Assembly: GCA_003167555.1 (NCBI GenBank)
Contig: PMSN01000023.1
Span: 186,001-250,000, forward strand
DNA: 64,000 bases
Direction of reading: 5' to 3'
Origin: Spartobacteria bacterium
Lineage (GTDB): Bacteria > Verrucomicrobiota > Verrucomicrobiia > Chthoniobacterales > UBA10450
The first letter of the stretch is position 1. Each line of letters starts with the position of its first letter. Shown here piece by piece: positions 1 through 64,000 of this stretch. The notes under the pieces were generated by a model, which did no database searches, was not told where the DNA came from, and was given only the letters and a program-made list of their open reading frames with translations. The translations under genes were made by a program, and so were the position numbers.

Positions 1-58
1 GTGTCCGTTGGAAGAAATCAGCCCGCGCCAGATGGTAGAGAGCGCGCAAGGTTTTCAT
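1..58 (-). CDS. ABC transporter permease, N-terminal fragment
   Basis: Only the first 19 codons lie in the window, and the gene runs off its left edge. The ATG at 58-56 overlaps the TGA of the upstream ATPase gene in an ATGA arrangement, a common sign of translational coupling. The visible start (MKTLRALYHLARADFF) is a short amphipathic cytoplasmic N-terminus of the kind that precedes the first membrane segment of an ABC-2 type permease. The identity rests mostly on its position directly after an ABC ATPase. Too little is visible to name a family. Confidence 0.55.
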   Translation of the reverse strand, partial: MKTLRALYHLARADFFQRT

Positions 59-936
59 TCCGAGTCTCCTTTCTTGCCGGCGACCCAATAGAGATACGCA
101 TCTTCCAAGGTGGGCGGCTGAGGAACCGCGCTAGTGCCGGGCTTTTCTTCCGCCACGATGCGCAAGTGGACGCCATCGCTGCGATGCATCGTGCTGCTCG
201 TTAGGTATTGCTGCCGCAAGATCGGCAACTCCGCGCTCGGAACCACCACCTCCCATACCTTGCCCTCCACTGATTGGAGTAACTCTTCCGGCGCGGCGGA
301 AGTGATAAGGTGTCCACGCGCGATTAGAGCAATGCTGGTCGCGCACGCCTCGACATCGGAGACAATGTGTGTCGAAAGGATAACGATCCGGGCACCGGAT
401 AGCTCTGAGAGGAGATTCCGGAAGCGAAGACGTTCCTCGGGATCCAGCCCAGCCGTGGGCTCATCGACAATGAGCAACTCGGGATCATTCAGGAGCGCTT
501 GGGCGATGCCAACGCGCTGGCGCATCCCGCCGGAGAAACCGCCGAGCGGACGCTTCCGCGCTTCCACCAAGTTCACGACTTCAAGCAGCTCCTGGATTCG
601 TTGGCGCGCGGTCTTGCGATTGAGACCTTTGGCGGCGGCCAGGTATTCGAGGAACTCGACGGCGTTCAGATTCGGGTAGACGCCGAAGTCCTGCGGGAGA
701 TACCCGAGCACCGCTCTTAGGCGATTGGGCGCACGGAGAATGTCCACGCCGTTCCACATCACGGTGCCGCTCGTTGGCTTGGTGATCGTGGCCAGAATGC
801 GCATCAGCGTCGATTTGCCCGCGCCATTGGGCCCGAGCAGGCCGAGGATTCCCGGCCCGACCTCCAGCGAAAAATCCTTCAAGCCCCAAACCTTTCCTGA
901 ATAAAGTTTACTGACGCTCTTGAGTGATAGTTTCAT
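55..936 (-). CDS. ABC transporter ATP-binding protein
   Basis: Cytoplasmic ATPase subunit of an ABC transporter, 293 residues. Seen directly: Walker A GPNGAGKS at about 35-42, Q-loop Gln82, signature SGGMRQ at about 135-140, Walker B LLIVDEP at about 154-160 and the switch His at about 190. A C-terminal extension of about 90 residues ends in a region containing LEDAYLYWVAG, typical of ABC-2 (drug, bacteriocin or polysaccharide export) ATPases. The next gene overlaps by ATGA and should encode the membrane partner. The gene starts at an ATG. The substrate cannot be read from sequence. Confidence 0.93.
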   Translation of the reverse strand: MKLSLKSVSKLYSGKVWGLKDFSLEVGPGILGLLGPNGAGKSTLMRILATITKPTSGTVMWNGVDILRAPNRLRAVLGYLPQDFGVYPNLNAVEFLEYLAAAKGLNRKTARQRIQELLEVVNLVEARKRPLGGFSGGMRQRVGIAQALLNDPELLIVDEPTAGLDPEERLRFRNLLSELSGARIVILSTHIVSDVEACATSIALIARGHLITSAAPEELLQSVEGKVWEVVVPSAELPILRQQYLTSSTMHRSDGVHLRIVAEEKPGTSAVPQPPTLEDAYLYWVAGKKGDSE

Positions 937-1009
937 GCTCTAGTTCGTAGCTGATGAAGGCCCAATATCTGAATTCGTCGCCGTTCAAGAAGCAGCCTTT
1001 AGGAGGTGA

Positions 1010-1798
1010 CTATAGCTTGCCGAGCGCTTTCAAGCATTCGCGTCCAATCGGAATGCGTTTGGCCGCGTCGTCGTCCTTGGTCATATCGAAGTTCAGCGCG
1101 AACGGATAGAACTTGTTCTCTCGTTCCACCCAGCCGACCCACCACCCAAGTTGCTCGTTCTTACTAACGAACCATCCTGTCTTTCCGTGCAACTCGTAGG
1201 TCTCCGTTTTCTCCAACAACGTGATCTCCTTCACTGCGCGGGTGGCTTCCGCGCGCACCGGCAGTTTGCCCGCGACCAACCGGCTGAGAAACTCCGCCTG
1301 CTCGACCGCTGAGATCGCCAGCGGCCCGACCAACCAAAAACGATCGACTACATTGCCGATCTCCATATTCCCATAGTCGAGCTTCTTCACTCCTTCCCGC
1401 ATCCGTTCCAACCCAATCCGCCGAGCCAGCTCCTGATAGATGGGCACGTTCGACATTTTGATTGCTTCGCGCAGTCCCATATCGCGTTCCCATTCCTTGA
1501 TCCGCTGCGGCTTGCCGCCGTACGGCAACACTTCATCCACATCTTTCACCGCGCCGACGTCGAGACCGATGAGTGAGTTTGCGATCTTGAAGGTGGAAGC
1601 CGGGGCGAAGCGCTGCTTCGCTCGCGCTTCGTTCGAAACCAACATCGTGTCCGTCGCCACATCATAGAGAACAAAGGTGCCCGCAACGCCTTGTCCTTTG
1701 AAGACCTGCTCCAGCTCCGCGACCTCGCGATAAGTTCTAGCCGGCAACGAATGGAGCGACACGACCAGCCCGATTAAGAGGGCAAAACTTCGTTTCAT
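1010..1798 (-). CDS. class D beta-lactamase (OXA-like)
   Basis: Periplasmic serine beta-lactamase of class D, 262 residues, with a signal peptide of about 20 residues (MKRSFALLIGLVVSLHSLPA). All the class D landmarks are visible: S68-T-F-K71 (acylated Ser and the carboxylated Lys), S116-N-V118, Y142-G-N144, Trp155 in the WLVGPL motif that stabilises the carboxylated Lys, and K206-T-G208. The length fits the family. No integron, IS or second resistance gene lies beside it, so it looks resident. Class D enzymes hydrolyse penicillins and some carbapenems, but the spectrum of this one cannot be predicted. A BlaR1-type sensor domain is unlikely because the protein is free-standing and exported. 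Confidence 0.93.
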   Translation of the reverse strand: MKRSFALLIGLVVSLHSLPARTYREVAELEQVFKGQGVAGTFVLYDVATDTMLVSNEARAKQRFAPASTFKIANSLIGLDVGAVKDVDEVLPYGGKPQRIKEWERDMGLREAIKMSNVPIYQELARRIGLERMREGVKKLDYGNMEIGNVVDRFWLVGPLAISAVEQAEFLSRLVAGKLPVRAEATRAVKEITLLEKTETYELHGKTGWFVSKNEQLGWWVGWVERENKFYPFALNFDMTKDDDAAKRIPIGRECLKALGKL

Positions 1799-1805
1799 AA
1801 TGAAT

Positions 1806-1864
1806 TGTAGCGGCGGTCTCCGACCGCCGAAGGTCTGGAGCGACGCTCAGAGAGCGCCGCTACA
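1806..1864. repeat. GTAGCGGCGGTC compound palindrome, copy 1
   Basis: Intergenic element of about 59 bp. Its ends are inverted repeats (TGTAGCGGCG and CGCCGCTACA), and its left half is itself a palindrome (CGGCGGTC-TCC-GACCGCCG). Related copies lie near 5662, 30609 and 32251. It sits between the beta-lactamase promoter region and the DUF5069 stop. The structure is REP/BIME-like. No RAYT transposase is in the window. Confidence 0.8.
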
Positions 1865-1887
1865 GGCTTGGCTCGATGTTTCCCGAT

Positions 1888-2313
1888 TCAACTCCTTCGC
1901 CCCTCGTCGAGGTCGATGAAATCCGGGACGGTGACGATGTCAGTTCTATGGGCAAAGCCGCCCTTCTGTTTCTGATCCTCGAGCATTGGTGTGACGAAAT
2001 CGTTCCAGCCGAGTTTCGAGACAAACCCATTCCAGACGACCAGATCGCCCCGGTTCAGCCGGCGCCCCTTTTCGTAACACCACTCCAGAATTTCTTCGTC
2101 GGTTCCACCCGCCAGAACCCGATCGCGCAATTCCTCATATTTCACCCGCAGAAAATTCGCGCACGCGCCATCCGCCGCTCTCGCTCTGCCCAGATTCGGG
2201 AGGTAATCCTCGCCCAGCTCCCCGCGGGCATGGAGGCGAATCTTGTCCAGCATCCGCGGGAAATACATCATCCCGCCCGTCATTTCCGTCGGGCTGACCG
2301 GATAAGCGCTCAT
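1888..2313 (-). CDS. DUF5069 domain-containing protein
   Basis: Small soluble protein of about 141 residues. It carries the DUF5069 pattern: an early MMYFPRMLDKIRLHA segment, a central GGTDEEILEWCYEKGR segment and a WNDFVTPMLE segment near the C-terminus. The family is frequent in Verrucomicrobiota and its function is unknown. I chose the ATG at 2313; a TTG two codons upstream is possible. It is divergent from the tryptophan dioxygenase gene, with a 7-bp tandem repeat in the shared spacer. Confidence 0.85.
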   Translation of the reverse strand: MSAYPVSPTEMTGGMMYFPRMLDKIRLHARGELGEDYLPNLGRARAADGACANFLRVKYEELRDRVLAGGTDEEILEWCYEKGRRLNRGDLVVWNGFVSKLGWNDFVTPMLEDQKQKGGFAHRTDIVTVPDFIDLDEGRRS

Positions 2314-2372
2314 GCCCAAGAACTAATCGCAATTCCTCCGTCTCGCAAACTTATCCCTCCTGCTCCGGCTTT

Positions 2373-2400
2373 TCACTCGTCACTTGTCACTTGTCACTCG
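2373..2400. repeat. heptad tandem repeat, unit TCACTYG x4
   Basis: Four perfectly phased 7-bp units (TCACTCG or TCACTTG) in the divergent spacer between DUF5069 and kynA, about 23 bp upstream of the chosen kynA start. One of a family of intergenic 7/8-bp tandem arrays in this window. Confidence 0.85.
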
Positions 2401-2423
2401 CTCCATTGACTTCCCCCTCGCCG

Positions 2424-3536
2424 ATGCGCGAGACTCCCGCGATGGAGTGCCCCTTCAACAGCTCGAAGACACCCGCCTATTACGGGAGCTATCTCGCCGT
2501 CGACAAACTGCTCGGTTTGCAGACGCCGCTTAGCCTGGTCGAAGGAAAACTCCACGCGCACGATGAAATGCTCTTCATCATCGTCCACCAGACCTACGAG
2601 CTTTGGTTCAAACAAATCCTGCACGAGCTAAACGCGTGCTGCGAAGTGCTCGAGAAACCTTCCGCCGACGACGATGGCCCGGACATGAACGTGGTCGTGC
2701 ATCGCTTGAAACGGATCGTCGAAATCTGGAAGCTGTTGAATCACCAGGTGGATGTCCTGGAAACCATGACACCGCTCGATTTCCTCGATTTTCGCTCCTC
2801 GCTCGAAGGCGCTTCCGGTTTTCAAAGCACCCAGTTCCGGCAGATCGAGGCGACGCTTGGCTTGCGCATGGAGAACCGGTTCCGGCCCGATTACTACAAA
2901 CACACCGACATGGGTGGCTTTAATCCCGAGGACTACAACACCATCGTCGAGGCCGAGAAGACAACGTCCTTACTTCAACTGGTCGAGCAATGGCTGTGCA
3001 GGATGCCGTTCTTCGACGACTCCTTCTGGCAAGGCTGGGAAGAAGAACGAGCCGATGGCGCAACTACGGCTGAGCCAAAGTTCTGGAATCGTTACCGGAA
3101 GCTATACGAAACCAGCCTTTCCGAGCGTGATGAACGAGCGGACCTGCTGGGCAAGTTCGACGACACGCTCTTTAAGGCCGGCGCGGGGGATTTCCCGCCC
3201 GCGGCGCTTCGGGCCGCTTTGTTCATCATGCTTTACCGCGACGAACCTCTTTTCCGTCTCCCCTTCGCGCTCCTTAACGCCTTGATCGAGATCGACGAAC
3301 AAGTAGCGAACTTCCGTTACCGCCACCTGCAAATGGTTCGGCGAATGATCGGAACGAGAATCGGCACCGGAGGCAGCAGCGGCGAACAATATCTCCAGGG
3401 CGCAGTGAACAAGAACTACATTTACAAAGAGCTGGCTGGCATCATCACCTTCCTGATCGAACGGCGGAACCTGCCGCAGTTACCCAAGCGCTTGCATCAA
3501 GCCTTGCGCTTTAGTTCTACTGAGCGTCAGGAGTAA
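2424..3536 (+). CDS. kynA: tryptophan 2,3-dioxygenase
   Basis: Haem dioxygenase that opens the indole ring of L-tryptophan to N-formylkynurenine, the first step of the kynurenine pathway. The family signature MLFIIVHQTYELWFKQ is present. With the ATG at 2424 the conserved active-site His falls at residue 55, as in characterised bacterial enzymes. The haem-ligand region YRHLQMVRRMIG is followed by the substrate loop GTGGSSG near the C-terminus. The reading frame stays open to a TTG at 2391, but that would place the start inside the heptad repeat, so 2424 (or the ATG at 2442) is preferred. About 370 residues. No kynurenine formamidase or kynureninase lies nearby. Confidence 0.95.
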   Translation: MRETPAMECPFNSSKTPAYYGSYLAVDKLLGLQTPLSLVEGKLHAHDEMLFIIVHQTYELWFKQILHELNACCEVLEKPSADDDGPDMNVVVHRLKRIVEIWKLLNHQVDVLETMTPLDFLDFRSSLEGASGFQSTQFRQIEATLGLRMENRFRPDYYKHTDMGGFNPEDYNTIVEAEKTTSLLQLVEQWLCRMPFFDDSFWQGWEEERADGATTAEPKFWNRYRKLYETSLSERDERADLLGKFDDTLFKAGAGDFPPAALRAALFIMLYRDEPLFRLPFALLNALIEIDEQVANFRYRHLQMVRRMIGTRIGTGGSSGEQYLQGAVNKNYIYKELAGIITFLIERRNLPQLPKRLHQALRFSSTERQE

Positions 3537-3543
3537 ACTTCAA

Positions 3544-4905
3544 TCATACTAACCCCTGATCCATCATCGCGTTCGCGACCTTCAGAAAGCCGGCGATGTT
3601 CGCGCCATTCACGTAGTTGCCTGGCGTGCCGTACTTCTCGGCGGTTTGGAAGCACACTTTGTGGATGGCTTGCATGATCAGGAGAAGGCGGCTATCGACT
3701 TCATCGCGCGTCCAAGACAAGCGCATGCTGTTTTGCGCCATCTCGAGACCCGAGGTGGCGACTCCGCCCGCGTTCGCGGCCTTGCCCGGACCGTAGAGAA
3801 TCTTCGCGTCGAGGAACTGGTTAACGCCTTCGATGGTGGTCGGCATGTTCGCGCCTTCTGAGACGACATAGACCCCATTCCGCAGAAGGTTAGCTGCATC
3901 CTTTGCGTTGATCTCGTTCTGGGTCGCGCTCGGGAACGCGCATTGCGCCTTGTGGTCCCAGAGTGGGTTGTAATCGAGCTTTGGATCGAACGGTGTGTAA
4001 GTCGCGCTCTTGAACTTGTTCGCGTATTCGGCGATGCGGCCGCGCCGAACGTTTTTCAGATCCATGATGAAGCTAAGCTTTTCCTCTTTGATTCCCGCCT
4101 CGTCATAAATGTAGCCGCCCGAATCAGAAAGAGTGAGTGGGCGCGCGCCCATGTTATTGAGCTTCTCAACGGTGTATTGCGCGACATTGCCACTTCCCGA
4201 GACAAGGCAGCTCATCCCTTCGAGCCCTTCATGACGGGTCTTTAACATCTCAGCCGCAAAGTAAACCGCGCCGTACCCGGTCGCCTGCGGCCGGATGAGC
4301 GAGCCTCCCCACTCGAGGGCTTTCCCGGTGAGAACGCCCGTGAATTCGTTTCTGAGCTTCTTGTCCATCCCGAAGAGGAACCCGATCTCGCGACCGCCGA
4401 CACCAATGTCACCCGCGGGGACATCCCGATAGGGTCCGATGTGTCGGTATAGTTCAGCCATGAACGCCTGGCAGAAACGCATCACTTCGCTGTCGCTTTT
4501 CCCTTTCGGATCGAAGTCGGCCCCGCCTTTGCCGCCGCCCATCGGCAGCGTGGTAAGCGCGTTCTTAAAAACCTGCTCGAAGGCGAGGAACTTCAGAATG
4601 CCCAGGTTGACCGAGGGATGGAATCGCAGACCGCCTTTGTACGGGCCGATCGCGCTGTTCATCTGAATGCGGAAGCCGCGGTTCACGTGGAGCTCGCCCT
4701 GATCGTCCTGCCAGGGGACGCGAAACATGATGACGCGCTCCGGCTCGATGATTCGCTCGAGGATTTTCCCTTTGCGATACTCCGGGTGTTGATCGAGAAC
4801 GGGCGAGAGCGACTCGACGACTTCCTGGACGGCTTGGTGGAACTCGGGTTCCGACGGGTTTTTGGCCTTTACGTCGGCCATTAAGGTCGAGACTTGGTCA
4901 TTCAT
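3544..4905 (-). CDS. gdhA: NADP-type glutamate dehydrogenase
   Basis: Hexameric family-I glutamate dehydrogenase, 453 residues, interconverting 2-oxoglutarate plus ammonia and glutamate in the cytoplasm. Seen: substrate-binding PYKGGLRF (Lys90), the catalytic-Lys loop MGGGKGG (Lys126), the DVPAGDIGVGGREIGFL segment that follows, and the dinucleotide loop SGSGNVA in the second domain. Length and motifs match the NADP-dependent E. coli type. It is convergent with kynA, with only 7 bp between the stops, so no dedicated terminator fits between them. Confidence 0.96.
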   Translation of the reverse strand: MNDQVSTLMADVKAKNPSEPEFHQAVQEVVESLSPVLDQHPEYRKGKILERIIEPERVIMFRVPWQDDQGELHVNRGFRIQMNSAIGPYKGGLRFHPSVNLGILKFLAFEQVFKNALTTLPMGGGKGGADFDPKGKSDSEVMRFCQAFMAELYRHIGPYRDVPAGDIGVGGREIGFLFGMDKKLRNEFTGVLTGKALEWGGSLIRPQATGYGAVYFAAEMLKTRHEGLEGMSCLVSGSGNVAQYTVEKLNNMGARPLTLSDSGGYIYDEAGIKEEKLSFIMDLKNVRRGRIAEYANKFKSATYTPFDPKLDYNPLWDHKAQCAFPSATQNEINAKDAANLLRNGVYVVSEGANMPTTIEGVNQFLDAKILYGPGKAANAGGVATSGLEMAQNSMRLSWTRDEVDSRLLLIMQAIHKVCFQTAEKYGTPGNYVNGANIAGFLKVANAMMDQGLV

Positions 4906-5007
4906 AAGTGATATTGCTTCGAGTCACATGCCAGGAGCGGCTGTCCAAGATTGTGCCGAACGAGTTGTTACTATCTGGAAATCCAGGAAAATGTCCAATC
5001 AACCCGC

Positions 5008-5505
5008 TTACTTCTCCTGGAATTGCTCCTTGATGAAATCCTGCTGCATTGTTTTGATTTTCATGATCATCGGACCCATGCGTGCTTGTAAGAGGTCCTG
5101 CGCTTTTCTCGTTGCCACGGGAAGTTTTTCAATCATCGCCTTTCCGGCTGGCGAGGAATAGAAGGCGTTTATGCTATTTACCTCGTCCTGGGTAAAACTT
5201 TCGCGGAGGCTCTGAAGATAAACATCCTTCACCTTGGCGAAGGCAAGCTCTTCCTTGATGGTGGCGCTCATTTTCGCTTCCAACTGCCCGATCTGCGCAG
5301 TTTGCAACGGCGTCAATTCCTTTCCCTGCGTCCATTGCTGTAGCCCCGATTTCATTCCCGAATCGAGCTGCGCGATCAACTGATCGAGGGTGTTTTGAAG
5401 CTGAAGCGCACTCATCATTTTGAGAATCGATTCGTCGGACGGCGGGACGGCTCGAGCGGCGATGACCGAGCACAGCAAAATCACAGCGAACGCAGTATTT
5501 TTCAT
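5008..5505 (-). CDS. DUF2059 exported protein
   Basis: 165 residues with a cleavable signal peptide (MKNTAFAVILLCSVIAARA). The C-terminal part carries the DUF2059 pattern: FTQDEVNSINAFYSSPAGKAMIEKLP followed by an amphipathic helix. The family is periplasmic and all-helical, with no established activity. It is a single gene; its upstream spacer holds a hairpin and a palindromic repeat. Confidence 0.82.
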   Translation of the reverse strand: MKNTAFAVILLCSVIAARAVPPSDESILKMMSALQLQNTLDQLIAQLDSGMKSGLQQWTQGKELTPLQTAQIGQLEAKMSATIKEELAFAKVKDVYLQSLRESFTQDEVNSINAFYSSPAGKAMIEKLPVATRKAQDLLQARMGPMIMKIKTMQQDFIKEQFQEK

Positions 5506-5566
5506 ACGAGTGGGAAACAGTAGGATTGACTTCCGGGGAAGAAAAGAAAAATCGCAGACAACAAAA

Positions 5567-5595
5567 CACCCGGGCCCTTGCGAGCCCGGCTGTCG
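5567..5595 (-). terminator. possible hairpin terminator
   Basis: GC-rich stem-loop (CCGGGC and GCCCGG arms around CCTTGCGA) followed on the minus strand by GTGTTTTG. It resembles the groEL terminator but has no minus-strand gene directly upstream, so it may be a relic or a bidirectional hairpin. Confidence 0.35.
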
Positions 5596-5661
5596 TTGAT
5601 TGGTGTCGCGAACGACGGCATCTCAGATTCGAAAAAGAAACAGAAGTAAAACCTGAGGCAA

Positions 5662-5722
5662 CTGTAGCGGCGGTCTCGGACCGCCGAAAGCGTGGGACGG
5701 CGGTCAGAGACCGCCGCTATAG
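5662..5722. repeat. GTAGCGGCGGTC compound palindrome, copy 2
   Basis: The cleanest full-length copy, 61 bp. Both halves contain a perfect or near-perfect CGGCGGTC-GACCGCCG palindrome, and the outer ends are inverted (TGTAGCGGCGG against CCGCCGCTATA). It could form a cruciform with two side hairpins. Spacer of the copy: AAAGCGTGGGA. Confidence 0.85.
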
Positions 5723-5803
5723 ATCCTCCGTAACCACGCCGTGAGTTCGGAGCAACCGCAGATTTTCCTCGGAAAATCCCAGCGCCAGGCATATCATTTA
5801 CCC

Positions 5804-5980
5804 GTGCAGAAAACGATCGCCGTCTTCAGTTCCTTTACCGAGGCTGAGAAAGCGGATCGCGAATTTTATCGGAAGCTTTCCGGCCAGGAGCGCCTGGCCA
5901 TTCTGCTCGAGCTGACCAAACATGCAACTGAGCGCCGACTTGAGAGAGTTTATCGGATTACTAAATTCCCGCGACGTTGA
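5804..5980 (+). CDS. small protein preceding a nucleotidyltransferase gene
   Basis: 58 residues from a GTG at 5804. It is charged and mostly helical by eye (EADREFYRKLSGQERLAILLEL), and its C-terminus is basic. It overlaps the following nucleotidyltransferase-like frame by 59 bases, the layout of many two-gene toxin-antitoxin or MNT/HEPN-like pairs. I do not recognise a family. An antitoxin role is inference from context only. Confidence 0.5.
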   Translation: MQKTIAVFSSFTEAEKADREFYRKLSGQERLAILLELTKHATERRLERVYRITKFPRR

Positions 5981-6188
5981 ATACGTCATCGTCGGCGCGC
6001 ACAGTCTGGCCTATCACGGGAGGCCGCGTTACACCGGCGATCTGGATATTCTCGTGCGGTCGTCGCCGACAAATGTCTCCAAGGTAGCTGCTGTTCTGCG
6101 CGATTGCTCTTGTCGTTGGTCCGACCCGCAAAGGCGATCCATTCCACAGAGGACGAGTACGAAAAAAACGTGGCGATGCGCGGCATGA
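5922..6188 (+). pseudogene. truncated nucleotidyltransferase (AbiEii/DUF6036-like)
   Basis: The first 60 or so residues read as the N-terminus of an AbiEii-like nucleotidyltransferase: FIGLLNSRDVEYVIVGAHSL, then HGRPRYTGDLDILV with the paired acidic residues (D-x-D) of the metal site. After about residue 65 the family similarity stops, the frame turns into low-information sequence and ends at 6188. Family members are usually 150-200 residues or more, so the 3' part has been lost by deletion or frameshift. The remaining bases to about 6225 do not restore it in another frame. Confidence 0.6.
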
Positions 6189-6228
6189 CTCAGTCTCGCG
6201 CACTGTTACTTTGACTGCATCGCACGGC

Positions 6229-6262
6229 AAAACAGCCGGGCCCCTTTCGGCACCCGGCTGTT
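6229..6262 (-). terminator. rho-independent terminator of the groEL operon
   Basis: Strong stem-loop with ACAGCCGGG and CCCGGCTGT arms. On the minus strand it is followed by TTTTGCC, and it lies 35-68 bp after the groEL stop. Confidence 0.8.
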
Positions 6263-6296
6263 GTTGATTGCTTTAGCTAACGAGTAGCTGCTCGGC

Positions 6297-7946
6297 TTAG
6301 TAGTCCATGCCGCCCATGCCACCGCCCATTCCGCCACCCATGCCCGGAGGCATTCCGCCGCCCTTTTCCTTTTCAGGCATTTCGGTGATGATGGCTTCGG
6401 TCGTGAGCAGGAGGCCGGAGATCGAGGCTGCGTTTTGCAACGCGCTCCGGGTCACCTTGGTCGGATCGACGACACCGGCTTTCACCAGGTCTTCGTACTC
6501 GCCCGTAGCGACGTTATAGCCTTCGTTACCCTTGCGCTTCTTGACTTCCTGCACGATGAGCGCGCCTTCCTGGCCCGCGTTGTTCGCGAGCTGACGCATC
6601 GGCTCTTCAATCGCGCGGCGCACGATGGCCACACCGACTTTTTCATCGCCTTCGAGGTCGAGCTTATCGAGCACCTTCTGCGCGCGGATGAATGCGACAC
6701 CGCCGCCAGGGACGATGCCTTCTTCCACCGCGGCGCGAGTCGCATGCAATGCGTCTTCCACGCGCGCCTTCTTTTCCTTCATCTCGGTTTCGGTCGCGGC
6801 GCCGACGTTGATCACGGCCACGCCACCCGCGAGTTTCGCGAGGCGTTCCTGGAGCTTCTCCCGATCGTAATCGGAAGTCGTCTCTTCGATCTGACGGCGA
6901 ATCTGGCCAACGCGCCCTTGAATGTCGGACTGCTTGCCTTCGCCTTCCACGACGGTGGTGTTCTCCTTGTCAATCGTGACGCGTTTTGCACGCCCTAAGT
7001 CCTCGAGCTTTACGTTCTCGAGTTTAATGCCGAGGTCTTCGGTGATGCACTGTCCGCCGGTCAATACCGCCAGGTCTTCCAGCATCGCCTTGCGACGATC
7101 GCCGAATCCAGGGGCTTTCACAGCTGCTACTTGCAGTGTGCCGCGCAGCTTGTTCACGACCAGGGTCGCGAGCGCTTCGCCTTCCACGTCTTCCGCTATG
7201 ATGAGCAACGGCCGTCCGGCTTTCGCGACTTTTTCAAGCAGCGGCAGCATGTCCTTCAAGCTCGAGATTTTCTTCTCGTGAATGAGGATGTACGGATTGT
7301 CGAGGACCACTTCCATGGCTTCGGCGTTCGTGACGAAGTAAGGAGAGAGGTAACCCTTATCGAACTGCATGCCTTCGACCACGTCGAGGCTGGTTTCGAT
7401 CGACTTGGCTTCTTCCACCGTGATGGTTCCGTCCTTGCCCACTTTGTCCATGGCGTCGGCAATGATCTCGCCGATCGTGCGGTCCCAGTTAGCGGAGACC
7501 GTTGCAACCTGCGCGATTTCCGTGCGGTCACTGACTTTCTTCGAGATCTTCGCGAGCTCGGCGACAATAGCTTCCACAGCCTTGTTGATGCCGCGCTGGA
7601 GCGAGGTCGGGTTAGCGCCGGCCGTCACGTTGCGGAGACCTTCTTTGTAGATGGACTCAGCGAGCACAGTCGCCGTGGTGGTGCCGTCACCAGCAATGTC
7701 GGAAGTCTTGGAGGCGACTTCGCGGACGAGCTGGGCGCCCATGTTTTCATAAGGATCTTCGAGCTCGATTTCCTTGGCCACGGTCACACCATCCTTGGTG
7801 ATCGTCGGGCTACCGAATTTCTTGTCGAGGATGACGTTGCGGCCGCTCGGTCCGAGGGTCGCTTTCACGGCACGAGAGAGTTTTTCGATGCCGCGAAGAA
7901 GCGCATGCCGCGCATTTTCATCAAATTGAAGTTGTTTAGCTGCCAT
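6297..7946 (-). CDS. groL: chaperonin GroEL
   Basis: 60-kDa chaperonin, 549 residues, forming the double-ring ATP-driven folding chamber in the cytoplasm. The nucleotide-binding GDGTTTATV lies at about 86-94, family motifs continue throughout, and the C-terminus is a Gly-Met-rich tail ([13 protein letters not shown]). It is the last gene of a dnaK-groES-groEL block on the minus strand, 42 bp after groES, followed by a clear hairpin terminator. The spacer to groES contains one of the heptad tandem arrays, ending 4 bp from the ATG. Confidence 0.98.
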
Positions 7947-7950
7947 AGTG

Positions 7951-7980
7951 TTAGTTCTTACTTTCTAGTTGGTAGTTGAG
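7951..7980. repeat. heptad tandem repeat between groES and groEL
   Basis: Four degenerate 7-bp units (for example CTAGTTG and GTAGTTG on the plus strand) fill almost the whole groES-groEL spacer up to 4 bp from the groEL start. No clear Shine-Dalgarno sequence remains in front of groEL. Confidence 0.6.
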
Positions 7981-7988
7981 AGACGGAA

Positions 7989-8282
7989 TTAGCCGATGAT
8001 ACCGAGGATGTCATCCTCGCGCATGATCAGGTAGGACTCGCCGTCCACCTTGATCTCGGTGCCGCCGTATTTCGAGATGAGCACCTTGTCGCCTTTTTTG
8101 ACGGTGAACTCGACCTTCTTGCCGTCTTCGTTCACCTTGCCGGTGCCGAGAGCGACGACTTTGCCTTCCTGCGGCTTTTCCTTCGCGGTATCGGGGATGA
8201 TGATGCCGCCTTTTTTGGTTTCTTGCTCTTCAATCGGGTGCACCAGCACTCGATCCCCGAGCGGTCTTATGTTAATTGCCAT
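7989..8282 (-). CDS. groES: co-chaperonin GroES
   Basis: 97 residues. It begins with the typical [10 protein letters not shown] strand, carries the GroEL-binding mobile loop ([17 protein letters not shown]), and ends with [13 protein letters not shown]. It caps the GroEL ring. It lies between dnaK (91 bp upstream) and groEL on the same strand. An AAGGAG-like Shine-Dalgarno sequence (minus-strand reading of ctccttc) precedes the ATG at the usual distance. Confidence 0.98.
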
Positions 8283-8373
8283 ACTTTAGTTACTCCTTCT
8301 TCTGCTTTGTGGTTGATGCCGGCAATCGTTAGGTCCTTCCCAACCACTGCCGGCAAATTGTTAAAGTGGTGAG

Positions 8374-10450
<2,077 letters not shown>

Positions 10451-10599
10451 TCCGGAGGGCGCTAAGTCCGGGCCACGGTGTCGCGCTTTCTACATTTAGG
10501 TGTGCGCCGTTGTCACACGGGCGCGGGTTACGGCCTTGACCTTCTCTCTGCTCTCGAAGACAAAGAGCGGCATCCATTTGTGAAGGAACAAAGCCAGTC

Positions 10600-11345
10600 G
10601 TGGCAGCCAGAGGGCTTGCTTCGCGCTTAAGCGACTTCCCTCCGACTTTTCTCGCTAGGCCCGCGCGACTGGCGGCGATTACGGCGGCGCTTCTTGTCCT
10701 TGGCGGAAATGCGGCCGTCGCCGCAGACCGCACCGTTTACCTGACGGTGAAAGTGAAAGATGAATCCGGCAAAGCGATGGGAGGGGCGCGAGTCAATGTT
10801 TATCAGGAATACCGGACCAGGTTTCGCGCGGGGGTGGTGGCCGTCGTCAGTTCGCCATCACCGTCGGCTTCGCCGGTGCGCCTCTGATTCTATCGACATC
10901 CCGTATTCCTGACTTGTCGGATGAAGTGATTGCAACACTGAATAAGACAGCTAGTAAATCCGCGTCGGCTGCGACGTCGCTCGCTTCTTCCGCCGGGCTG
11001 CAGGTTGGGTATATCGATATGGATCGGGCATTTAAAGCAATGCCGGAGAGTAAGCAGGCCGAGGCTGAAATCAACGAACTCAAAGAGGCGGCGAGAACTA
11101 AGATAGCCAACGCTGATGCCACCGTAAAAGCGGAAAAAGAAAAGGAACTTCAGGAAGTCGCGATGAAGAAGCGCGAGACAATTGTCCAAAAGCTGACCGG
11201 AAGCATTTCGCACCGAGCAGAGGTCTCAATCTCGTTTTCGATTCGAGCGGCAAGAGCTTGAGCGGCGTACCCATTCTTGTTTCAGCCCGCGATCTTCCTG
11301 ATCTGACTGACGACGTGGTTTCGCGTTGGCAAGTTCATCGCCGTA
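10600..11345 (+). pseudogene. decayed exported OmpH/Skp-like locus
   Basis: Several short reading frames together resemble broken exported proteins. Frame 1 from 10600 shows a hydrophobic signal-like stretch ending NAAVAAD, then an all-beta start (TVYLTVKVKDESGKAMGG). From about 10860 a second frame reads FAGAPLILSTSRIPDLSDEV, then QVGYIDMDRAFKAMPESK and a charged coiled coil (EINELKEAARTKI, KAEKEKELQEVAMKKRE), the hallmark of OmpH/Skp periplasmic chaperones. At about 11210-11220 the frame shifts and the family's C-terminal strand continues as GLNLVFDSSGKSLSGVPILV, then ARDLPDLTDDVV. The two PDL-containing segments suggest a duplicated OmpH unit. No intact protein can be read. Confidence 0.55.
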
Positions 11346-11498
11346 AGAGACGCAGCGAGCAAAGCAGCGCCAGTGAGTGCGGCCCCCCAATAGGTTGTGA
11401 AAGGTCCTGCGCCGGGGAATTGCGGATTCAAGGCTCTGGAATGGACCAGATTTCGCGCCCTTGGCCAGGTACGTCTTCTGCTGAAAAACGATTGCTCA

Positions 11499-11855
11499 AT
11501 GGAATCGACCTCCGAAACCGACATTCTCTTTTTCTGCGCGCATTGTTCGGCCTCGCTCGTCGTCGATTCCGCCGCTGCTGGCGTGACCTTGGACTGCCAG
11601 AAATGCGGCAAGCCAACCACCGTTCCGTCTTCCAGTGTCGTGGCCGCCGGCGAAGAAGCCGCAAAAATTTCCGATCTCCAGCGTCAGCTGAAGGAAAACG
11701 AATCGCAGCGGACGGAGATCACCGGTTACATCAACCAACACAGCATCCAGCTTCATCGCTGGCAGCTGCGCCTTCAGACTCTGAACGAGCGCCAGAAAAA
11801 GCTTCAGACCGAATTGGCGGAAACCTCGGGCCGCCAGCCTGCTAGCCCGCTCTGA
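11499..11855 (+). CDS. small zinc-ribbon and coiled-coil protein
   Basis: 118 residues from the ATG at 11499; the frame stays open upstream, but without a credible N-terminus. The first 40 residues form a CxxC...CxxC zinc ribbon (FCAHCSASL and LDCQKCGKPTTVP). After a short linker comes a Gln/Glu/Arg-rich helix of about 60 residues likely to form a coiled coil. The role is unknown; such short ribbon-coil proteins are common hypotheticals in this phylum. It is convergent with the ADOP permease, with a 3-bp gap. Confidence 0.7.
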   Translation: MESTSETDILFFCAHCSASLVVDSAAAGVTLDCQKCGKPTTVPSSSVVAAGEEAAKISDLQRQLKENESQRTEITGYINQHSIQLHRWQLRLQTLNERQKKLQTELAETSGRQPASPL

Positions 11856-11858
11856 TAC

Positions 11859-14405
11859 TCATTCCGTTCGCAACGCCGCCATCGGGCTGACTTTAGTCGC
11901 GCGGCGAGCCGGCAGGTAGCACGCGAGCAACGCCGCCGCGCTGAGCATCACGCTCGAAGTGAGCAAGGCGGCGGGATCAGCGGGACTGACTTCATAGAGA
12001 ATTTGCGCGAGCAGCCGGCCAGCGGCGAGCGCGAGCAGCAAGCCAATCCCGAGCGCAAAGCCGGTTTGAAGTGCGCCCTGTTTCATAATGAGCGCGAAGA
12101 CATCGCGCGGATGCGCACCGAGCGCCATGCGAATGCCAATCTCGCGCGTGCGCCGCGCAACGGCGTACGATTTCACCCCATAAACTCCCACCACCGCCAG
12201 GAGCAACGCGATGCCGCCGAAGACGCCGAACAAAACCGCGCCGAGCCGCACGATCCAAAGTCCCACGCTCTTTTCGAGGAGATCGGTAAACGGCGTTATC
12301 GTGAGAATGGGAAGGTTGGAGTCCACCTCGCGCAACGCCTGGCGCAAGGTGGGAATCATCGCGGCGACCGCACGCCGATCCGTCGACGTGAGGCGCACGT
12401 GGAAGTAGACGTTGCCGTTGTACCCTTGGGCGAGCGGCACAAAGATGCGGCGCTGCGGACTCTCGTTTTGCACCTCGTGCCGGTGCCAGTTGACGATGCC
12501 GACCACTTCCATTTCGGCCGGCGAGCCGTCGGCTGGCGCTTGTGTGTAACGGATTCGCTGGCCAAGCGCGTCGCCACTCGGGAATAATTTCGTGGCCATC
12601 TTTTCGTCGATGATCGCGACGCGCGGCGAATCTTTGTTGTCCGCTTCAGTTACGGTGAAATCACGGCCGCGCAGGAGATGAACGCCGATCGCATCGAAAT
12701 AGCCGGGCGTGATCGCGGTGAAAAGTCCTCCCGCGCCGGGATCGGGCGCATTTGGGTCGGTCCTCACGGCCGGGGCCTCATTCGCCGGCATCACGCGGCG
12801 CGAGTTCGTGAAATTTCCGTAGGGAACCATCGTGCCGAGCGCCGCCGCCCGCACGCCGGGCAAGCTGCGAGCGCGGTCGATCGCGGCGAACATCAGGCGT
12901 TTCGCCTGGACCGCATCGGTCTTGCCCAAAGTGAAGTCCATCTCGGTCACAATGCCGCCCGCTGGTTCAAACCCCAGAGGAGCATTGCCGGCCGCGAGCG
13001 CGCCACGAAGGAAGAGGCCGGCACTAAAAAGCAGCATGAACGAAAGAGCGATCTGCGCCATCACGAGGAGGTGACGCGGCGCAAAAAAACGGTTGAAGCG
13101 CCCGATGTGCGCCGGTTCGCCCGCCTGTTGTTTCAGGTCGTTGACCAGATCGGCGTTCGACGCTTTCAGCGCCGGCCCGAGGCTGAAGAGCATCGTCGCG
13201 AAAAGACAAAAGAGGAACGTGATCGCGAGGACGGTCGCGTCCGGCTGCATGTTCACCACGATGGAAAAGTTCATCGAACTGAAGAGGCCGCCGAGGGAAC
13301 GGATGAGCGCACCGTTGCTCCAGATGCTCAGAAGGAGGCCGAGCGTTCCGCCCGCGAAAGCCAGGAGAAGTCCTTCGCATAAGAGCTGGCGGACGATGCG
13401 CCAGCGGCTCGCGCCCAGAGCGAGACGCAACGCGATCTCTTTCGCGCGGGCCGTCCCGCGAGCGAGCAGCATGTTGGCGAGATTCAAACTCGCGATCAGC
13501 AAAACCGCTCCGGCCATGCCCATGAGAAGCGCGCCGATAAGAGCGACTGGTCCGTCATCCTGGGGTGTCGTGCTGATGCTGAAACGCGACGGCGTTTGGA
13601 CTTGCAATTCGCGCGCGCCGGCTGAATCGGGCGGCTGAATCGCGGTGAGGCGTTGCGCGATCACTGACAGCCGCGATTTCGCGGATTCGATCGTTAGGCC
13701 GGAATGCAATCGAGCCACGACATTGAGCGCATAAGTTTTCGGCAGCGCCAAGTCCTGGAGATCGGTCGAATCACTGAAGGCCGAGCTCAACTGCGAGTAG
13801 ACGCCGAGCGGCAACCAGACATCGGGCGCAATGAGCGCGCTGATTCCACTGAACCCTTCGGGGCTGACGCCGATCACCGTGAACGCCTGGCCATTCACTT
13901 GTAACGTGCTGCCGACAAAATCAGGCCGGCCGCCCATTCGCTTCCAGAACGCGTGGCTGACGACGACGACCGGAACATTCGCGTTGGGCCGGCATTCAGC
14001 GGCGTTGTAAAAACGGCCAAGCGCGGGCTCGACGCCCATGAGCGAGAAAAAGTTTTCCGAAGTGAGAAAGGCGAAACTGCGCCGCATTCCCTCGTCGCGA
14101 CCGATGCCGGCGAGGGCAAAATTCACCGCCGCGGCGTCGGAAAAGACATCCGTGCTCTCGCGCAAAACCTGGAACTCGACGTGGGAAAACTGCCGGTAAT
14201 CGCGGTTCGCATTTTGCCGGGCCGTGAAAACATTGACGACCTCGGCCGGCCGGACGCGCACGATCGGGCGGAGCACGACGCCGTTGATGAGAGAGAAAAC
14301 CGCCGAGTTCACCCCGATGGCGAGCGCGAGCGTGAGGACGGCGATGATGGTGAACCCGGGAGTCTTGATGAGCTGCCGGAAAGCGAAACGGAAATCCTGG
14401 ATCAT
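11859..14405 (-). CDS. ADOP-type duplicated ABC permease (MacB/FtsX family)
   Basis: 848 residues. The N-terminus MIQDFRFAFRQLIKTPGFT followed by a membrane segment (LTLALAIGVNSAVFSLI) is the typical opening of acidobacterial duplicated orphan permeases. Two MacB-type periplasmic domains alternate with FtsX-like membrane bundles near residues 290-470 and at the C-terminus, which ends in the characteristic PARRATKVSPMAALR. Such proteins usually lack an adjacent ATPase, and none is adjacent here. They are thought to act in export or mechanotransmission with an ATPase encoded elsewhere. The substrate is unknown. Confidence 0.9.
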   Translation of the reverse strand: MIQDFRFAFRQLIKTPGFTIIAVLTLALAIGVNSAVFSLINGVVLRPIVRVRPAEVVNVFTARQNANRDYRQFSHVEFQVLRESTDVFSDAAAVNFALAGIGRDEGMRRSFAFLTSENFFSLMGVEPALGRFYNAAECRPNANVPVVVVSHAFWKRMGGRPDFVGSTLQVNGQAFTVIGVSPEGFSGISALIAPDVWLPLGVYSQLSSAFSDSTDLQDLALPKTYALNVVARLHSGLTIESAKSRLSVIAQRLTAIQPPDSAGARELQVQTPSRFSISTTPQDDGPVALIGALLMGMAGAVLLIASLNLANMLLARGTARAKEIALRLALGASRWRIVRQLLCEGLLLAFAGGTLGLLLSIWSNGALIRSLGGLFSSMNFSIVVNMQPDATVLAITFLFCLFATMLFSLGPALKASNADLVNDLKQQAGEPAHIGRFNRFFAPRHLLVMAQIALSFMLLFSAGLFLRGALAAGNAPLGFEPAGGIVTEMDFTLGKTDAVQAKRLMFAAIDRARSLPGVRAAALGTMVPYGNFTNSRRVMPANEAPAVRTDPNAPDPGAGGLFTAITPGYFDAIGVHLLRGRDFTVTEADNKDSPRVAIIDEKMATKLFPSGDALGQRIRYTQAPADGSPAEMEVVGIVNWHRHEVQNESPQRRIFVPLAQGYNGNVYFHVRLTSTDRRAVAAMIPTLRQALREVDSNLPILTITPFTDLLEKSVGLWIVRLGAVLFGVFGGIALLLAVVGVYGVKSYAVARRTREIGIRMALGAHPRDVFALIMKQGALQTGFALGIGLLLALAAGRLLAQILYEVSPADPAALLTSSVMLSAAALLACYLPARRATKVSPMAALRTE

Positions 14406-14477
14406 GGGCGTGCCTTTCCTTTGAGATGCGGATGGCGGGAACTTTGGATTCAGGAATCTGTAGCCGCCGCCCCTACC

Positions 14478-15185
14478 TTATTCTTCGATGGCGCCGTCCA
14501 TCTTTCGCAGGTGTTGACGAAAGGTGTAGTTCGGATCGGCTGTGCGCCGCTCCAGATACTCCGCGAAACGCAACTGGCTCCTGAGCGTTTTGCCGGCTTT
14601 GATCGCGCCCGCTTGCTGCCGTTCTTTTTGCCAAATCGCACGCGCTGTTGTCAGCAAATCTTCAGCGGATGCACCCGCTACAAATATACAGCCGTCATCG
14701 TCCCCGAAAACGACATCGCTGGCGGCGACCTCGAACTCGCCGAAGCGCGCAGAGCGCAGCGCCGATTCCTCGCGCAGATCGAGCCGCTGCGGTCCGGACA
14801 AGCACGACCCGTAACTCCAAATCGGAAAACCGATTTGCCGCAGTTCGGGCGTGTCACGATGCGTGCCCCAAACGGCGATTCCCGCCAGACCGGACGCGCG
14901 CGCTTCGAGCGCGGTCAAATCTCCGATGCAACCTTCATCGGCCCGTCCGCCGTTATCGATCACGAGCACATCACCAGGCTGCGCAGTTTGCATCGCTTCC
15001 AGAAACACATCGACGCTTCCGTAATGCCGGGCCGGAAGCGCCCGGCCGGCCACGCGAGCGCCTGGAGTCACCGGCGCAATTCCTGACGGCGCCAAGCGAA
15101 CCGGAATCTTCAAGCGCAACGCCGCGTCCGCGACGAGCGGCGTGGAAAGTTCCGCGAACCGCTCCAGCAGCAGTTCATTCTTCAC
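14478..15185 (-). CDS. RraA family protein
   Basis: About 235 residues from a GTG at 15185, where similarity begins (NELLLERFAEL). The frame is open to 15440, but the extra part is Arg-rich and overlaps the divergent ferredoxin gene. The core pattern is GDVLVIDNGGRADEGCIGDL followed by GLAGIAVWGTHRDT, with the Arg-Asp pair that binds the substrate pyruvyl group and metal in this family. Family members are RNase E inhibitors or 4-hydroxy-4-methyl-2-oxoglutarate aldolases; the sequence does not decide between these. Older annotations call it a demethylmenaquinone methyltransferase. No clear Shine-Dalgarno sequence. Confidence 0.8.
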   Translation of the reverse strand: MKNELLLERFAELSTPLVADAALRLKIPVRLAPSGIAPVTPGARVAGRALPARHYGSVDVFLEAMQTAQPGDVLVIDNGGRADEGCIGDLTALEARASGLAGIAVWGTHRDTPELRQIGFPIWSYGSCLSGPQRLDLREESALRSARFGEFEVAASDVVFGDDDGCIFVAGASAEDLLTTARAIWQKERQQAGAIKAGKTLRSQLRFAEYLERRTADPNYTFRQHLRKMDGAIEE

Positions 15186-15289
15186 AGGACAATCTTGCGC
15201 GAGATCGCGCTGCACTGCCAGGGATGTTTCGCTGTGCGGCGCTTGGCGGGATAATTGACCACGAGTGTGCTGGCTGCGAATCTGCGCGC

Positions 15290-15622
15290 ATGCCACAACG
15301 CCAGCGATACCTCTTCGTCTGCACAAATCGCCGGTCCGACGACGACGCGAAGGGATCGTGCGCAAACAAAGGCTCCGAAAAGGTGCGCCAGGCCTTGAAA
15401 GAACAACTGGCCGCGCGCGGGCTCGCGAAAATACAGGCACGCGCCTGCACCTCGAGCTGCCTCGATCAGTGCTCCAGCGGCATCTGCATTTTAGTCGAGC
15501 CCGATCACTTTTTTTACGGTCGCGTGACGCTGGCCGACGTGCCCGCGATCGTGGAAGCCATCGCGAGCGGTCAACGAGTCGAGCGGCTCGTGCTTACTCC
15601 CGAGGATTTGGCGAGGGGGTAG
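15290..15622 (+). CDS. thioredoxin-fold (2Fe-2S) ferredoxin
   Basis: 110 residues from the ATG at 15290. The N-terminal RYLFVCTNRR strand is followed by Cys24 and later by a Cys-rich ACTSSCLDQC segment. Cys11, Cys24, Cys57 and Cys61 match the four-ligand C-x12-C...C-x3-C spacing of thioredoxin-like [2Fe-2S] ferredoxins (NuoE-like fold). Cys53 and Cys66 are additional. The VEPDHFFYGRVTLADVPAIVEA segment is also typical. Probably a small cytoplasmic electron carrier. Divergent from the RraA-like gene, with about 100 bp between starts. A palindromic repeat overlaps its stop. Confidence 0.85.
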   Translation: MPQRQRYLFVCTNRRSDDDAKGSCANKGSEKVRQALKEQLAARGLAKIQARACTSSCLDQCSSGICILVEPDHFFYGRVTLADVPAIVEAIASGQRVERLVLTPEDLARG

Positions 15623-15667
15623 CTACGTTCTCCGCGAAGAGCGCTTCGCACAGCGAAGCGGCTACAG
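15618..15667. repeat. diverged GTAGC palindromic element
   Basis: About 50 bp bounded by GTAGC and GCTAC, with an inner palindrome around GCGCTTCGC and GCGAAGC. It resembles the GTAGCGGCGGTC family in ends and size but not in core. It bridges the stops of the ferredoxin and the convergent DUF488 gene and may serve as a shared bidirectional terminator. Confidence 0.5.
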
Positions 15668-16057
15668 GGTTTTCCCCTCGAGGAGCGCTTTCAACAAATG
15701 GCGGTGACAATGCGGCTCGTCTTCGGCGCAATGGCAGAGCAGCGTCACGGTGCCTTCGCTGGCCAGATGCTGAAGGAGACGCAAAGTGAATTTCTGCCCG
15801 TGATTCTTGATTCGCTTGTTGCGGCGATCAATCGTCCCGTCTTCCCACAATTCACGGCGATATCGGCTGCTGAATTCCGACCAGGTGATTTTGCCGGCCA
15901 GAAATTCCTCTCTCAACTGCTCGCTCGGCCCCAGGTTAGCCATCCAGACGTCAAACCGGTCCTTCGGCAGGCCGCGCCCTCGCCCACGGGTCGCGAGAAT
16001 TCGTAAGCCGTCTTTCCGCGGTTCGATTTCCGTGTAAACGCATTTGGTCTTGAACAT
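15662..16057 (-). CDS. DUF488 family protein
   Basis: 131 residues from the ATG at 16057 (MFKTKCVYTEIEPR); an in-frame start six codons upstream is less likely. DUF488 landmarks are seen: an early RILATRGRGRG strand-loop, a central YRRELW segment, and the C-terminal LLCHCAEDEPHCHRHLL with its Cys and His cluster. The family is widespread and cytoplasmic, with no firm function. The C-terminal Cys/His cluster suggests metal binding, which is inference. Confidence 0.82.
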   Translation of the reverse strand: MFKTKCVYTEIEPRKDGLRILATRGRGRGLPKDRFDVWMANLGPSEQLREEFLAGKITWSEFSSRYRRELWEDGTIDRRNKRIKNHGQKFTLRLLQHLASEGTVTLLCHCAEDEPHCHRHLLKALLEGKTL

Positions 16058-16177
16058 GATCACTATGGGGAGCACGGGGAGCCGCCGACACCGGGGTTTC
16101 TCCCTTGCGTCCCTCTCAAATTAATTGCTTGCAGTCTCCAGACGGACTGAACATTCTACGCCCGTTAGCAATACCTT

Positions 16178-16465
16178 ATGAAAAAATCCCTTATTACATC
16201 CATCGCAATTCTGGCCACCGTCGGCTTGATGACTTCCTGCGCCAACAAAAAAGAATCGGCCACGACTACGTCGACGACCGAAACCGCAGCCACCACCAAG
16301 AAGGACACGACCAAGAAGTCGACCACGAAGAAGGACACGACCAAGAAGGACGCGGCCACCACCAAGAAGTCGGACACCACGACAACGACCAAGAAAGCAT
16401 CGACCAAGAAGGAGAAGCCAGCCGCTTCGCCATCGCCTTCAGCGTCACCGTCGCCGGCCTCTTAG
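16178..16465 (+). CDS. Thr/Lys-rich small lipoprotein
   Basis: 95 residues. Signal sequence with lipobox LMTSC (Cys21), so it is predicted to be lipid-anchored. The mature part is almost entirely Thr, Lys, Ser and Ala, with repeated TTKKD and STKK blocks, then a PSPSASPSP tail. No fold is expected: it is likely disordered and strongly basic. The coding DNA is a degenerate tandem repeat (ACCAAGAAG). A rho-independent terminator follows. The function is unknown; a basic lipoprotein could contact peptidoglycan, LPS or DNA. Confidence 0.72.
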   Translation: MKKSLITSIAILATVGLMTSCANKKESATTTSTTETAATTKKDTTKKSTTKKDTTKKDAATTKKSDTTTTTKKASTKKEKPAASPSPSASPSPAS

Positions 16466-16533
16466 TCCGATCTGAGACCGCAGGCCTTAACTGCGATTCC
16501 GCCGCTCTCTAGCGGCAAAAGAAAATTGGTGTC

Positions 16534-16574
16534 ATCAGGGCTCCTCGCGCAGGAGCCCTGATCGGCACCTTTTT
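16534..16574 (+). terminator. rho-independent terminator
   Basis: A 12-bp perfect stem (ATCAGGGCTCCT against AGGAGCCCTGAT) with a 5-base loop, followed a few bases later by a run of six T. It ends the lipoprotein transcript about 70 bp after its stop. Confidence 0.88.
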
Positions 16575-16603
16575 TGTGGTTAAGTTCAGGCGCCTCGCTC
16601 TGA

Positions 16604-17302
16604 TCAGTGGGAGTCGATCATGCTGCGCGGCGGCAGCGATGGAAGCGGCTCGAGTGCGATGTGCGTCTCCTGATAAGTCAGTCGCAGACAAACGTCGGCA
16701 TCCGGCGCGACCGCCCAAAGGTAGGGCGGCTGGTGCAAGGCGCAGAATTCGTAATTTGGATGGTTTTGCGGAAATCCGCAGTCGTCCTTCGCGTGCGGTC
16801 CGCGTTTGCAACAAGCGCGCAGGTCCATGACCAGTTTCTCCAGCTCGGCTGCACTGCGTTTTACCACGACGCAAACAAGAAGCTCTCCTGCCAGCGAGTT
16901 AACCAGGATATCCGCGCCGGAGGTGGATGTGCGATCCTCCCTCACTTCCAGACGAACCTGGCTCCTTAACCAACCGCGTTTCAAAATCAGCAGCGAAGCG
17001 GTGGCCAGCTGACAAATGCCTTCGCGAAAAAGACGCGGCGGCGGATCGTGCCAGAACATCCGGCACATCTTCTCGTTTCCCTCCCCTGGGGGCGAGAGCA
17101 ACTCGCTCTCGAAAAACCCTGCCTGGCCGGGGCGAAAGAATCCTTCATCCAAGCCCAGCAAGAAGTACTCTGATTCCTCCATCGCCAGCGGCGGACTAAT
17201 GCGAAGGCCTGTCAGCGGAACCGGTTGCCCAATCGTCTCGCATAGCTCGGCAAATCTGATTTGCAGATACGTTTCCAGTTCCGATGCCCAATCTCGTTTC
17301 AT
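16604..17302 (-). CDS. conserved hypothetical protein
   Basis: 232 residues with no signal peptide or membrane segment. The N-terminal part is helical (ELETYLQIRFAELCETIG); a mid-region contains MCRMFWHDPPPRLFREG. A Cys/His-containing stretch (CCKRGPHAKDDCGFP, then FCALHQPP) near residues 165-190 could bind a metal. I do not recognise a family. It is a single gene between a plus-strand terminator and the VOC gene. Coding quality looks normal, and no frame on the opposite strand competes convincingly. Confidence 0.65.
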   Translation of the reverse strand: MKRDWASELETYLQIRFAELCETIGQPVPLTGLRISPPLAMEESEYFLLGLDEGFFRPGQAGFFESELLSPPGEGNEKMCRMFWHDPPPRLFREGICQLATASLLILKRGWLRSQVRLEVREDRTSTSGADILVNSLAGELLVCVVVKRSAAELEKLVMDLRACCKRGPHAKDDCGFPQNHPNYEFCALHQPPYLWAVAPDADVCLRLTYQETHIALEPLPSLPPRSMIDSH

Positions 17303-17380
17303 CCAGTCGTTTCTCGATTCAACCGCTCGCCTTCACTATTCCGGTTTCAATTCCCCGGCTGCAAACGGTAATGTCACGCC

Positions 17381-17770
17381 ATGAAGACTCCGTTCACTTT
17401 GGGAGTGGTCGGTCATTTCGGACTGGCGGTGCGCGATCCGGCGAAGAGCGCGAAATGGTTCCAGCGCGCGCTGGGTTTGAAGAAGCTGTTCGCATTTGAA
17501 GGCGGCATCGCGGTGGGCAATGACAACGTCACGATCGCGCTGCACAAGGGCAGACCTTCTCCGAAAACACTCGGGCACATGTCATTTCACCTGCCTAATA
17601 TGACGGCGCTGCGAAAAGCGCTCGGCCATCTCAAGAAGCATGAGGTCGACGTGGAAGATCCTGGCGATGAGATCGGGCCGGAGTCTCCCGGCTCGCCCCA
17701 CATGGGCTTATGGTTTCGCGATCCGGACGGATATCGGTGGGAGTTGAGTGTGCAAAACGCCAAGAAGTAG
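17381..17770 (+). CDS. VOC family (glyoxalase-like) protein
   Basis: 129 residues forming a vicinal oxygen chelate domain. The first beta-alpha-beta unit is seen in GHFGLAVRDPAKSAKWFQRALG and the second in GHMSFHLPNMTALRKAL. The family-typical end is GLWFRDPDGYRWEL with the C-terminal metal-ligand Glu. The candidate metal ligands (His12, His67, Glu near 123) suggest an active metal centre. The substrate is unknown. 69 bp upstream of the amine oxidase on the same strand, so possibly co-transcribed. Confidence 0.87.
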   Translation: MKTPFTLGVVGHFGLAVRDPAKSAKWFQRALGLKKLFAFEGGIAVGNDNVTIALHKGRPSPKTLGHMSFHLPNMTALRKALGHLKKHEVDVEDPGDEIGPESPGSPHMGLWFRDPDGYRWELSVQNAKK

Positions 17771-17839
17771 GTCCATCTCACTTTTTTGCTGTAGCGGAGC
17801 CGTGCCGGCTGCACAATCGTTCCAGGTTCGCTCAAGAAA

Positions 17840-19471
17840 ATGCCTCACGGTCGCACTCCTCTCTTTCGCAAGCTCCTGCAGTCCGTCCAACAGGCGCATT
17901 GGCTGAACCAACATCCTGACAAACGCGAGTTCTTTTTCGAAGCGCGGGCCGCATCGCGCCTCTCCCGGCGCGAATTCGTGCGCATCCTAGGCGCGGCTGG
18001 CGTCGTTACCGCTACGGGAGGATTGGCCCCGCTCGCGGCGCGCGCGAAGGAAACGCGCCCATCGGCTGTGCGCAATCGCGAGCCGGTGGCAATCATTGGC
18101 GCCGGCGTTGCCGGTTTGACCGCGGCCTATCGCCTGCATCAAGCTGGCATCCCCTGCGAGATCTTCGAAGGCAGCGAACGCACCGGCGGCCGCATCCTCA
18201 CCAAGTACGACTTCAACAAGGACGCCATGTTCTGCGAACTCGGAGGCGAGTTGGTCGATTCAAATCATCAGGACTTGATTACCCTGGCGACAGAACTCGG
18301 CGTCGACATTCAAGAACTGAAAAGCGGCGACCAAGGCGCCGACCTCTACTTCTTCGGTGGCAAACATTACTCGGATGAGCAACTCATCCCGCTCTTTCAG
18401 CCCTTTGCCCGAAAACTCGCGGCGGACCTCGAAGGCGTCTACGACAAGGAGGAGAACTTCACCGCGAAGGCGCAAGGATTCGATAAGATCAGTCTGGACC
18501 AGTATCTGGCTGAGAGTAGTAAGGGAGTGGAAAAATGGGTTATCGATCTCTTGCGAGTCGCTTATACCATAGAGTACGGGCGGGATGCGGATGAGCAGTC
18601 GGCCCTTAACCTGATCGTTTACTTGAAGCCCGATACGAACACTGGCTTTAAGATCTTTGGCGACAGCGATGAGTCAAAGCGCATCAAGGGAGGGAGCAGC
18701 TCTCTGCCCAATGCGCTCGCCAAGGCGCTCGCGGGCAAGGTGAAGATTCAGCAAGGTCATAACTTGCTGAAGATCGCCGAGGCGAACTCGAACCTCGTGT
18801 TAACCTTCGGCACTAATGGCAGCAGCAAAGAAGTAAAGTTCACCCGCGTCATCTGCGCAATTCCTTTCACCATGTTAAGGCTGGTAGATGGAGTGAAAGC
18901 TCTTGCCTTAAGCAAACGCAAACAGGAGACGATCGCCCAACTCGGTTACGGCAATAACTCGAAGGTGATGTATGGCTTCACCGAACGTTGGTGGCGTAAT
19001 CCGGCCGTCAAGCTGCCCGCCTTGAGCAACGGCAGCGTTTACACCGACCTGACGCTGCAATGCACATGGGAAAGCAGCCGCGGGCAAACAGGAGAGAGCG
19101 GGATCCTGACCAACTTCCTGGGCGGCGCAGCCGCGGTCAAGCGTCTGACCGACACAAGCTTTGAAAAGTTCCGTCAAGAACTGCTTCTCGTCTTTCCCGG
19201 CATCGGCGACAAGTTCGATGGCAAGCGCGCCTTGATGAGCTGGCCTGATTACAAGTTTACCCGCGGCAGCTACTCCTGCCCTCTCGTAGGTCAATATACC
19301 ACCTTGCTCCAAGCCGCGCCGACGCCGGAGTTAGGCGGCCGCCTCCTGTTTGCCGGCGAGCATACCAGCGGCGATTTCGCCGGTTTCATGAATGGCGCGG
19401 TGCAGTCCGGTAATCGGGCGGCCAAAGAAATTCTCGAGCCAGGGAGGATAAAGCTGCGCAAGGCAGCGTAA
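17840..19471 (+). CDS. FAD-dependent amine oxidase, Tat-exported
   Basis: Flavin monoamine-oxidase family protein, 543 residues. A twin-arginine signal lies at about 42-64 (SRREFVRILGAAG), preceded by an N-terminal extension of about 40 residues, so export in folded form is expected. The dinucleotide motif GAGVAG at about 87-92 is followed by the ERTGGRI motif, and the C-terminal FAD segment LLFAGEHTSGDFAGFMNGAVQSG is present. This is the family of monoamine, polyamine and L-amino-acid oxidases; the substrate cannot be assigned. The context (a PLP amino-acid decarboxylase 1.6 kb downstream on the other strand) allows amine metabolism, but this is weak. Confidence 0.88.
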   Translation: MPHGRTPLFRKLLQSVQQAHWLNQHPDKREFFFEARAASRLSRREFVRILGAAGVVTATGGLAPLAARAKETRPSAVRNREPVAIIGAGVAGLTAAYRLHQAGIPCEIFEGSERTGGRILTKYDFNKDAMFCELGGELVDSNHQDLITLATELGVDIQELKSGDQGADLYFFGGKHYSDEQLIPLFQPFARKLAADLEGVYDKEENFTAKAQGFDKISLDQYLAESSKGVEKWVIDLLRVAYTIEYGRDADEQSALNLIVYLKPDTNTGFKIFGDSDESKRIKGGSSSLPNALAKALAGKVKIQQGHNLLKIAEANSNLVLTFGTNGSSKEVKFTRVICAIPFTMLRLVDGVKALALSKRKQETIAQLGYGNNSKVMYGFTERWWRNPAVKLPALSNGSVYTDLTLQCTWESSRGQTGESGILTNFLGGAAAVKRLTDTSFEKFRQELLLVFPGIGDKFDGKRALMSWPDYKFTRGSYSCPLVGQYTTLLQAAPTPELGGRLLFAGEHTSGDFAGFMNGAVQSGNRAAKEILEPGRIKLRKAA

Positions 19472-19477
19472 GATTAC

Positions 19478-19509
19478 TTAGCGAATTAACGACTTAGTGA
19501 TTTAGCGAT
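19478..19509. repeat. octad tandem repeat, unit TTAGCGAT-like x4
   Basis: Four phased 8-bp units with the consensus TTARYGAN begin 6 bp after the amine-oxidase stop. Same class as the other intergenic 7/8-bp arrays, with a different unit. Confidence 0.8.
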
Positions 19510-19546
19510 TTCCCAAGCCCATTACTACCTTACTTCACCACTCCAT

Positions 19547-20383
19547 TTAGTAGTCGAGAGGCGGAGAAGCTCGGAAGGCGAGAACCACCGCGGCAGCCAC
19601 CGGCAGCGACACCAAGCCCGCGCGAGCTAGGAATGACCAAAACGTGGCTGCCTTGCCTACAGGGACGAGCGCTAAAACGGGGGCAACGATGAGCAAAGCC
19701 GCGCTAGTCGCCGGGAGCGCAGCAAAAAAGTAACCGCTAATGAGGAGCGAGCCCAAGAGCAACGAAAAAACCGGTGCGATGCTCCGGTTTAGAGCTATTC
19801 CTCGCATCGTGAGAACAAGCGTGCCAAAAATCGCGGCGGCCAGTGCTGTCGCGAGTTGGCCCAGCAACATACTGCCAGATAGCATTAGTGCGCCAACCGT
19901 GCCTGCGCAGACGATAAGAAGGTAGGCGGGAAGCGCGATCGGCCTCGCTGTGCGCTGCGCCAATAAATCGACAACAACAGCGAGGAACACAACAACCAAA
20001 GCCAGACCAGCCAGCCACAACCATCCCTGTCCGAGCGACCAACTATATTGGAATTTCGGTTTCAACAATAACCGCAACGCTCCCGCAGTAACCAAGGCAA
20101 AGAGAAGCACCCGGATACTAGAATTCCACCTTGCCCATTCCCACGTGGCGCCGAGCGCCGCTGCTCCAAGCGCAAAGTAAGGCAGCCAGTTGATCGTGTC
20201 CGTCGGAGGAAAGGTCACCCAGCCCGCGACAACAAAATGTCCAGCGCAATAAGCCAATCCGACGGCCACCGGACCAAGGCGTCGCGCGCGCTCCTTCGCC
20301 AACAAAAGCGCCAGACTGCAAAAGCCCGCAGCCACCATCATCGCGACGGCGACTGCGGGCAGAATCTGCTTGAGCAGAAGCAT
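19547..20383 (-). CDS. multi-pass membrane protein of unknown function
   Basis: 278 residues with about eight or nine hydrophobic segments by eye, starting MLLLKQILPAVAVAMMVAAG, and few charged residues between them. A short conserved-looking loop reads PPTDTINWLPY. No transporter signature is evident. The start is an ATG close to the upstream YceI gene's 3' end. Real gene by composition; function unknown. Confidence 0.7.
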   Translation of the reverse strand: MLLLKQILPAVAVAMMVAAGFCSLALLLAKERARRLGPVAVGLAYCAGHFVVAGWVTFPPTDTINWLPYFALGAAALGATWEWARWNSSIRVLLFALVTAGALRLLLKPKFQYSWSLGQGWLWLAGLALVVVFLAVVVDLLAQRTARPIALPAYLLIVCAGTVGALMLSGSMLLGQLATALAAAIFGTLVLTMRGIALNRSIAPVFSLLLGSLLISGYFFAALPATSAALLIVAPVLALVPVGKAATFWSFLARAGLVSLPVAAAVVLAFRASPPLDY

Positions 20384-20421
20384 TCGGCTTAGCCGCGGTG
20401 ACGCGGTGGACTAACTCGGCG

Positions 20422-20988
20422 TTAGGGCTGCTTTACACCTTCGAGGCCTACAATGATGCTTACGTCGTCGCCCACGGGGCCGGCCATGAACTTCATGTCA
20501 TAATCGCTCCGCTTGATCGCGAAGCGCGCTTCGCCGCCGCCCCGGACTTCGCCCTTGCCCCCTTTGCCTTCGCCGCCTTTCTTGAAGTCGATCGTGATCG
20601 GCTTGGTCACGCCGTGGATCGTGAGATCGCCGGTGACCTTGTAATTGTCACCGCTGCCTTCAATCTTGGTGCTCTTGAAAGTAAGCATCGGGAATTGCTG
20701 CGCATTGAAAAAATCAGGGCTCTTGAGATGCTGATCGCGTTTGTCGTTATGCGTGTCGATGCTCTCCACCGGCACGCTGAGCTCCACGGAATTCTTCGAG
20801 GGATTGGCCGCGTCGAAAGTGACAATGCCGTTGATCTCCTTGAATTGCCCGTAAAAATCGGTCACGCCGAAATGCTTCGCGCTGAAGATGAGCGACGAAT
20901 GGACGGGATCGACCTTGAAGGTGTCGCCATAGGCCGTGAGCCCGAGCGAGCTGAAAACGACAGCGAGGATGAGTCTGGATAATTTCAT
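20422..20988 (-). CDS. YceI family periplasmic lipid-binding protein
   Basis: 188 residues with a signal peptide (MKLSRLILAVVFSSLGLTAYG). The lipocalin-like YceI barrel is clear: FKVDPVHSSLIFSAKHFG, then the NDKRDQHLKSPDFF loop, FPMLTFKSTKIE and LTIHGVTKPITI. Family members bind polyisoprenoids or similar amphiphiles in the periplasm. The last third has an unusual Gly/Lys-rich loop (GGEGKGGKGEVRGGG). The leader just before the ATG is built of weak heptads (CAGAACA-like). Confidence 0.92.
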   Translation of the reverse strand: MKLSRLILAVVFSSLGLTAYGDTFKVDPVHSSLIFSAKHFGVTDFYGQFKEINGIVTFDAANPSKNSVELSVPVESIDTHNDKRDQHLKSPDFFNAQQFPMLTFKSTKIEGSGDNYKVTGDLTIHGVTKPITIDFKKGGEGKGGKGEVRGGGEARFAIKRSDYDMKFMAGPVGDDVSIIVGLEGVKQP

Positions 20989-21078
20989 GTTGGTTCTTTC
21001 TGTTTCGGTTTGTTCTGGCCCAAGGAGTATTGGGCATGATTATGGTCGAGGTAAGCCATGTCGGCAATGCCAGCCTGT

Positions 21079-22593
21079 TCACCTCAGGCGTTCCGCCAGG
21101 CGGCGCAGATCCTCGAGCAAAATTTCCATGTCGCGCAATGTCGTCCGGTAATTCATCACGCATCCGCGCAAACTGAAACGTCCGCCCACGCGCGCGTTCG
21201 ACAGATACGAGCTGCCGTCGCGTTGCAATTCCACGAGCAAGCGCTCGTTCCACGCATCCAGTTCCTCTTCGACGCGCCGCCGCTCCGCTTCATCCGCGCG
21301 AGCGAGCGCGGGTTTGAAGCGCGGAAGCACATGCCGAAAGCAGAAGATCGAGAGCTCGACGGGCGCAAGCATTTCGAAATCTTCGCTGGCCCGCACGAGG
21401 CCTTCGAGATGCCGGGCGCAGGCCAGGTCCTTTTCGATCGCTGCACCGAGGGCACGCAGGCCGACGCCTTTCAAAATCATCCAGACTTTCAGCGCGCGAA
21501 AACGCCGGGAAAGGTCCGGCCCGTAATCCCAGAAGGCGAACGCTTCGTCCGCCTCCTGCGCCATGACGCGCGTGTACTCCGCATCGTGTGCGAACGTCGC
21601 CCGCGCCCTTTGCGCATCGCGATACAACACGCAGCCGCAGTCGACCGGCAGGTAGAGCCATTTGTGCGGATCGAGTGCAATGGAATCGGCTTCCTTCAGG
21701 CCATCGAAAAGTTTTCTGGCTGACGTCGCCAGGATCGCGAAGCCGCCGTAGCTGGCATCGACGTGCATCCAGAGATTGAATCGACGCGCGACCTCGCCGA
21801 TTTCTCGCAGCGGATCGCACGCGCCGGTATTCACCGTGCCCGCGTTTCCCACAACGCAAAAGGGCAAATGGCCGGCTGCGAGATCTTCGACGATCTTCGC
21901 TTCCAGATCGTCGATGCGAATTTTGAGACGCTCATCGACCGCGACTTCGCGCACGTTATCCCGGCCGATGCCGAGCAGCGCCGCGGCTTTCGCCACCGAG
22001 TGGTGCGTCTCCGTCGACGTGTAAACGCGCATCGCTCGCGGGAATGATTGCGCGACCTTGTTCAACAAATCCTCCGGCGCCTTCGCGCGCCGCGCCGCTG
22101 CCAGCGCCGCGAAGTTTGCCATTGAGCCGCCGCTCACGAAAAGGCCGCCGGCCTCCGCAGGGAAACCGACGATCTGTTTGATCCAATCGATTGTCAGCCG
22201 CTCGATCTCCACTGCCGCCGGGGCCGAACGCCACGCCGTGAGGTTCGCGTTCAATGTCGACGCGAGAAGATCGGCCAGCGCGGCCAGCGCCGTCCCGGGC
22301 GCCTGCACGTAACCGAACATTCGTGGGTGCCCATTATGCCGGCTCAGCGGCACGATGACATCTTTAAACGTCTCGAGCAGGCGTTCGAAATCGATGCCGC
22401 TCTCCGGCAGGTTGCGTTCCAGTTTCTCCCGAATCTCTCGCGCCGTTGTCTGAGGGTAAACGCGCCGGTCGCGGATCGAACTGAGATATTCCACCATCGC
22501 CTCAACCGCAGCGTTGCCCCAGCGGCGAATCTCTTCCGCGGAAGGATCGAGCGGCGAACCTCCTTCGTGAGCGGTATCTGACTTGTCGTTCAT
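21079..22593 (-). CDS. PLP-dependent group II amino-acid decarboxylase
   Basis: 504 residues. Fold-type I decarboxylase of the aromatic-L-amino-acid/glutamate decarboxylase family. The cofactor Lys is in DPHKWLYLPVDCG at about residue 311. Other landmarks: NGHPRMFGYVQAPGT, the His in STETHHSV that stacks on PLP, HVDASYGGF with the PLP-ring Asp, and VSGGSMANFAAL. It probably makes a biogenic amine, but the substrate (Tyr, Trp, DOPA or Glu) cannot be decided. The start is an ATG. Single gene. Confidence 0.92.
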   Translation of the reverse strand: MNDKSDTAHEGGSPLDPSAEEIRRWGNAAVEAMVEYLSSIRDRRVYPQTTAREIREKLERNLPESGIDFERLLETFKDVIVPLSRHNGHPRMFGYVQAPGTALAALADLLASTLNANLTAWRSAPAAVEIERLTIDWIKQIVGFPAEAGGLFVSGGSMANFAALAAARRAKAPEDLLNKVAQSFPRAMRVYTSTETHHSVAKAAALLGIGRDNVREVAVDERLKIRIDDLEAKIVEDLAAGHLPFCVVGNAGTVNTGACDPLREIGEVARRFNLWMHVDASYGGFAILATSARKLFDGLKEADSIALDPHKWLYLPVDCGCVLYRDAQRARATFAHDAEYTRVMAQEADEAFAFWDYGPDLSRRFRALKVWMILKGVGLRALGAAIEKDLACARHLEGLVRASEDFEMLAPVELSIFCFRHVLPRFKPALARADEAERRRVEEELDAWNERLLVELQRDGSSYLSNARVGGRFSLRGCVMNYRTTLRDMEILLEDLRRLAERLR

Positions 22594-22706
22594 CGAGTGG
22601 CCACCAGCTCGTTCATCACCTGCCTGTTATCTTCTGCCAACAAGCAAAAAAAACAGCGCAACATCTTGCCAGTTGCGGGTGTTTGAATTTGTTCACATCC
22701 TTCTCT

Positions 22707-23294
22707 TTATTGCCGGAGGAAATTTGTCATGAAATTCAGGAGAACGAATAGCCGGCTCACCTGCTCAACGCCCGCGGGAGTAAGTCCCATCAAGCTTCCT
22801 TCGGCGACGATGTGACCGGCCATAGCCTTTTCCAAGGCAGCTTTCTTCGTCGAGCTGGGAAGCGATAGGGTGGTATCCAGCGCGTAAGCTTTGAAGTAAT
22901 ATCGATGCGTCCCCGAGGGCGGACAGGGGCCGCCATAGCTAGCGCTGCCAAAGTCGTTCGTGCCTTGCACAGCATTTGGCGGCACGCTCTTCTCTCGAAT
23001 TTCGGGCGCGCGCGGATCGATGTTCCAAACGAGCCAATGAGTCCAAGTCCGGCCGGGTGCATCCGGATCGTCCACGATCAAAGCCACACTCCTGGCGCTT
23101 TGCGGCAAATTTTCGATGCGCATCGGCGGGTTCACGTTGGAATCGTCACACGTATACTTTTTCGGAATCTTCCCGCCTTCAGGAAACGCGCTGCTCGTGA
23201 CCTTAAGCGAACTGCGAACAGGCGCGCTCTGTGTTTGGGCGAGACCGATTAACGGCGCCGCCAGCGCGACCAGGAAGAGGAACATCGTTTTCAT
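22707..23294 (-). CDS. YbhB/YbcL-type PEBP family protein, exported
   Basis: 195 residues from the ATG at 23294, which opens a signal peptide (MKTMFLFLVALAAPLIGLAQ). A TTG 12 codons upstream overlapping the methyltransferase stop is possible but gives no signal at the N-terminus. PEBP/Raf-kinase-inhibitor-like motifs: PPMRIENLP, VALIVDDPDAPGRTWTHWLVWNI and YGGPCPPSGTHRYYFKAYALD. The role in bacteria is unsettled. It lies 32 bp after the methyltransferase on the same strand. Confidence 0.9.
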   Translation of the reverse strand: MKTMFLFLVALAAPLIGLAQTQSAPVRSSLKVTSSAFPEGGKIPKKYTCDDSNVNPPMRIENLPQSARSVALIVDDPDAPGRTWTHWLVWNIDPRAPEIREKSVPPNAVQGTNDFGSASYGGPCPPSGTHRYYFKAYALDTTLSLPSSTKKAALEKAMAGHIVAEGSLMGLTPAGVEQVSRLFVLLNFMTNFLRQ

Positions 23295-23326
23295 AACCTG
23301 AATTGTGAGCCCTGAATCGTGATAGT

Positions 23327-24136
23327 TCAACGTCTAGCCTGCACGACGATGGCTCTCATCGGGGCACGGAAGTCTGTTCCTCCAAACTCGTCCGTGATAG
23401 CTTGAGCTACGGCCTTGGTGATTACCGGCAATAATGTTGGATCGCGCTCTGTGATAGCTACCGCCACTGGATTTCCCTGCACCAGGCCTGTAGCTGCATC
23501 TTCCGCCCGGCTTGTTCCGCCGACTTTCGCAACTACTTCAATCTGGATCGCTCGAAAACTTGCTTGTTCCAGAACGCGCTGAAGCTCGGCTTGATCATTG
23601 TAACCGAAAGGCACCTGGTAGAATGCCGGGGGATCCTTGTCGAAGTAGCTCGCGATCGTTTCGTTAGTGAGCCGAGCCAGTTCGTTGTGCTCCAGGGCGT
23701 CCCAGACATTGAAGAGAAACAAGCCGCCAGGTTTTAGGACGCGATACGCTTCGCGCGCAGCCAGCGCCTTGTCCGGCACGAACATGATGCCGAACTGGCA
23801 TACGACCGCGTCGAACATGCCGTCTTCAAAAGGCAGACTGCATGCGTCGGCCTGCAGCCATTGCACAGCCTCGTCTTCACGGAATTTACCCCTCGCGTTT
23901 CGAAACATCGGTTCGTTCAAATCCGTCGCGGTCAGTTTCACGCTAGAGGGGACTCGGGTCCGCAGCACGCGCGTTAAGATGCCGGTGCCGCAAGCCAGCT
24001 CCAATACCGAACCATGTTCCTCAACCTGCAACCGCGCCGCGAGGTCCTCGGCATATGGCTGAAAGAACATCGGCCCGAGGTAGCGATCATAGGCCGCTGG
24101 GATAGAGCCGGAGAAGTGCGCGTGTTCGTCTTGCAT
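23327..24136 (-). CDS. class I SAM-dependent methyltransferase
   Basis: 269 residues. Rossmann-type methyltransferase of the UbiE/Methyltransf_11 group: motif I VLELACGTG at about 44-52, the acidic loop TATDLNEPMF, the motif near LQADACSLPFEDGMFDAVVCQFG, and the post-motif VLKPGGLFLFNVWD. It likely methylates a small molecule; the acceptor is unknown. It sits between a decayed serine hydrolase (29 bp upstream) and the PEBP gene (32 bp downstream), all on the minus strand, so these may have formed one transcript. Confidence 0.9.
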   Translation of the reverse strand: MQDEHAHFSGSIPAAYDRYLGPMFFQPYAEDLAARLQVEEHGSVLELACGTGILTRVLRTRVPSSVKLTATDLNEPMFRNARGKFREDEAVQWLQADACSLPFEDGMFDAVVCQFGIMFVPDKALAAREAYRVLKPGGLFLFNVWDALEHNELARLTNETIASYFDKDPPAFYQVPFGYNDQAELQRVLEQASFRAIQIEVVAKVGGTSRAEDAATGLVQGNPVAVAITERDPTLLPVITKAVAQAITDEFGGTDFRAPMRAIVVQARR

Positions 24137-24165
24137 ATTAATCCTTCACTAAGAGCGGCAGCCGA

Positions 24166-25133
24166 TCACCCGTCGCTTGTCATGAACAATGCCAGGATTT
24201 CTTCGGCCAGGCTGTTTGTGTCTGTGTTCTCGTCGTTACTCAGAACGGCCACGGTAAAGCCTTTTTCCAAGTCCAGGAGAAAATAACTCGCCGTTCCACT
24301 CCAGCTACCGCTGTGTGAGACGATGCGCCCCTCCTTCTCTATTACCCAGCCGAAGCCGTAGCCATCGCCGCCCTCATCTCTTATGGGCTTGCCGTTGTCA
24401 TAGCGGCCACCGGTCCAGGCGAGTTCCTGAGAGCGCTGGCTGATGATCTTGTAATCTCGCAACGCCTTATCCCACAAGGCCAGGTCGCGCACTGAAGTAT
24501 AGACACTGCCATCGCCGGTGATCACCGTCGGCGAGGAGGATCGCTGGACCTTGCCGTCGTCGTTCGTCGCGTAGCCTTTTACTGTAGCGACCGGCAGCTT
24601 CGTGGCGCCGTCGAGGATAACGGTGTGCTCCATCCCGGCTGGCGCGAAAAGATGATCGTGCGCGTATTGCGCGAAAGTCTGACCGCTCAGCCGCTCAACG
24701 ATCAAGGCGAGCAGCGCGTATTCCGAGTTGTTGTATTGATACCTCACCCCCGGCGCGCGGCGCGGCTTGGTTCCGTTCAACCACTTGAGATGAGCCTTGG
24801 TCGTCAAGGCTGCGAATTCCTTATCACTGCCATCCCAATCGTCGCTCGTGTAGTCGGCTAACCCCGAGACGTGATAGAGTAAGTCGGCTACTGTAACTGG
24901 ACGGCCCTTCACCGGCACGGCGAAATCCTCCAGGTAGTCCGCAACAGATTGGTTAAGCTTCAGTTTACCTTTTTCGACTAAGTTCAAAATCGCCACCAGC
25001 GATAGAAATAAGACACGTCTCTGAAAACTAGTGTCCGTTTCGGTTCCGGATTCGCGGCGCAGCTCACGTCCGCAGGAGCGGCGCTGCAGGCCAACGCCAG
25101 GAATGAAAAGATGCTCGGGGAATGGATTCTCAT
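24166..25133 (-). pseudogene. decayed serine hydrolase (beta-lactamase family)
   Basis: The downstream frame, from about 25000 to 24166, reads as the body of a class C-type penicillin-binding-protein/esterase: VAILNLVEKGKLKLNQSVADYL, LLYHVSGL, YQYNNSEYALL (the Tyr-x-Asn motif) and HSGSWSG near the end. The N-terminal catalytic Ser-x-x-Lys motif is absent. A good start (AAGGAG, then ATG at 25133) opens a signal peptide (MRIHSPSIFSFLALACSAAP) in a different frame, which runs on only about 45 codons before its junction with the body. A deletion of roughly 70 codons plus a frameshift removed the nucleophile. Confidence 0.72.
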
Positions 25134-25397
25134 TGTTCTGCTCCTTGCGCGGAAAATGTGCGGCGCTGGCGTTAAACGCTACCGCGACCAAAGCCGGTTG
25201 CAATTTAAGAAAGAGTGAATTTCAGCCAAACGGGTTTGCGGCGCCTTGCTGCATTCCTCGCGCAAGCGCAAAAAAAGTCTTGAACCCTTTGTTCGCTCCG
25301 GTCAATCTCAGTCGAAGCCCCGGAAAACCCCTCTGTCTTTTATTCCTCCATGAAGGAACCCACCCGAGAAGAAACCCCACCCAAGAAAGGACCGTCC

Positions 25398-25991
25398 ATG
25401 AAATTGACGAAGACACTTACCCTGCTTTTGGTGAGTTTGATCCTGGTGCTTGTGGCAAGCGCCGTCACTCCCAAGCCGAGTCAAACGCCCAAGACCAGCC
25501 CTACCGAGAAGGCCAGCCCAGTAAGCAAAACCTCGCCCTCGTCCGCCAGCCGGCCAAGTGACAGCGATTTTGCCAGCCCGAGCGATCAGCCCGCGCCAAC
25601 CGTCGCCAGCACGCCCGCGAATGTCGTCCCGCCCAAGCCGGTCCTCTACTTGCTGAGACAGGAGCTTTACACCACCGGCGGAAAGAATTGGATTCGCTAT
25701 CGCTACGACGTGGCGAACAAGGCAGATTACCCCGCCGAGATGTTTGCGGCCGCACCCAGTCTGCCGCCCTGCGGCAGCAACACCAATGCCTCTCGCACCT
25801 GGGTGGATTTCTTCGATGAGACCGGCAAACGGCTCTACGGCTTTTGCGCCCTCGGCAAGCCGGACGATTTGGGCAAGATTTGGTTTGCCCTCGAAGAAGG
25901 GGTGGTTCCACCCAGTTACGTCTACATCGAGCTCAACGATCGTCAGACGAATACGAAGTACAAATCCAACCTGGCTGATACAACCCTGTAA
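25398..25991 (+). CDS. exported protein with Pro/Ser/Thr-rich linker
   Basis: 197 residues from the ATG at 25398, with AAAGGA in front. A frame-open ATG 16 codons upstream gives a charged, non-signal start and is rejected. Signal peptide MKLTKTLTLLLVSLILVLVASAV, then about 60 residues of Ser/Thr/Pro/Lys linker, then a compact C-terminal domain of about 115 residues (VLYLLRQELYTTGGKNWIRY, ending YVYIELNDRQT) with two Cys that could pair. The alternating strands suggest an Ig-like or beta-sandwich fold. Family not recognised. Confidence 0.7.
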   Translation: MKLTKTLTLLLVSLILVLVASAVTPKPSQTPKTSPTEKASPVSKTSPSSASRPSDSDFASPSDQPAPTVASTPANVVPPKPVLYLLRQELYTTGGKNWIRYRYDVANKADYPAEMFAAAPSLPPCGSNTNASRTWVDFFDETGKRLYGFCALGKPDDLGKIWFALEEGVVPPSYVYIELNDRQTNTKYKSNLADTTL

Positions 25992-26028
25992 GCTCCGACG
26001 CGTCAGTCAGGATTTGGAGGCGAGACTC

Positions 26029-26868
26029 TTAACGAAGTCCCAGCGCTTCAATGACCGGGCGATCGATCTGGCCCGTGACATCCAAGCCATGATCGCGCTG
26101 GTAGCGTCGGAGCGCGCTTCGCGTTCCGGGGCCAAAGCTTCCATCGATCGCTCCACGGTAGTATCCTTCCCGGGCCAAAGCTGACTGCACCTGACTCACG
26201 CTCGAATCCGCGTTGCTGTCATAGTTCTGTGAATATTCGCTCGAAGCGTAGCTGTCGTCATAGTAGCCGTCTTCGTAGTAAGGATACGCACCGCCGTAAG
26301 GATAGTAGCCGTAGCCATAAGGATAGAAGCCGAGATCAAAAATCACCCAGGCGTTGTTGCGCCAATGGCACCGGTGTCCATTCCAGAAGTGATCGCGGCT
26401 CCGGTCCCAGTTTCGATGCCAGTTACCGCTATAGCGCGCTACCACGCGGCCGCTGTTAGCATTCAAAGCTTGATTGCGAAGAGTAGCTGTGCGACTGCCC
26501 GCCAGCCGCGAGGCGGAGTAGGTCGGGGAGTTAAGGGCCGTCGTGCGATTAACTGTGGCGCGGGAACCTGAGTAAAAGTAGCTCCTCGGACTGAGAGCGC
26601 TCGTGCGATTAACTGTGAACCGGGGACCAGAGGAAGAGTAGCTCCGGTTACGAAAGCCCGCTCCCGAGGAGAAACGCGCCGATGGAGCAGAGTAGCGCGC
26701 AGCGCCGGCCGAAAAGGTCCGCCGGGCGCCAGAGAAGTGCGCGGCGGGCGCCGAATAATGTTGAGCCGGAGAGAAAGAGCGCCCGTTTCCTCGGGAACCG
26801 CCTTGCGCCGGTTGCAGCAAAGCAAGACTTGCCGTCACCACCACACCAAACGTGCCGATGATTTTCAT
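26029..26868 (-). CDS. exported protein with C-terminal peptidoglycan-binding domain
   Basis: 279 residues with a signal peptide. The N-terminal half is a low-complexity Ser/Arg/Ala/Tyr repeat (SAPAAHFSGARRTF, then FTVNRTSAL and ATVNRTTAL units). A middle NWHRNWDRSRDHFW block and a Tyr/Gly-rich stretch follow (about 190-215). The last 60 residues form a PG_binding_1 domain (VQSALAREGYYRGAIDGSFGPGTRSALRRYQRDHGL). Its layout matches the gene at 33610-34476. A cell-wall-associated structural role is likely. No catalytic domain is present. Confidence 0.85.
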   Translation of the reverse strand: MKIIGTFGVVVTASLALLQPAQGGSRGNGRSFSPAQHYSAPAAHFSGARRTFSAGAARYSAPSARFSSGAGFRNRSYSSSGPRFTVNRTSALSPRSYFYSGSRATVNRTTALNSPTYSASRLAGSRTATLRNQALNANSGRVVARYSGNWHRNWDRSRDHFWNGHRCHWRNNAWVIFDLGFYPYGYGYYPYGGAYPYYEDGYYDDSYASSEYSQNYDSNADSSVSQVQSALAREGYYRGAIDGSFGPGTRSALRRYQRDHGLDVTGQIDRPVIEALGLR

Positions 26869-27092
26869 ATCCGAAGCTTACACCTCCACGCCTCCCACAG
26901 CAAGCACGTTGAATTGGCCCCTCGCGTCACCGGGAAAACTGCGAGCGCCCGTGTCTTTGACGGGAATGTGAACGGTCGCCGCCGAGTTGGCCACGGCGGT
27001 GGCGCGCCGGCCAGCTGATACATTCCCTTTCCAAAGACCCCGGCCTTGCATACCACTTGCTATAAGCGAGGCTATCCACCGTTCCCTTGCCC

Positions 27093-27584
27093 ATGATTGA
27101 ACAGGAAAAATTCGACCGCTTGGCGCCACTCGCTTGTCACTGGGCGAAGGCGCAGGAGGAATACATCCTCAAACACGGCACCCCGCTTACACCAGCACAG
27201 ATCGCCGATGCCAAACGCGTCGATGTGCAGAATTCAGCCCGGGTTCGGGTGCTCGTGGTCGATCGTATCCCGCTGCCCGACGATGAAGAGCTGGCCGACG
27301 CCGCGCGGCGCGCGCAAATCATCACCGACGCATCCCGTGGCGTGGCCATCGGCCACGGGATCATCATCCGGGCGGATAGCTGGCAGAACCGCGAGCTGCT
27401 CCTGCATCAACTGGCGCACGTCGCGCAATGCGAACGCAGTGGCGGGCTCGAGTCATTCGTCGGCGAATATCTTTGCGATCGCCGCACCTGCCGCGACTTC
27501 AGTGTCGGCTCCCTCGAAGACGAAGCCCGCGGTCTGGCCCGCAAAATCTGCGCCGCCGCCAAAGCGACGAAGCAGCCAGCTTAG
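27093..27584 (+). CDS. hypothetical protein with HQLAH motif
   Basis: 163 residues from the ATG at 27093 (a TTG two codons earlier is open). No signal or membrane segment. The central part reads IGHGIIIRADSWQNRELLLHQLAHVAQCERSGGLESFVGEY (residues about 88-128), the context in which small zinc peptidases of the DUF4157 type carry HExxH. Here the catalytic Glu is Gln (HQLAH), so protease activity is doubtful although metal binding could remain. No family assigned with confidence. Confidence 0.7.
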   Translation: MIEQEKFDRLAPLACHWAKAQEEYILKHGTPLTPAQIADAKRVDVQNSARVRVLVVDRIPLPDDEELADAARRAQIITDASRGVAIGHGIIIRADSWQNRELLLHQLAHVAQCERSGGLESFVGEYLCDRRTCRDFSVGSLEDEARGLARKICAAAKATKQPA

Positions 27585-27724
27585 TTGGCTTAGTTTGAAT
27601 CCAAGTCTCCGGCCTCGACCGGAAGTCGCGGAAGCCTGCCGGCGATTCGGAGAGAATCGTAATTCTCTTGGTTAATCTGAATGCACCGTCATCCTGCACG
27701 CGCACACAAGGGGGATAAAAGCTT

Positions 27725-30589
27725 ATGATAATTCGTTCGGGCAAGGGTGTCTGCGTCCTATTCTTCGCCATCGGCATTCGATTTGCCGTGGCTGACAACT
27801 ACAACGTCATTAACACGAGCGACAGCGGGCCCGGCTCGCTCCGCCAGGCGATTCTCGACGCGAACGCGCATCCGAACGTCAATGCGAACACACCAGACAC
27901 GATCAGCTTCGCCATCCCCGGCTCTGGTCTGCAAACGATCATACCTCTGACGACGTTTCCCATCATCAGCGACCCGGTGGCGATCGACGGTTTTACCCAG
28001 CCGGGCTCGAGCCCGAACTCGCTGGCAGTGGGCGACAATTCCGTGCATCTCATCGAGCTAAACGGCAACGGCGCCAATTTCGCTTGCCTCACCATCAGCG
28101 CCGGCAACAGCACCGTGCGCGGGCTGGTCATCAATCGCTTCAACGGCAATGGCCCGGCGAATGCCATCAACTTGCTCACAAACGGCGGCAATAAGATCGA
28201 AGGCTGCTTCATTGGTATTTCCGCCGATGGCGCGACGGCTCAGAGCAACTCGCGCCTTGGCATTGACGTTGAAAGCTCATCCAACAACACCATCGGCGGC
28301 ACGACCCCTGCGGCGCGCAACGTCATCTCCAGCAACTCCTCCGCCTACAACATTTTTATTAACGGAGCCGGCTCGTCAGGGAACACGATTCAAGGCAACT
28401 ACATCGGCACGAACGCGGCGGGTACCGCCGCAATGGCCGGTAGTATTATCGGCGTGGAAATAGTAGGTAACCTGGCTGGCACAGGTTCTAACATCATCGG
28501 CGGCACAACTGGTGCCGCGCGCAACGTCATTTCCGGCAACAGCAGCGTGGGCATTAATTTGTCCGAGAACACCATCACCGGCAATGTGATTCAAGGCAAC
28601 TACATCGGCACCAACGCCGCCGGCACGGCGGCTATTGGCAACGGCACAGGCATTAATCTCGTGCGCGCCAACAACAACACCTTCGGCGGCACAGTGGCGG
28701 GAGCGGGCAATGTTATTTCCGGCAACAGCGCTGGCATCGCCCTTGCCGATAGCAGCAGCAATCTGATTCAAGGCAATCTCGTTGGCACAAACGCTGCGGG
28801 CACGGCGAAGGTGGGTAACAACGTTGGCATAATCCTTGGGGGCGGCAGCAACAACACGATTGGCGGGACGACGCCCGGCGCGCGCAACATCATTTCCGGC
28901 AGCGGCCCTGGAGGCAATTCACACGGCATCAGATTTGCCCTCGATTCCACGACGGATTCGGGCAATCTGGTCCAGGGCAACTACATCGGGACAGACATCA
29001 ACGGCACGGCGGCTCTGGGCAACGACGGTGCCGGCATCCAAATCTTCGCCTTCGTCCAACCCACAGGGGTCAACACTGTGGGCGGCACGAGCGCCGCAGC
29101 GCGCAACATCATCTCCAGTAATGCGGGGAATGGCATTGTCAGTAGCACTGACAATTTCTTGATCCAGGGCAACTACATCGGTACGGACGTGAATGGAACG
29201 GCGGACCTAGGCAACGGCAACAACGGTATCGAGCTGACAGCCAACAACACCACTATCGGCGGGCTGGCGCCGGGCGCCGGCAATGTCATCGCGTTCAATG
29301 GCAAGAACACCAATGCGAGCAACGGAGATGGCGTCCATATTAACCCAGGTAATCCAGGCACGAGCAACAGTATTCGCGGCAACTCGATCTTCTCCAACAA
29401 ACGTCTGGGGATTGACCTCGTGGGTGGCACTGAGAATGCCTTCGGAGCAACGGCGAACGATTCATGCGACACGGACACCGGTACGAATAATTTGCAGAAT
29501 TATCCGGTGCTCACATCAGTCACCAACACGAGTGGTAGCGTCAACATCACCGGCACGCTCAATAGCACCGCAAACACAGCCTTTCGCCTCGAGTTCTTTA
29601 GGAATGACGCGATCGATCCTTCTGGTTTTGGCGAAGGACAAGTCTTTCTCGGGTCGGTGGATGTCCTCACCGACGCGAACTGCAATGCTACTTTTAACGT
29701 AAACTTTCCGACCGTGCCAATCGCGCAGAGAGTTGCCGCCACCGCGACAGATCCCACTGGCAACACCTCGGAGTTTTTAGCCGCGATCGGCCAGCTTCTG
29801 AATATCTCCACGCGGTTACGAGTGCAGACGGGCGACAATGTCCTGATCGGCGGCTTCATCATCACGGGAAGCGATCCGAAGAAAGTAATCATTCGTGGAA
29901 TCGGCCCGTCGCTCTCCGGGACCGTGCAAGGGTTCCTGGCTGATCCTACTCTGGAGCTGCATCAAGGCGGCACCACGCTGGCGACGAACGACAACTGGAA
30001 GACCCGATCCGACGGCAGCAGTCAACAAGTAGAGATCGAAGCGACGACCATTCCACCTACGAATGATTTGGAATCAGCGATTGTGGCGACGTTGCCGGCG
30101 AACGGCGCTGGTTACACGGCGATTGTTCGCGGAAAGGATAACACCACCGGCATCGGAGTGGTCGAAGCATACGACCTGGATCAGGCGGCTAATTCGAGAC
30201 TCGCGAACATCAGCACCCGCGGCTTTGTCGAAACCGGCAACAACGTCTTGATCGGCGGCTTCATCGCCGGAAACGGCGTAACGAAAGTAATCGTGCGCGC
30301 GATTGGTCCTACACTCACAAACGCCGGCGTAACAAATCCCCTGCAGGATCCGACCCTTGAACTGCACGACGGTAATGGTACAACGATCAGGAGTAACAAT
30401 AACTGGAAAGTGCGTGAGGATAGCAGCAGCCAGCAGGCCGAGATCGAAGCCACGACCATCCCACCTATAAACGATTTGGAATCGGCGCTGGTGCAAACGC
30501 TGGGGCCGGGCAACTACACCGCCGTCGTGCGCGGCGTCAATAACACGACTGGCACCGCGGTAGTGGAAGTGTATAACTTGGCGCCATAA
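27725..30589 (+). CDS. giant beta-helix exported protein with tandem C-terminal module
   Basis: 954 residues with a signal peptide ending near FAVADN. Residues about 30-60 show the SLRQAILDAN start common in exported beta-helix proteins. From about 110 to 570 come repeats of roughly 60-70 residues built on IQGNYIGTNAAGTA, NTIGGTT and ARNVISGN, forming a long right-handed parallel beta-helix. A beta-sandwich spacer (about 590-690) leads to two copies of a 130-residue module (691-954), also found in three other proteins of this window. The repeats are visible in DNA at a spacing of about 180-205 bp between 28380 and 29220. Likely a surface adhesin or polysaccharide-binding protein; no catalytic residues were identified. 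Confidence 0.88.
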   Translation: MIIRSGKGVCVLFFAIGIRFAVADNYNVINTSDSGPGSLRQAILDANAHPNVNANTPDTISFAIPGSGLQTIIPLTTFPIISDPVAIDGFTQPGSSPNSLAVGDNSVHLIELNGNGANFACLTISAGNSTVRGLVINRFNGNGPANAINLLTNGGNKIEGCFIGISADGATAQSNSRLGIDVESSSNNTIGGTTPAARNVISSNSSAYNIFINGAGSSGNTIQGNYIGTNAAGTAAMAGSIIGVEIVGNLAGTGSNIIGGTTGAARNVISGNSSVGINLSENTITGNVIQGNYIGTNAAGTAAIGNGTGINLVRANNNTFGGTVAGAGNVISGNSAGIALADSSSNLIQGNLVGTNAAGTAKVGNNVGIILGGGSNNTIGGTTPGARNIISGSGPGGNSHGIRFALDSTTDSGNLVQGNYIGTDINGTAALGNDGAGIQIFAFVQPTGVNTVGGTSAAARNIISSNAGNGIVSSTDNFLIQGNYIGTDVNGTADLGNGNNGIELTANNTTIGGLAPGAGNVIAFNGKNTNASNGDGVHINPGNPGTSNSIRGNSIFSNKRLGIDLVGGTENAFGATANDSCDTDTGTNNLQNYPVLTSVTNTSGSVNITGTLNSTANTAFRLEFFRNDAIDPSGFGEGQVFLGSVDVLTDANCNATFNVNFPTVPIAQRVAATATDPTGNTSEFLAAIGQLLNISTRLRVQTGDNVLIGGFIITGSDPKKVIIRGIGPSLSGTVQGFLADPTLELHQGGTTLATNDNWKTRSDGSSQQVEIEATTIPPTNDLESAIVATLPANGAGYTAIVRGKDNTTGIGVVEAYDLDQAANSRLANISTRGFVETGNNVLIGGFIAGNGVTKVIVRAIGPTLTNAGVTNPLQDPTLELHDGNGTTIRSNNNWKVREDSSSQQAEIEATTIPPINDLESALVQTLGPGNYTAVVRGVNNTTGTAVVEVYNLAP

Positions 30590-30608
30590 CGGCGCCCATC
30601 TCGTGCAT

Positions 30609-30634
30609 CTGTAGCGGCGGTCTCCGACCGCCGA
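30609..30634. repeat. GTAGCGGCGGTC palindrome, half copy
   Basis: Only the left half of the compound element (CTGTAGCGGCGGTCTCC followed by GACCGCCGA), located 20 bp after the beta-helix gene's stop. It could form a single hairpin and act as a terminator for that gene. Confidence 0.75.
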
Positions 30635-30711
30635 GTCGATTTCGCAACGCGCACAAATCACTCACTCGTTAATTGCTCGACGCAGTCGAGAGATTCCCTA
30701 ACCTCGCCGTC

Positions 30712-32109
30712 ATGAACTGTGAAACCACGCTGTGTCTCGGTGCTTGTCTCCCTTCTCGCGCAAGGGTGTTCAGCGTCGTGCTCGGTTGCGCAGTCATTTG
30801 CCTTTCCGGTTGCGGACCTAAGAGCAAGACGGCAGACGAACCGGCGCAAGAACCAGCCACCGTCGAGCAGGCAGTGCGCGTTCTCGATCTCTCCACGCTC
30901 GCACTGGCCGGCGGCGCGAAAGCTCCCTGGCCCCGCCGTGTCGCCGGCCTTTCCTATGTCGCCAGCACCGATGTTAAGACCGCCTTCGAATTCCACCGGA
31001 AGACGCTCACTTCGCAAGGTTGGAAAGAATTGCCGAACACTTCCGTGACCGACCAATCGGCCAGCGCCACGTTCTCGAAGGGTGGCTTCGTCGTCTCCCT
31101 CTCGGCGTTCCCAAATGGCCAGCCCGGCAACGTGTTGGTCTCTCTTCAGAACAACGGTAACATCAAGCCCGGCCGGTTACCCGTTCCCCCGGGCGTCAAG
31201 CCCGTCTATGTGGGTGACATGAGCGCCATGTATGTCACCGAGGCCGCCGTTCCCGCGACCGCCGACGCCTGCCGTAAGCTTCTCCTCGCGCAAGGCTGGG
31301 TGCCTTACGGCGGAGCCGGTGATTCCGCCTACTACAAGCGGAATGCCATCCAGATTACCGCCACGGTCTCAATCGCTCCCGCACAAGGGGGTAAGACCAT
31401 GATCTCCTACTCGGGCGAGCTGCTCTCTGCCGACCTTCCCGCGCCGCCCGACGCCGAGGAATTACGTTACACCGACCAGACCCTGGAACTCAGCTTCGAG
31501 ACTGCGGCGAACAAGGAAGCTGTCATCGACTTTTACCGGAAAACTCTGGCCGCGACGAAATGGGAACCGACTCTCGATCACACTGTCGAGATCGATGGCA
31601 ACGACGAAATGATCTTCCGCAATCCCGCGAAGGACATGCTCACGCTCGCTTTGTCTTCGAACCGTCGCGGCAAGCTGCCCGTCTCCCTTCATTTCCAGAG
31701 CGCCGCGGAAATCGCCGAGCTGGACCGGCAAATCAAGGAGCAAGCTCCCGCCATCAAAGCCGCCGTCGAGGAAGACAGAAAAAAAGAAGCCGCCCGCGAA
31801 GCCGAAGCCAACAAGCCGCCACCGAAAATCGCTGTCACTTTGCCTGCCGAAGCCAAAGGCGCGGAGGTGACAAAGGACGAAATCAAGTTCACCGTCGCCA
31901 ACGGAAAAGCCAAAGCGATAGCCGAGACCTTTCGTAAACAATTTCTCGACGCCGGCTGGAAAGAAGAGATCGCCACGCTCAACCCCATGGCCGGCGCGCT
32001 CTCGTTCTCAAAGGAAAACCAGCACCTCACCATCCACTACACCGATACCGGCGTCATGCCCGCCGAGATTAATCTGTCGGCGATCGGCGCCGAGCTGGAA
32101 CGGCATTAG
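30712..32109 (+). CDS. lipoprotein with four related ~80-residue repeats
   Basis: 465 residues from the ATG at 30712, chosen because it places a lipobox (LSGC, Cys34) after a hydrophobic core; an upstream ATG at 30673 is less suitable. The mature protein contains about four similar units, each with a helix such as AFEFHRKTLTSQGWKE, ACRKLLLAQGWVPYGG, VIDFYRKTLAATKWEP or AIAETFRKQFLDAGWKEE, followed by strands. The pattern (helix, then GW, then two or three strands) suggests a repeated small alpha/beta fold. A Lys/Glu-rich helical linker at about 345-375 separates units 3 and 4. Periplasmic side; function unknown. Confidence 0.78.
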   Translation: MNCETTLCLGACLPSRARVFSVVLGCAVICLSGCGPKSKTADEPAQEPATVEQAVRVLDLSTLALAGGAKAPWPRRVAGLSYVASTDVKTAFEFHRKTLTSQGWKELPNTSVTDQSASATFSKGGFVVSLSAFPNGQPGNVLVSLQNNGNIKPGRLPVPPGVKPVYVGDMSAMYVTEAAVPATADACRKLLLAQGWVPYGGAGDSAYYKRNAIQITATVSIAPAQGGKTMISYSGELLSADLPAPPDAEELRYTDQTLELSFETAANKEAVIDFYRKTLAATKWEPTLDHTVEIDGNDEMIFRNPAKDMLTLALSSNRRGKLPVSLHFQSAAEIAELDRQIKEQAPAIKAAVEEDRKKEAAREAEANKPPPKIAVTLPAEAKGAEVTKDEIKFTVANGKAKAIAETFRKQFLDAGWKEEIATLNPMAGALSFSKENQHLTIHYTDTGVMPAEINLSAIGAELERH

Positions 32110-32250
32110 AAGATGAAGCCACCAATCTGCGCCGCCGTGACAGCCCGCGTAGTTGGCTTGGGAGCCGGCATCGTCGAACGGAACTCTCGGCAAAACGCAC
32201 TAAGAGATTGATTCAATTGTTCTGCTTTCGGCGCGGCTCCTCCAGCGCCC

Positions 32251-32311
32251 CGTAGCGGCGGTCTATGACCGCCGACTGCTTGGACTTCGACGGTGAGACA
32301 CCGCCGCTACA
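32251..32311. repeat. GTAGCGGCGGTC compound palindrome, copy 3
   Basis: About 61 bp. The outer ends GTAGCGGCGG and CCGCCGCTAC are inverted, and the left half has an inner palindrome (CGGCGGTC-TAT-GACCGCCG). The right half is more diverged. It lies between two convergent genes. Confidence 0.8.
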
Positions 32312-32332
32312 ATTTGAATTAAGATCGGGCGA

Positions 32333-32626
32333 TTATGTGCGCTCGCTTTCCAGGCGATCGATGAACCGGAGAAGCTTCAGGTCGGACTGCATCTGGAGAA
32401 ACGAAATCCAAATCAGGGCTGCGGTGAAAACAGTCAGGTGCATTCCTGCCGAGGCCGGATGGTGCAGCGCGATCGCCTCGGTTGTGAGAATACAAAGAGC
32501 CAGGAGCAAACACACCGCGGCGCCAAACACCCATTTCCTGCCCCGGTTTAGCTTGGCGATGTGTTTACGGCGCCGTACCGGATCAGCCGCCATCTCGTCA
32601 AACTGCCTATCAGCTTTAGTGAACAT
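32333..32626 (-). CDS. small two-helix membrane protein
   Basis: 97 residues from the ATG at 32626. A basic cytoplasmic start (RRRKHIAKLNRGRK) is followed by two membrane helices (about 28-48 and 59-77), then a charged tail with QSDLKLLRFIDRLE. No family recognised. The helical charged tail could pair with a partner. Confidence 0.65.
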   Translation of the reverse strand: MFTKADRQFDEMAADPVRRRKHIAKLNRGRKWVFGAAVCLLLALCILTTEAIALHHPASAGMHLTVFTAALIWISFLQMQSDLKLLRFIDRLESERT

Positions 32627-32677
32627 GAAATGAGGTTCTAACAAAACCGCGACGAAATAGGAAGCCGCGACACAGGC

Positions 32678-32733
32678 TCCGACTTCTGACTTCCGTTCTC
32701 TGTTTTCTGTCTTCCGTCCTCCGACTTACTTCT
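32678..32733. repeat. heptad tandem repeat, unit TCYGNYY x8
   Basis: Eight phased 7-bp units with the consensus TCYGNYY (for example TCCGACT, TCTGACT, TCCGTCC). The array runs into the stop codon of the chalcone-isomerase-like gene at 32726. The longest array of this class in the window. Confidence 0.82.
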
Positions 32734-33319
32734 TCAACCCGAGCAAGCCCTCTTTGAGTCCCGCGTTCGGCGGATTCTTTCCGATCCAGCAGCGAATCAA
32801 CTGGTGGCTAAACGCCCGGCCTTCGATCGATCCTGCCTTTTGTCCACGGATGATAACTTCTACTCCGTCGGTCAGGAAATGGTAAGCCATAGTCTCACCC
32901 TTCTTCATGTCCTTCATCAGGCCCTGAAGCTTGCTCAGCTCGGGTTTGAGCTTCGCGCAATCCGCGACGCAATTCTTCTCGAACCCTTCCTGAAACGCTT
33001 CCGCCATCTGCTTCGCGCTCACCTCACGCATGAACACCATTTCAATGCTCTTGGGCTGATCCGAATTCGCGATCGCCTCCGCATCCCCGGACGGATTTTC
33101 CAGATACAGCCCTGCCGCATACACATTCACTCTCAGAATAGTCGCTTGCCTTAGACCCGTCCCATTCAACTTGAGCGTCTTGCCTTCCAGCGTGACCTGA
33201 TCCGGCAATTTGATGCCACTGATCTCAGCCGCCGAGGCGTTGCTCCCGTTCAACAAAAGCGGCGCGAGAATGGAAACTCCAACTAAGACAAATTTCAATG
33301 CGATTCTGTTTGTTATCAT
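32726..33319 (-). CDS. chalcone isomerase-like exported protein
   Basis: 197 residues with a signal peptide (about 1-30, ending SNASAAE). Chalcone-isomerase-like pattern: LPDQVTLEGKTLKLNGTGLRQATILRVNVYAAGLYL, later EMVFMREVSAKQMAEAFQEGF, and the C-terminal LIRCWIGKNPPNAGLKEGLLG. Bacterial members are mostly thought to bind fatty acids or other small ligands rather than flavonoids. Single gene; a heptad array lies across its 3' end. Confidence 0.88.
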   Translation of the reverse strand: MITNRIALKFVLVGVSILAPLLLNGSNASAAEISGIKLPDQVTLEGKTLKLNGTGLRQATILRVNVYAAGLYLENPSGDAEAIANSDQPKSIEMVFMREVSAKQMAEAFQEGFEKNCVADCAKLKPELSKLQGLMKDMKKGETMAYHFLTDGVEVIIRGQKAGSIEGRAFSHQLIRCWIGKNPPNAGLKEGLLGLKK

Positions 33320-33562
33320 CGTGCGTCTCCTTTGGCTCTGTGCGTGGACGTTAGCGTCAGGTCACCGCCCAGTTCGAGAAAAATCTTCGCGCGCCGCCCG
33401 CCGGTCGACGATTGCGATGGAAGTAACGCCCGAAGGACAAAGGATCTGTCAGTTACGTTTCGGAACCTTTTCGGCAAGATTCTCTCGGGCCGCTCCCGTG
33501 ATCTTCGCTGAGCTACGGCGGAGAAACTAAACCGCCGAAACAGCTTTGCCCTTCAAAACAGA

Positions 33563-33593
33563 AAAGCCGCCACGAATCGATCGTGGCGGCTTT
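33563..33593 (-). terminator. rho-independent terminator
   Basis: A perfect 12-bp stem (AAAGCCGCCACG against CGTGGCGGCTTT) with a 7-base loop. On the minus strand it is followed by a T-rich tail. It lies 17-47 bp after the stop of the peptidoglycan-binding protein gene. Confidence 0.9.
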
Positions 33594-33609
33594 CCATGCG
33601 TCGAATATT

Positions 33610-34476
33610 TTAGCCTAAACCGAGCGAGTCGAGCGTGGGCTGATCGATGGCCGCGGTCGGCTCAATACCCTGGGCGCTTTGATAAGCGGCCAGCGCCTCC
33701 CGGGTCAGCGGGCCGAGCAGGCCGTCCACTTCGCCATGATAATAGCCCTGCTCTTGCAAGCTGCTCTGCACATCGGCCACGACCTGATCGAGTGCGCGCG
33801 CGCGCGGCCCGGAATAAATCGGGCCGTCGTATGGGTAATAGGCCGCACCTTCATCGTAACCCCAGGCCGGATACCAATATCCGCCATCCCAGTAGTACCA
33901 GCCGCCGCCGATCAAGCTCAGGTTATTGTAATGCGAGCGGTACCAGCTCTGGTCGCGCCATTGGGACTGATACGATCTATAGGCGTTATATTGGCTGCCG
34001 TTCCAATTCTGGGCCGCTGCAATCCGGTAGTTCGGGTTGAACTTCGCGCTGGCGATCGCCGGGTTCGGTTTCGCGTGAAAATTCAGATGCTGCGATCGAA
34101 TGTTCTTCACGGTCTGCGTGTTTATCTTGTTCGACTGAACCGTGGGCAGCAACTTATTTGACTTAACCACAGGCAACTTGTTCGATTGAACGGCGGGCAG
34201 CGTATGGAGCTTTTCCTTTGACACGTTGCTGTCGTGGATCTTCGCATTGCTGCGAAGCGTGGTGTCCTTGCTGCGGACAGTAGGCGTACTTCGCACCGTG
34301 TTGTGGATCTGGGGCAGATGGGTATTCGTCACCGCGTGCTGCTTGGGGGTGAATTGCTGCTTCAGCACCGGCTTCGATTTTTGCACCGACTTTTTCTTCA
34401 CGTCCACCTGTTCCGCCCGGACGCTGATTGCGAGCGTAAGGGAACAGCCTATCAATATTGCGATGAATTTTTGCAT
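33610..34476 (-). CDS. exported protein with C-terminal peptidoglycan-binding domain
   Basis: 288 residues from the ATG at 34476, which has AAGGAG six bases upstream; the frame stays open to 34782, but without a signal sequence. Signal peptide MQKFIAILIGCSLTLAISVRA, then a Lys/Ser/Thr/Asn-rich repeat region (units like VQSNKLPVVKSNKLLP). A Tyr/Trp block with NWNGSQYNAYRSYQSQWRDQSW and a Tyr/Gly-rich segment follow. The last 60 residues are a PG_binding_1 domain (VQSSLQEQGYYHGEVDGLLGPLTREALAAYQ). Same architecture as the 26029-26868 gene, with a different low-complexity half. Confidence 0.85.
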   Translation of the reverse strand: MQKFIAILIGCSLTLAISVRAEQVDVKKKSVQKSKPVLKQQFTPKQHAVTNTHLPQIHNTVRSTPTVRSKDTTLRSNAKIHDSNVSKEKLHTLPAVQSNKLPVVKSNKLLPTVQSNKINTQTVKNIRSQHLNFHAKPNPAIASAKFNPNYRIAAAQNWNGSQYNAYRSYQSQWRDQSWYRSHYNNLSLIGGGWYYWDGGYWYPAWGYDEGAAYYPYDGPIYSGPRARALDQVVADVQSSLQEQGYYHGEVDGLLGPLTREALAAYQSAQGIEPTAAIDQPTLDSLGLG

Positions 34477-34781
34477 TCTGGCTCCTTGGTTGATTTTGAT
34501 TTCCTTTTTTCTTCCGAAAGCATTTTTGCCGCGGGTGTCGTCTAAGCTCCTCCATGTTTGCCGCTTCGCCAAGTGCCGCGAACGAAACATTTCGTGAGTT
34601 AACGAGCAGGTGATTTTGTGATTCGGAGACAGCTTCAGCTGATGCACCGCATCCAGGCTGGCCGTAATGTTTCGTCCCTTCGAGACGGAGGCTACTAAAT
34701 CCAACGGGTCTCCATGAATCAGCCATTTGAATATTCTTACGGTGGCTCCGCGAAGTGTGGCGGGCGACGAACGGTGGAGCA
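34477..34781. other. 305-bp spacer without recognised gene
   Basis: Between the esterase stop and the start of the PG-binding protein on the same strand. It must hold the latter's promoter and Shine-Dalgarno sequence (AAGGAG). The open frame that continues through it from 34476 shows no signal peptide or family similarity and is not considered coding. Confidence 0.5.
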
Positions 34782-36602
34782 CTACGGGATTCGGTAGGCT
34801 TCGACGACGGCGACTCCGGTAGTGTCGCCTTTGCCGCGGACGATGGCGGTGTAGTTACCGGGCGTAAGGAATGGCGAGACGATCGCAGCTTCGCGATCGT
34901 CGGTGGGGGCGAGATTCGTGGCGCGCACGGCCTGGATCTGCGGGATTTTCCAGTCGTCGTTGGAGGCGATCATGGCGCCGTTGCCATCGTGCAGCTCGAG
35001 GGTCGGATCGAGCAAGGGATTGGCGATGCCGGAGCTGGCGAGAGAAGGTCCGATGGCACGGAGCACCACGATGGAACTGTCGCCGCTCCCGATGATGAGG
35101 CCGCCGATCATGACGTTATCGCCGGTGCCGACGAAGCCGCGCGTGCTGAGGTTCGCCAGGGTGGAATTGCTGCCAGCGTCGAGATCGTAAACTTCTACAA
35201 CGCCGTTACCGCTGGTGTTATCCTTGCCAGCAAGAACCGCAGTGTAGTGACCCGGCGCGAGCGAAGTGAGGATCGCGGATTCCAAGTCTTTCGTGGGAGG
35301 GATGCCGGTGTTCATGATTTCGGCAGCCTGCGGCGAGTCCTTCCAGTTATCGTTCGTCATGAGCGTGTTTCCCGCCTGGTCGACTAACGTAAGGATGGGA
35401 TCGGCCAGCGGAGTAGGAACGCCGTTGGCCGCGAGCGAGGGGCCAATGCCTCGAATGAGGACCTTCTTCGAGACGTCGCCGGTCACGATGAAGCCCGCAA
35501 TGGAAACTCGCTCGCCAGTGTCGACGAAGACGCGCGTCGCGATGTTAAGAGCCTTCGACAAGGTTGGGGGCGGGAGCGTGATCGCGTCGTAGGCGGCTTT
35601 CGCGATCTGATAATGGCCGGCGGTAGTGGGATGGACGTCGTCCCAAAACACGAACTGGTCTGGGTTCACACTGTTGCCCTGCGCCGATCCGCTGATGTTA
35701 GTGAATCCGTATCTCGGGCCGTTGCTGAAAAAACGGATCGTGTTTGTCCAGATATCGACGGGATAAACCGTGGGTGTAAGCCCTTGGGACGCGAGGCTGC
35801 CTTGGAAGGAGGCGAGATCCGCGTTGAGCTCGAGCCGATAATTCGCGGAGTCAGTGTTCAGCGTGTCTATCGTCGCGGGGTCGCCGGAATACTTTGGAAT
35901 GTCGCCGAGGGGCGGCACGTTCGGCACCAGGATGTATTTCGCGCCGGCATGCGCGAGGCGGCTGACCAAGGCGGTGGCGCGGGCGGCGGTGGCAGTCACG
36001 TTCGCCGCGCTACTATCATTGCGCAGATCGTTGCCGCCGCCCCAGACGATGTAGAGCGCGTTCGGATCCACCGTGTGAGTGGCGAGGTAATCGTCCATCT
36101 GTTTTCCCATGTCATCGACTGTGATGGTGGCGTCGCCGAAAGGAGTGGAGACGGCTGTCTCCTGGTGCGTGCCGTCGTTCGTAGTGGCGCCGCCGAACGC
36201 GTAGTTCGTCCCGCCGCCGAGGCTGTAGGTCGCGGCCGGCAGACCCGGGAAAGTGAGAGCGAGCTGTTCGTGCCAAACGCCGGCGTAAGTGTTGGATGAA
36301 GGATCGGTGGCGTTGTCGTTGGTGAACCGGCCGTTGCTGTAATTAAAAGTATGGCTGGGATAGTCGATCGCGCCGCCGGTTTTTGCGTTGGTGCGGTTAC
36401 GAACGTTCCCGGTGTCGGAGAGGCTGTCGCCAAACAGAACGATCTGGGTAAAAGCCGGCGATGGGACCGGTGTGGAAGTGGGAGTTGCCGTGGGCGTTGG
36501 TGTTGCGGTGGGTGTGGGCGTCTGAGCGAACGCGGTGAGGCCCGCGACACAGAGGCAGGCGAGAACGAGAAGCAGATTCGCAATGCCGCGTGTTGAAATC
36601 AT
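34782..36602 (-). CDS. exported SGNH/GDSL esterase with tandem C-terminal module
   Basis: 606 residues from the ATG at 36602. Signal peptide, then a Pro/Thr linker (TPTPTATPTPT). SGNH catalytic blocks: FGDSLSDTGN with nucleophile Ser60, WGGGNDLRND (oxyanion Asn) and DDVHPTTAGH with the Asp/His pair, as in thermolabile-hemolysin or autotransporter-type esterases. From about 350 two copies of the 130-residue module seen in the beta-helix, propeller and pectinesterase proteins follow (starting ALNIATRVFVDTG and LANLSTRGFVGTG). Likely a secreted or surface-held lipase/esterase. An upstream start at 36626 is also open. Confidence 0.9.
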   Translation of the reverse strand: MISTRGIANLLLVLACLCVAGLTAFAQTPTPTATPTPTATPTSTPVPSPAFTQIVLFGDSLSDTGNVRNRTNAKTGGAIDYPSHTFNYSNGRFTNDNATDPSSNTYAGVWHEQLALTFPGLPAATYSLGGGTNYAFGGATTNDGTHQETAVSTPFGDATITVDDMGKQMDDYLATHTVDPNALYIVWGGGNDLRNDSSAANVTATAARATALVSRLAHAGAKYILVPNVPPLGDIPKYSGDPATIDTLNTDSANYRLELNADLASFQGSLASQGLTPTVYPVDIWTNTIRFFSNGPRYGFTNISGSAQGNSVNPDQFVFWDDVHPTTAGHYQIAKAAYDAITLPPPTLSKALNIATRVFVDTGERVSIAGFIVTGDVSKKVLIRGIGPSLAANGVPTPLADPILTLVDQAGNTLMTNDNWKDSPQAAEIMNTGIPPTKDLESAILTSLAPGHYTAVLAGKDNTSGNGVVEVYDLDAGSNSTLANLSTRGFVGTGDNVMIGGLIIGSGDSSIVVLRAIGPSLASSGIANPLLDPTLELHDGNGAMIASNDDWKIPQIQAVRATNLAPTDDREAAIVSPFLTPGNYTAIVRGKGDTTGVAVVEAYRIP

Positions 36603-36748
36603 TTGCCCTTTGGTACCCTCCCTCATTTCTAATTCGAAGCAAGCGACGTGAATGCGCGTGTCGCCGCGAGAATTGTTTATTGGATATTAGTTTATCGGTT
36701 ATTGAGGGAATGGAGGTTCGCCACGACGAATCCGTCCTTCAGCGGATC

Positions 36749-36815
36749 GGAGGTCAGAGGTCACAGAGCAGAAAGACAAAACAGATTCTTAACTATTATC
36801 TCTTAACTCCTAACC
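36749..36815. repeat. two adjacent heptad tandem arrays
   Basis: About five 7-bp units starting GGAGGTC and AGAGGTC, then four units with the consensus CTTAACT (CTTAACT, ATTATCT, CTTAACT, CCTAACC). The second array overlaps the stop of the PepSY-like gene at 36810. A looser array of similar type (TTTATTGG-like) lies near 36675-36708. Confidence 0.7.
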
Positions 36816-37142
36816 GAAAAGCGGTTTGTGCTTGCGCTTGTTGCGTGCGTTGTCGGGTTCCACCTTTACGAGGGTGCCTGTGTCCGTGACGCAGACCTTG
36901 CTCCATTTGCCGTCGGTTCCTTTTACCTCCCCGTAGTAGTAGAGAACACCGTTCACGGTTTCCTTGTTCACCTCGGTTACCTTGCCTCCGGCTGAGTTAC
37001 TTTGAATCGTTGTCTGCACCGCAGCCGGCACATCCTTCCAATACACTCTGAGGGGAGGCGGCTTCTTCTGTTTGGCGAAGGCGAGGCCGGGGAGCGCCGC
37101 TAATATGGCTAGCGTTAGCAAAGTCTTGATCGTTAGGTTCAT
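36810..37142 (-). CDS. PepSY-like small exported protein
   Basis: 110 residues with a signal peptide (MNLTIKTLLTLAILAALPGLAFA). The mature part has one PepSY/BLIP-like domain: VPAAVQTTIQSNSAGGKVTEV, then YYYGEVKGTDGKWSKV and VTDTGTLVKVE. The tail is basic. It lies 15 bp after the DUF1501 gene and is probably the third gene of that operon. PepSY-like domains often inhibit or modulate proteins in the periplasm. Confidence 0.8.
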   Translation of the reverse strand: MNLTIKTLLTLAILAALPGLAFAKQKKPPPLRVYWKDVPAAVQTTIQSNSAGGKVTEVNKETVNGVLYYYGEVKGTDGKWSKVCVTDTGTLVKVEPDNARNKRKHKPLFG

Positions 37143-37157
37143 AGTCAGAGGAAGAGA

Positions 37158-38486
37158 TTAGCCGAGGAGAGGTAGCGAGGAGAATTTGTGCCCGAGCACC
37201 AACTCGCTCGGAGCTTTTAGCCAGCGGTCCAGGATCGTTCCGTAAACGCTGCGGAAATCGGTGTTGAACTTCAGGTCGCCGCGATCGAGATCGGTCAGGC
37301 TCGGGTATTTTCCGAACAGGCCCGGCTTGACCGCTCCGCCTAACACGAACATGGGAGCCGCGGCGCCATGATCCGTTCCACCATTCGCATTCTCCGCGAC
37401 GCGCCGGCCGAATTCGCTGAAGGTCATGAGCAGGACCCGATCGAAATTGCCCTGCTCTTTCAGGTCAGCCACAAAGGCGCTGAGCGCATCGTTCAGCTCG
37501 GTCATGAGGCGATCGTGCGTGTTGAGCTGGCCGGCGTGCGTGTCGAATCCGCCCTGGCTCGCATAATAAACTCGCGTCGGCAACCCGCCCGCGATCATGC
37601 GCGCGATGAGACTGAGGCTCGCGGCCAGTTGGCCCTGCGGATAAGGCATCTTCGATTTGTATTTGCGCGCGATGGCCAGGATTTTATCGGAACTAAGCTG
37701 CGCATCGAGAGCGGTTCGTTGGAGGAAATCCATGGCGCTTTGATTCGCTTTCGTCGCGCCGGCGAGGGTGCCGATCGAGCCGCCGGTGTTCGCGACCGGC
37801 GCGTCGTCGTCGTCGCTCATGCCGTTCAATTGCCGGAAGAATGTTTCCTCCGCGCTCATCGGGCCGCTCCTTTTTTCCGATGGCATCCAGCGGAATTGTT
37901 CCGGCTTCGAAAAGGTAACGCCTGTCGGTGTGCGGGCGACGAATGCCTGCGGCATCTGGTCGCCGATGGCGACACCGACAGTCGGGTCCGCGCCGGAGCA
38001 GCAACTATCGAAATATTTTCCGAGCCACCCTTCGCTTTCGTTGCGGTCCGCGTCCGAGGCCGTCTGCCAGATTTCCGTCGAGCGAAAATGGGAGCGATTC
38101 GGGTTCGGATAACCCACGCCCTGGATGACGGAAAGGCGCCCTTCGTCGAAAAGCGATTTCAAACCGGTCAGTTTCGGATTCAAGCCCGCGTAGGCATCGA
38201 GCTTTAGAATCTTGTCCCCGGGAATCCCGAGCCGCGGCCGCGAGCGGTAATAGGTGTCGTCGGCGAAGGGCACGACCATGTTCAAGCCATCGTTTCCGCC
38301 CGCCATCTGGAGGACGACGAGGATCGTTCCATCTTTGCCGGTCACTGCTTGTGTGACCGCGTCCGCAGCCATGGCGTCGAGCGTAAAAAATGTTTTCTCG
38401 AGAAAAACTGGAAGCGTCCACGAGGCCGCGGCGCCAAGCATCGAGGTGCGAAGAAATTTCCGGCGCGTGTGGAGAGTGGTGTTCAT
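37158..38486 (-). CDS. DUF1501 domain-containing exported protein
   Basis: 442 residues with a twin-arginine-like signal (RRKFLRTSMLGAAAS). DUF1501 pattern: GTILVVLQMAGGNDGLNMVVPF, PNRSHFRSTEIWQTA, GGFDTHAGQLNTHDRLM and LMTFSEFGRRVAENANGGTDHGAA. The alkaline-phosphatase-like fold and metal-type His/Asp residues suggest a sulfatase-related hydrolase. It starts 9 bp after the DUF1800 stop; this pair is conserved in Planctomycetota, Verrucomicrobiota and some Proteobacteria. The substrate is unknown. Confidence 0.93.
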   Translation of the reverse strand: MNTTLHTRRKFLRTSMLGAAASWTLPVFLEKTFFTLDAMAADAVTQAVTGKDGTILVVLQMAGGNDGLNMVVPFADDTYYRSRPRLGIPGDKILKLDAYAGLNPKLTGLKSLFDEGRLSVIQGVGYPNPNRSHFRSTEIWQTASDADRNESEGWLGKYFDSCCSGADPTVGVAIGDQMPQAFVARTPTGVTFSKPEQFRWMPSEKRSGPMSAEETFFRQLNGMSDDDDAPVANTGGSIGTLAGATKANQSAMDFLQRTALDAQLSSDKILAIARKYKSKMPYPQGQLAASLSLIARMIAGGLPTRVYYASQGGFDTHAGQLNTHDRLMTELNDALSAFVADLKEQGNFDRVLLMTFSEFGRRVAENANGGTDHGAAAPMFVLGGAVKPGLFGKYPSLTDLDRGDLKFNTDFRSVYGTILDRWLKAPSELVLGHKFSSLPLLG

Positions 38487-38495
38487 AACGATTCG

Positions 38496-39983
38496 TTAGG
38501 CCAGCTGGAACCGTGGGGTGCTCATCATGAGGTGAAGCAATCCGCGCATGGTCCCATCGCCGGTATCGGGCTCTCGCGCTTTCAGATACTGCAGGAATGC
38601 ATCGCGCTCGTTCTCTGGAGGCGGGGCCTGGAAAAGGCGCGTGCCGAGATGAGCGACGAGTTCCGACGGTTTGCCGCGCAGCTCAGGCGGAATGACTTTG
38701 CTGACGTCGATCGGGTCGCGCCGCGGGATGTTAGCGAACAACGGACCGCGGCGAAAGCCCAGGTCGGCGCCTTTCTGTTTCGCCGGGTCGGCCGCGGGTC
38801 GCATCGCATCGCCGTTGATGAGGTAGTTCGCGAAATTGTAGCGGAAGAGAAGCGTCGATGTGCTCACCCACGCTTTGCCGCCATCCCAGCCTTTCACGTT
38901 TGGTGGCGCAAAAAGAATTTGGCCCATCTGGCGCATGGCATTTTGCGCGACGGGCGCGGCGGGCAATTCCGTGGCGAGCAGCTTGGTTGTTTGGATGAGA
39001 TACTGGACGGGACTTTTGATCTGATTGCGCATGGCCTCGTCCGAATAGAATTCCCGCGAGCTGAAGATCTCGCGCAAGACCGGGCGCATTTCGAAGTTGT
39101 GCTCGCGAATCCGCGCCGCGACCGCATCGACGATCCGCGGGGCCGGCTCGTCTTCCGCAAAGAAGCGCCAGAGTTTGCAAGCGAGAAACTGCGCGCACGC
39201 GGGCTGCTTCATCAAAGCGTCGATGATTTCGTCGCCATTCCACGGGCCTGTTTTTCCCATGAACGTCTTGGGCCCGTCATCGTGCTGTCTCGGAGCGAAC
39301 CGAAACTGCTGATTCGTCATGTCGATCCGGTAACCGGTGAAGGCGCGCGCCGATTCGCGAATGTCGGTTTCGGAGTAATTCCCGATCCCGACGGTGAAGA
39401 GCTCCATCAATTCCCGCGCCCAATTCTCGTTCGGATGCTCTTTCCGGCTTTGCTGGAGATCGAGATAAATCATCATCGCCGGATCGCGCGAGATCTCTTT
39501 CGTAAGCGCGGCGAAATCTCCGAACGCGTGCCGGCGGAGCGTGTCGTTCTGCCGCCACATCCAGTAGCCGTCTCTCACTTTCTCGACGCTGGTGGCGAAG
39601 TGGCCGTGCCAGAAGAGCGTCATCTTTTCGACGAGCGGCGCGGGCGTCGTCATCATGTGGTCGAGCCAACAGCGGCGCAGATCGAGAATATTCTCGCCTT
39701 CCATCTGGCGGAATTCGCGCCGCTTTTCGTTGCGCTCGCCGGGCTCATTCTTCTCCTGGCGAATCGCCATCCGAATTTCGCGTATGTTCCGCGGCTGGGC
39801 CCACGCCGGTGCCGGGAGATTTGCAGCGCCAACACCGGCGTCGGTCAGTTCGCTCAGCACTTTCGCCAAACCCTTCTCGCGCGCCGCTTCGATTTCCGCG
39901 GGCGCGCCGCCGAACGCCGCGCGGTTCAGCAAATGCGCCGCCTTCGCGTAATTCCAATCGTCGGACGCAAGCGGAGCAAGCAC
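38496..39983 (-). CDS. DUF1800 domain-containing protein
   Basis: 495 residues starting at a GTG. DUF1800 pattern: HLLNRAAFGG near the N-terminus, MTLFWHGHFATSVEKV, MMIYLDLQQSRKEHPNENWARELMELFTVG and WDGGKAWVSTSTLLFRYNF. The NENWARELMEL and HGHF segments are the most conserved parts. No clear signal peptide in this start choice. First gene of the DUF1800-DUF1501-PepSY block. Biochemical function unknown. Confidence 0.93.
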   Translation of the reverse strand: MLAPLASDDWNYAKAAHLLNRAAFGGAPAEIEAAREKGLAKVLSELTDAGVGAANLPAPAWAQPRNIREIRMAIRQEKNEPGERNEKRREFRQMEGENILDLRRCWLDHMMTTPAPLVEKMTLFWHGHFATSVEKVRDGYWMWRQNDTLRRHAFGDFAALTKEISRDPAMMIYLDLQQSRKEHPNENWARELMELFTVGIGNYSETDIRESARAFTGYRIDMTNQQFRFAPRQHDDGPKTFMGKTGPWNGDEIIDALMKQPACAQFLACKLWRFFAEDEPAPRIVDAVAARIREHNFEMRPVLREIFSSREFYSDEAMRNQIKSPVQYLIQTTKLLATELPAAPVAQNAMRQMGQILFAPPNVKGWDGGKAWVSTSTLLFRYNFANYLINGDAMRPAADPAKQKGADLGFRRGPLFANIPRRDPIDVSKVIPPELRGKPSELVAHLGTRLFQAPPPENERDAFLQYLKAREPDTGDGTMRGLLHLMMSTPRFQLA

Positions 39984-40066
39984 GTGGATTCAACCCGAGA
40001 CCGCTCTCGAAGTTGCGAGTCAGGTCGACGCTTGCTCGGGATGATGGGGACTGACAGAATCGGGAG

Positions 40067-40525
40067 ATGAATGGAACGGAGCAGGACGCGAAACGGCAGT
40101 GGCTTTTCGCCCTGGCCCGCATTTATCTGGGAGTAAGTTTCTTTTTCAGCGATCACGGGAATGCGCGACCGGACGAACTCGGAGGTTTCCTTAAGTTCGC
40201 GCTGCGGAGTGGCTACTCGTGGTATCACAGTTTCGTCAGCGCGGTGGTGGTCCCGCATGCCGCCACTTTCGGGACGCTCGTGGTCGTGGCCGAGCTTTAC
40301 GTGGCCGTCGCGCTGATCCTCGGCCTAACGACACGGCTCGCCACCTGTGTCGCGCTCTTCCTGGTGGTTAATTATCTTTGCGCAAAGGGCGCGGCTCCGT
40401 GGGGACCGGGCATCGACCAATCAGATATCGTGCTTGCGGTCATCATCCTGTTGAGCAACGCGGGGCGGGTGTTTGGCCTCGACGGGTTTTTGCACAGGCG
40501 GTTTCCGAAGGTGCCAATCTGGTAG
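40067..40525 (+). CDS. DoxX family membrane protein
   Basis: 152 residues with four hydrophobic helices. The DoxX/TQO pattern is seen in LARIYLGVSFFFSDHGN at the start, a central VVVAELYVAVALILGLTTRLA, and a C-terminal DIVLAVIILLSNAGRVFGLDG. DoxX proteins are small membrane redox components or quinone-associated subunits of unclear role. About 90 bp before an SDR gene on the same strand. Confidence 0.87.
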   Translation: MNGTEQDAKRQWLFALARIYLGVSFFFSDHGNARPDELGGFLKFALRSGYSWYHSFVSAVVVPHAATFGTLVVVAELYVAVALILGLTTRLATCVALFLVVNYLCAKGAAPWGPGIDQSDIVLAVIILLSNAGRVFGLDGFLHRRFPKVPIW

Positions 40526-40544
40526 GGAAAGGAGTTACAAATTC

Positions 40545-40565
40545 GAAAGTAGGAAGTAGGATCTG
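40545..40565. repeat. heptad tandem repeat, unit GRAAGTA x3
   Basis: Three 7-bp units (GAAAGTA, GGAAGTA, GGATCTG) between the DoxX and SDR genes. The unit resembles the array at 43892. Confidence 0.55.
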
Positions 40566-40614
40566 CGGCGTGGCAGACTGCGGCCAGTGATGGGTGCGCG
40601 TGCGATCCAGTTTC

Positions 40615-41409
40615 ATGGATCTTCAAATCGAAAATAAGACAGCTGTCGTGACGGGTTCGACGGCGGGAATCGGGCTCGCGATTGCGTCGTTACTTGCGAG
40701 CGAAGGAGCGGACGTGGTCGTGAACGGACGCACCGAGGAGCGCGTAAGTGAAGCGGTGAAGGGAATCGCAGCGACGCATCCGAAAGCAAAGGTCCGCGGC
40801 GTAGCGGCTGATCTGGCCACGGCGGCGGGCGTGGAAGAGTTCGTGAGAAGGATTCCTGAAACGGACATTCTCGTGAATAACCTCGGCATTTTCGAGCCGA
40901 AGCCGTTCGAGGAAATTCCGGACGAAGATTGGTTCCGGTTCTTTGAAACGAATGTGATGAGCGGTGTCCGCTTGAGCCGCGCTTACCTGCCGCGGATGCG
41001 CGAGCGGAACTGGGGCCGGATCATTTTTGTCTCGAGCGAATCGGCACTCCAGATCCCGGCCGAGATGATCCATTACGGGATGACGAAGACGGCGCAGATC
41101 GCGATCGCGCGCGGCCTGGCGGAAACGTGCGCGGGCACTGGCGTCACGGTGAATGCGGTCCTTCCGGGACCGACGGCGTCGGAAGGCGTAAAGGAGTTTG
41201 TCGGCTCGCTCGCGGAGGCGAAGAAGCAATCGAGCGCGGAAATCGAGAAGGAATTTTTTACTTCGTCCAGGCCGACTTCGCTCTTGAAGCGGTTTGCAAA
41301 ACCGGAAGAGGTAGCGTCGATGGTGGCGTATCTGTCCAGTCCGCTCTCTTCGGCGACGAATGGGGCGGCGTTGCGCGTCGATGGCGGTGTGGTGAAGTCG
41401 CCGTTCTAA
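40615..41409 (+). CDS. SDR family oxidoreductase
   Basis: 264 residues from the ATG at 40615; seven upstream codons are also open. Short-chain dehydrogenase: cofactor loop TGSTAGIG at 13-20, NNLG at about 88-91, catalytic Ser140/141, Tyr154 and Lys158 (YGMTK). The basic residues after strand 2 (NGRTEER) favour NADP(H). C-terminal LSSPLSSATNGAALRVDGGV is typical. Cytoplasmic, substrate unknown. Confidence 0.93.
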   Translation: MDLQIENKTAVVTGSTAGIGLAIASLLASEGADVVVNGRTEERVSEAVKGIAATHPKAKVRGVAADLATAAGVEEFVRRIPETDILVNNLGIFEPKPFEEIPDEDWFRFFETNVMSGVRLSRAYLPRMRERNWGRIIFVSSESALQIPAEMIHYGMTKTAQIAIARGLAETCAGTGVTVNAVLPGPTASEGVKEFVGSLAEAKKQSSAEIEKEFFTSSRPTSLLKRFAKPEEVASMVAYLSSPLSSATNGAALRVDGGVVKSPF

Positions 41410-41511
41410 TCATTTAATCACCTACGGCGTCATCGCGGCGGAAATCATTCGCGACCACCTTCTGCAACGGCCAAACGCAGCAGCGCGCCTCTTCCGCTTC
41501 GATCGCTAACG

Positions 41512-43494
41512 TTACTGCAAATTGTAAGCTTCTATCAAGCCGACCCCGGCGTCGCCGGTCTTTCCAGCTATGATCGCGGTATAGTTACCGGCCGGAAGCG
41601 TGGCCAGGATGGCTGACTCCAAATCGTTCGTCGGAGGAATCGTCGTCGCTTCGATCTCCGCTTGCTGGCTGCTGCCGTCGGACCGCGTTTTCCAGTTATC
41701 GTTGTTCGCGATTGTCGCGCCATTGCCATCGTGCAGTTCGATGGTTGGATCAGCCAGAGCATTCGAAAGACCCGCCTGATTTAGCGATGGGCCAATTCCG
41801 CGCACGAGGACCTTGCCATTGGCGGTTCCGTTGCCGACGATAAGCCCTCCTATCGTTACGTTGTCCGCGGTGCCAACCAGGGCGCGGGTGCTGATGTTAC
41901 CAAGAATAGCGCCGTCGCTCGGGTTCAAGTCATAAACTTCCACCAGAGCTACTCCAGTCGAAGCGCCTTTGCCACGCACAATCGCGGTATAAGATGTGTT
42001 AGGAGCTAGCGTCGTTAGAATAACAGACTCCGCGCTGTTATGCGGTTGAAGCGAAACGGGAATATCGGCGGCGTTGGATCCTTGTTGCCAATCATCGTTC
42101 GACGCGATCAGCAAACCATTCGAGTCATGCAGTTCGAGAACCGGATCTGGCAGAAAACCGGCGACGCCGAACGCGCCCAGCGAAGGACCGAGAGCGCGGA
42201 TGGCAATTCTTTTGGAATTGGCGCCCGTGAGAATGAAGCCACCGATCAACTCGTTCGGATCGGCCGCGACGCGGCCACGCGTGGAAATATTAAGAAATTG
42301 CTGCGGGCGCGTCGCTACCTGCACCTTCACGATTTGATTAGGCCGGCTATCCTGGCCGAAGTAGGCATAACCGCGCACTGGATCAAAAGCGGCGGAGCGG
42401 AAGAACACTTCACCATAGGGAAGGTTGGCATCGGTGCTTACGTTCGGCGCCGTCGTGCCATTAGGAGGAGTAGTGCTGCTTGTCCCTCCCTGAAGCGATA
42501 GGACTCCGACTTCAGCAGGAAGATTGGGACCATTAAGGCTCAATTGATAGACGTGTCCCGGATAGCTGTTGTCGTCGGCGAAATAAACGTAGCCATTCAG
42601 TGGATCGAGCACTGAGGCCGCCAACCGGCCCTCGCCCGGTTGGAGTAACGTATTTCCGACCAAGGTTGGCGTTACGTCTCCATCCTCGAGTCTTACTTTG
42701 TAGACCTTGGCCCGGACCGTCGGGTCGCTGTCGTAGGTGCCGTAGTAGGCGTAGCCGTGCACGGTATCGATGGAACCTCCGTCAATGAACGTGCCGACCG
42801 TGTCCAGATCGACGCCGCCAATCCGCACCGGTGGATTGGAGCCGGACGTCATCTTGATTTTCACAACTCGAGAGATATTGGGCGTGGGCGTTGAATTCGG
42901 GGTGGTGACGAAATAGGCATACCCTTTCTTTGCATCCACCAGATTTCCCAGGAGGGCTTTGTCCTCTCCGGAAGGAAGTGTGACGGAACCTAGTTCAGTA
43001 AAAGTAGAGAGAGCTACTTTCACAATCTTCGCCGGCGTGCTGGTGGTAAAGACGTATAGATAATGGTTCGCTGGGTTGGCGTCGGAGTCATCGATAACAA
43101 GGCCGGAAGCGGCGCCCGAACCGAGAGTAAGTGTGCCGGCGGCGGTAACTGGAGCGGCTCCAATTCCAAGCGCGTATCGCTTGATCGAAGCTCCGGGGAA
43201 ATAAGCGTAACCGGCGGCGACGTCGATGGCGGCGCAGGCGAACTGGCCAGTGGAGAGCGGCGACCCAATCGGCACCGGCAAAGGGCCTGTGATATCAAGC
43301 TTGAAAAGGTAGTTGCCCACGAAATAGGCGTAACCATTTACGGGATCGATAACTGAGGCATACATTCCCTTGTCATCCGGATTGGAGTTGCGCGGCGTCA
43401 GAGTCGTGTGGCCGACACGCTGGGGCGCGCCGGCTTCGGCAAAGAACGTGAAGACAAAAGCGAAAGCGCTGGCGAGCAGGAATTTGAATTTCAT
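41512..43494 (-). CDS. exported beta-propeller protein with tandem C-terminal module
   Basis: 660 residues from the ATG at 43494, which has GAGG upstream and opens a signal peptide (MKFKFLLASAFAFVFTFFAEA). Residues about 25-400 contain seven or so blades marked by NGYAYFVGN, AGYAYFPGA, KGYAYFVTT, HGYAYYGTY, NGYVYFADD and RGYAYFGQD: a YVTN/NHL-like propeller. Residues about 402-660 are two copies of the 130-residue module shared with the beta-helix, esterase and pectinesterase proteins. The second copy is nearly identical over about 30 residues to one in the beta-helix protein. Likely a surface-bound binding protein. Confidence 0.87.
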   Translation of the reverse strand: MKFKFLLASAFAFVFTFFAEAGAPQRVGHTTLTPRNSNPDDKGMYASVIDPVNGYAYFVGNYLFKLDITGPLPVPIGSPLSTGQFACAAIDVAAGYAYFPGASIKRYALGIGAAPVTAAGTLTLGSGAASGLVIDDSDANPANHYLYVFTTSTPAKIVKVALSTFTELGSVTLPSGEDKALLGNLVDAKKGYAYFVTTPNSTPTPNISRVVKIKMTSGSNPPVRIGGVDLDTVGTFIDGGSIDTVHGYAYYGTYDSDPTVRAKVYKVRLEDGDVTPTLVGNTLLQPGEGRLAASVLDPLNGYVYFADDNSYPGHVYQLSLNGPNLPAEVGVLSLQGGTSSTTPPNGTTAPNVSTDANLPYGEVFFRSAAFDPVRGYAYFGQDSRPNQIVKVQVATRPQQFLNISTRGRVAADPNELIGGFILTGANSKRIAIRALGPSLGAFGVAGFLPDPVLELHDSNGLLIASNDDWQQGSNAADIPVSLQPHNSAESVILTTLAPNTSYTAIVRGKGASTGVALVEVYDLNPSDGAILGNISTRALVGTADNVTIGGLIVGNGTANGKVLVRGIGPSLNQAGLSNALADPTIELHDGNGATIANNDNWKTRSDGSSQQAEIEATTIPPTNDLESAILATLPAGNYTAIIAGKTGDAGVGLIEAYNLQ

Positions 43495-43561
43495 TCGAAC
43501 GAACCTCACGCCCAGATGCAGCAGGCCATGAGCCATCGGCTCCGTGATTCTCGCCCGGCCG

Positions 43562-43887
43562 CTAGTGCCGCTGACGCTCGGCCCGGATTTGCATCAGCAG
43601 CTCGCTGTAGGCTTTCTCGAGGTCGTCGAAAAAATTCGCGCACATCTGCAAGACGGTGGGGTATTCCGAGAACCGTTCCGGAGCTGTCATCGGTAGCACT
43701 GTAATCGGTGGTAAATCCGAATGGCCGGACAGGCGGCATCTCGCCGTCTGGCTTCCTGTTGATGTTCCTGATAGGTGTTCAACCAAAAGGCGGCATAAGC
43801 GCCGAGAAACACGAGCAGCACCTGAGCTGCCCAATGTCCCAGCCGCGGAAGGAATGATTTCGGGCCAGGACTGGATGGGTCGCTCAT
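43562..43887 (-). pseudogene. remnant of a small membrane protein gene
   Basis: The frame starting at 43887 (MSDPSSPGPK) gives a good membrane helix (QVLLVFLGAYAAFWLNTYQEHQQEARRRD), then loses sense near residue 50. A second frame, ending at 43562, resumes with a normal-looking helical end (SEYPTVLQMCANFFDDLEKAYSELL). The two pieces look like the ends of one membrane protein whose middle was deleted, with a frameshift. Only the N-terminal 66 residues would be made. Confidence 0.45.
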
Positions 43888-43891
43888 TGGC

Positions 43892-43926
43892 AGAAGTAGA
43901 AATTAGAAAGCGGGAAGTAGAAAACG
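43892..43926. repeat. heptad tandem repeat, unit GAAGTAG-like x5
   Basis: Five phased 7-bp units (AGAAGTA, GAAATTA, GAAAGCG, GGAAGTA, GAAAACG) end exactly at the GTG start codon of the DMT transporter at 43927. The units are purine-rich and include GGAAG, so the array itself may provide the ribosome-binding site. Confidence 0.82.
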
Positions 43927-44799
43927 GTGACGACTACGCGAGTTTTTTTTCTGACGCTGATGGCGATGACGGCTTTTGCAGGCAACTCCCTGCTCTGCCG
44001 GCTGGCGCTGAGACAAACGAGCATTGATGCCGCCAGCTTTACTTTGATCCGCATCGTCTCGGGCGCTGTTGCGCTTTGGCTGATCGTGCGGATGCGCGGG
44101 CGTTCGCCGGAGAAAGCGGGGAGCTGGGTTTCAGCGGCTGCGCTTTTTGCCTACGCGGCTGGATTTTCATTCGCTTATCTAAGTCTGCCGGCCGGGACCG
44201 GAGCCTTGCTGCTCTTTGGCGCGGTGCAGGCGACGATGATTATCTGGGCACTGCGCCGCGGAGAACGCCTGAGTATGCGGCAACGCACAGGTCTGGCGCT
44301 AGCACTAACCGGACTCGTGGCGCTGGTGTTTCCCGGGCTTTCGGCGCCGCCTCTCGGCGGATCGATCTTGATGTTCGGCGCCGGCATCGCGTGGGGCGTC
44401 TATTCCCTCCGCGGAAAAAAAGCGGGCGACCCGGCGTCAGCGACAGCGGGAAATTTTTTGCGCGCTGTGCCGATGGCGGCAGTCTTAAGTCTCGCCTTCC
44501 TGCCGTGGGCGCGGATCGACCGCGCCGGCATCGGATACGCAATCGTCTCGGGAGCGATCGCGTCCGGAGTAGGTTATGCGATCTGGTACACTGCCCTGCC
44601 GAGCTTGCGAGCCGCCAGCGCAGCCAGCGTGCAACTCATTGTGCCCGTCCTCGCCGCAGCGGGCGGGATCCTGTTTCTTGGCGAAACAATCACGCTGCGA
44701 TTTCTCTTCGCGTCAATTGCTGTCCTGGGCGGGATTGCGCTGGTTGTGATCGAGCGAGAAAGAAATATCGGGACCGGGAAGGAACCGCCACCGTCTTAG
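43927..44799 (+). CDS. DMT superfamily transporter (EamA)
   Basis: 290 residues starting at a GTG directly after a heptad array. Ten membrane helices in two EamA halves; the start reads TLMAMTAFAGNSLLCRLAL, and a segment near 190-230 with YAIVSGAIASGVGYAIWYTALPSL opens the second EamA repeat. Typical drug/metabolite exporters; the substrate is unknown. Its TAG overlaps the TAA of the small opposite-strand frame at 44796. Confidence 0.9.
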   Translation: MTTTRVFFLTLMAMTAFAGNSLLCRLALRQTSIDAASFTLIRIVSGAVALWLIVRMRGRSPEKAGSWVSAAALFAYAAGFSFAYLSLPAGTGALLLFGAVQATMIIWALRRGERLSMRQRTGLALALTGLVALVFPGLSAPPLGGSILMFGAGIAWGVYSLRGKKAGDPASATAGNFLRAVPMAAVLSLAFLPWARIDRAGIGYAIVSGAIASGVGYAIWYTALPSLRAASAASVQLIVPVLAAAGGILFLGETITLRFLFASIAVLGGIALVVIERERNIGTGKEPPPS

Positions 44800-44918
44800 C
44801 TCTGCTTACCAACAAAGAGAGCGAACGCCCACGCCACGGAGGCGGCAAACCCACCGAGCGATACCGCGATGAGGATCACGACCCCAACGTCCTCCAGCAG
44901 CCTGAAGAAAAATTCCAT
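44796..44918 (-). CDS. possible 40-residue single-helix membrane peptide
   Basis: A 40-codon frame from the ATG at 44918: MEFFFRLLEDVGVV, then a clean membrane helix (ILIAVSLGGFAASVAWAFALF) and VGKQS. Composition and topology are good for a small membrane protein, but there is no clear Shine-Dalgarno sequence. Its stop overlaps the convergent transporter stop. Could be chance. Confidence 0.4.
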   Translation of the reverse strand: MEFFFRLLEDVGVVILIAVSLGGFAASVAWAFALFVGKQS

Positions 44919-45045
44919 AGTGAAACAATCCCGGGGGCCCGTTCCCCTTGTTATTAGCAACACCTCGTATTTGCAAAAGTTGCGGCCGGAGCTACGGCTC
45001 AGCAAGGCTTCCTGTTTCCGGGAATTCGTGATTAGCTGAGCACGA

Positions 45046-45795
45046 ATGAAAGAGCGGCATAAGGAGATTGGCGCGGCCTTGCCGGCGGAGCTCGACGCGC
45101 TCCCGCGCCTGCGCGGATTCAGACTCCGCGGATTGGAGATGACGCGATTGGAAACTTTTATCGACGCCGCTTTCGCCTTCGCCATCTCGATGCTGGTGAT
45201 CGCCGCGCAGCAGATTCCCGACAACATCCAGGCGCTTCTGGAGGCATTCAAGAATGTGCCGACGTTCGTCTGCAGCATCGCAGTGCTCGGAATCTTCTGG
45301 CGGGGCCATTGGTTGTAGAGCCGGCGTTACGGCCTCGAAGATGGCGTCTCGATTCTGATCAGCTGGGCGATGATCGTTACGATCCTGATCCTTATCTACC
45401 CGTTGAAGTCGATTTTCGGGGCGATGTGGGACCTGCTGAGCAATGGCCGGGTGGGGCAGCCGTTCTCGCTCCACACCGCAGCGCAGGCAAGAACGCTCTT
45501 TGCGATTTACGCGCTCGGGACTATCGCCCTTTCCGCCGAAGTCCTGCTCCTCAATCTGCGGGCCTGGCAATTGCGTGAGCCGTTGCGGCTGAATAACCGG
45601 GAGAGATTGATGACGCGCGGCGAGCTGATCGGCTGGAGTATTCCGGTGAGCGTGGCGACCGTGTCGCTGGTGCTGGCGCTTACTTTGCCCGCAGGAAAAA
45701 TCTCGTGGTCGGCCTGGGTCTACTTCTCGATGGCGCTCCTGGTGCCGCTGCTGAAATTTCTCCAAAGGAAATCAGAGGCAGAACTTACAAAGTAA
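45046..45795 (+). pseudogene. TMEM175-like (DUF1211) channel gene interrupted by an amber codon
   Basis: Two same-frame segments (45046-45318 and from 45319 to 45795) together read as one 249-codon membrane protein. The start has TRLETFIDAAFAFAISMLVI, the DUF1211/TMEM175 first-helix motif, and the junction reads FWRGHWL-TAG-SRRYGLED. In the family a Trp often follows His-Trp-x at this place, so a single TGG to TAG change explains the break. The downstream part keeps normal coding composition and four more helices, so the mutation is recent, an assembly error, or read through. Intact members form K+ channels. Confidence 0.72.
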
Positions 45796-45945
45796 AAGCT
45801 AGAAACGGTCAGCTCTTGCGAGCAGCCGTCGTGTTCGAATCGAGTGAAGCGATCCATCGGGAATAGCAGAAAGGATGAAGGACGGAGTGTGCAACGTCCA
45901 ACGAAGAAGCTTGTCGTGCGGGGGAGTAGGTGACACGATCGGCCC

Positions 45946-46350
45946 ATGAACTGGATCGCGATTCTCTGCGCGGGTGCGGCCTACTGGGTGCTGGGCTTTG
46001 TCTGGTATTCGTTGCTCTTCGGCGGGATCTGGGGCGCGGAGCAAATAAAACATCGCGGCGAATCCGGCTGCGATCCGAAGAAGAGTGAATTCGCCAGCAT
46101 GTTGCTCGCGACGTTCGTCTCGAATCTCGTGGCCTCGGCGGCAATCGCGTTTCTCCTTCAGCGCACCGGAATTGTGGACGTGCCGCACGCCCTAAAGCTC
46201 GGCGCCGGCGTGGCCGTGGGATTCTGCATCACTACGTTAACGATCGTGCACGTGTGGGAGCGCAAATCCACGAAGGTCTGGATGATCGACGCGAGCTATC
46301 ATCTTGTCGGCTGCCTCACCGCCGCCGCGATCCTGGTCTCCTGGCGCTAA
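45946..46350 (+). CDS. DUF1761 family membrane protein
   Basis: 134 residues with four membrane helices. Family pattern: AAYWVLGFVWYSLLFGGIWG at the start, and later WMIDASYHLVGCLTAAAIL. Function unknown. Convergent with the next minus-strand membrane gene, with a 17-bp gap. Confidence 0.82.
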   Translation: MNWIAILCAGAAYWVLGFVWYSLLFGGIWGAEQIKHRGESGCDPKKSEFASMLLATFVSNLVASAAIAFLLQRTGIVDVPHALKLGAGVAVGFCITTLTIVHVWERKSTKVWMIDASYHLVGCLTAAAILVSWR

Positions 46351-46367
46351 CTGTCCGACCGCTGCCC

Positions 46368-46958
46368 TCAGGCGACGTTCTTCGGCAGAACGAGCGCGGC
46401 GACGAGACCGACGAAGAAGAAGCCGACGATCTGGATAAACATGTACGACGCGGTGTAGACCGTAGGAAAGCCCCACCAATTCCAATAGGAAACATTGGTC
46501 GCCATCGCCGCCAAAATCCCCGCCACTGTGACAAAGCCAAGCCGTCCGCCGAAAGTAACTAGGCGCGTTTGCGCGAGGAGAAAAACCCCAAGCAGCGCTT
46601 CGACAAGCTCGGTCGCGAATTCGATGGTCAAGAATTTCGGCATCACCATCGGTCGCGATCCCGCTGGATGATACATCAGCAGGCCCGAGGGATTCTTCTC
46701 GAGCTTCGCCTCGTAATCCTTCATCGCTGTGCTGCGCTGGGCGTGCGTCGCGTCCAGGCCAAGACCACTTCCTGGAAAGATGTAGAGCCCGGTTTTCGCG
46801 CCAATGCTGCTTTGCATGGCTGTCATCAACGCTTCGTCGTTGGGAATTTCGCCGATGCCGGCTTCGCCCAAGGGAAGGGCCATGTGCGCGATCGAGGTCC
46901 AGATAAACATGGCGATTCCACCGAGGATGCCTGCGAGAATGATACGTGTTGCTGACAT
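46368..46958 (-). CDS. membrane protein of unknown function
   Basis: 196 residues from the ATG at 46958, with a strong AGGAGG Shine-Dalgarno sequence. One N-terminal helix (IILAGILGGIAMFIWTSIAHM), then a soluble loop of about 90 residues with GLYIFPGSGLG and PMVMPKFLTIEFATEL, and then three helices at the C-terminus (VTVAGILAAMATNVSYWNWWGFP). The extracytoplasmic loop may bind something. No family recognised with certainty; close homologues are common hypotheticals. Confidence 0.75.
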   Translation of the reverse strand: MSATRIILAGILGGIAMFIWTSIAHMALPLGEAGIGEIPNDEALMTAMQSSIGAKTGLYIFPGSGLGLDATHAQRSTAMKDYEAKLEKNPSGLLMYHPAGSRPMVMPKFLTIEFATELVEALLGVFLLAQTRLVTFGGRLGFVTVAGILAAMATNVSYWNWWGFPTVYTASYMFIQIVGFFFVGLVAALVLPKNVA

Positions 46959-47021
46959 AAGTGTGCCTCCTGTTAGGTCGGCGAGTATGGGGAGAAGGCG
47001 GAGGGAAGTAAAGCGCGGTTG

Positions 47022-47053
47022 CAACGTTCCAACGAATCAACGATTCAACGCCA
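47022..47053. repeat. octad tandem repeat, unit CAACGATT-like x4
   Basis: Four phased 8-bp units starting with CAACG end 3 bp before the ATG at 47057. There is no separate Shine-Dalgarno sequence between array and start. Confidence 0.85.
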
Positions 47054-47056
47054 CTC

Positions 47057-47956
47057 ATGTTTCTCGCTGAAGAACAAGTCCGCGCGGTTTTGCGGATGGA
47101 GGAATTGATTCCGGCAATGGCCGGAACGTTGCGCGACTTGTCAGCGGGCAAGGTGCAGCAACCGATGCGAACGGTTCTGCCAGTAGCCGAACACAAAGGG
47201 TTCTTCGCGGTGATGCCCGCTTATGGCGGCGCCCTCGGGGCGAAACTGGTGACGTTCTATCCTCACAACACCGAGGTGCACACGCATCATGCGATGATCC
47301 TTCTTTTCCGTCCCGAGACGGGCGAGCCGCTTGTGACGATGGATGGGCGGTTGATCACGGAGATGCGCACCGCAGCGGTGTCGGCTGTGGCTACCGACGC
47401 ACTCGCGCGCGCCGATGCCTCGGTGCTGGCCATTCTCGGATCGGGCGTGCAGGCGCGGAGTCATCTGGAGGCGATGCGGATCGTGCGGAAGTTTCGCGAG
47501 GTGCGCGTCTGGAGTCCGCGGAATGCGCACGCGTTCGCGAAGGAATTTGATGTCCGGGCGGCAGCGTCGGCGGAGGAGGCGGTGCGTGGCGCGGACGTGA
47601 TCGTGGTGGCGACAGCCGCGACCACACCCGTGCTGATGGGTGAGTGGTTGTCGCCGGGGGCGCACATCAACGCCGTCGGCGCGACGCGACCGGATTGGCG
47701 CGAACTGGATGACGCGATCCTGCGCCGGGCGCGCATTTACGTGGAAGCGCGGGAAGCAGCCATGAAAGAATCGGGCGACATTATTGCGGCGGGTAATATT
47801 TTCGCCGAGATCGGCGAAGTAGTGGCGGGAACGAAGAGTGGGCGGAAGTCGGAGGAAGAGATCACGCTCTTCAAATCGGTTGGGGTGGCGGTGGAAGATA
47901 TCGTGGCGGCCGATTTGGTTTGGCGGCGCACGAGAGCGCGGCAAGACAACGCGTAA
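47057..47956 (+). CDS. ornithine cyclodeaminase / mu-crystallin family protein
   Basis: 299 residues. NAD(P)-dependent family that includes ornithine and alanine dehydrogenases and imine reductases. Seen: the substrate-binding MPAYGGALGAKLVTFYP, LVTMDGRLITEMRTAAVSAVA and the Rossmann motif LGSGVQARSHLEAM at about 127-140, with an Arg/Ser pair after strand 2 (WSPRNAHAF). C-terminal ITLFKSVGVAVEDI is characteristic. The exact substrate (ornithine, proline precursor or another amino acid) is unclear. It starts 3 bp after an octad array. Confidence 0.92.
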   Translation: MFLAEEQVRAVLRMEELIPAMAGTLRDLSAGKVQQPMRTVLPVAEHKGFFAVMPAYGGALGAKLVTFYPHNTEVHTHHAMILLFRPETGEPLVTMDGRLITEMRTAAVSAVATDALARADASVLAILGSGVQARSHLEAMRIVRKFREVRVWSPRNAHAFAKEFDVRAAASAEEAVRGADVIVVATAATTPVLMGEWLSPGAHINAVGATRPDWRELDDAILRRARIYVEAREAAMKESGDIIAAGNIFAEIGEVVAGTKSGRKSEEEITLFKSVGVAVEDIVAADLVWRRTRARQDNA

Positions 47957-48038
47957 CGCCCCTTTTGGTTGGACATCTGCCAGGTTCGTTTAGTAAGACG
48001 CTCAGTAAGTGAGCTGAAGGTCGCTGTTACAAATAATT

Positions 48039-48509
48039 ATGTGGAACCTGTCTCTACCCTGGTGGGAATTCATCATCCGCGGGCTGATCGTTTACATCTT
48101 CCTGATCATGCTTCTTCGCTTAACCGGGAAGCGGCAGATCGGACAAATGGCGCCGTTCGACCTCGTGCTGCTCCTCGTTCTCAGCAATGCGGTCCAGAAC
48201 GCCATGAACGGCGGCGACAACTCGGTGCTGTCCGGAATCATTTCCGCGGTCACGCTGGTGGCGGTCAACTGGCTGGTGGGCCTGTTGACTTACAAGAGCA
48301 AGAGAATGGAAGCGTTGGTGGAGGGCCGGCCGGAAGTGCTCATTCATAACGGGAAGCTTTTCGAAAAGGCATTGAAGCACACGATGATCACGCACCATGA
48401 GTTGATGACGGCTTTGCGCGCGGCCGGGTGCTCGGAGGTGCACGATGTTCATGCGGCCATGCTGGAGACGGACGGATCGATCAGCGTGATCCCGAAGAGC
48501 AAGGGGTAG
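48039..48509 (+). CDS. DUF421 (YetF-like) membrane protein
   Basis: 156 residues. Three N-terminal helices, then a short cytoplasmic domain. DUF421 pattern: RGLIVYIFLIMLLRLTGKRQIGQM, then DLVLLLVLSNAVQNAM and a C-terminal EGRPEVLIHNGKLFEKALK and LMTALRAAGC. It is shorter than Bacillus YetF but is a normal short member. Function not established. Confidence 0.88.
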   Translation: MWNLSLPWWEFIIRGLIVYIFLIMLLRLTGKRQIGQMAPFDLVLLLVLSNAVQNAMNGGDNSVLSGIISAVTLVAVNWLVGLLTYKSKRMEALVEGRPEVLIHNGKLFEKALKHTMITHHELMTALRAAGCSEVHDVHAAMLETDGSISVIPKSKG

Positions 48510-48514
48510 GTCGC

Positions 48515-48751
48515 CTAGCTGAGCCGGAAACGCTCCATCAATTGCTGGCGGAGATCGTTCTGGATTTCCGGGCGCAGCCGGCTGAGGACTTTTTCACGCC
48601 GCTCGGGATCCATCGCCACCAGTTCGCGCAGGAATTTGTCGCGGGTCCTCCTTTTTTCGTAACGCGTCCAGGCCACGCCGGCAGCGAGAAGAGCGCAGAT
48701 CACCCAGAGGGCTACTGAGGTTCCCGTGGTGATCGCGAGCGTCGAGGACAT
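48515..48751 (-). CDS. small single-helix membrane protein
   Basis: 78 residues: a membrane helix at about 10-28 (TSVALWVICALLAAGVAW), then a strongly charged cytoplasmic helix (KRRTRDKFLRELVAMDPERREKVLSRLRPEI at about 33-63). Good coding composition. Family unknown. Convergent with DUF421 and directly followed upstream by a small lipoprotein gene. Confidence 0.68.
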   Translation of the reverse strand: MSSTLAITTGTSVALWVICALLAAGVAWTRYEKRRTRDKFLRELVAMDPERREKVLSRLRPEIQNDLRQQLMERFRLS

Positions 48752-48769
48752 TTAGTGAATGAGGGAGAC

Positions 48770-48919
48770 CTAACGACTGTCGGTCGGCCCACGCGGACCC
48801 TGGGCTGAGGTAATGCCGACGCTGGTATCGGTGGAAGCGCAGCCGCTCGGAAGAAGCAGAGAAACGAAAGCAAGAATAACAAGGGCGGCGAGTGAAGAGA
48901 TGCGAGTGACAGGAGCCAT
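48770..48919 (-). CDS. small lipoprotein
   Basis: 49 residues from the ATG at 48919; an upstream ATG at 48955 adds 12 residues. Signal peptide with lipobox LPSGC (Cys27) and a 22-residue mature tail (ASTDTSVGITSAQGPRGP). Spacing to the membrane-protein gene downstream is 18 bp, so the two may be co-transcribed. Function unknown. Confidence 0.55.
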   Translation of the reverse strand: MAPVTRISSLAALVILAFVSLLLPSGCASTDTSVGITSAQGPRGPTDSR

Positions 48920-48945
48920 CCAACTGAGTTTGAGAAAAACAAAGA

Positions 48946-48981
48946 CGCGTGACAAGCGGCGAGTGACAAGAGAACGAGTGA
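48946..48981. repeat. heptad tandem repeat, unit TCACTYG-like (minus strand)
   Basis: On the minus strand about five units with TCACTCG as the best-kept form, close to the unit at 2373. It lies just past the pectinesterase stop. One spacer unit is 8 bp. Confidence 0.6.
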
Positions 48982-48988
48982 GAACGTC

Positions 48989-50941
48989 TCAGCGTCCCAG
49001 ATTGTATACTTCGATAAGACCAATGCCGGTGCCGCCGCTGCGGCCGGCGAGGACTGCCGTATAGGGACCGGCCGGAAGCGACGCGACGATAGCCGATTCC
49101 CGATCGTCGGCGGGCGGAATGCCTGTCGCTTCGATTTCCGCTTGCTGCGCGTCCTTCCAGTTATCGTTAAAGGCAATCGCGACGCCATTGCCGTCGTGCA
49201 ATTCCACGGTGGGATCCGCGAGCGCTTCATCGATCCCCGCTGCCGCCAGCGATGGGCCAATGGCACGAACGATTATTCTCGAGCCCTCGCTTCCACCCGC
49301 GAGAATAAATCCCGCGATCATTACGTGATCGCCGCCAGTGATGAAACCGCGCGTGCTGATGTTGGCCAGTTGCGTGGTACTCGCGCCACTCAAATCGTAA
49401 ACTTCGACGAGCGCGACACCAGTGGTAGCGCGCCGGCCTTTGACAATGGCGGTGTAGGCGCCCGGCGAAAGCGTCGCGAGGATGGCCGCTTCGTGATCGT
49501 CGGAGGGAGGAATACCGGTGGCGATGATTTCCTCTGCCTGGGAAAATCTCCAATTGTTGTTAAGTGCAATGCGACTGCCATCCGCCGCGCGCAGATCCAG
49601 GATGGGATCCGCGAGCGCGTCAGCGATATCGGCGTTCTCCAACGACGGCCCGATGGCTCTCAGTAACACTTGCTTCGGAGCGCTGCCGGTCAGGATGAAA
49701 CCGGCGATGAGGACGTTGTCGCCGGTCTGAACTTCGAGGCGTGTCGAGATATTGAGCGCTTGAGACGGCGCGCCCGGCCCGGTCGGAAGAAGCGCAAGCT
49801 GCGCGATGGGATTCCACGGATCGCCTTGGCTCTCGTAAACGCTTCCGCTCGTCTCGGGTTGCGTGCTCGAGTCCCAAAAACTGCCGGGACCGAAGATGTG
49901 CTCGAGAGTGTAATTCCCCGCCTGCTCCTCCGTCATCGGATCTGTCCATGAGACGCGGCCATTGGGTGTGCCGTCGCCGTCACTGTCCGCAAGTGGATTG
50001 CCGTTTAGATCCGTGCTGCCAAACTCAGAGAACCGGGTGAGCGGATCGCGATTGACCGTCGGATCGACGCCGGGCATTCCGGTATCGTCCCAAGGATCCC
50101 AGCCAGCGGAAATAATGTGATGGCCCATCCTCGTGCGAATGAATGTCACGCTGGACATCGTCACCGGGTCCCACCATTCCCAGGGCCGGCCGAGAAACAC
50201 CGTGTCGGGTAGCGCCGTTGTGTGATCGTCGCCAGGTTGGCGGTCGATTCCCGGCACAAGTGCGCAATCGAGGAAAACCAATCCATTAGCCGTCGTCCGT
50301 TTCGTGTTGGCGGCCGTGATCCAGCCAAGGTCGGTGCTCTCGATCGTGCAATGGTCGAAGACGGCCGTCGCGTCGCCGAAAATAAAATCGGTGTCTCCCG
50401 TGATGAAACTATCGCGAAAGTATTGCCGCGACATTTCGTCGACCATCAAGGTGTCCTGATAACCGAGAAACCGAACGTTATCGAAAATGACGCGGTCGGC
50501 AGCCGATCGCACCGCGACCGCTGCCGTCACATTCTTGTCCGGGATGGAATTTTCAAACGTCACGTTCCGCGCCATGAACGCGGTGGCGCCATCTTGGATC
50601 TCGAGGACCTGACCCCAGGTAAACTGGTTGCCGGACCCAATCATCCGGGAGAAAACGATCGTCGTCGTGTCCGGCGAAGGACCGGTGCCGATGAAGCTGA
50701 TGTACGGCTTGTCGACCGTGACGATCTCGTGGTAAGTGCCCGGCGCGATAAAAATGTTGGCGCGGTTGAATTCACTCTGGCCGGCCACGGCATCCACGGC
50801 GGCCTGCACGGTGGGGTAGGAATTTCCGCTCGGATTGACGGAGTAATCAGTCGCGCTGGCCCTGCTGAGCGCGGCGAGCAGCGACGCCACTAAAAGTAGC
50901 GACCCTGCTCCGTCGACCTTCCTGGGGGATCGGCGACACAT
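48989..50941 (-). CDS. pectinesterase (CE8) with tandem C-terminal module
   Basis: 650 residues with a signal peptide (about 1-30). Residues about 31-330 form a right-handed beta-helix of carbohydrate esterase family 8: catalytic acid Asp163 in GYQDTL, nucleophile Asp185 in GDTDFIFGDA, and FLGRPWEWW with the Arg/Trp pair that binds galacturonate. It demethylates pectin. A short linker leads to two copies of the 130-residue module (about 405-650; ALNISTRLEVQTGDNV and LANISTRGFITGGDHV) shared with three other exported proteins here. Suggests growth on plant cell-wall pectin. No pectate lyase is in the window. Confidence 0.94.
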   Translation of the reverse strand: MCRRSPRKVDGAGSLLLVASLLAALSRASATDYSVNPSGNSYPTVQAAVDAVAGQSEFNRANIFIAPGTYHEIVTVDKPYISFIGTGPSPDTTTIVFSRMIGSGNQFTWGQVLEIQDGATAFMARNVTFENSIPDKNVTAAVAVRSAADRVIFDNVRFLGYQDTLMVDEMSRQYFRDSFITGDTDFIFGDATAVFDHCTIESTDLGWITAANTKRTTANGLVFLDCALVPGIDRQPGDDHTTALPDTVFLGRPWEWWDPVTMSSVTFIRTRMGHHIISAGWDPWDDTGMPGVDPTVNRDPLTRFSEFGSTDLNGNPLADSDGDGTPNGRVSWTDPMTEEQAGNYTLEHIFGPGSFWDSSTQPETSGSVYESQGDPWNPIAQLALLPTGPGAPSQALNISTRLEVQTGDNVLIAGFILTGSAPKQVLLRAIGPSLENADIADALADPILDLRAADGSRIALNNNWRFSQAEEIIATGIPPSDDHEAAILATLSPGAYTAIVKGRRATTGVALVEVYDLSGASTTQLANISTRGFITGGDHVMIAGFILAGGSEGSRIIVRAIGPSLAAAGIDEALADPTVELHDGNGVAIAFNDNWKDAQQAEIEATGIPPADDRESAIVASLPAGPYTAVLAGRSGGTGIGLIEVYNLGR

Positions 50942-51153
50942 CGAAGGTTCAACCCTTTCCGTGCCTGCGAGTTTCGAAATTTCTCGGCGTAAAACAAACC
51001 AAAAAATTCAACGCGAAAATTCCGCCCGTAATCATAATTCAGTCGAATTCGACGCTCACCCTCGCTGTGGGGTTCGAATCAATAGGAGAAACCTGCGCTT
51101 GTTTGATCACCAGGCGATTGATTGACTTAAGGACCTCGGAAAAATTCCGGCCC

Positions 51154-52935
51154 ATGGAACATAAAATATTTCTCGGCAAATACCGCGTCTCCCTCGACGA
51201 ACTCGAGAGTCCAACGGAGCTGCGCGATCATCCGCTTCTTCTCGAGGCGGAGGACACCGTTGCGGAGAAAAAAGTAAGTTTGAAACTGGTCCCGGCCGCG
51301 TTGCTCAAGCCGGCGGTGCTGGAACAACTCACCGCAGAAGCAGCCGCCGCGAAGAAGCTCAATCACATCAACATCCCGGCGCTGCTCGATTTCGGGATCG
51401 AGGACGACCAGCTCGTTTATGTCACGGAATACATCGACGGCACCAGCGCGGAAGAATGGGTGAACAGCCACGGCCCCATGCCGACGGGCGCGACTTTGCG
51501 TATCGGTTTACAGGTCGTGAGCGCATTGGGCGCCGCCGCGTTTCAGAAAATTTCTCATCACGCAATTAATCCCGGCAACGTCATCCTCGTCCCCGGCCAG
51601 ACGGCGGAAGGCGATTGGCCGCTGGTGAAAGTGCTGGACTTCGTCGGCGTCGCGCCCGCAGCCCTCGGCACAGACGTGGACGTGGCCGCATTCGACAGAT
51701 CGACGCATTACACGAGCCCCGAGCAATTGAAGCAAGGCACGGTCGATTTCCGGTCGGAGATTTATTCGCTCGGCTGCACGATGTGGTTTCTCCTCACGGG
51801 CGCCCCGCCTTTGATGGTGGCGAAAGGTCCGGTGGCGCTGCATCAAACGAACCTCGGTCTGGCAGTCGACAAGTTGCACGGCATGCCGAAACGCGTGCGG
51901 CGATTACTCGCGCAAATGTTGTCCGCCGATCGGGAGGCGCGGCCGCATGATCCGCTCGGATTCTACCGCCAAATTCAGGAGTGCCTCGCGCAAGTGGATC
52001 GGCGGGAGACAATGGCGCGGCGGTTCGGAACTCCGTTGCTGTCGCGCAAAGCAGCGTTCCCGAATCAGGCGCGCCGGCGAATTGGGAGGAAGACTCTCGC
52101 GCTCGCCGCAGTCCTTATCGCGCTTGGCGCCGTCGCCGCGTTGGTTTTGCCCGCATATCTTCATCACAAGCGAGTCGTCCAAGCCGAGGAACCGATCGGT
52201 GTGCCAATCGGCGTTCCGGACGCTGTCGCTTCGGCCACGCCAGGGACGGCGGCAAACGCGTCTCTGCAAATTCAAACGCAGCCGCTAGGTGGACCTGTGG
52301 ATTCGGCAAAGACTGAGACTGCGAGCAACGACTCCGCCGCGGTTGTTTCGCGAAACGAAGTTACGCCGCCAGTCCAGCCCGCGCCTGTTGCGCCAACCGA
52401 GGCCGCGACTGCTCCGCCCACCGTCGCAGCAGCGCCGCCACCTCCGTCTCCGAATGCGCCGGTTGTCGAATCAAAATCCAAGGCGCCCAAGACAACCGCT
52501 CCGACATCGCAGACTGAATCCGCTTCGGTTATTTCCAAAGCAGAAACCGAGGCGGCAACGAATGGAGACGAACCGCTCCCCGCGCGCGCCGTTGCGCCGG
52601 AGGTAAGACGCGCAGAGCCGGCGCCCCCTTCTGAGGGACCTGAAGAAGCAGTGCAATCGCCCCGCACCGAGAAACCGAAGGAAGCGGAGCCAAAGGTTGT
52701 CGCGAAAGCGCGATCGAAGAAGAGCGAGACCCCCGCGAAATCGTCGCGCAGAGCCCCAAAGGAAACGGAACCCGACGCGGCGGAGCGTGAAGCCGAATCG
52801 GACGCTCAAATGTCGCCGGTTCCGCGCGGATCGATGCGGGCGAAATTTGTCGGTGTGACCGCGGATGGTCAGTGGATGCTCATGCTGCCATCACGCAAAG
52901 TCGTCGTTGTCCCGCCGCCGCCCTCGTACCCGTAA
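51154..52935 (+). CDS. membrane-anchored protein kinase-like protein, probable pseudokinase
   Basis: 593 residues from the ATG at 51154; an upstream TTG/ATG extension lacks similarity. Residues 1-290 show a Hanks-type kinase fold: a Lys at residue 44 (SLK) in the VAIK position, YVTEYIDGTSAEEWV hinge, YTSPEQLKQGTVDFRSEIYSLGC activation end. Catalytic loop His-Arg-Asp-x-Lys-Pro-x-Asn is changed to HHAINPGN (135-142), losing the catalytic Asp and Lys, and Asp-Phe-Gly reads DFV (162-164). No glycine-rich loop is seen. A membrane helix at about 310-335 is followed by about 250 residues of Pro/Ala/Lys/Glu-rich sequence outside. Probably binds but does not phosphorylate. Confidence 0.85.
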   Translation: MEHKIFLGKYRVSLDELESPTELRDHPLLLEAEDTVAEKKVSLKLVPAALLKPAVLEQLTAEAAAAKKLNHINIPALLDFGIEDDQLVYVTEYIDGTSAEEWVNSHGPMPTGATLRIGLQVVSALGAAAFQKISHHAINPGNVILVPGQTAEGDWPLVKVLDFVGVAPAALGTDVDVAAFDRSTHYTSPEQLKQGTVDFRSEIYSLGCTMWFLLTGAPPLMVAKGPVALHQTNLGLAVDKLHGMPKRVRRLLAQMLSADREARPHDPLGFYRQIQECLAQVDRRETMARRFGTPLLSRKAAFPNQARRRIGRKTLALAAVLIALGAVAALVLPAYLHHKRVVQAEEPIGVPIGVPDAVASATPGTAANASLQIQTQPLGGPVDSAKTETASNDSAAVVSRNEVTPPVQPAPVAPTEAATAPPTVAAAPPPPSPNAPVVESKSKAPKTTAPTSQTESASVISKAETEAATNGDEPLPARAVAPEVRRAEPAPPSEGPEEAVQSPRTEKPKEAEPKVVAKARSKKSETPAKSSRRAPKETEPDAAEREAESDAQMSPVPRGSMRAKFVGVTADGQWMLMLPSRKVVVVPPPPSYP

Positions 52936-52941
52936 GGTCGA

Positions 52942-52972
52942 GTAGGGGCGATTGACCTCAATCGCCCGCGCC
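52942..52972. repeat. small palindromic GTAGGGGCGATT element
   Basis: AGGGGCGATTGA and TCAATCGCCCG arms facing each other in the 48-bp gap between convergent genes. Could form a hairpin terminator for either strand. Confidence 0.5.
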
Positions 52973-52983
52973 TTGCATTGTCC

Positions 52984-55900
52984 TTACCGAACGAGATGGA
53001 AGTTGGCGGGAATTTCTCCGCCGCCAGAACCGGATCGCGCATCGTTAATTGCCACCTTCGCAGGTGGCGCTTCAATCGCCGGCTGGCCTTTCGTTTTGAG
53101 CGCATCGTTCAGCGCCGGCAGATCCTTGGCGAGCAGTTGCTCGAATTCTTTCGTGATGTCCTCCAACTCGCGCCGCAGCGCGTCGATGTTCGCGATCTGG
53201 TAGTCGCCCGGCTTGCCTTCATAGCTCAGGATCGCGCCATAAAGCTGATCGGTGTGCTCGCGCAAACGCTCCTCACCCGTGATCGCGCCGCCCTCGGTCG
53301 TCGCGACGATTTCTTTGCGGACCGCGTCCACCTTCCCGTCAAAGTCCGCGACGGTTTTGCGGAGCGGATCGCCTTCCGGAAATCCCGCGCCAGTCTTCTG
53401 CAAACTTCCGCGCAACGAAATGATGCGATCCATGAGCGCGCTTTCGTCGCCGAAGAGCGCATGCACTTTCATCGCCGCGTCGAACTGCGCTTTGCGATCG
53501 GCCTCGGAAAACTTTACTCGCCGATCGAGGCCGACCGTCAGCTTCGTCTCGGAAACTTTGCCAGCCTTCGTCATGCGGACGGTGTAAGTGCCGGGTAAGA
53601 GACGGGGGCCACGCGTGCCCGCGAATGCGAGTTGCGCCGCGGGCGGAACGCGCGGCGGTTTTTCGTGCATACTCCAGATCACGCGATTCAATCCGGGCCG
53701 TTTGCTCGCGGGCAATTCATCCACCACGCGCCCTGATGCATCCAGCACTTCGATTTTCAATTTCCCGAAGAGATGACGCGTGCGCTGGTAATACGTAATG
53801 ACGGCGGCATCCGGCGGATTGTCGCCGGTAAAGGTCGCGGCGCCACCCGGCCAGCCGCCATTCGCTTCGATCCGTTGTTGCACGGGCCGCGCGGAAACGA
53901 AACTCGCTTCCTGCGTGAGCAGATCGGTGCTGAGAGCGCGCAGCGGCGTGATGTCGTCGACAATCCAGATGCCGCGGCCATGCGTCGCGAGGACGAGATC
54001 GTTTTCACGCCCATGAATGGCGAGATCGCGCACCGCGACCGCCGGAAAGTGCGAGCCTTTGAACTGCGCCCACGCTTTTCCGCCGTCAATGGAAACAAAC
54101 AAACCGAACTCCGTGCCGAGAAAGAGAAGATTCGGCTGCACGAGATCTTCCTTGATGACGTGAGCGTATCCGCGCACGCCTTTCACATCCTGGGCGTTCA
54201 CCAACGGCGTCCAGGTTTTGCCGAAATCCGCCGTGCGAAAAACATACGGCGCCATGTCGCCGAACGCGTGGCGATCGAACGCAGCGTAGGCGGTGCCCGC
54301 ATCGAAGTTGCCCGCCTGCACCCAGCTCACCCAGGAATTCTTCGGCAGGTTCGGCACGCTGCCGACCACGTTGCTCCAGGTCTTCCCGCCATCGCGCGTG
54401 AGCTGGACGTTGCCGTCGTCGGTGCCCACCCAGATGATCTGCTTATCTTTCGGCGATTCGCTGATCGAATAAATCGTCGTGTGCATTTCCGCCGAGGAAT
54501 TATCCACCGTCACGCCGCCCGATTTTTCCTGCTTCTGTTTCTCGGGATCGTTCGTGCTCAAGTCCGGCGAGATGCGGTCCCAGGTCTGACCGTGATCGCG
54601 CGAGCGGAAAAGAAATTGCGCGCCGATGTAGATCGTTCCTTTTTCGGTGGGCGAGAGCGCGATCGGCGTGTTCCAATTCCAGCGCAGCTTCTCCTTGTAG
54701 TTCGGCTTCGGTTGAATGTCGCGCGCTTCGTGAGTGAGGCGATTCACTCGCCCGATGAAACCGCCCTGCGCCTCGGCGTAGAGATAATCGGGGTCGGCCG
54801 GATCGGAGAACATCCAGAAGCCGTCGCCGCCGTACATGTTTTCCCACTGGGCGTTACTGATGCCGCCGGGATATTGCGACTGGCCCACCCACGAGCTGTT
54901 GTCCTGCAACCCGCCATAAACCTGGAACGGATCTTTGTCGTCCAGGCTGACGTGATAGAACTGCGAGACGGGCAGGTTCTCGCCCTTCCACCATTTGCTG
55001 CCGCTGTTGTAGGAATACCAAATGCCGCCGTCGTCTCCGGCCACGACCGTCTGCGTGTTAGTCGAATCGATCCAGACATCGTGCATGTCGCCGTGGCCGC
55101 CTTGGAAACCGCCGACAACGGAAAAGCTTTTGCCCGCGTCTTCGCTCAAGATCAGCGGACCATCGGTCTTGAAGACGCGATCTGGATTTTTCGGATCCAC
55201 AATCAGGTTCGCGAAATAGAACGGACGCCAGACCATCCAATTGCTCTTGTCGCGTTTGTCCCAGGTCGCGCCGCCGTCATCGGAAACAAAGAGCGCGCTG
55301 TCGGTGGATTCGACGAAACAATAAACGCGCTTCGCATTCGACGGTGCAATCGCGATCGCGAGGCGGCCGTACGGTTTCTTCGGAAAACCCTTGCTGTTCT
55401 CCGGCGTAATTTCTTTCCACGTCGCGCCGCCATCTTCGGTGCGGAACAAGCCGCTGCCGGAAGGTTGCTCGGGACCGTCGCCGCCGGAGCGGAACGTCCA
55501 ACCTTTGCGGCGGAAATCCCACATCGCCGCGAACATCTTGTTCGGATCCGTGGGATCGGGCGCGATGGCCGAACAACCGGTCGACGCGTTGGCGCCTTTC
55601 AAAATGAGGTTCCAGTTCTTGCCGCCATCGGTCGTCTTATAAAGCCCGCGATCCGGTGAATCGCTCCAGAGCGCGCCGGGCACCGCGGCGAAAACCGTGT
55701 CGCTGCTCGTCGGGCTCACCACCATCTTCGAGACGCGCTCCGAGTTTGGCAGGCCCGCGTAGTTCCAGGTCTCACCGCTATCGGTCGATTTGTAAATTCC
55801 GTTGCCGATCGAGACGCTGTTGCGCGTCCACGATTCACCGGAGCCGACCCAAACGTTCTTCGAGTTCTTCGGATCGAGCGCGATGGCGCCAATCGATTGG

Positions 55901-56169
55901 ACCGGTTGCTCGTCGAAAACAGGTTTGTAACGCGTGCCGCCGTCCTCCGATTTCCAGACGCCGCCGCTGGCCGCGCCTACGAAGAGCGTCAGTTTCCCGG
56001 ACGGTTCGCGCGTCGCGGCGACGGCGGAGATGCGGCCGCTCATCGTGGCGGAACCGATGTTGCGCGCGCCAAGGCCGGAAATGGTGGAGGAATTAAACGG
56101 CGCCTGGTCCGCGCCGAGCGCGATGCCGGCGAGACAAGCTGTGAGAAGAAAAAATTTCAGGAAGCGCAT
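52984..56169 (-). CDS. exported BNR/Asp-box repeat protein (VPS10/sortilin-like propeller)
   Basis: 1061 residues with a signal peptide (MRFLKFFLLTACLAGIALGA). Many Asp-box motifs (SxDxGxTW): KSEDGGTRYKP, KSTDSGETWNY, KTTDGGKNWNL, RTEDGGATWKE and LTRDGGKTWSN, forming two linked seven- to ten-bladed propellers over about residues 30-750. A beta-sandwich (VEVLDASGRVVDELPA-like) and a helical C-terminal domain follow (about 880-1061). Usually annotated as glycosyl hydrolase or sialidase-like, but no sialidase active-site Arg triad was recognised. It starts 6 bp after the LolA-like gene. Confidence 0.9.
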   Translation of the reverse strand: MRFLKFFLLTACLAGIALGADQAPFNSSTISGLGARNIGSATMSGRISAVAATREPSGKLTLFVGAASGGVWKSEDGGTRYKPVFDEQPVQSIGAIALDPKNSKNVWVGSGESWTRNSVSIGNGIYKSTDSGETWNYAGLPNSERVSKMVVSPTSSDTVFAAVPGALWSDSPDRGLYKTTDGGKNWNLILKGANASTGCSAIAPDPTDPNKMFAAMWDFRRKGWTFRSGGDGPEQPSGSGLFRTEDGGATWKEITPENSKGFPKKPYGRLAIAIAPSNAKRVYCFVESTDSALFVSDDGGATWDKRDKSNWMVWRPFYFANLIVDPKNPDRVFKTDGPLILSEDAGKSFSVVGGFQGGHGDMHDVWIDSTNTQTVVAGDDGGIWYSYNSGSKWWKGENLPVSQFYHVSLDDKDPFQVYGGLQDNSSWVGQSQYPGGISNAQWENMYGGDGFWMFSDPADPDYLYAEAQGGFIGRVNRLTHEARDIQPKPNYKEKLRWNWNTPIALSPTEKGTIYIGAQFLFRSRDHGQTWDRISPDLSTNDPEKQKQEKSGGVTVDNSSAEMHTTIYSISESPKDKQIIWVGTDDGNVQLTRDGGKTWSNVVGSVPNLPKNSWVSWVQAGNFDAGTAYAAFDRHAFGDMAPYVFRTADFGKTWTPLVNAQDVKGVRGYAHVIKEDLVQPNLLFLGTEFGLFVSIDGGKAWAQFKGSHFPAVAVRDLAIHGRENDLVLATHGRGIWIVDDITPLRALSTDLLTQEASFVSARPVQQRIEANGGWPGGAATFTGDNPPDAAVITYYQRTRHLFGKLKIEVLDASGRVVDELPASKRPGLNRVIWSMHEKPPRVPPAAQLAFAGTRGPRLLPGTYTVRMTKAGKVSETKLTVGLDRRVKFSEADRKAQFDAAMKVHALFGDESALMDRIISLRGSLQKTGAGFPEGDPLRKTVADFDGKVDAVRKEIVATTEGGAITGEERLREHTDQLYGAILSYEGKPGDYQIANIDALRRELEDITKEFEQLLAKDLPALNDALKTKGQPAIEAPPAKVAINDARSGSGGGEIPANFHLVR

Positions 56170-56175
56170 GATGGA

Positions 56176-56943
56176 TTATTTCGAAGGGGTGGTGGGGAAT
56201 TTGAAGAGAGCTTCGTCGACCGGGACATTCGCCTCGCCTTTTTCGAGCACGATTTTTTGTTTGTCCTGCGAGCCTTTGTCGCCCGCTTCGATCGAGAACG
56301 GAATAAAAACGCCGCCGATTTTTTCGTAATCACCCAGATCGGTCTCGACCTCGATCTGCGCGCCTTGCTCGATGCGTTGGGAGACAATTCGAATCTCGAG
56401 GAAATGATCGGGGTCGAGATAAACGAAATTCACGTCGCCATTTTTGCGGACGACCTTCAGTTTGTGCGCCGCCGTGCCGTCGACGTCTTCCGTGCCGAGA
56501 TATTCCACCGTGCTGCCCTTGGCTTTCCAATCCACGAGCGGTCCCTCGATCTCCGCGTCTTCCATGAGCGACTTCGTATCGTCCGCCGACATTTTCTCGG
56601 GATCTTTGCGGCCGCCGAACGGCGAGATTTTCCAGCCTTGCGTCCCATCAAAAGCGACCACTTGCGTCATGCCCTGAAGCGAGAACTCGGCGCGGGTTTC
56701 GCCGGGGCGTTTCTTATATTGAAGGTAAACCAGTTGGAGCCGGCCCTGGTTCACGATCATTTTGCCTTGAAGCCGCAGGGTCTGCACGGAGCGGAGCGCC
56801 TCGGCGCCGCCTTTGGCTTCAGTGTTCTTGGCGACCAAACTGTCGACTGTCTCGCGAACGGTCAGCGGTTTGGGGTCCTGGCCGTATAAGCCGGTGGCGA
56901 TGAGCGAGCCGGCGATGAGAGCGGTTACAAAACGTGTCTTCAT
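56176..56943 (-). CDS. LolA-like outer-membrane lipoprotein-sorting family protein
   Basis: 255 residues from the ATG at 56943; the longer open frame to 57207 lies in Val-rich antisense sequence and lacks a signal. Signal peptide (about 1-21, ending IATGLYG), then a half-open beta-barrel pattern of the LolA/LolB type: TLRLQGKMIVNQGRLQLVYLQYKKRPGETRAEF, AFDGTQGWKISPFGG, and FVYLDPDHFLEIRI followed by IEVETDLGDYEKIGGVFIPF. Probably a periplasmic lipid or lipoprotein carrier for its operon partner. Divergent from the next gene (152 bp apart). Confidence 0.85.
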   Translation of the reverse strand: MKTRFVTALIAGSLIATGLYGQDPKPLTVRETVDSLVAKNTEAKGGAEALRSVQTLRLQGKMIVNQGRLQLVYLQYKKRPGETRAEFSLQGMTQVVAFDGTQGWKISPFGGRKDPEKMSADDTKSLMEDAEIEGPLVDWKAKGSTVEYLGTEDVDGTAAHKLKVVRKNGDVNFVYLDPDHFLEIRIVSQRIEQGAQIEVETDLGDYEKIGGVFIPFSIEAGDKGSQDKQKIVLEKGEANVPVDEALFKFPTTPSK

Positions 56944-57095
56944 AAGTCTCGATGCAAAAAAGCAGACGGCGATAATTGCCGCCCGGAGCGGAGACCATCG
57001 CAGATACCACGGCACTGAGCAATCGACTGCTTGGTGCCTTCTTTTCGAAAGCGAAGCTTGAATCGCGGAGCGCAACCGGGTAATGCTCGCACCTT

Positions 57096-57863
57096 GTGAA
57101 CGGCGAACCACCACCACCACTTCCTCCGACTCCACCTCCACCGCCACCACCGACTCCACCGCCGCCTCAGACGCCGCCGCAACCGCAACGCCCGTACTAT
57201 CCGCCACCCCGGCAAGGGATGGGTTGTTTCGCCAAAGGATGTCTCACGATCCTGATCCTGGGCTTCCTCTTCCTGGCTGCCGTCGGCGGGAGCTGCTGGT
57301 ATATTTACCACAAGCTCGCGACGAATAATTTGATTTCCGACGCGCCCGCCGCCGTTCCGCTGGAACAACCAAGCGACACACAATATCGCGCCGCGGAGGA
57401 TTCGCTCGCCCGCGTCAAAAACACGACGGCGTCGGCCCGGGAAGTGACGGTTGCATTCACCGCCGCGGACCTAAATGCCTTGTTGGCGAAGGACCCGGAC
57501 TTCCGCGACCTGGAGGGCCACGCACGCATCGACATCCAGAATTCCGCCATGACCATTACGTTGAGCGTACCGCTCGATTCGATGCAGTGGTCGTCAATGA
57601 AAGGCCACTGGTTCAACGGCACGATCCGTTTCCGCGGCGGGTACGAGGACGGTGAGTTGCGAATCAAGATCGAATCCGCGCGGGGCGGTGACTACGAAAT
57701 ACCGGGTTTCATTCTCTCGAGCGCGAATTCCGCAATCAACAAAGCTTTGAGAGAGAACACGGACGATTGGCAGAAGGACGACTTCGGCGAGGAATTCTGG
57801 AAGCATATTAAGAGCATCAAGCTCGAAGGCGACAAACTGGTGGTCACGACGAAGGGCGACTGA
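57096..57863 (+). CDS. membrane-anchored protein with Pro-rich N-terminus
   Basis: 255 residues starting at a GTG. The first 40 residues are almost all Pro with a few Gln, Thr and Tyr. After a CFAKGC pair of Cys comes one membrane helix (LTILILGFLFLAAVGGSCWYIY). The remaining 180 residues are extracytoplasmic and contain a TULIP- or DUF2993-like pattern (VTVAFTAADLNALLAKDPDF, later ELRIKIESARGGDYEIPGFI and NSAINKALRENTDDW). The pro-rich side is cytoplasmic and could bind a partner. Family not certain. Confidence 0.72.
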   Translation: MNGEPPPPLPPTPPPPPPPTPPPPQTPPQPQRPYYPPPRQGMGCFAKGCLTILILGFLFLAAVGGSCWYIYHKLATNNLISDAPAAVPLEQPSDTQYRAAEDSLARVKNTTASAREVTVAFTAADLNALLAKDPDFRDLEGHARIDIQNSAMTITLSVPLDSMQWSSMKGHWFNGTIRFRGGYEDGELRIKIESARGGDYEIPGFILSSANSAINKALRENTDDWQKDDFGEEFWKHIKSIKLEGDKLVVTTKGD

Positions 57864-57896
57864 AGTTGGGTTCGTGCCCGTCTTGGTGAAGGACTA

Positions 57897-58074
57897 AACG
57901 AAGATGCTGTCATCCCGAGCCGCGCAGACGGCGAGGGATCTCACAACAGCATTTTCCGCTATCGCGAGAGTTCACGCGTGATCTGCGGTTGGCACTGAAT
58001 ATAGCGCGAAAGCGAACGGTGCGTTTGTGAGGTCCCCCGCCGTCTGCGCGGCTCGGGATGACAGCATCTTCGTT
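57897..58074. repeat. 178-bp inverted repeat (CATCCCGAGC element)
   Basis: Two arms of about 47 bp (57897-57946 and 58025-58074) are inverted copies: AACGAAGATGCTGTCATCCC and its complement at the ends, with CCGCGCAGACGGCG inside. The loop is about 80 bp. A few mismatches occur near the inner ends (GAGGGATCTC against GAGGTCCCCC). It lies between convergent genes. Similar CATCCCGAGC...GAGGGATCTC words are common as scattered elements in soil bacteria; a MITE-like origin is inference. Confidence 0.85.
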
Positions 58075-58085
58075 CACCGAGTGCC

Positions 58086-59087
58086 CTAAGCACTTCGATT
58101 GATTTCCCGAAAAACTTCCGCGCCGATTTCAAACGAGTGCAGCCGCGCGGCGTGATCGAAGATCTGCGCGGTCGCGATCACTTCATCGGCGCCGGTTTCC
58201 TCCAGTAATTCCTCGAGCCGGCGCCGCACCGTCTCGGGCGAACCAACCGCAGAACATTTTGTCCGCTGTTCGACGGCGGCGCGTTCCACGCGGCTCCATC
58301 GACCCTCCATGCTCTCGACTGGCGGCGGAAGTTTTCCCGGGTGGCCGCGGAGCAGATTCAGGAACTGCAATTGCGCGGAGGTGAAAAGCCGGCGCGCTTC
58401 GTCATCGGTGTCGGCGGCAAACAGCCCGACGCCGATCATCACATGCGGGCGATCGAGCGCAGCCGACGGCGTGAATTCGCGCCGATAAAGATCGAGCGCG
58501 ACCTGCAAATATTCCGGCGCAAAATGCGACGCGAAAGCGAATGGCAATCCGAGCTCCGCCGCAAGCCGCGCGCTGAAATCGCTCGATCCAAGCAGACAAA
58601 GCGGAACGTTCAATCCCGCGCCCGGAACCGCCGTCACCGCCTGGCCGGGCGCGGCGGGCCGGAGATAGGATTGCAGCTCGAGAACGTCCTGCGGAAAAGT
58701 GTCGCCACCGCTGCCGAGATTGCGCCGGAGCGCGCGTGCCGTGACTTGATCGCTCCCCGGCGCGCGGCCCAGTCCAAGATCGATCCGGCCGGGATAGAGC
58801 GATTCCAACGTGCCGAATTGCTCCGCGATGACGAGCGGCGCGTGGTTCGGCAGCATGATGCCGCCGGCGCCGACGCGAATGGTTTTTGTTTTCCCGGCCA
58901 CGTGTCCGATCACCACGGAAGTCGCCGCGCTCGCGATGCCGGGAAGATTGTGATGCTCGGCGAGCCAATAGCGATGGTAGCCCCACGTTTCCGCGTGCTG
59001 CGCGAGATCGACCGTGTTGCGGAACGCGAGCGCGGCATCGCCGCCCTCGATGATCGGCGAAAGGTCGAGAACGGAAGCGAGAATCAT
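58086..59087 (-). CDS. LLM class flavin-dependent oxidoreductase
   Basis: 333 residues from the ATG at 59087; the frame runs 22 codons further up without similarity. Luciferase-like monooxygenase of the MsnO8-like group: [11 protein letters not shown] start, [71 protein letters not shown], and a C-terminal [22 protein letters not shown]. Uses FMN supplied by a reductase; substrate unknown. Divergent from the alcohol dehydrogenase gene, with only about 52 bp between starts, so their promoters overlap. Confidence 0.93.
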
Positions 59088-59139
59088 GTAGAAGTATCGA
59101 CGCGAGCGTCCATCTGACCAAGCCGCGCGATTCAGTATT

Positions 59140-60183
59140 ATGTATTCGACCAAAGCTTACGCCGCGCGTGCGGCGAACTCCCCACTCGGCCCCTTCTCTT
59201 TCGATCGGCGCGAGCCGATGCCGAACGACATCCAACTCGACATTCTTTATTGCGGCGTTTGCCATTCCGATTTGCACACGGTGCGCGACGAGTGGGGCGG
59301 CACGACTTATCCCTGCGTGCCCGGCCATGAAATTGTCGGCCGCGTCGTGAAAGCCGGACGCGACGTGAAAAATTTCCGCGAGGGCGATCTCGCGGCGGTC
59401 GGTTGCATGGTGGATTCGTGCCGCACCTGTGATAACTGCCGCGCCGATCTCGAGCAGTTCTGCGACAAAGGCGTTGTCTTCACCTACAACAGCAAAGACG
59501 AGCACACTGGCGGGATCACTTACGGCGGCTATTCGAAGAGCATTGTCGTCGATCAGCATTTCGTGCTGCGCATTTCCGACAAACTCGATCTGGCCGCGAC
59601 CGCGCCGCTCTTGTGCGCGGGCATCACTACCTATTCGCCGCTGCGCCATTGGAAAGTAGGCAAAGGGCAAAAGGTCGGCGTCGTGGGACTCGGCGGGCTC
59701 GGTCACATGGGAGTGAAATTCGCGAACGCATTCGGCGCACGCGTCGTTCTCTTCACAACCTCGCCCGGCAAAACCGATGATGCGCTCCGGCTCGGCGCGC
59801 ACGAAGTCGTTATCTCGAAAAACGACGCGGAGATGAAGAAGCATGAGAAGAGTTTCGATTTCATTCTCGACACGGTTTCAGCCCAGCACGATCTGAACGC
59901 CTATCTCTCGCTCTTAAAACGCGATGGCACCCTCACGCTCGTGGGCGCGCCGCCCGAAGCAATTCCCATCGAAGCGTTCAGTCTCATCCATCGCCGGCGT
60001 CAGTTGGCGGGCTCGCTCATCGGTGGAATCGCGGAGACGCAGGAGATGCTGGATTTCTGCGCCGGGCGCGGAATCACCTGCGACATCGAAATGATTTCGA
60101 TCGATAAAATCAACGAAGCGTATGAGCGGATGCTGAAGAGCGATGTGAAATATCGTTTCGTTATCGATCTGGCGACGCTCTAA
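59140..60183 (+). CDS. zinc-dependent alcohol dehydrogenase, CAD type
   Basis: 347 residues, cinnamyl-alcohol/YahK-type medium-chain dehydrogenase. Catalytic zinc: Cys41 in CGVCHSD and His63 in PGHEIVG, plus a Cys in the LLCAGIT segment. Structural zinc: four Cys at about 94, 97, 100 and 108. Rossmann motif [11 protein letters not shown]. The acidic/basic residues after strand 2 (TTSPGK) favour NADP(H). Reduces aldehydes. Followed on the same strand by the DMT transporter after 50 bp. Confidence 0.95.
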
Positions 60184-60233
60184 GTCTTTCGCCCTCATTT
60201 CGCCGCGAAAGCAGTTGCAACGCGGAAGACCTG

Positions 60234-61178
60234 ATGCGCTGCTACGCGATGCCGGCTCCGGGAAAACTGCCTGTCGTTGCCGCCTTCGTCGCGCTCTGCG
60301 TGATCTGGAGTTCGACCTGGCTCGCGATCAAGATCGGCTTGCGCGATCTGCCGCCCATTTCTTTCGTCGCGCTTCGCTTTGTTATCGCGGTCGTGGTGCT
60401 CCTGGCCATCTCGATTGGCCGTGTCCGATTGCTCCCGAGGCGGCGGCGCGATTTTTTTCTTCTGGCCTACACCGGCGTGCTCATGTTCGCGGTGAACTAC
60501 GCGCTGCTCTTCTGGGCGGAGCTGCACGTTTCGTCCGGTTTGTCGGCGGTGTTGCAGGCCACGATTCCAATCTTCGGGATGGTCTTCGCCCATTTCATTT
60601 TGCCGGACGAACCGCTCCGGGGACAACGAGTCGCCGGTTCGCTTCTCGCGCTCGGCGGAGTCGCGGTGATTTGCTCGCGCTTGTTGGATTTCGGAGGGCT
60701 GCTCGCGTTCTGGGGCGGAGTCGCGATCGTCTTCGGCGCAGCCGGCGCGGCCTTTTCAAATGTCCTCCTGAAAGCGCGCGAGATCCGGCTCGCCCCGGCG
60801 ATGATCGCCGCGTGGCAAATGATCTTCGGCCTCGTGCCGCTGCTCATCACTGGAATTATCGTCGACGGAAATCCGCTCCGTTTTCATTGGACGAAGACCG
60901 CGGTGTTCTGCCTCTTTTATCTGGCGATTCCTGGATCCGCGCTCGCGTTTCTCCTTCTCTATTGGCTGCTGCCGCGGATGACGGTCACGAATTTGCAAAC
61001 TATCTCGCTCATCACGCCGCCGGGCGCGGTAATGTTCGGCTGGCTACTTGGCGGTGAAACCTTCCCGACTTTGGCGCTCGCCGGTGGCGTGCTGGTTCTC
61101 GCCGGCGTGTGGATGATTTTTCGAAGAATGCAACCGCGGTCGATCGACGAATGCGAAACGGTCTTGCCGCGCGGATGA
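60234..61178 (+). CDS. DMT superfamily transporter (EamA)
   Basis: 314 residues; an ATG five codons in is equally good. Ten helices in two EamA halves: FVALCVIWSSTWLAIKIGL, later GLSAVLQATIPIFGMVFAHF and the second repeat with FLLLYWLLPRMTVTNLQTISLI. Exporter for an unknown metabolite. The CYTH gene starts 7 bp after its stop. Shares only family-level similarity with the other transporter in this window. Confidence 0.92.
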   Translation: MRCYAMPAPGKLPVVAAFVALCVIWSSTWLAIKIGLRDLPPISFVALRFVIAVVVLLAISIGRVRLLPRRRRDFFLLAYTGVLMFAVNYALLFWAELHVSSGLSAVLQATIPIFGMVFAHFILPDEPLRGQRVAGSLLALGGVAVICSRLLDFGGLLAFWGGVAIVFGAAGAAFSNVLLKAREIRLAPAMIAAWQMIFGLVPLLITGIIVDGNPLRFHWTKTAVFCLFYLAIPGSALAFLLLYWLLPRMTVTNLQTISLITPPGAVMFGWLLGGETFPTLALAGGVLVLAGVWMIFRRMQPRSIDECETVLPRG

Positions 61179-61185
61179 ACCGAGC

Positions 61186-61656
61186 ATGAGCGGGGTGACG
61201 AAGTCGAATCGCGAAATCGAGCGGAAGTTTCTCGTCCGCAAATTGCCGGAAGAGCTGGCCGGTTTTCCGCACGCCGAGATTTCGCAAGGTTATCTCGCCA
61301 TCGCACCCGGCGGTGTGCAGGTGCGTCTGCGCAAGAACGGCGCGACGCATTCGCTCACTTACAAGCGCGGCATCGGCAATGTGCGCGAAGAACGAGAAGT
61401 GGAGCTGACGCCCGCGCAATTCGACGCGCTCTGGCCCGCGACCGAGAGCAAGCGGCTCGTGAAAACACGCTACGACATCCCGCTCGGAAACCGCGTCGTG
61501 GAGATCGACGTTTACGGTGGCCGGCACAATGGCCTCGTCGTCGCGGAAGTGGAATTCGATGACGAAGAGTCGGCGAAAAATTTTCAGCCACCGGATTGGC
61601 TGAGCGAAGATGTGACGGGCGATCCGCGTTACAGCAATCAATTGCTCGCCTCCTGA
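61186..61656 (+). CDS. CYTH domain-containing protein
   Basis: 156 residues forming a triphosphate tunnel metalloenzyme. The diagnostic ExExK is seen in REIERKFLV near the N-terminus; also VQVRLRKNG, LTYKRG, EREVELTPAQF, KTRYDIP, and EIDVYGGRHNGLVVAEVEF with alternating acidic and basic tunnel residues. No CHAD domain is fused. Members hydrolyse inorganic triphosphate or thiamine triphosphate. Located between the DMT transporter and thyA. Confidence 0.92.
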   Translation: MSGVTKSNREIERKFLVRKLPEELAGFPHAEISQGYLAIAPGGVQVRLRKNGATHSLTYKRGIGNVREEREVELTPAQFDALWPATESKRLVKTRYDIPLGNRVVEIDVYGGRHNGLVVAEVEFDDEESAKNFQPPDWLSEDVTGDPRYSNQLLAS

Positions 61657-61707
61657 ACGCATTGAGTTGCCCGCGGCTGGCAGAATGCGCTAGATGAAGG
61701 CCGGAGC

Positions 61708-62502
61708 ATGCGCGAATACCACGACCTTCTGCGATTGGTGCTCGAGCGCGGCCAGCCGCGCGCCGATCGCACGGGCGTCGGCACGATTTCCGTTTTCGGC
61801 GCGCAAGCGCGATTCGATCTGCGGGAAAATTTTCCGCTCCTCACGACGAAGAAGCTCCATCTCAAGTCGATCGTCTACGAGCTGCTCTGGTTCCTGCGCG
61901 GCGAGACGAATGTTCGATTCCTGCGCGAGCATGGCGTCACGATCTGGGATGAATGGGCGGACGAACGCGGCGATCTCGGCCGCGTCTATGGCGCGCAATG
62001 GATGGATTGGCGCGGCCAAAATGGCGCGCGCGTAAATCAGATCGGCGAAGTCATCGCGCAGATCCAAAAAAATCCAGGCAGCCGGCGCCTGATCGTGAGC
62101 GCGTGGAATCCCGCGGAGATCGAAGACATGGCGCTGCCGCCGTGCCACGCGCTCTTTCAATTCTACGTGCAGAACGGCGAGCTGAGCTGCCAGCTTTATC
62201 AACGCAGCGCCGATTTATTTCTCGGCGTGCCGTTCAACATTGCCTCTTATGCGCTGCTCACGATGATGGTCGCGCAAGTCTGCGAGCTGCGCCCCGGTGA
62301 GTTCGTCCACACCTTCGGCGATCTGCACCTTTACCAGAATCATCTCGAACAGGCGCGCGAGCAGCTCTCCCGCAATTTCCGTCCGCTTCCGCGGATGCAG
62401 CTCAATCCCACCGTGAAAAATATTCACGATTTCCGCTTCGAGGACTTCACTTTGGTGAATTACGATCCGCACCCCGCGATCAAAGCGCCCATCGCCGTAT
62501 GA
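61708..62502 (+). CDS. thyA: thymidylate synthase
   Basis: 264 residues, folate-dependent synthesis of dTMP from dUMP with 5,10-methylene-THF. The catalytic Cys146 is in [10 protein letters not shown], the same number as in E. coli. Other motifs: [58 protein letters not shown] and [12 protein letters not shown]. Length equals the E. coli type. No dihydrofolate reductase gene follows. Its TGA overlaps the ATG of the next gene (ATGA). Confidence 0.98.
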
Positions 62503-63056
62503 AATTGCCGTTCCCGGCCATTCTCGGGCTCAGTTATTTCGTCTCGGAGTTGGTGCTCGCGCTCACCCGGCGAGCACGCACAAAGGTTGTCTCGAAAGAC
62601 GCGAACTCGCTTCGCGTTCTCTGGGTCGTCATTGGCGTGGGCGTGTGGCTGAGCGTCCGGGCTCAATCGCGGTGGCCGGAGGCGATGCTTCCCTCCTGGT
62701 GCTTCGAAGCCGGCGTCGCGCTTTTCGTCCTCGGCATTTTCTTGCGCTGGTATTCGATCATTCATCTCGGCCGCTTCTTCACCGTCGATGTTGCGATTGC
62801 CTCCGACCATCAACTCGTCAATACGGGGCCGTACAGGTTTGTCCGCCACCCGTCCTACACGGGCGCGTTGCTCGCGTTTATCGGATTCGGCCTGGTCATG
62901 CGCAATTGGGCATCGCTGCTCCTCATTTCCGGGCCGATCTTTTTCGCGTTTCTCTACCGCATCAACGTGGAAGAACGCGCGCTGCTCGCAGCGCTTGGCG
63001 AGCGCTATCGCGCCTACAGCAAGAAAACGAAGCGCCTGATCCCGTTCGTTTACTAA
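62499..63056 (+). CDS. isoprenylcysteine carboxyl methyltransferase (ICMT) family protein
   Basis: 185 residues, integral membrane. Family pattern: [25 protein letters not shown] near the middle and the C-terminal [34 protein letters not shown]-dependent methyl transfer is inferred. Bacterial members act on unknown lipids or small molecules, not on prenylated proteins. It overlaps thyA by ATGA, which suggests coupling, though a functional link is not obvious. Confidence 0.9.
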
Positions 63057-63062
63057 CGCCCG

Positions 63063-64000
63063 CTAGTTGGGCCGCAAGTCGTGATTCGTGCTCGCGGTCG
63101 TCGGGCCGCGATTCAGATCGACCAGGTCGCCCAGAATATTCAGCGTCTCATCACGCTCGGGATCGATCGCCGGCTCTTTCGTGCCGTCGTCCAGGCCGAG
63201 CGAATCGGAGTCGCTATCGGACGCCGCTTCGGGCGCGACTTTGTTTCCGCCTTTTTTGTTGGCGGCCAATTTCCCTGGGAAAAGAATCGGCTGAATGTTC
63301 GGCTTGTCGACGTTGTCGAGCGTGAGACGAATCATGTGCATGTCTTCGACGTTGCGTGCAAGACGTTCCTTCGCGCGCGTTTCTTTGCGCAGCTTGTCTT
63401 CGTTCAACTCCGCCCGGCGCACGTCCTCGTTCAGCGAAATCCGGTTCTCATCGAGGCGCTTCCGGAGCCGTTCCATGTCTTCCATCACGTAATGAAATTC
63501 CGGGTCGGCCTGGACGCGCGCTTCGGAGCGCCGCTTCAGCTCGTCGATAAACAAACCGCGGCCCTCCGACCACTTCGTGAATTTAGCTTTCGGCACTTCA
63601 TCGTACGGCAGACAATTCTTTAGCGCGCCTTCGCCGAATTCAGGAAGATCGCTCAAGGTCGGCAGCACGATATCGGACGCGACCCCATGCAACTGGGTCG
63701 AGCCGCCCGCGACGCGATAAAATTTCTGGATCGTCAATTTCAGCGCGCCGTCGTCCTGCGAACGGTTGCCGAGCAGCGACGTGAACCGGCCGATCTCGAG
63801 GATCGTCTGCACGGTGCCTTTGCCGAAAGTATTCTTGTCGCCCACGATGAGCGCCCGTCCGTAATCTTGGAGCGCGGCCGCAAAAATCTCGCTGGCCGAA
63901 GCGCTCTGCCGGCTCGTCAACACGATCATCGGCCCGGAATAAGCAATGCCCGGATCGGGATCGCTCGAAACGACGATGTTTCCGTTCGAGCCTTTCGTTT
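63063..64000 (-). CDS. prc: S41 family C-terminal processing protease, 3' part
   Basis: Partial: the frame is open to the window edge, so the N-terminal PDZ and part of the protease domain are missing. About 312 residues are visible. Catalytic Ser in RQSASASEIF and catalytic Lys in TFGKGTVQT, the Ser-Lys dyad of tail-specific proteases. The remainder is a helical C-terminal domain (DUF3340-like; FHYVMEDMERLRKRLDENRISLNEDVRRAEL) and an acidic, disordered end. Periplasmic protease that trims proteins by their C-termini. Convergent with the ICMT-family gene. Confidence 0.9.
   Translation of the reverse strand, partial: TKGSNGNIVVSSDPDPGIAYSGPMIVLTSRQSASASEIFAAALQDYGRALIVGDKNTFGKGTVQTILEIGRFTSLLGNRSQDDGALKLTIQKFYRVAGGSTQLHGVASDIVLPTLSDLPEFGEGALKNCLPYDEVPKAKFTKWSEGRGLFIDELKRRSEARVQADPEFHYVMEDMERLRKRLDENRISLNEDVRRAELNEDKLRKETRAKERLARNVEDMHMIRLTLDNVDKPNIQPILFPGKLAANKKGGNKVAPEAASDSDSDSLGLDDGTKEPAIDPERDETLNILGDLVDLNRGPTTASTNHDLRPN

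Follow-up and report, generated by a model that had tools for sequence, protein, structure and literature searches.

The mycobacterial multi-pass membrane protein MviN has a fused pseudokinase domain (ActPs3), which has lost kinase motifs and apparently acts as a scaffold. According to a 2025 review (PMC12599244), this domain carries an activation-loop deletion, and bacterial pseudokinases, which include the families ActPs1-3, GLW, CP1, DYD, and DLHK, are largely unexplored by experiment. The same review describes EssB/YukC of the Firmicutes type VII secretion system as a single-pass, non-catalytic scaffold in which all three motifs are degraded. No mention of Verrucomicrobiota was found in the accessible text of this review, and literature searches returned no paper describing the pseudokinase family reported here.

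The gene under study is located in a 64,000-nucleotide stretch of DNA from a Spartobacteria bacterium of the Chthoniobacterales (the window; all plain coordinates refer to it). It extends on the + strand from an ATG at 51154 to a TAA at 52933-52935, and its open reading frame, start, and motifs were as first described in the initial annotation. An in-frame GTG upstream at 51067 is a possible alternative start and would add 29 residues; 46 of the 50 orthologues have a Met aligned with the ATG. The encoded protein consists of a kinase-like domain, a basic stretch, a hydrophobic segment, the motif IGVPIGVP, a low-complexity linker of ~200 residues, and a conserved tip, in this order. The individual features are as follows.

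51154..52935, + strand: pseudokinase gene, 593 aa, TAA stop; start Met aligned in 46/50 orthologues
51154..52041, + strand: residues 1-296, comprising a short N-terminal segment and the kinase-like domain; PF00069 and profile comparison with PDB kinases
51217..51243, + strand: degenerate Gly-rich loop region ELRDHPLLL; ELGRGAMGxTY in active relatives
51283..51285, + strand: Lys44 at the VAIK position (VSLK); kept in only 16/55 rows
51457..51459, + strand: Trp102; 55/55 pseudokinases, in active relatives Arg 7, Phe 6, and Leu 4 of 20
51556..51579, + strand: catalytic loop HHAINPGN, residues 135-142; Asp replaced by Ala, Lys by Asn
51616..51630, + strand: WPLVK, WP-x-x-K hairpin; Trp155 54/55, Pro156 55/55, Lys159 common to active relatives
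51637..51645, + strand: DFV at the DFG position, residues 162-164; Asp in 6/55 rows
52042..52092, + strand: basic juxtamembrane stretch, residues 297-313; 7 K/R in 17 residues
52093..52149, + strand: residues 314-332, predicted to span the membrane; mean hydropathy 2.71
52195..52218, + strand: IGVPIGVP motif just outside the membrane (predicted), residues 348-355; Gly349 41/50, Gly353 45/50, Val354 43/50
52219..52821, + strand: low-complexity Pro/Ala/Glu/Lys linker; sequence poorly conserved
52822..52932, + strand: conserved C-terminal tip PRGSMRAKFVGVTADGQWMLMLPSRKVVVVPPPPSYP, residues 557-593; tip alignment and profile search

In this layout EssB/YukC is the nearest described protein, though unmatched in sequence: no YukC match was obtained with Pfam, and a scan at an E value of 0.1 listed only kinase families. 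The two proteins also differ in phylum and in the tail, which in the window protein is made up of low-complexity sequence and the tip, and no secretion locus or secretion gene was recognized among those neighbors that are annotated, which are only a part of the total. The window protein differs from MviN in having a single membrane segment, and Pfam gave no match to MviN; its family was matched only in one bacterial family of the Verrucomicrobiota, the searched genomes being ones that held no actinobacteria.

Judged by homology, the kinase fold is secure, as the initial annotation had held. Pfam family PF00069 matches residues 37-265 with 80.4 bits (cut-off, 31.7 bits; E value, 1.9e-22). A phmmer search of the PDB returned the Ser/Thr kinase 4eqm (2.8e-20) and PknB (~2e-18), with StkP/PknB-type kinases among the best matches, and a profile made from 50 orthologues reached an E value of 6e-34 against PDB kinases. 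An AlphaFold2 prediction based on the domain of the window protein together with three relatives had a mean pLDDT of only 41, and neither the pocket nor the fold of the tip was visible in it. Matches to PASTA-kinase and other NCBIfam models were far below cut-off, and the PADLOC matches (PD-T4-6, mad6, and others) are generic kinase-domain matches, which do not constitute evidence for a role in defense.

The substitutions noted initially, i.e., HHAINPGN in place of the HRD-x-K loop, DFV in place of DFG, and the absence of GxGxxG, were all confirmed, and the altered loop proved to be a property of all 55 family members examined rather than of one deviant among intact orthologues. The counts refer to 55 rows read from 65 profile-matched places; the ten unaligned places are in G015, G049, G051, G056, G060, G065, G069, G070, G074, and G082, and a truncated extra match (L132), likewise without the catalytic Asp, was excluded. 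The HRD Asp is present in none of the 55 rows (Ala in 32, Ser in 11, Pro in 10, Glu and Thr in 1 each), and the catalytic Lys, mostly replaced by Gln or Asn, is present in a single one. The DFG Asp is retained in 6 rows, with Asn in 38 and His in 10, while the β3 Lys is found in 16, the loop Asn in 39, and the helix-C Glu in 9. None of Lys44, catalytic Asp, catalytic Lys, and DFG Asp is kept in 37/55 rows. The active sister clade in Verrucomicrobiota (for example, L010 and L112-L128), which according to the tree described below belongs to the same kinase subfamily, has all six catalytic residues in 20/20 members, whereas the pseudokinase family does not. The window protein is a pseudokinase by descent.

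With regard to the described families, motif loss fits ActPs1, in which all three residues are substituted and the G-helix is often missing, but this group is actinobacterial. GLW pseudokinases have GLW in place of HRD, whereas the window protein has HHA and most rows show His or Tyr, a variable residue, and then Ala, Ser, or Pro. An Arg in place of the β3 Lys, as in ActPs2 and DYD, occurs in 1/55 rows. CP1 and DLHK have no transmembrane region, and DLHK keeps the HRD Asp, which sets both apart from the present family.

It had been suggested that nucleotide binding may persist, and the window protein does keep Lys44, Glu62, Asn142, and Asp162. A scaffold switched by nucleotide binding without phosphotransfer would be compatible with these residues and with the presence of the Lys-Asn-DFG-Asp trio in 5/55 rows. 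The trio is lost, however, in the other 50 rows, including all seven relatives from the window's own genus, whose DFG Asp is replaced by His and whose Lys by Glu or Asn, so that the window protein alone has the trio in this genus. The Gly-rich loop is gone as well, and the 37 rows without any of the four residues named above point in the same direction. Persistence of nucleotide binding is thus unsupported by the alignment, in which the Lys and the DFG Asp of the window protein are not conserved; for this reason nucleotide sensing was set aside, and we regard it as improbable. As far as the alignment can tell, ATP binding by the window protein, if it occurs, is not what selection has preserved across the family.

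To place the family, 89 kinase domains were compared in a maximum-likelihood tree, namely, the 55 pseudokinases and 34 active kinases (12 from the window's own genome, 14 from genomes of its bacterial family, and 8 from elsewhere in the order). All 55 pseudokinases lie on one side of a branch with a support of 100/100, recovered in 100% of 200 bootstrap trees; a long-branch warning applied to a few rows, among them L068 and L071. The nearest active kinases feature ELGRGAMG, VALK, HRDxKPxN, and KVIDFG, and two of them examined over their full length (L010 and L121) consist of a kinase domain, a hydrophobic segment, and then TPR or Sel1-like repeats; the TPR were assigned by Pfam, whereas the hydrophobic segment and the repeats resembling Sel1 were identified by visual inspection. 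Because the pseudokinases form one clade and because of the motifs and layouts of these active relatives, the family appears to have a single origin in an active kinase, with catalysis lost and a tail in place of the repeats.

The kinase-like domain is under purifying selection and not in decay: its dN/dS ratio (Nei-Gojobori) was 0.05-0.40 in 13/13 close pairs. For the part comprising membrane segment and tail, the ratio was 0.12-0.61 in 11 pairs and higher in two, namely, 0.81 in a pair with a frameshifted member and 3.06 in a pair with a dS of only 0.007. A decaying kinase pseudogene could account for the variation at all catalysis-defining positions and for the frameshifts or stops in the second copy of G023, in G044, and in G075, but it is already contradicted by the dN/dS values of the kinase domain, by open frames in nearly all genomes, by newly invariant residues, and by the occurrence of the gene in 63/83 genomes, and we consider it hardly tenable.

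Trp102, Arg116, Trp155, Pro156, Phe212, and Glu282-Arg284 are among 24 positions flagged as at least 85% conserved in the pseudokinases and less conserved or occupied by another residue in the active kinases; some of the 24 share the commonest residue of the active clade. Positions that are fixed or nearly fixed only in pseudokinases include Phe6, Pro47, Trp102 (55/55), Arg116, Gly148, Gly153, Trp155 (54/55), Pro156 (55/55), and Phe212 (55/55), and the same holds for Glu/Asp282-Arg283-Arg284 immediately after the domain. Residues that hold the fold together are retained, i.e., the Glu190 of SPE in 50/55 rows and Gly207 and Arg263 (of Arg263-Pro264) in 55/55 rows each. Freely varying catalytic positions together with a newly fixed set form the pattern expected of a binding platform, which may be the role of the domain. 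The gain of another ATP-dependent chemistry has precedents among bacterial pseudokinases in SelO (AMPylation) and SidJ (glutamylation), according to the review (PMC12599244). SidJ, however, is described there as reusing ATP- and metal-binding residues, and the corresponding positions vary freely here, which makes such a conversion very improbable.

The hydrophobic segment was seen in 49/50 rows, the remaining row being cut before it. Since a basic stretch precedes this single segment, the kinase-like domain is predicted to be inside and the tail outside, a topology derived from hydropathy and charge only. The tail comprises the 261 residues after the membrane segment and is rich in Pro, Ala, Val, Glu, and Ser. 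The initial annotation had described it as an external, disordered Pro/Ala/Lys/Glu repeat; membrane anchoring and the predicted external location stand, but Tandem Repeats Finder detected no tandem repeats in the tail, and it ends in a conserved tip of ~37 residues that had been overlooked. The length of the tail differs among orthologues, while its two ends, IGVPIGVP and the tip, stay conserved. The tip (~36-37 aa) has the consensus RxGSxRARxVGxTxDGRxILRLPSGRxxxVxP, based on 33 rows chosen out of 43 found, and probably folds into a small three-stranded β-meander, as suggested by the alternation of its hydrophobic residues and by turns at DG and SG.

A profile of the tip matched 69 places in 65/83 genomes of the bacterial family, 66 of them strongly (E ≤ 3e-8) and 3 weakly (7.6e-4 to 9e-3). 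Of the strong matches, 61 share a contig with a pseudokinase match. The other five (G002, G010, G032, G035, and G043) are in frames of 80-358 codons located on another contig or in a genome that lacks a kinase match; contig ends falling within the gene would produce this picture. In the genomes searched, there was no strong match outside the pseudokinase protein, and the tip is thus essentially exclusive to this protein as far as the search extended.

The distribution of the family was determined with a profile of the kinase-like domain, which was made from an alignment of 50 of the same sequences, so that the search is partly circular. It matched 65 places in 63/83 genomes of the window's bacterial family (E < 1e-85). 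When 213 genomes of the order were searched at 1e-80, the same 63 matched and 0/130 genomes outside the bacterial family did; among 288 genomes across the phylum, the 2 that matched both belong to this same family. Among the genomes searched, the pseudokinase is therefore confined to one family of the Chthoniobacterales. If kinase and tip matches are combined, 67/83 genomes of this family contain at least part of the gene. Thirty family genomes reach a completeness of at least 90% with a contamination of at most 5%, and 22 of these match the kinase profile. The remaining 8 do not, and G032 among them has a tip match; the gene therefore seems to be dispensable.

The pseudokinase gene is probably transcribed alone, because the pectinesterase-like gene upstream (48989-50941, - strand) is divergent and the gene downstream (52984-56169, - strand; 1061 aa, Sortilin/VPS10-BNR repeats, PF15902) is convergent; a scan for promoters and terminators gave nothing above chance. 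Clustering of the neighbors at 21 loci, i.e., the window and 20 related ones, revealed no constant partner, and the neighbors differ between genera. In the window's genus, the VPS10/BNR gene and the next gene adjoin in 7/7 loci and a third gene in 6, whereas in other genera the gene is near putative SufC/SufB-type genes, named from their sequences, in 7/14 loci. Both kinds of neighbor look like genomic context rather than parts of a system. In G023, the pseudokinase gene is tandemly duplicated (L070 and L081), and the match of the second copy has one in-frame TGA. A secreted-looking protein of ~271 aa (L082:10345-11157, + strand) without a Pfam match has homologues in 5 loci; in another genus, several genomes have its gene directly next to that of the pseudokinase. 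A GH75 chitosanase-like gene (L075:6482-7816, + strand; PF07335) is near the pseudokinase in 3 loci.

A co-encoded active kinase, for which the initial annotation had recommended a check, was found near the gene neither in the window nor at the 20 related loci, and the only other kinase-like reading frame at these loci is the tandem self-copy in G023. This bears on the main rival to the adaptor role favored below, i.e., regulation of an active Ser/Thr kinase by heterodimerization, with the pseudokinase as an inhibitory or allosteric partner (for example, of the TPR kinase G000:C6:199548-200321). The sister group of the pseudokinases consists of active kinases from these bacteria, the window's own genome encodes 12 further kinases with intact HRDxKxxN, and back-to-back dimers are reported for the MviN pseudokinase domain in the review (PMC12599244). 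The lack of a kinase beside the gene argues against such a partnership, as does the conserved tip, which it leaves unexplained. Moreover, the sister type with Sel1 repeats is present in only 7/83 family genomes and absent from that of the window, and it was rejected as a fixed partner on account of this scarcity. Overall, we regard regulation of an active kinase as rather unlikely. The window's genome also has a thirteenth, partial kinase match (L013) with HLDLKPEN. The kinase gene at G000:C18:65997-66754 (L015-L017) is broken into three frame pieces, one of which has an in-frame TGA.

On balance, and with moderate confidence, we favor a lineage-specific, non-catalytic pseudokinase working as a membrane-spanning adaptor. 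The scaffold or receptor proposed initially remains a possible role in view of the pseudokinase nature, the membrane anchor, and the external tail; its ATP-sensing component is unsupported. Specifically, the cytoplasmic kinase fold would be retained as a protein-binding platform involving Trp102, the WP hairpin, and the E-R-R stretch after the kinase domain, and the single membrane helix would lead into a flexible Pro-rich linker crossing part of the periplasm. This linker would hold out the conserved tip, which might dock on an envelope partner in the periplasm or the outer envelope, and occupancy of the tip may be relayed to, or localize, a partner in the cytoplasm to which the pseudokinase domain binds. 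Against an adaptor speaks the fact that the gene stands alone and that its neighbors change between genera, with no tie to one envelope machine, as does its apparent dispensability.

TonB and FtsN have one membrane helix, a long periplasmic linker, and a small C-terminal docking unit. By analogy, the protein could possibly represent a new family of trans-envelope pseudokinase adaptors, in which a dead kinase, a Pro-rich tether, and a β-structured tip on the outer membrane or peptidoglycan form a TonB- or FtsN-like linkage, a proposal that we make tentatively. The likeness is one of layout only; homology was not found, and the tip is unlinked to TonB or SPOR domains. A conserved family of single origin with a close active sister clade offers a natural experiment on a kinase becoming a scaffold, and the tip provides a direct handle for fishing out the partner.

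Elsewhere in the window, the secreted-looking proteins encoded at 41512-43536 (- strand) and 48989-50941 (- strand) share C-terminal modules of ~120 aa with the pattern NISTR...GFILTG...RAIGPSL. Neither module had a Pfam match above cut-off; that of 41512-43536 matches the NCBIfam model NF038127 ('DVUA0089 family') with 31.5 bits (cut-off, 29). The module of 48989-50941 is present in at least 150 copies in the 4.2-Mb genome, often as tandem pairs. Of 59 genomes from across the phylum, 4 have it, namely, the window's own and three others, the latter with 34-56 copies. This expansion is striking, and the module perhaps has a role in surface sorting or anchoring.
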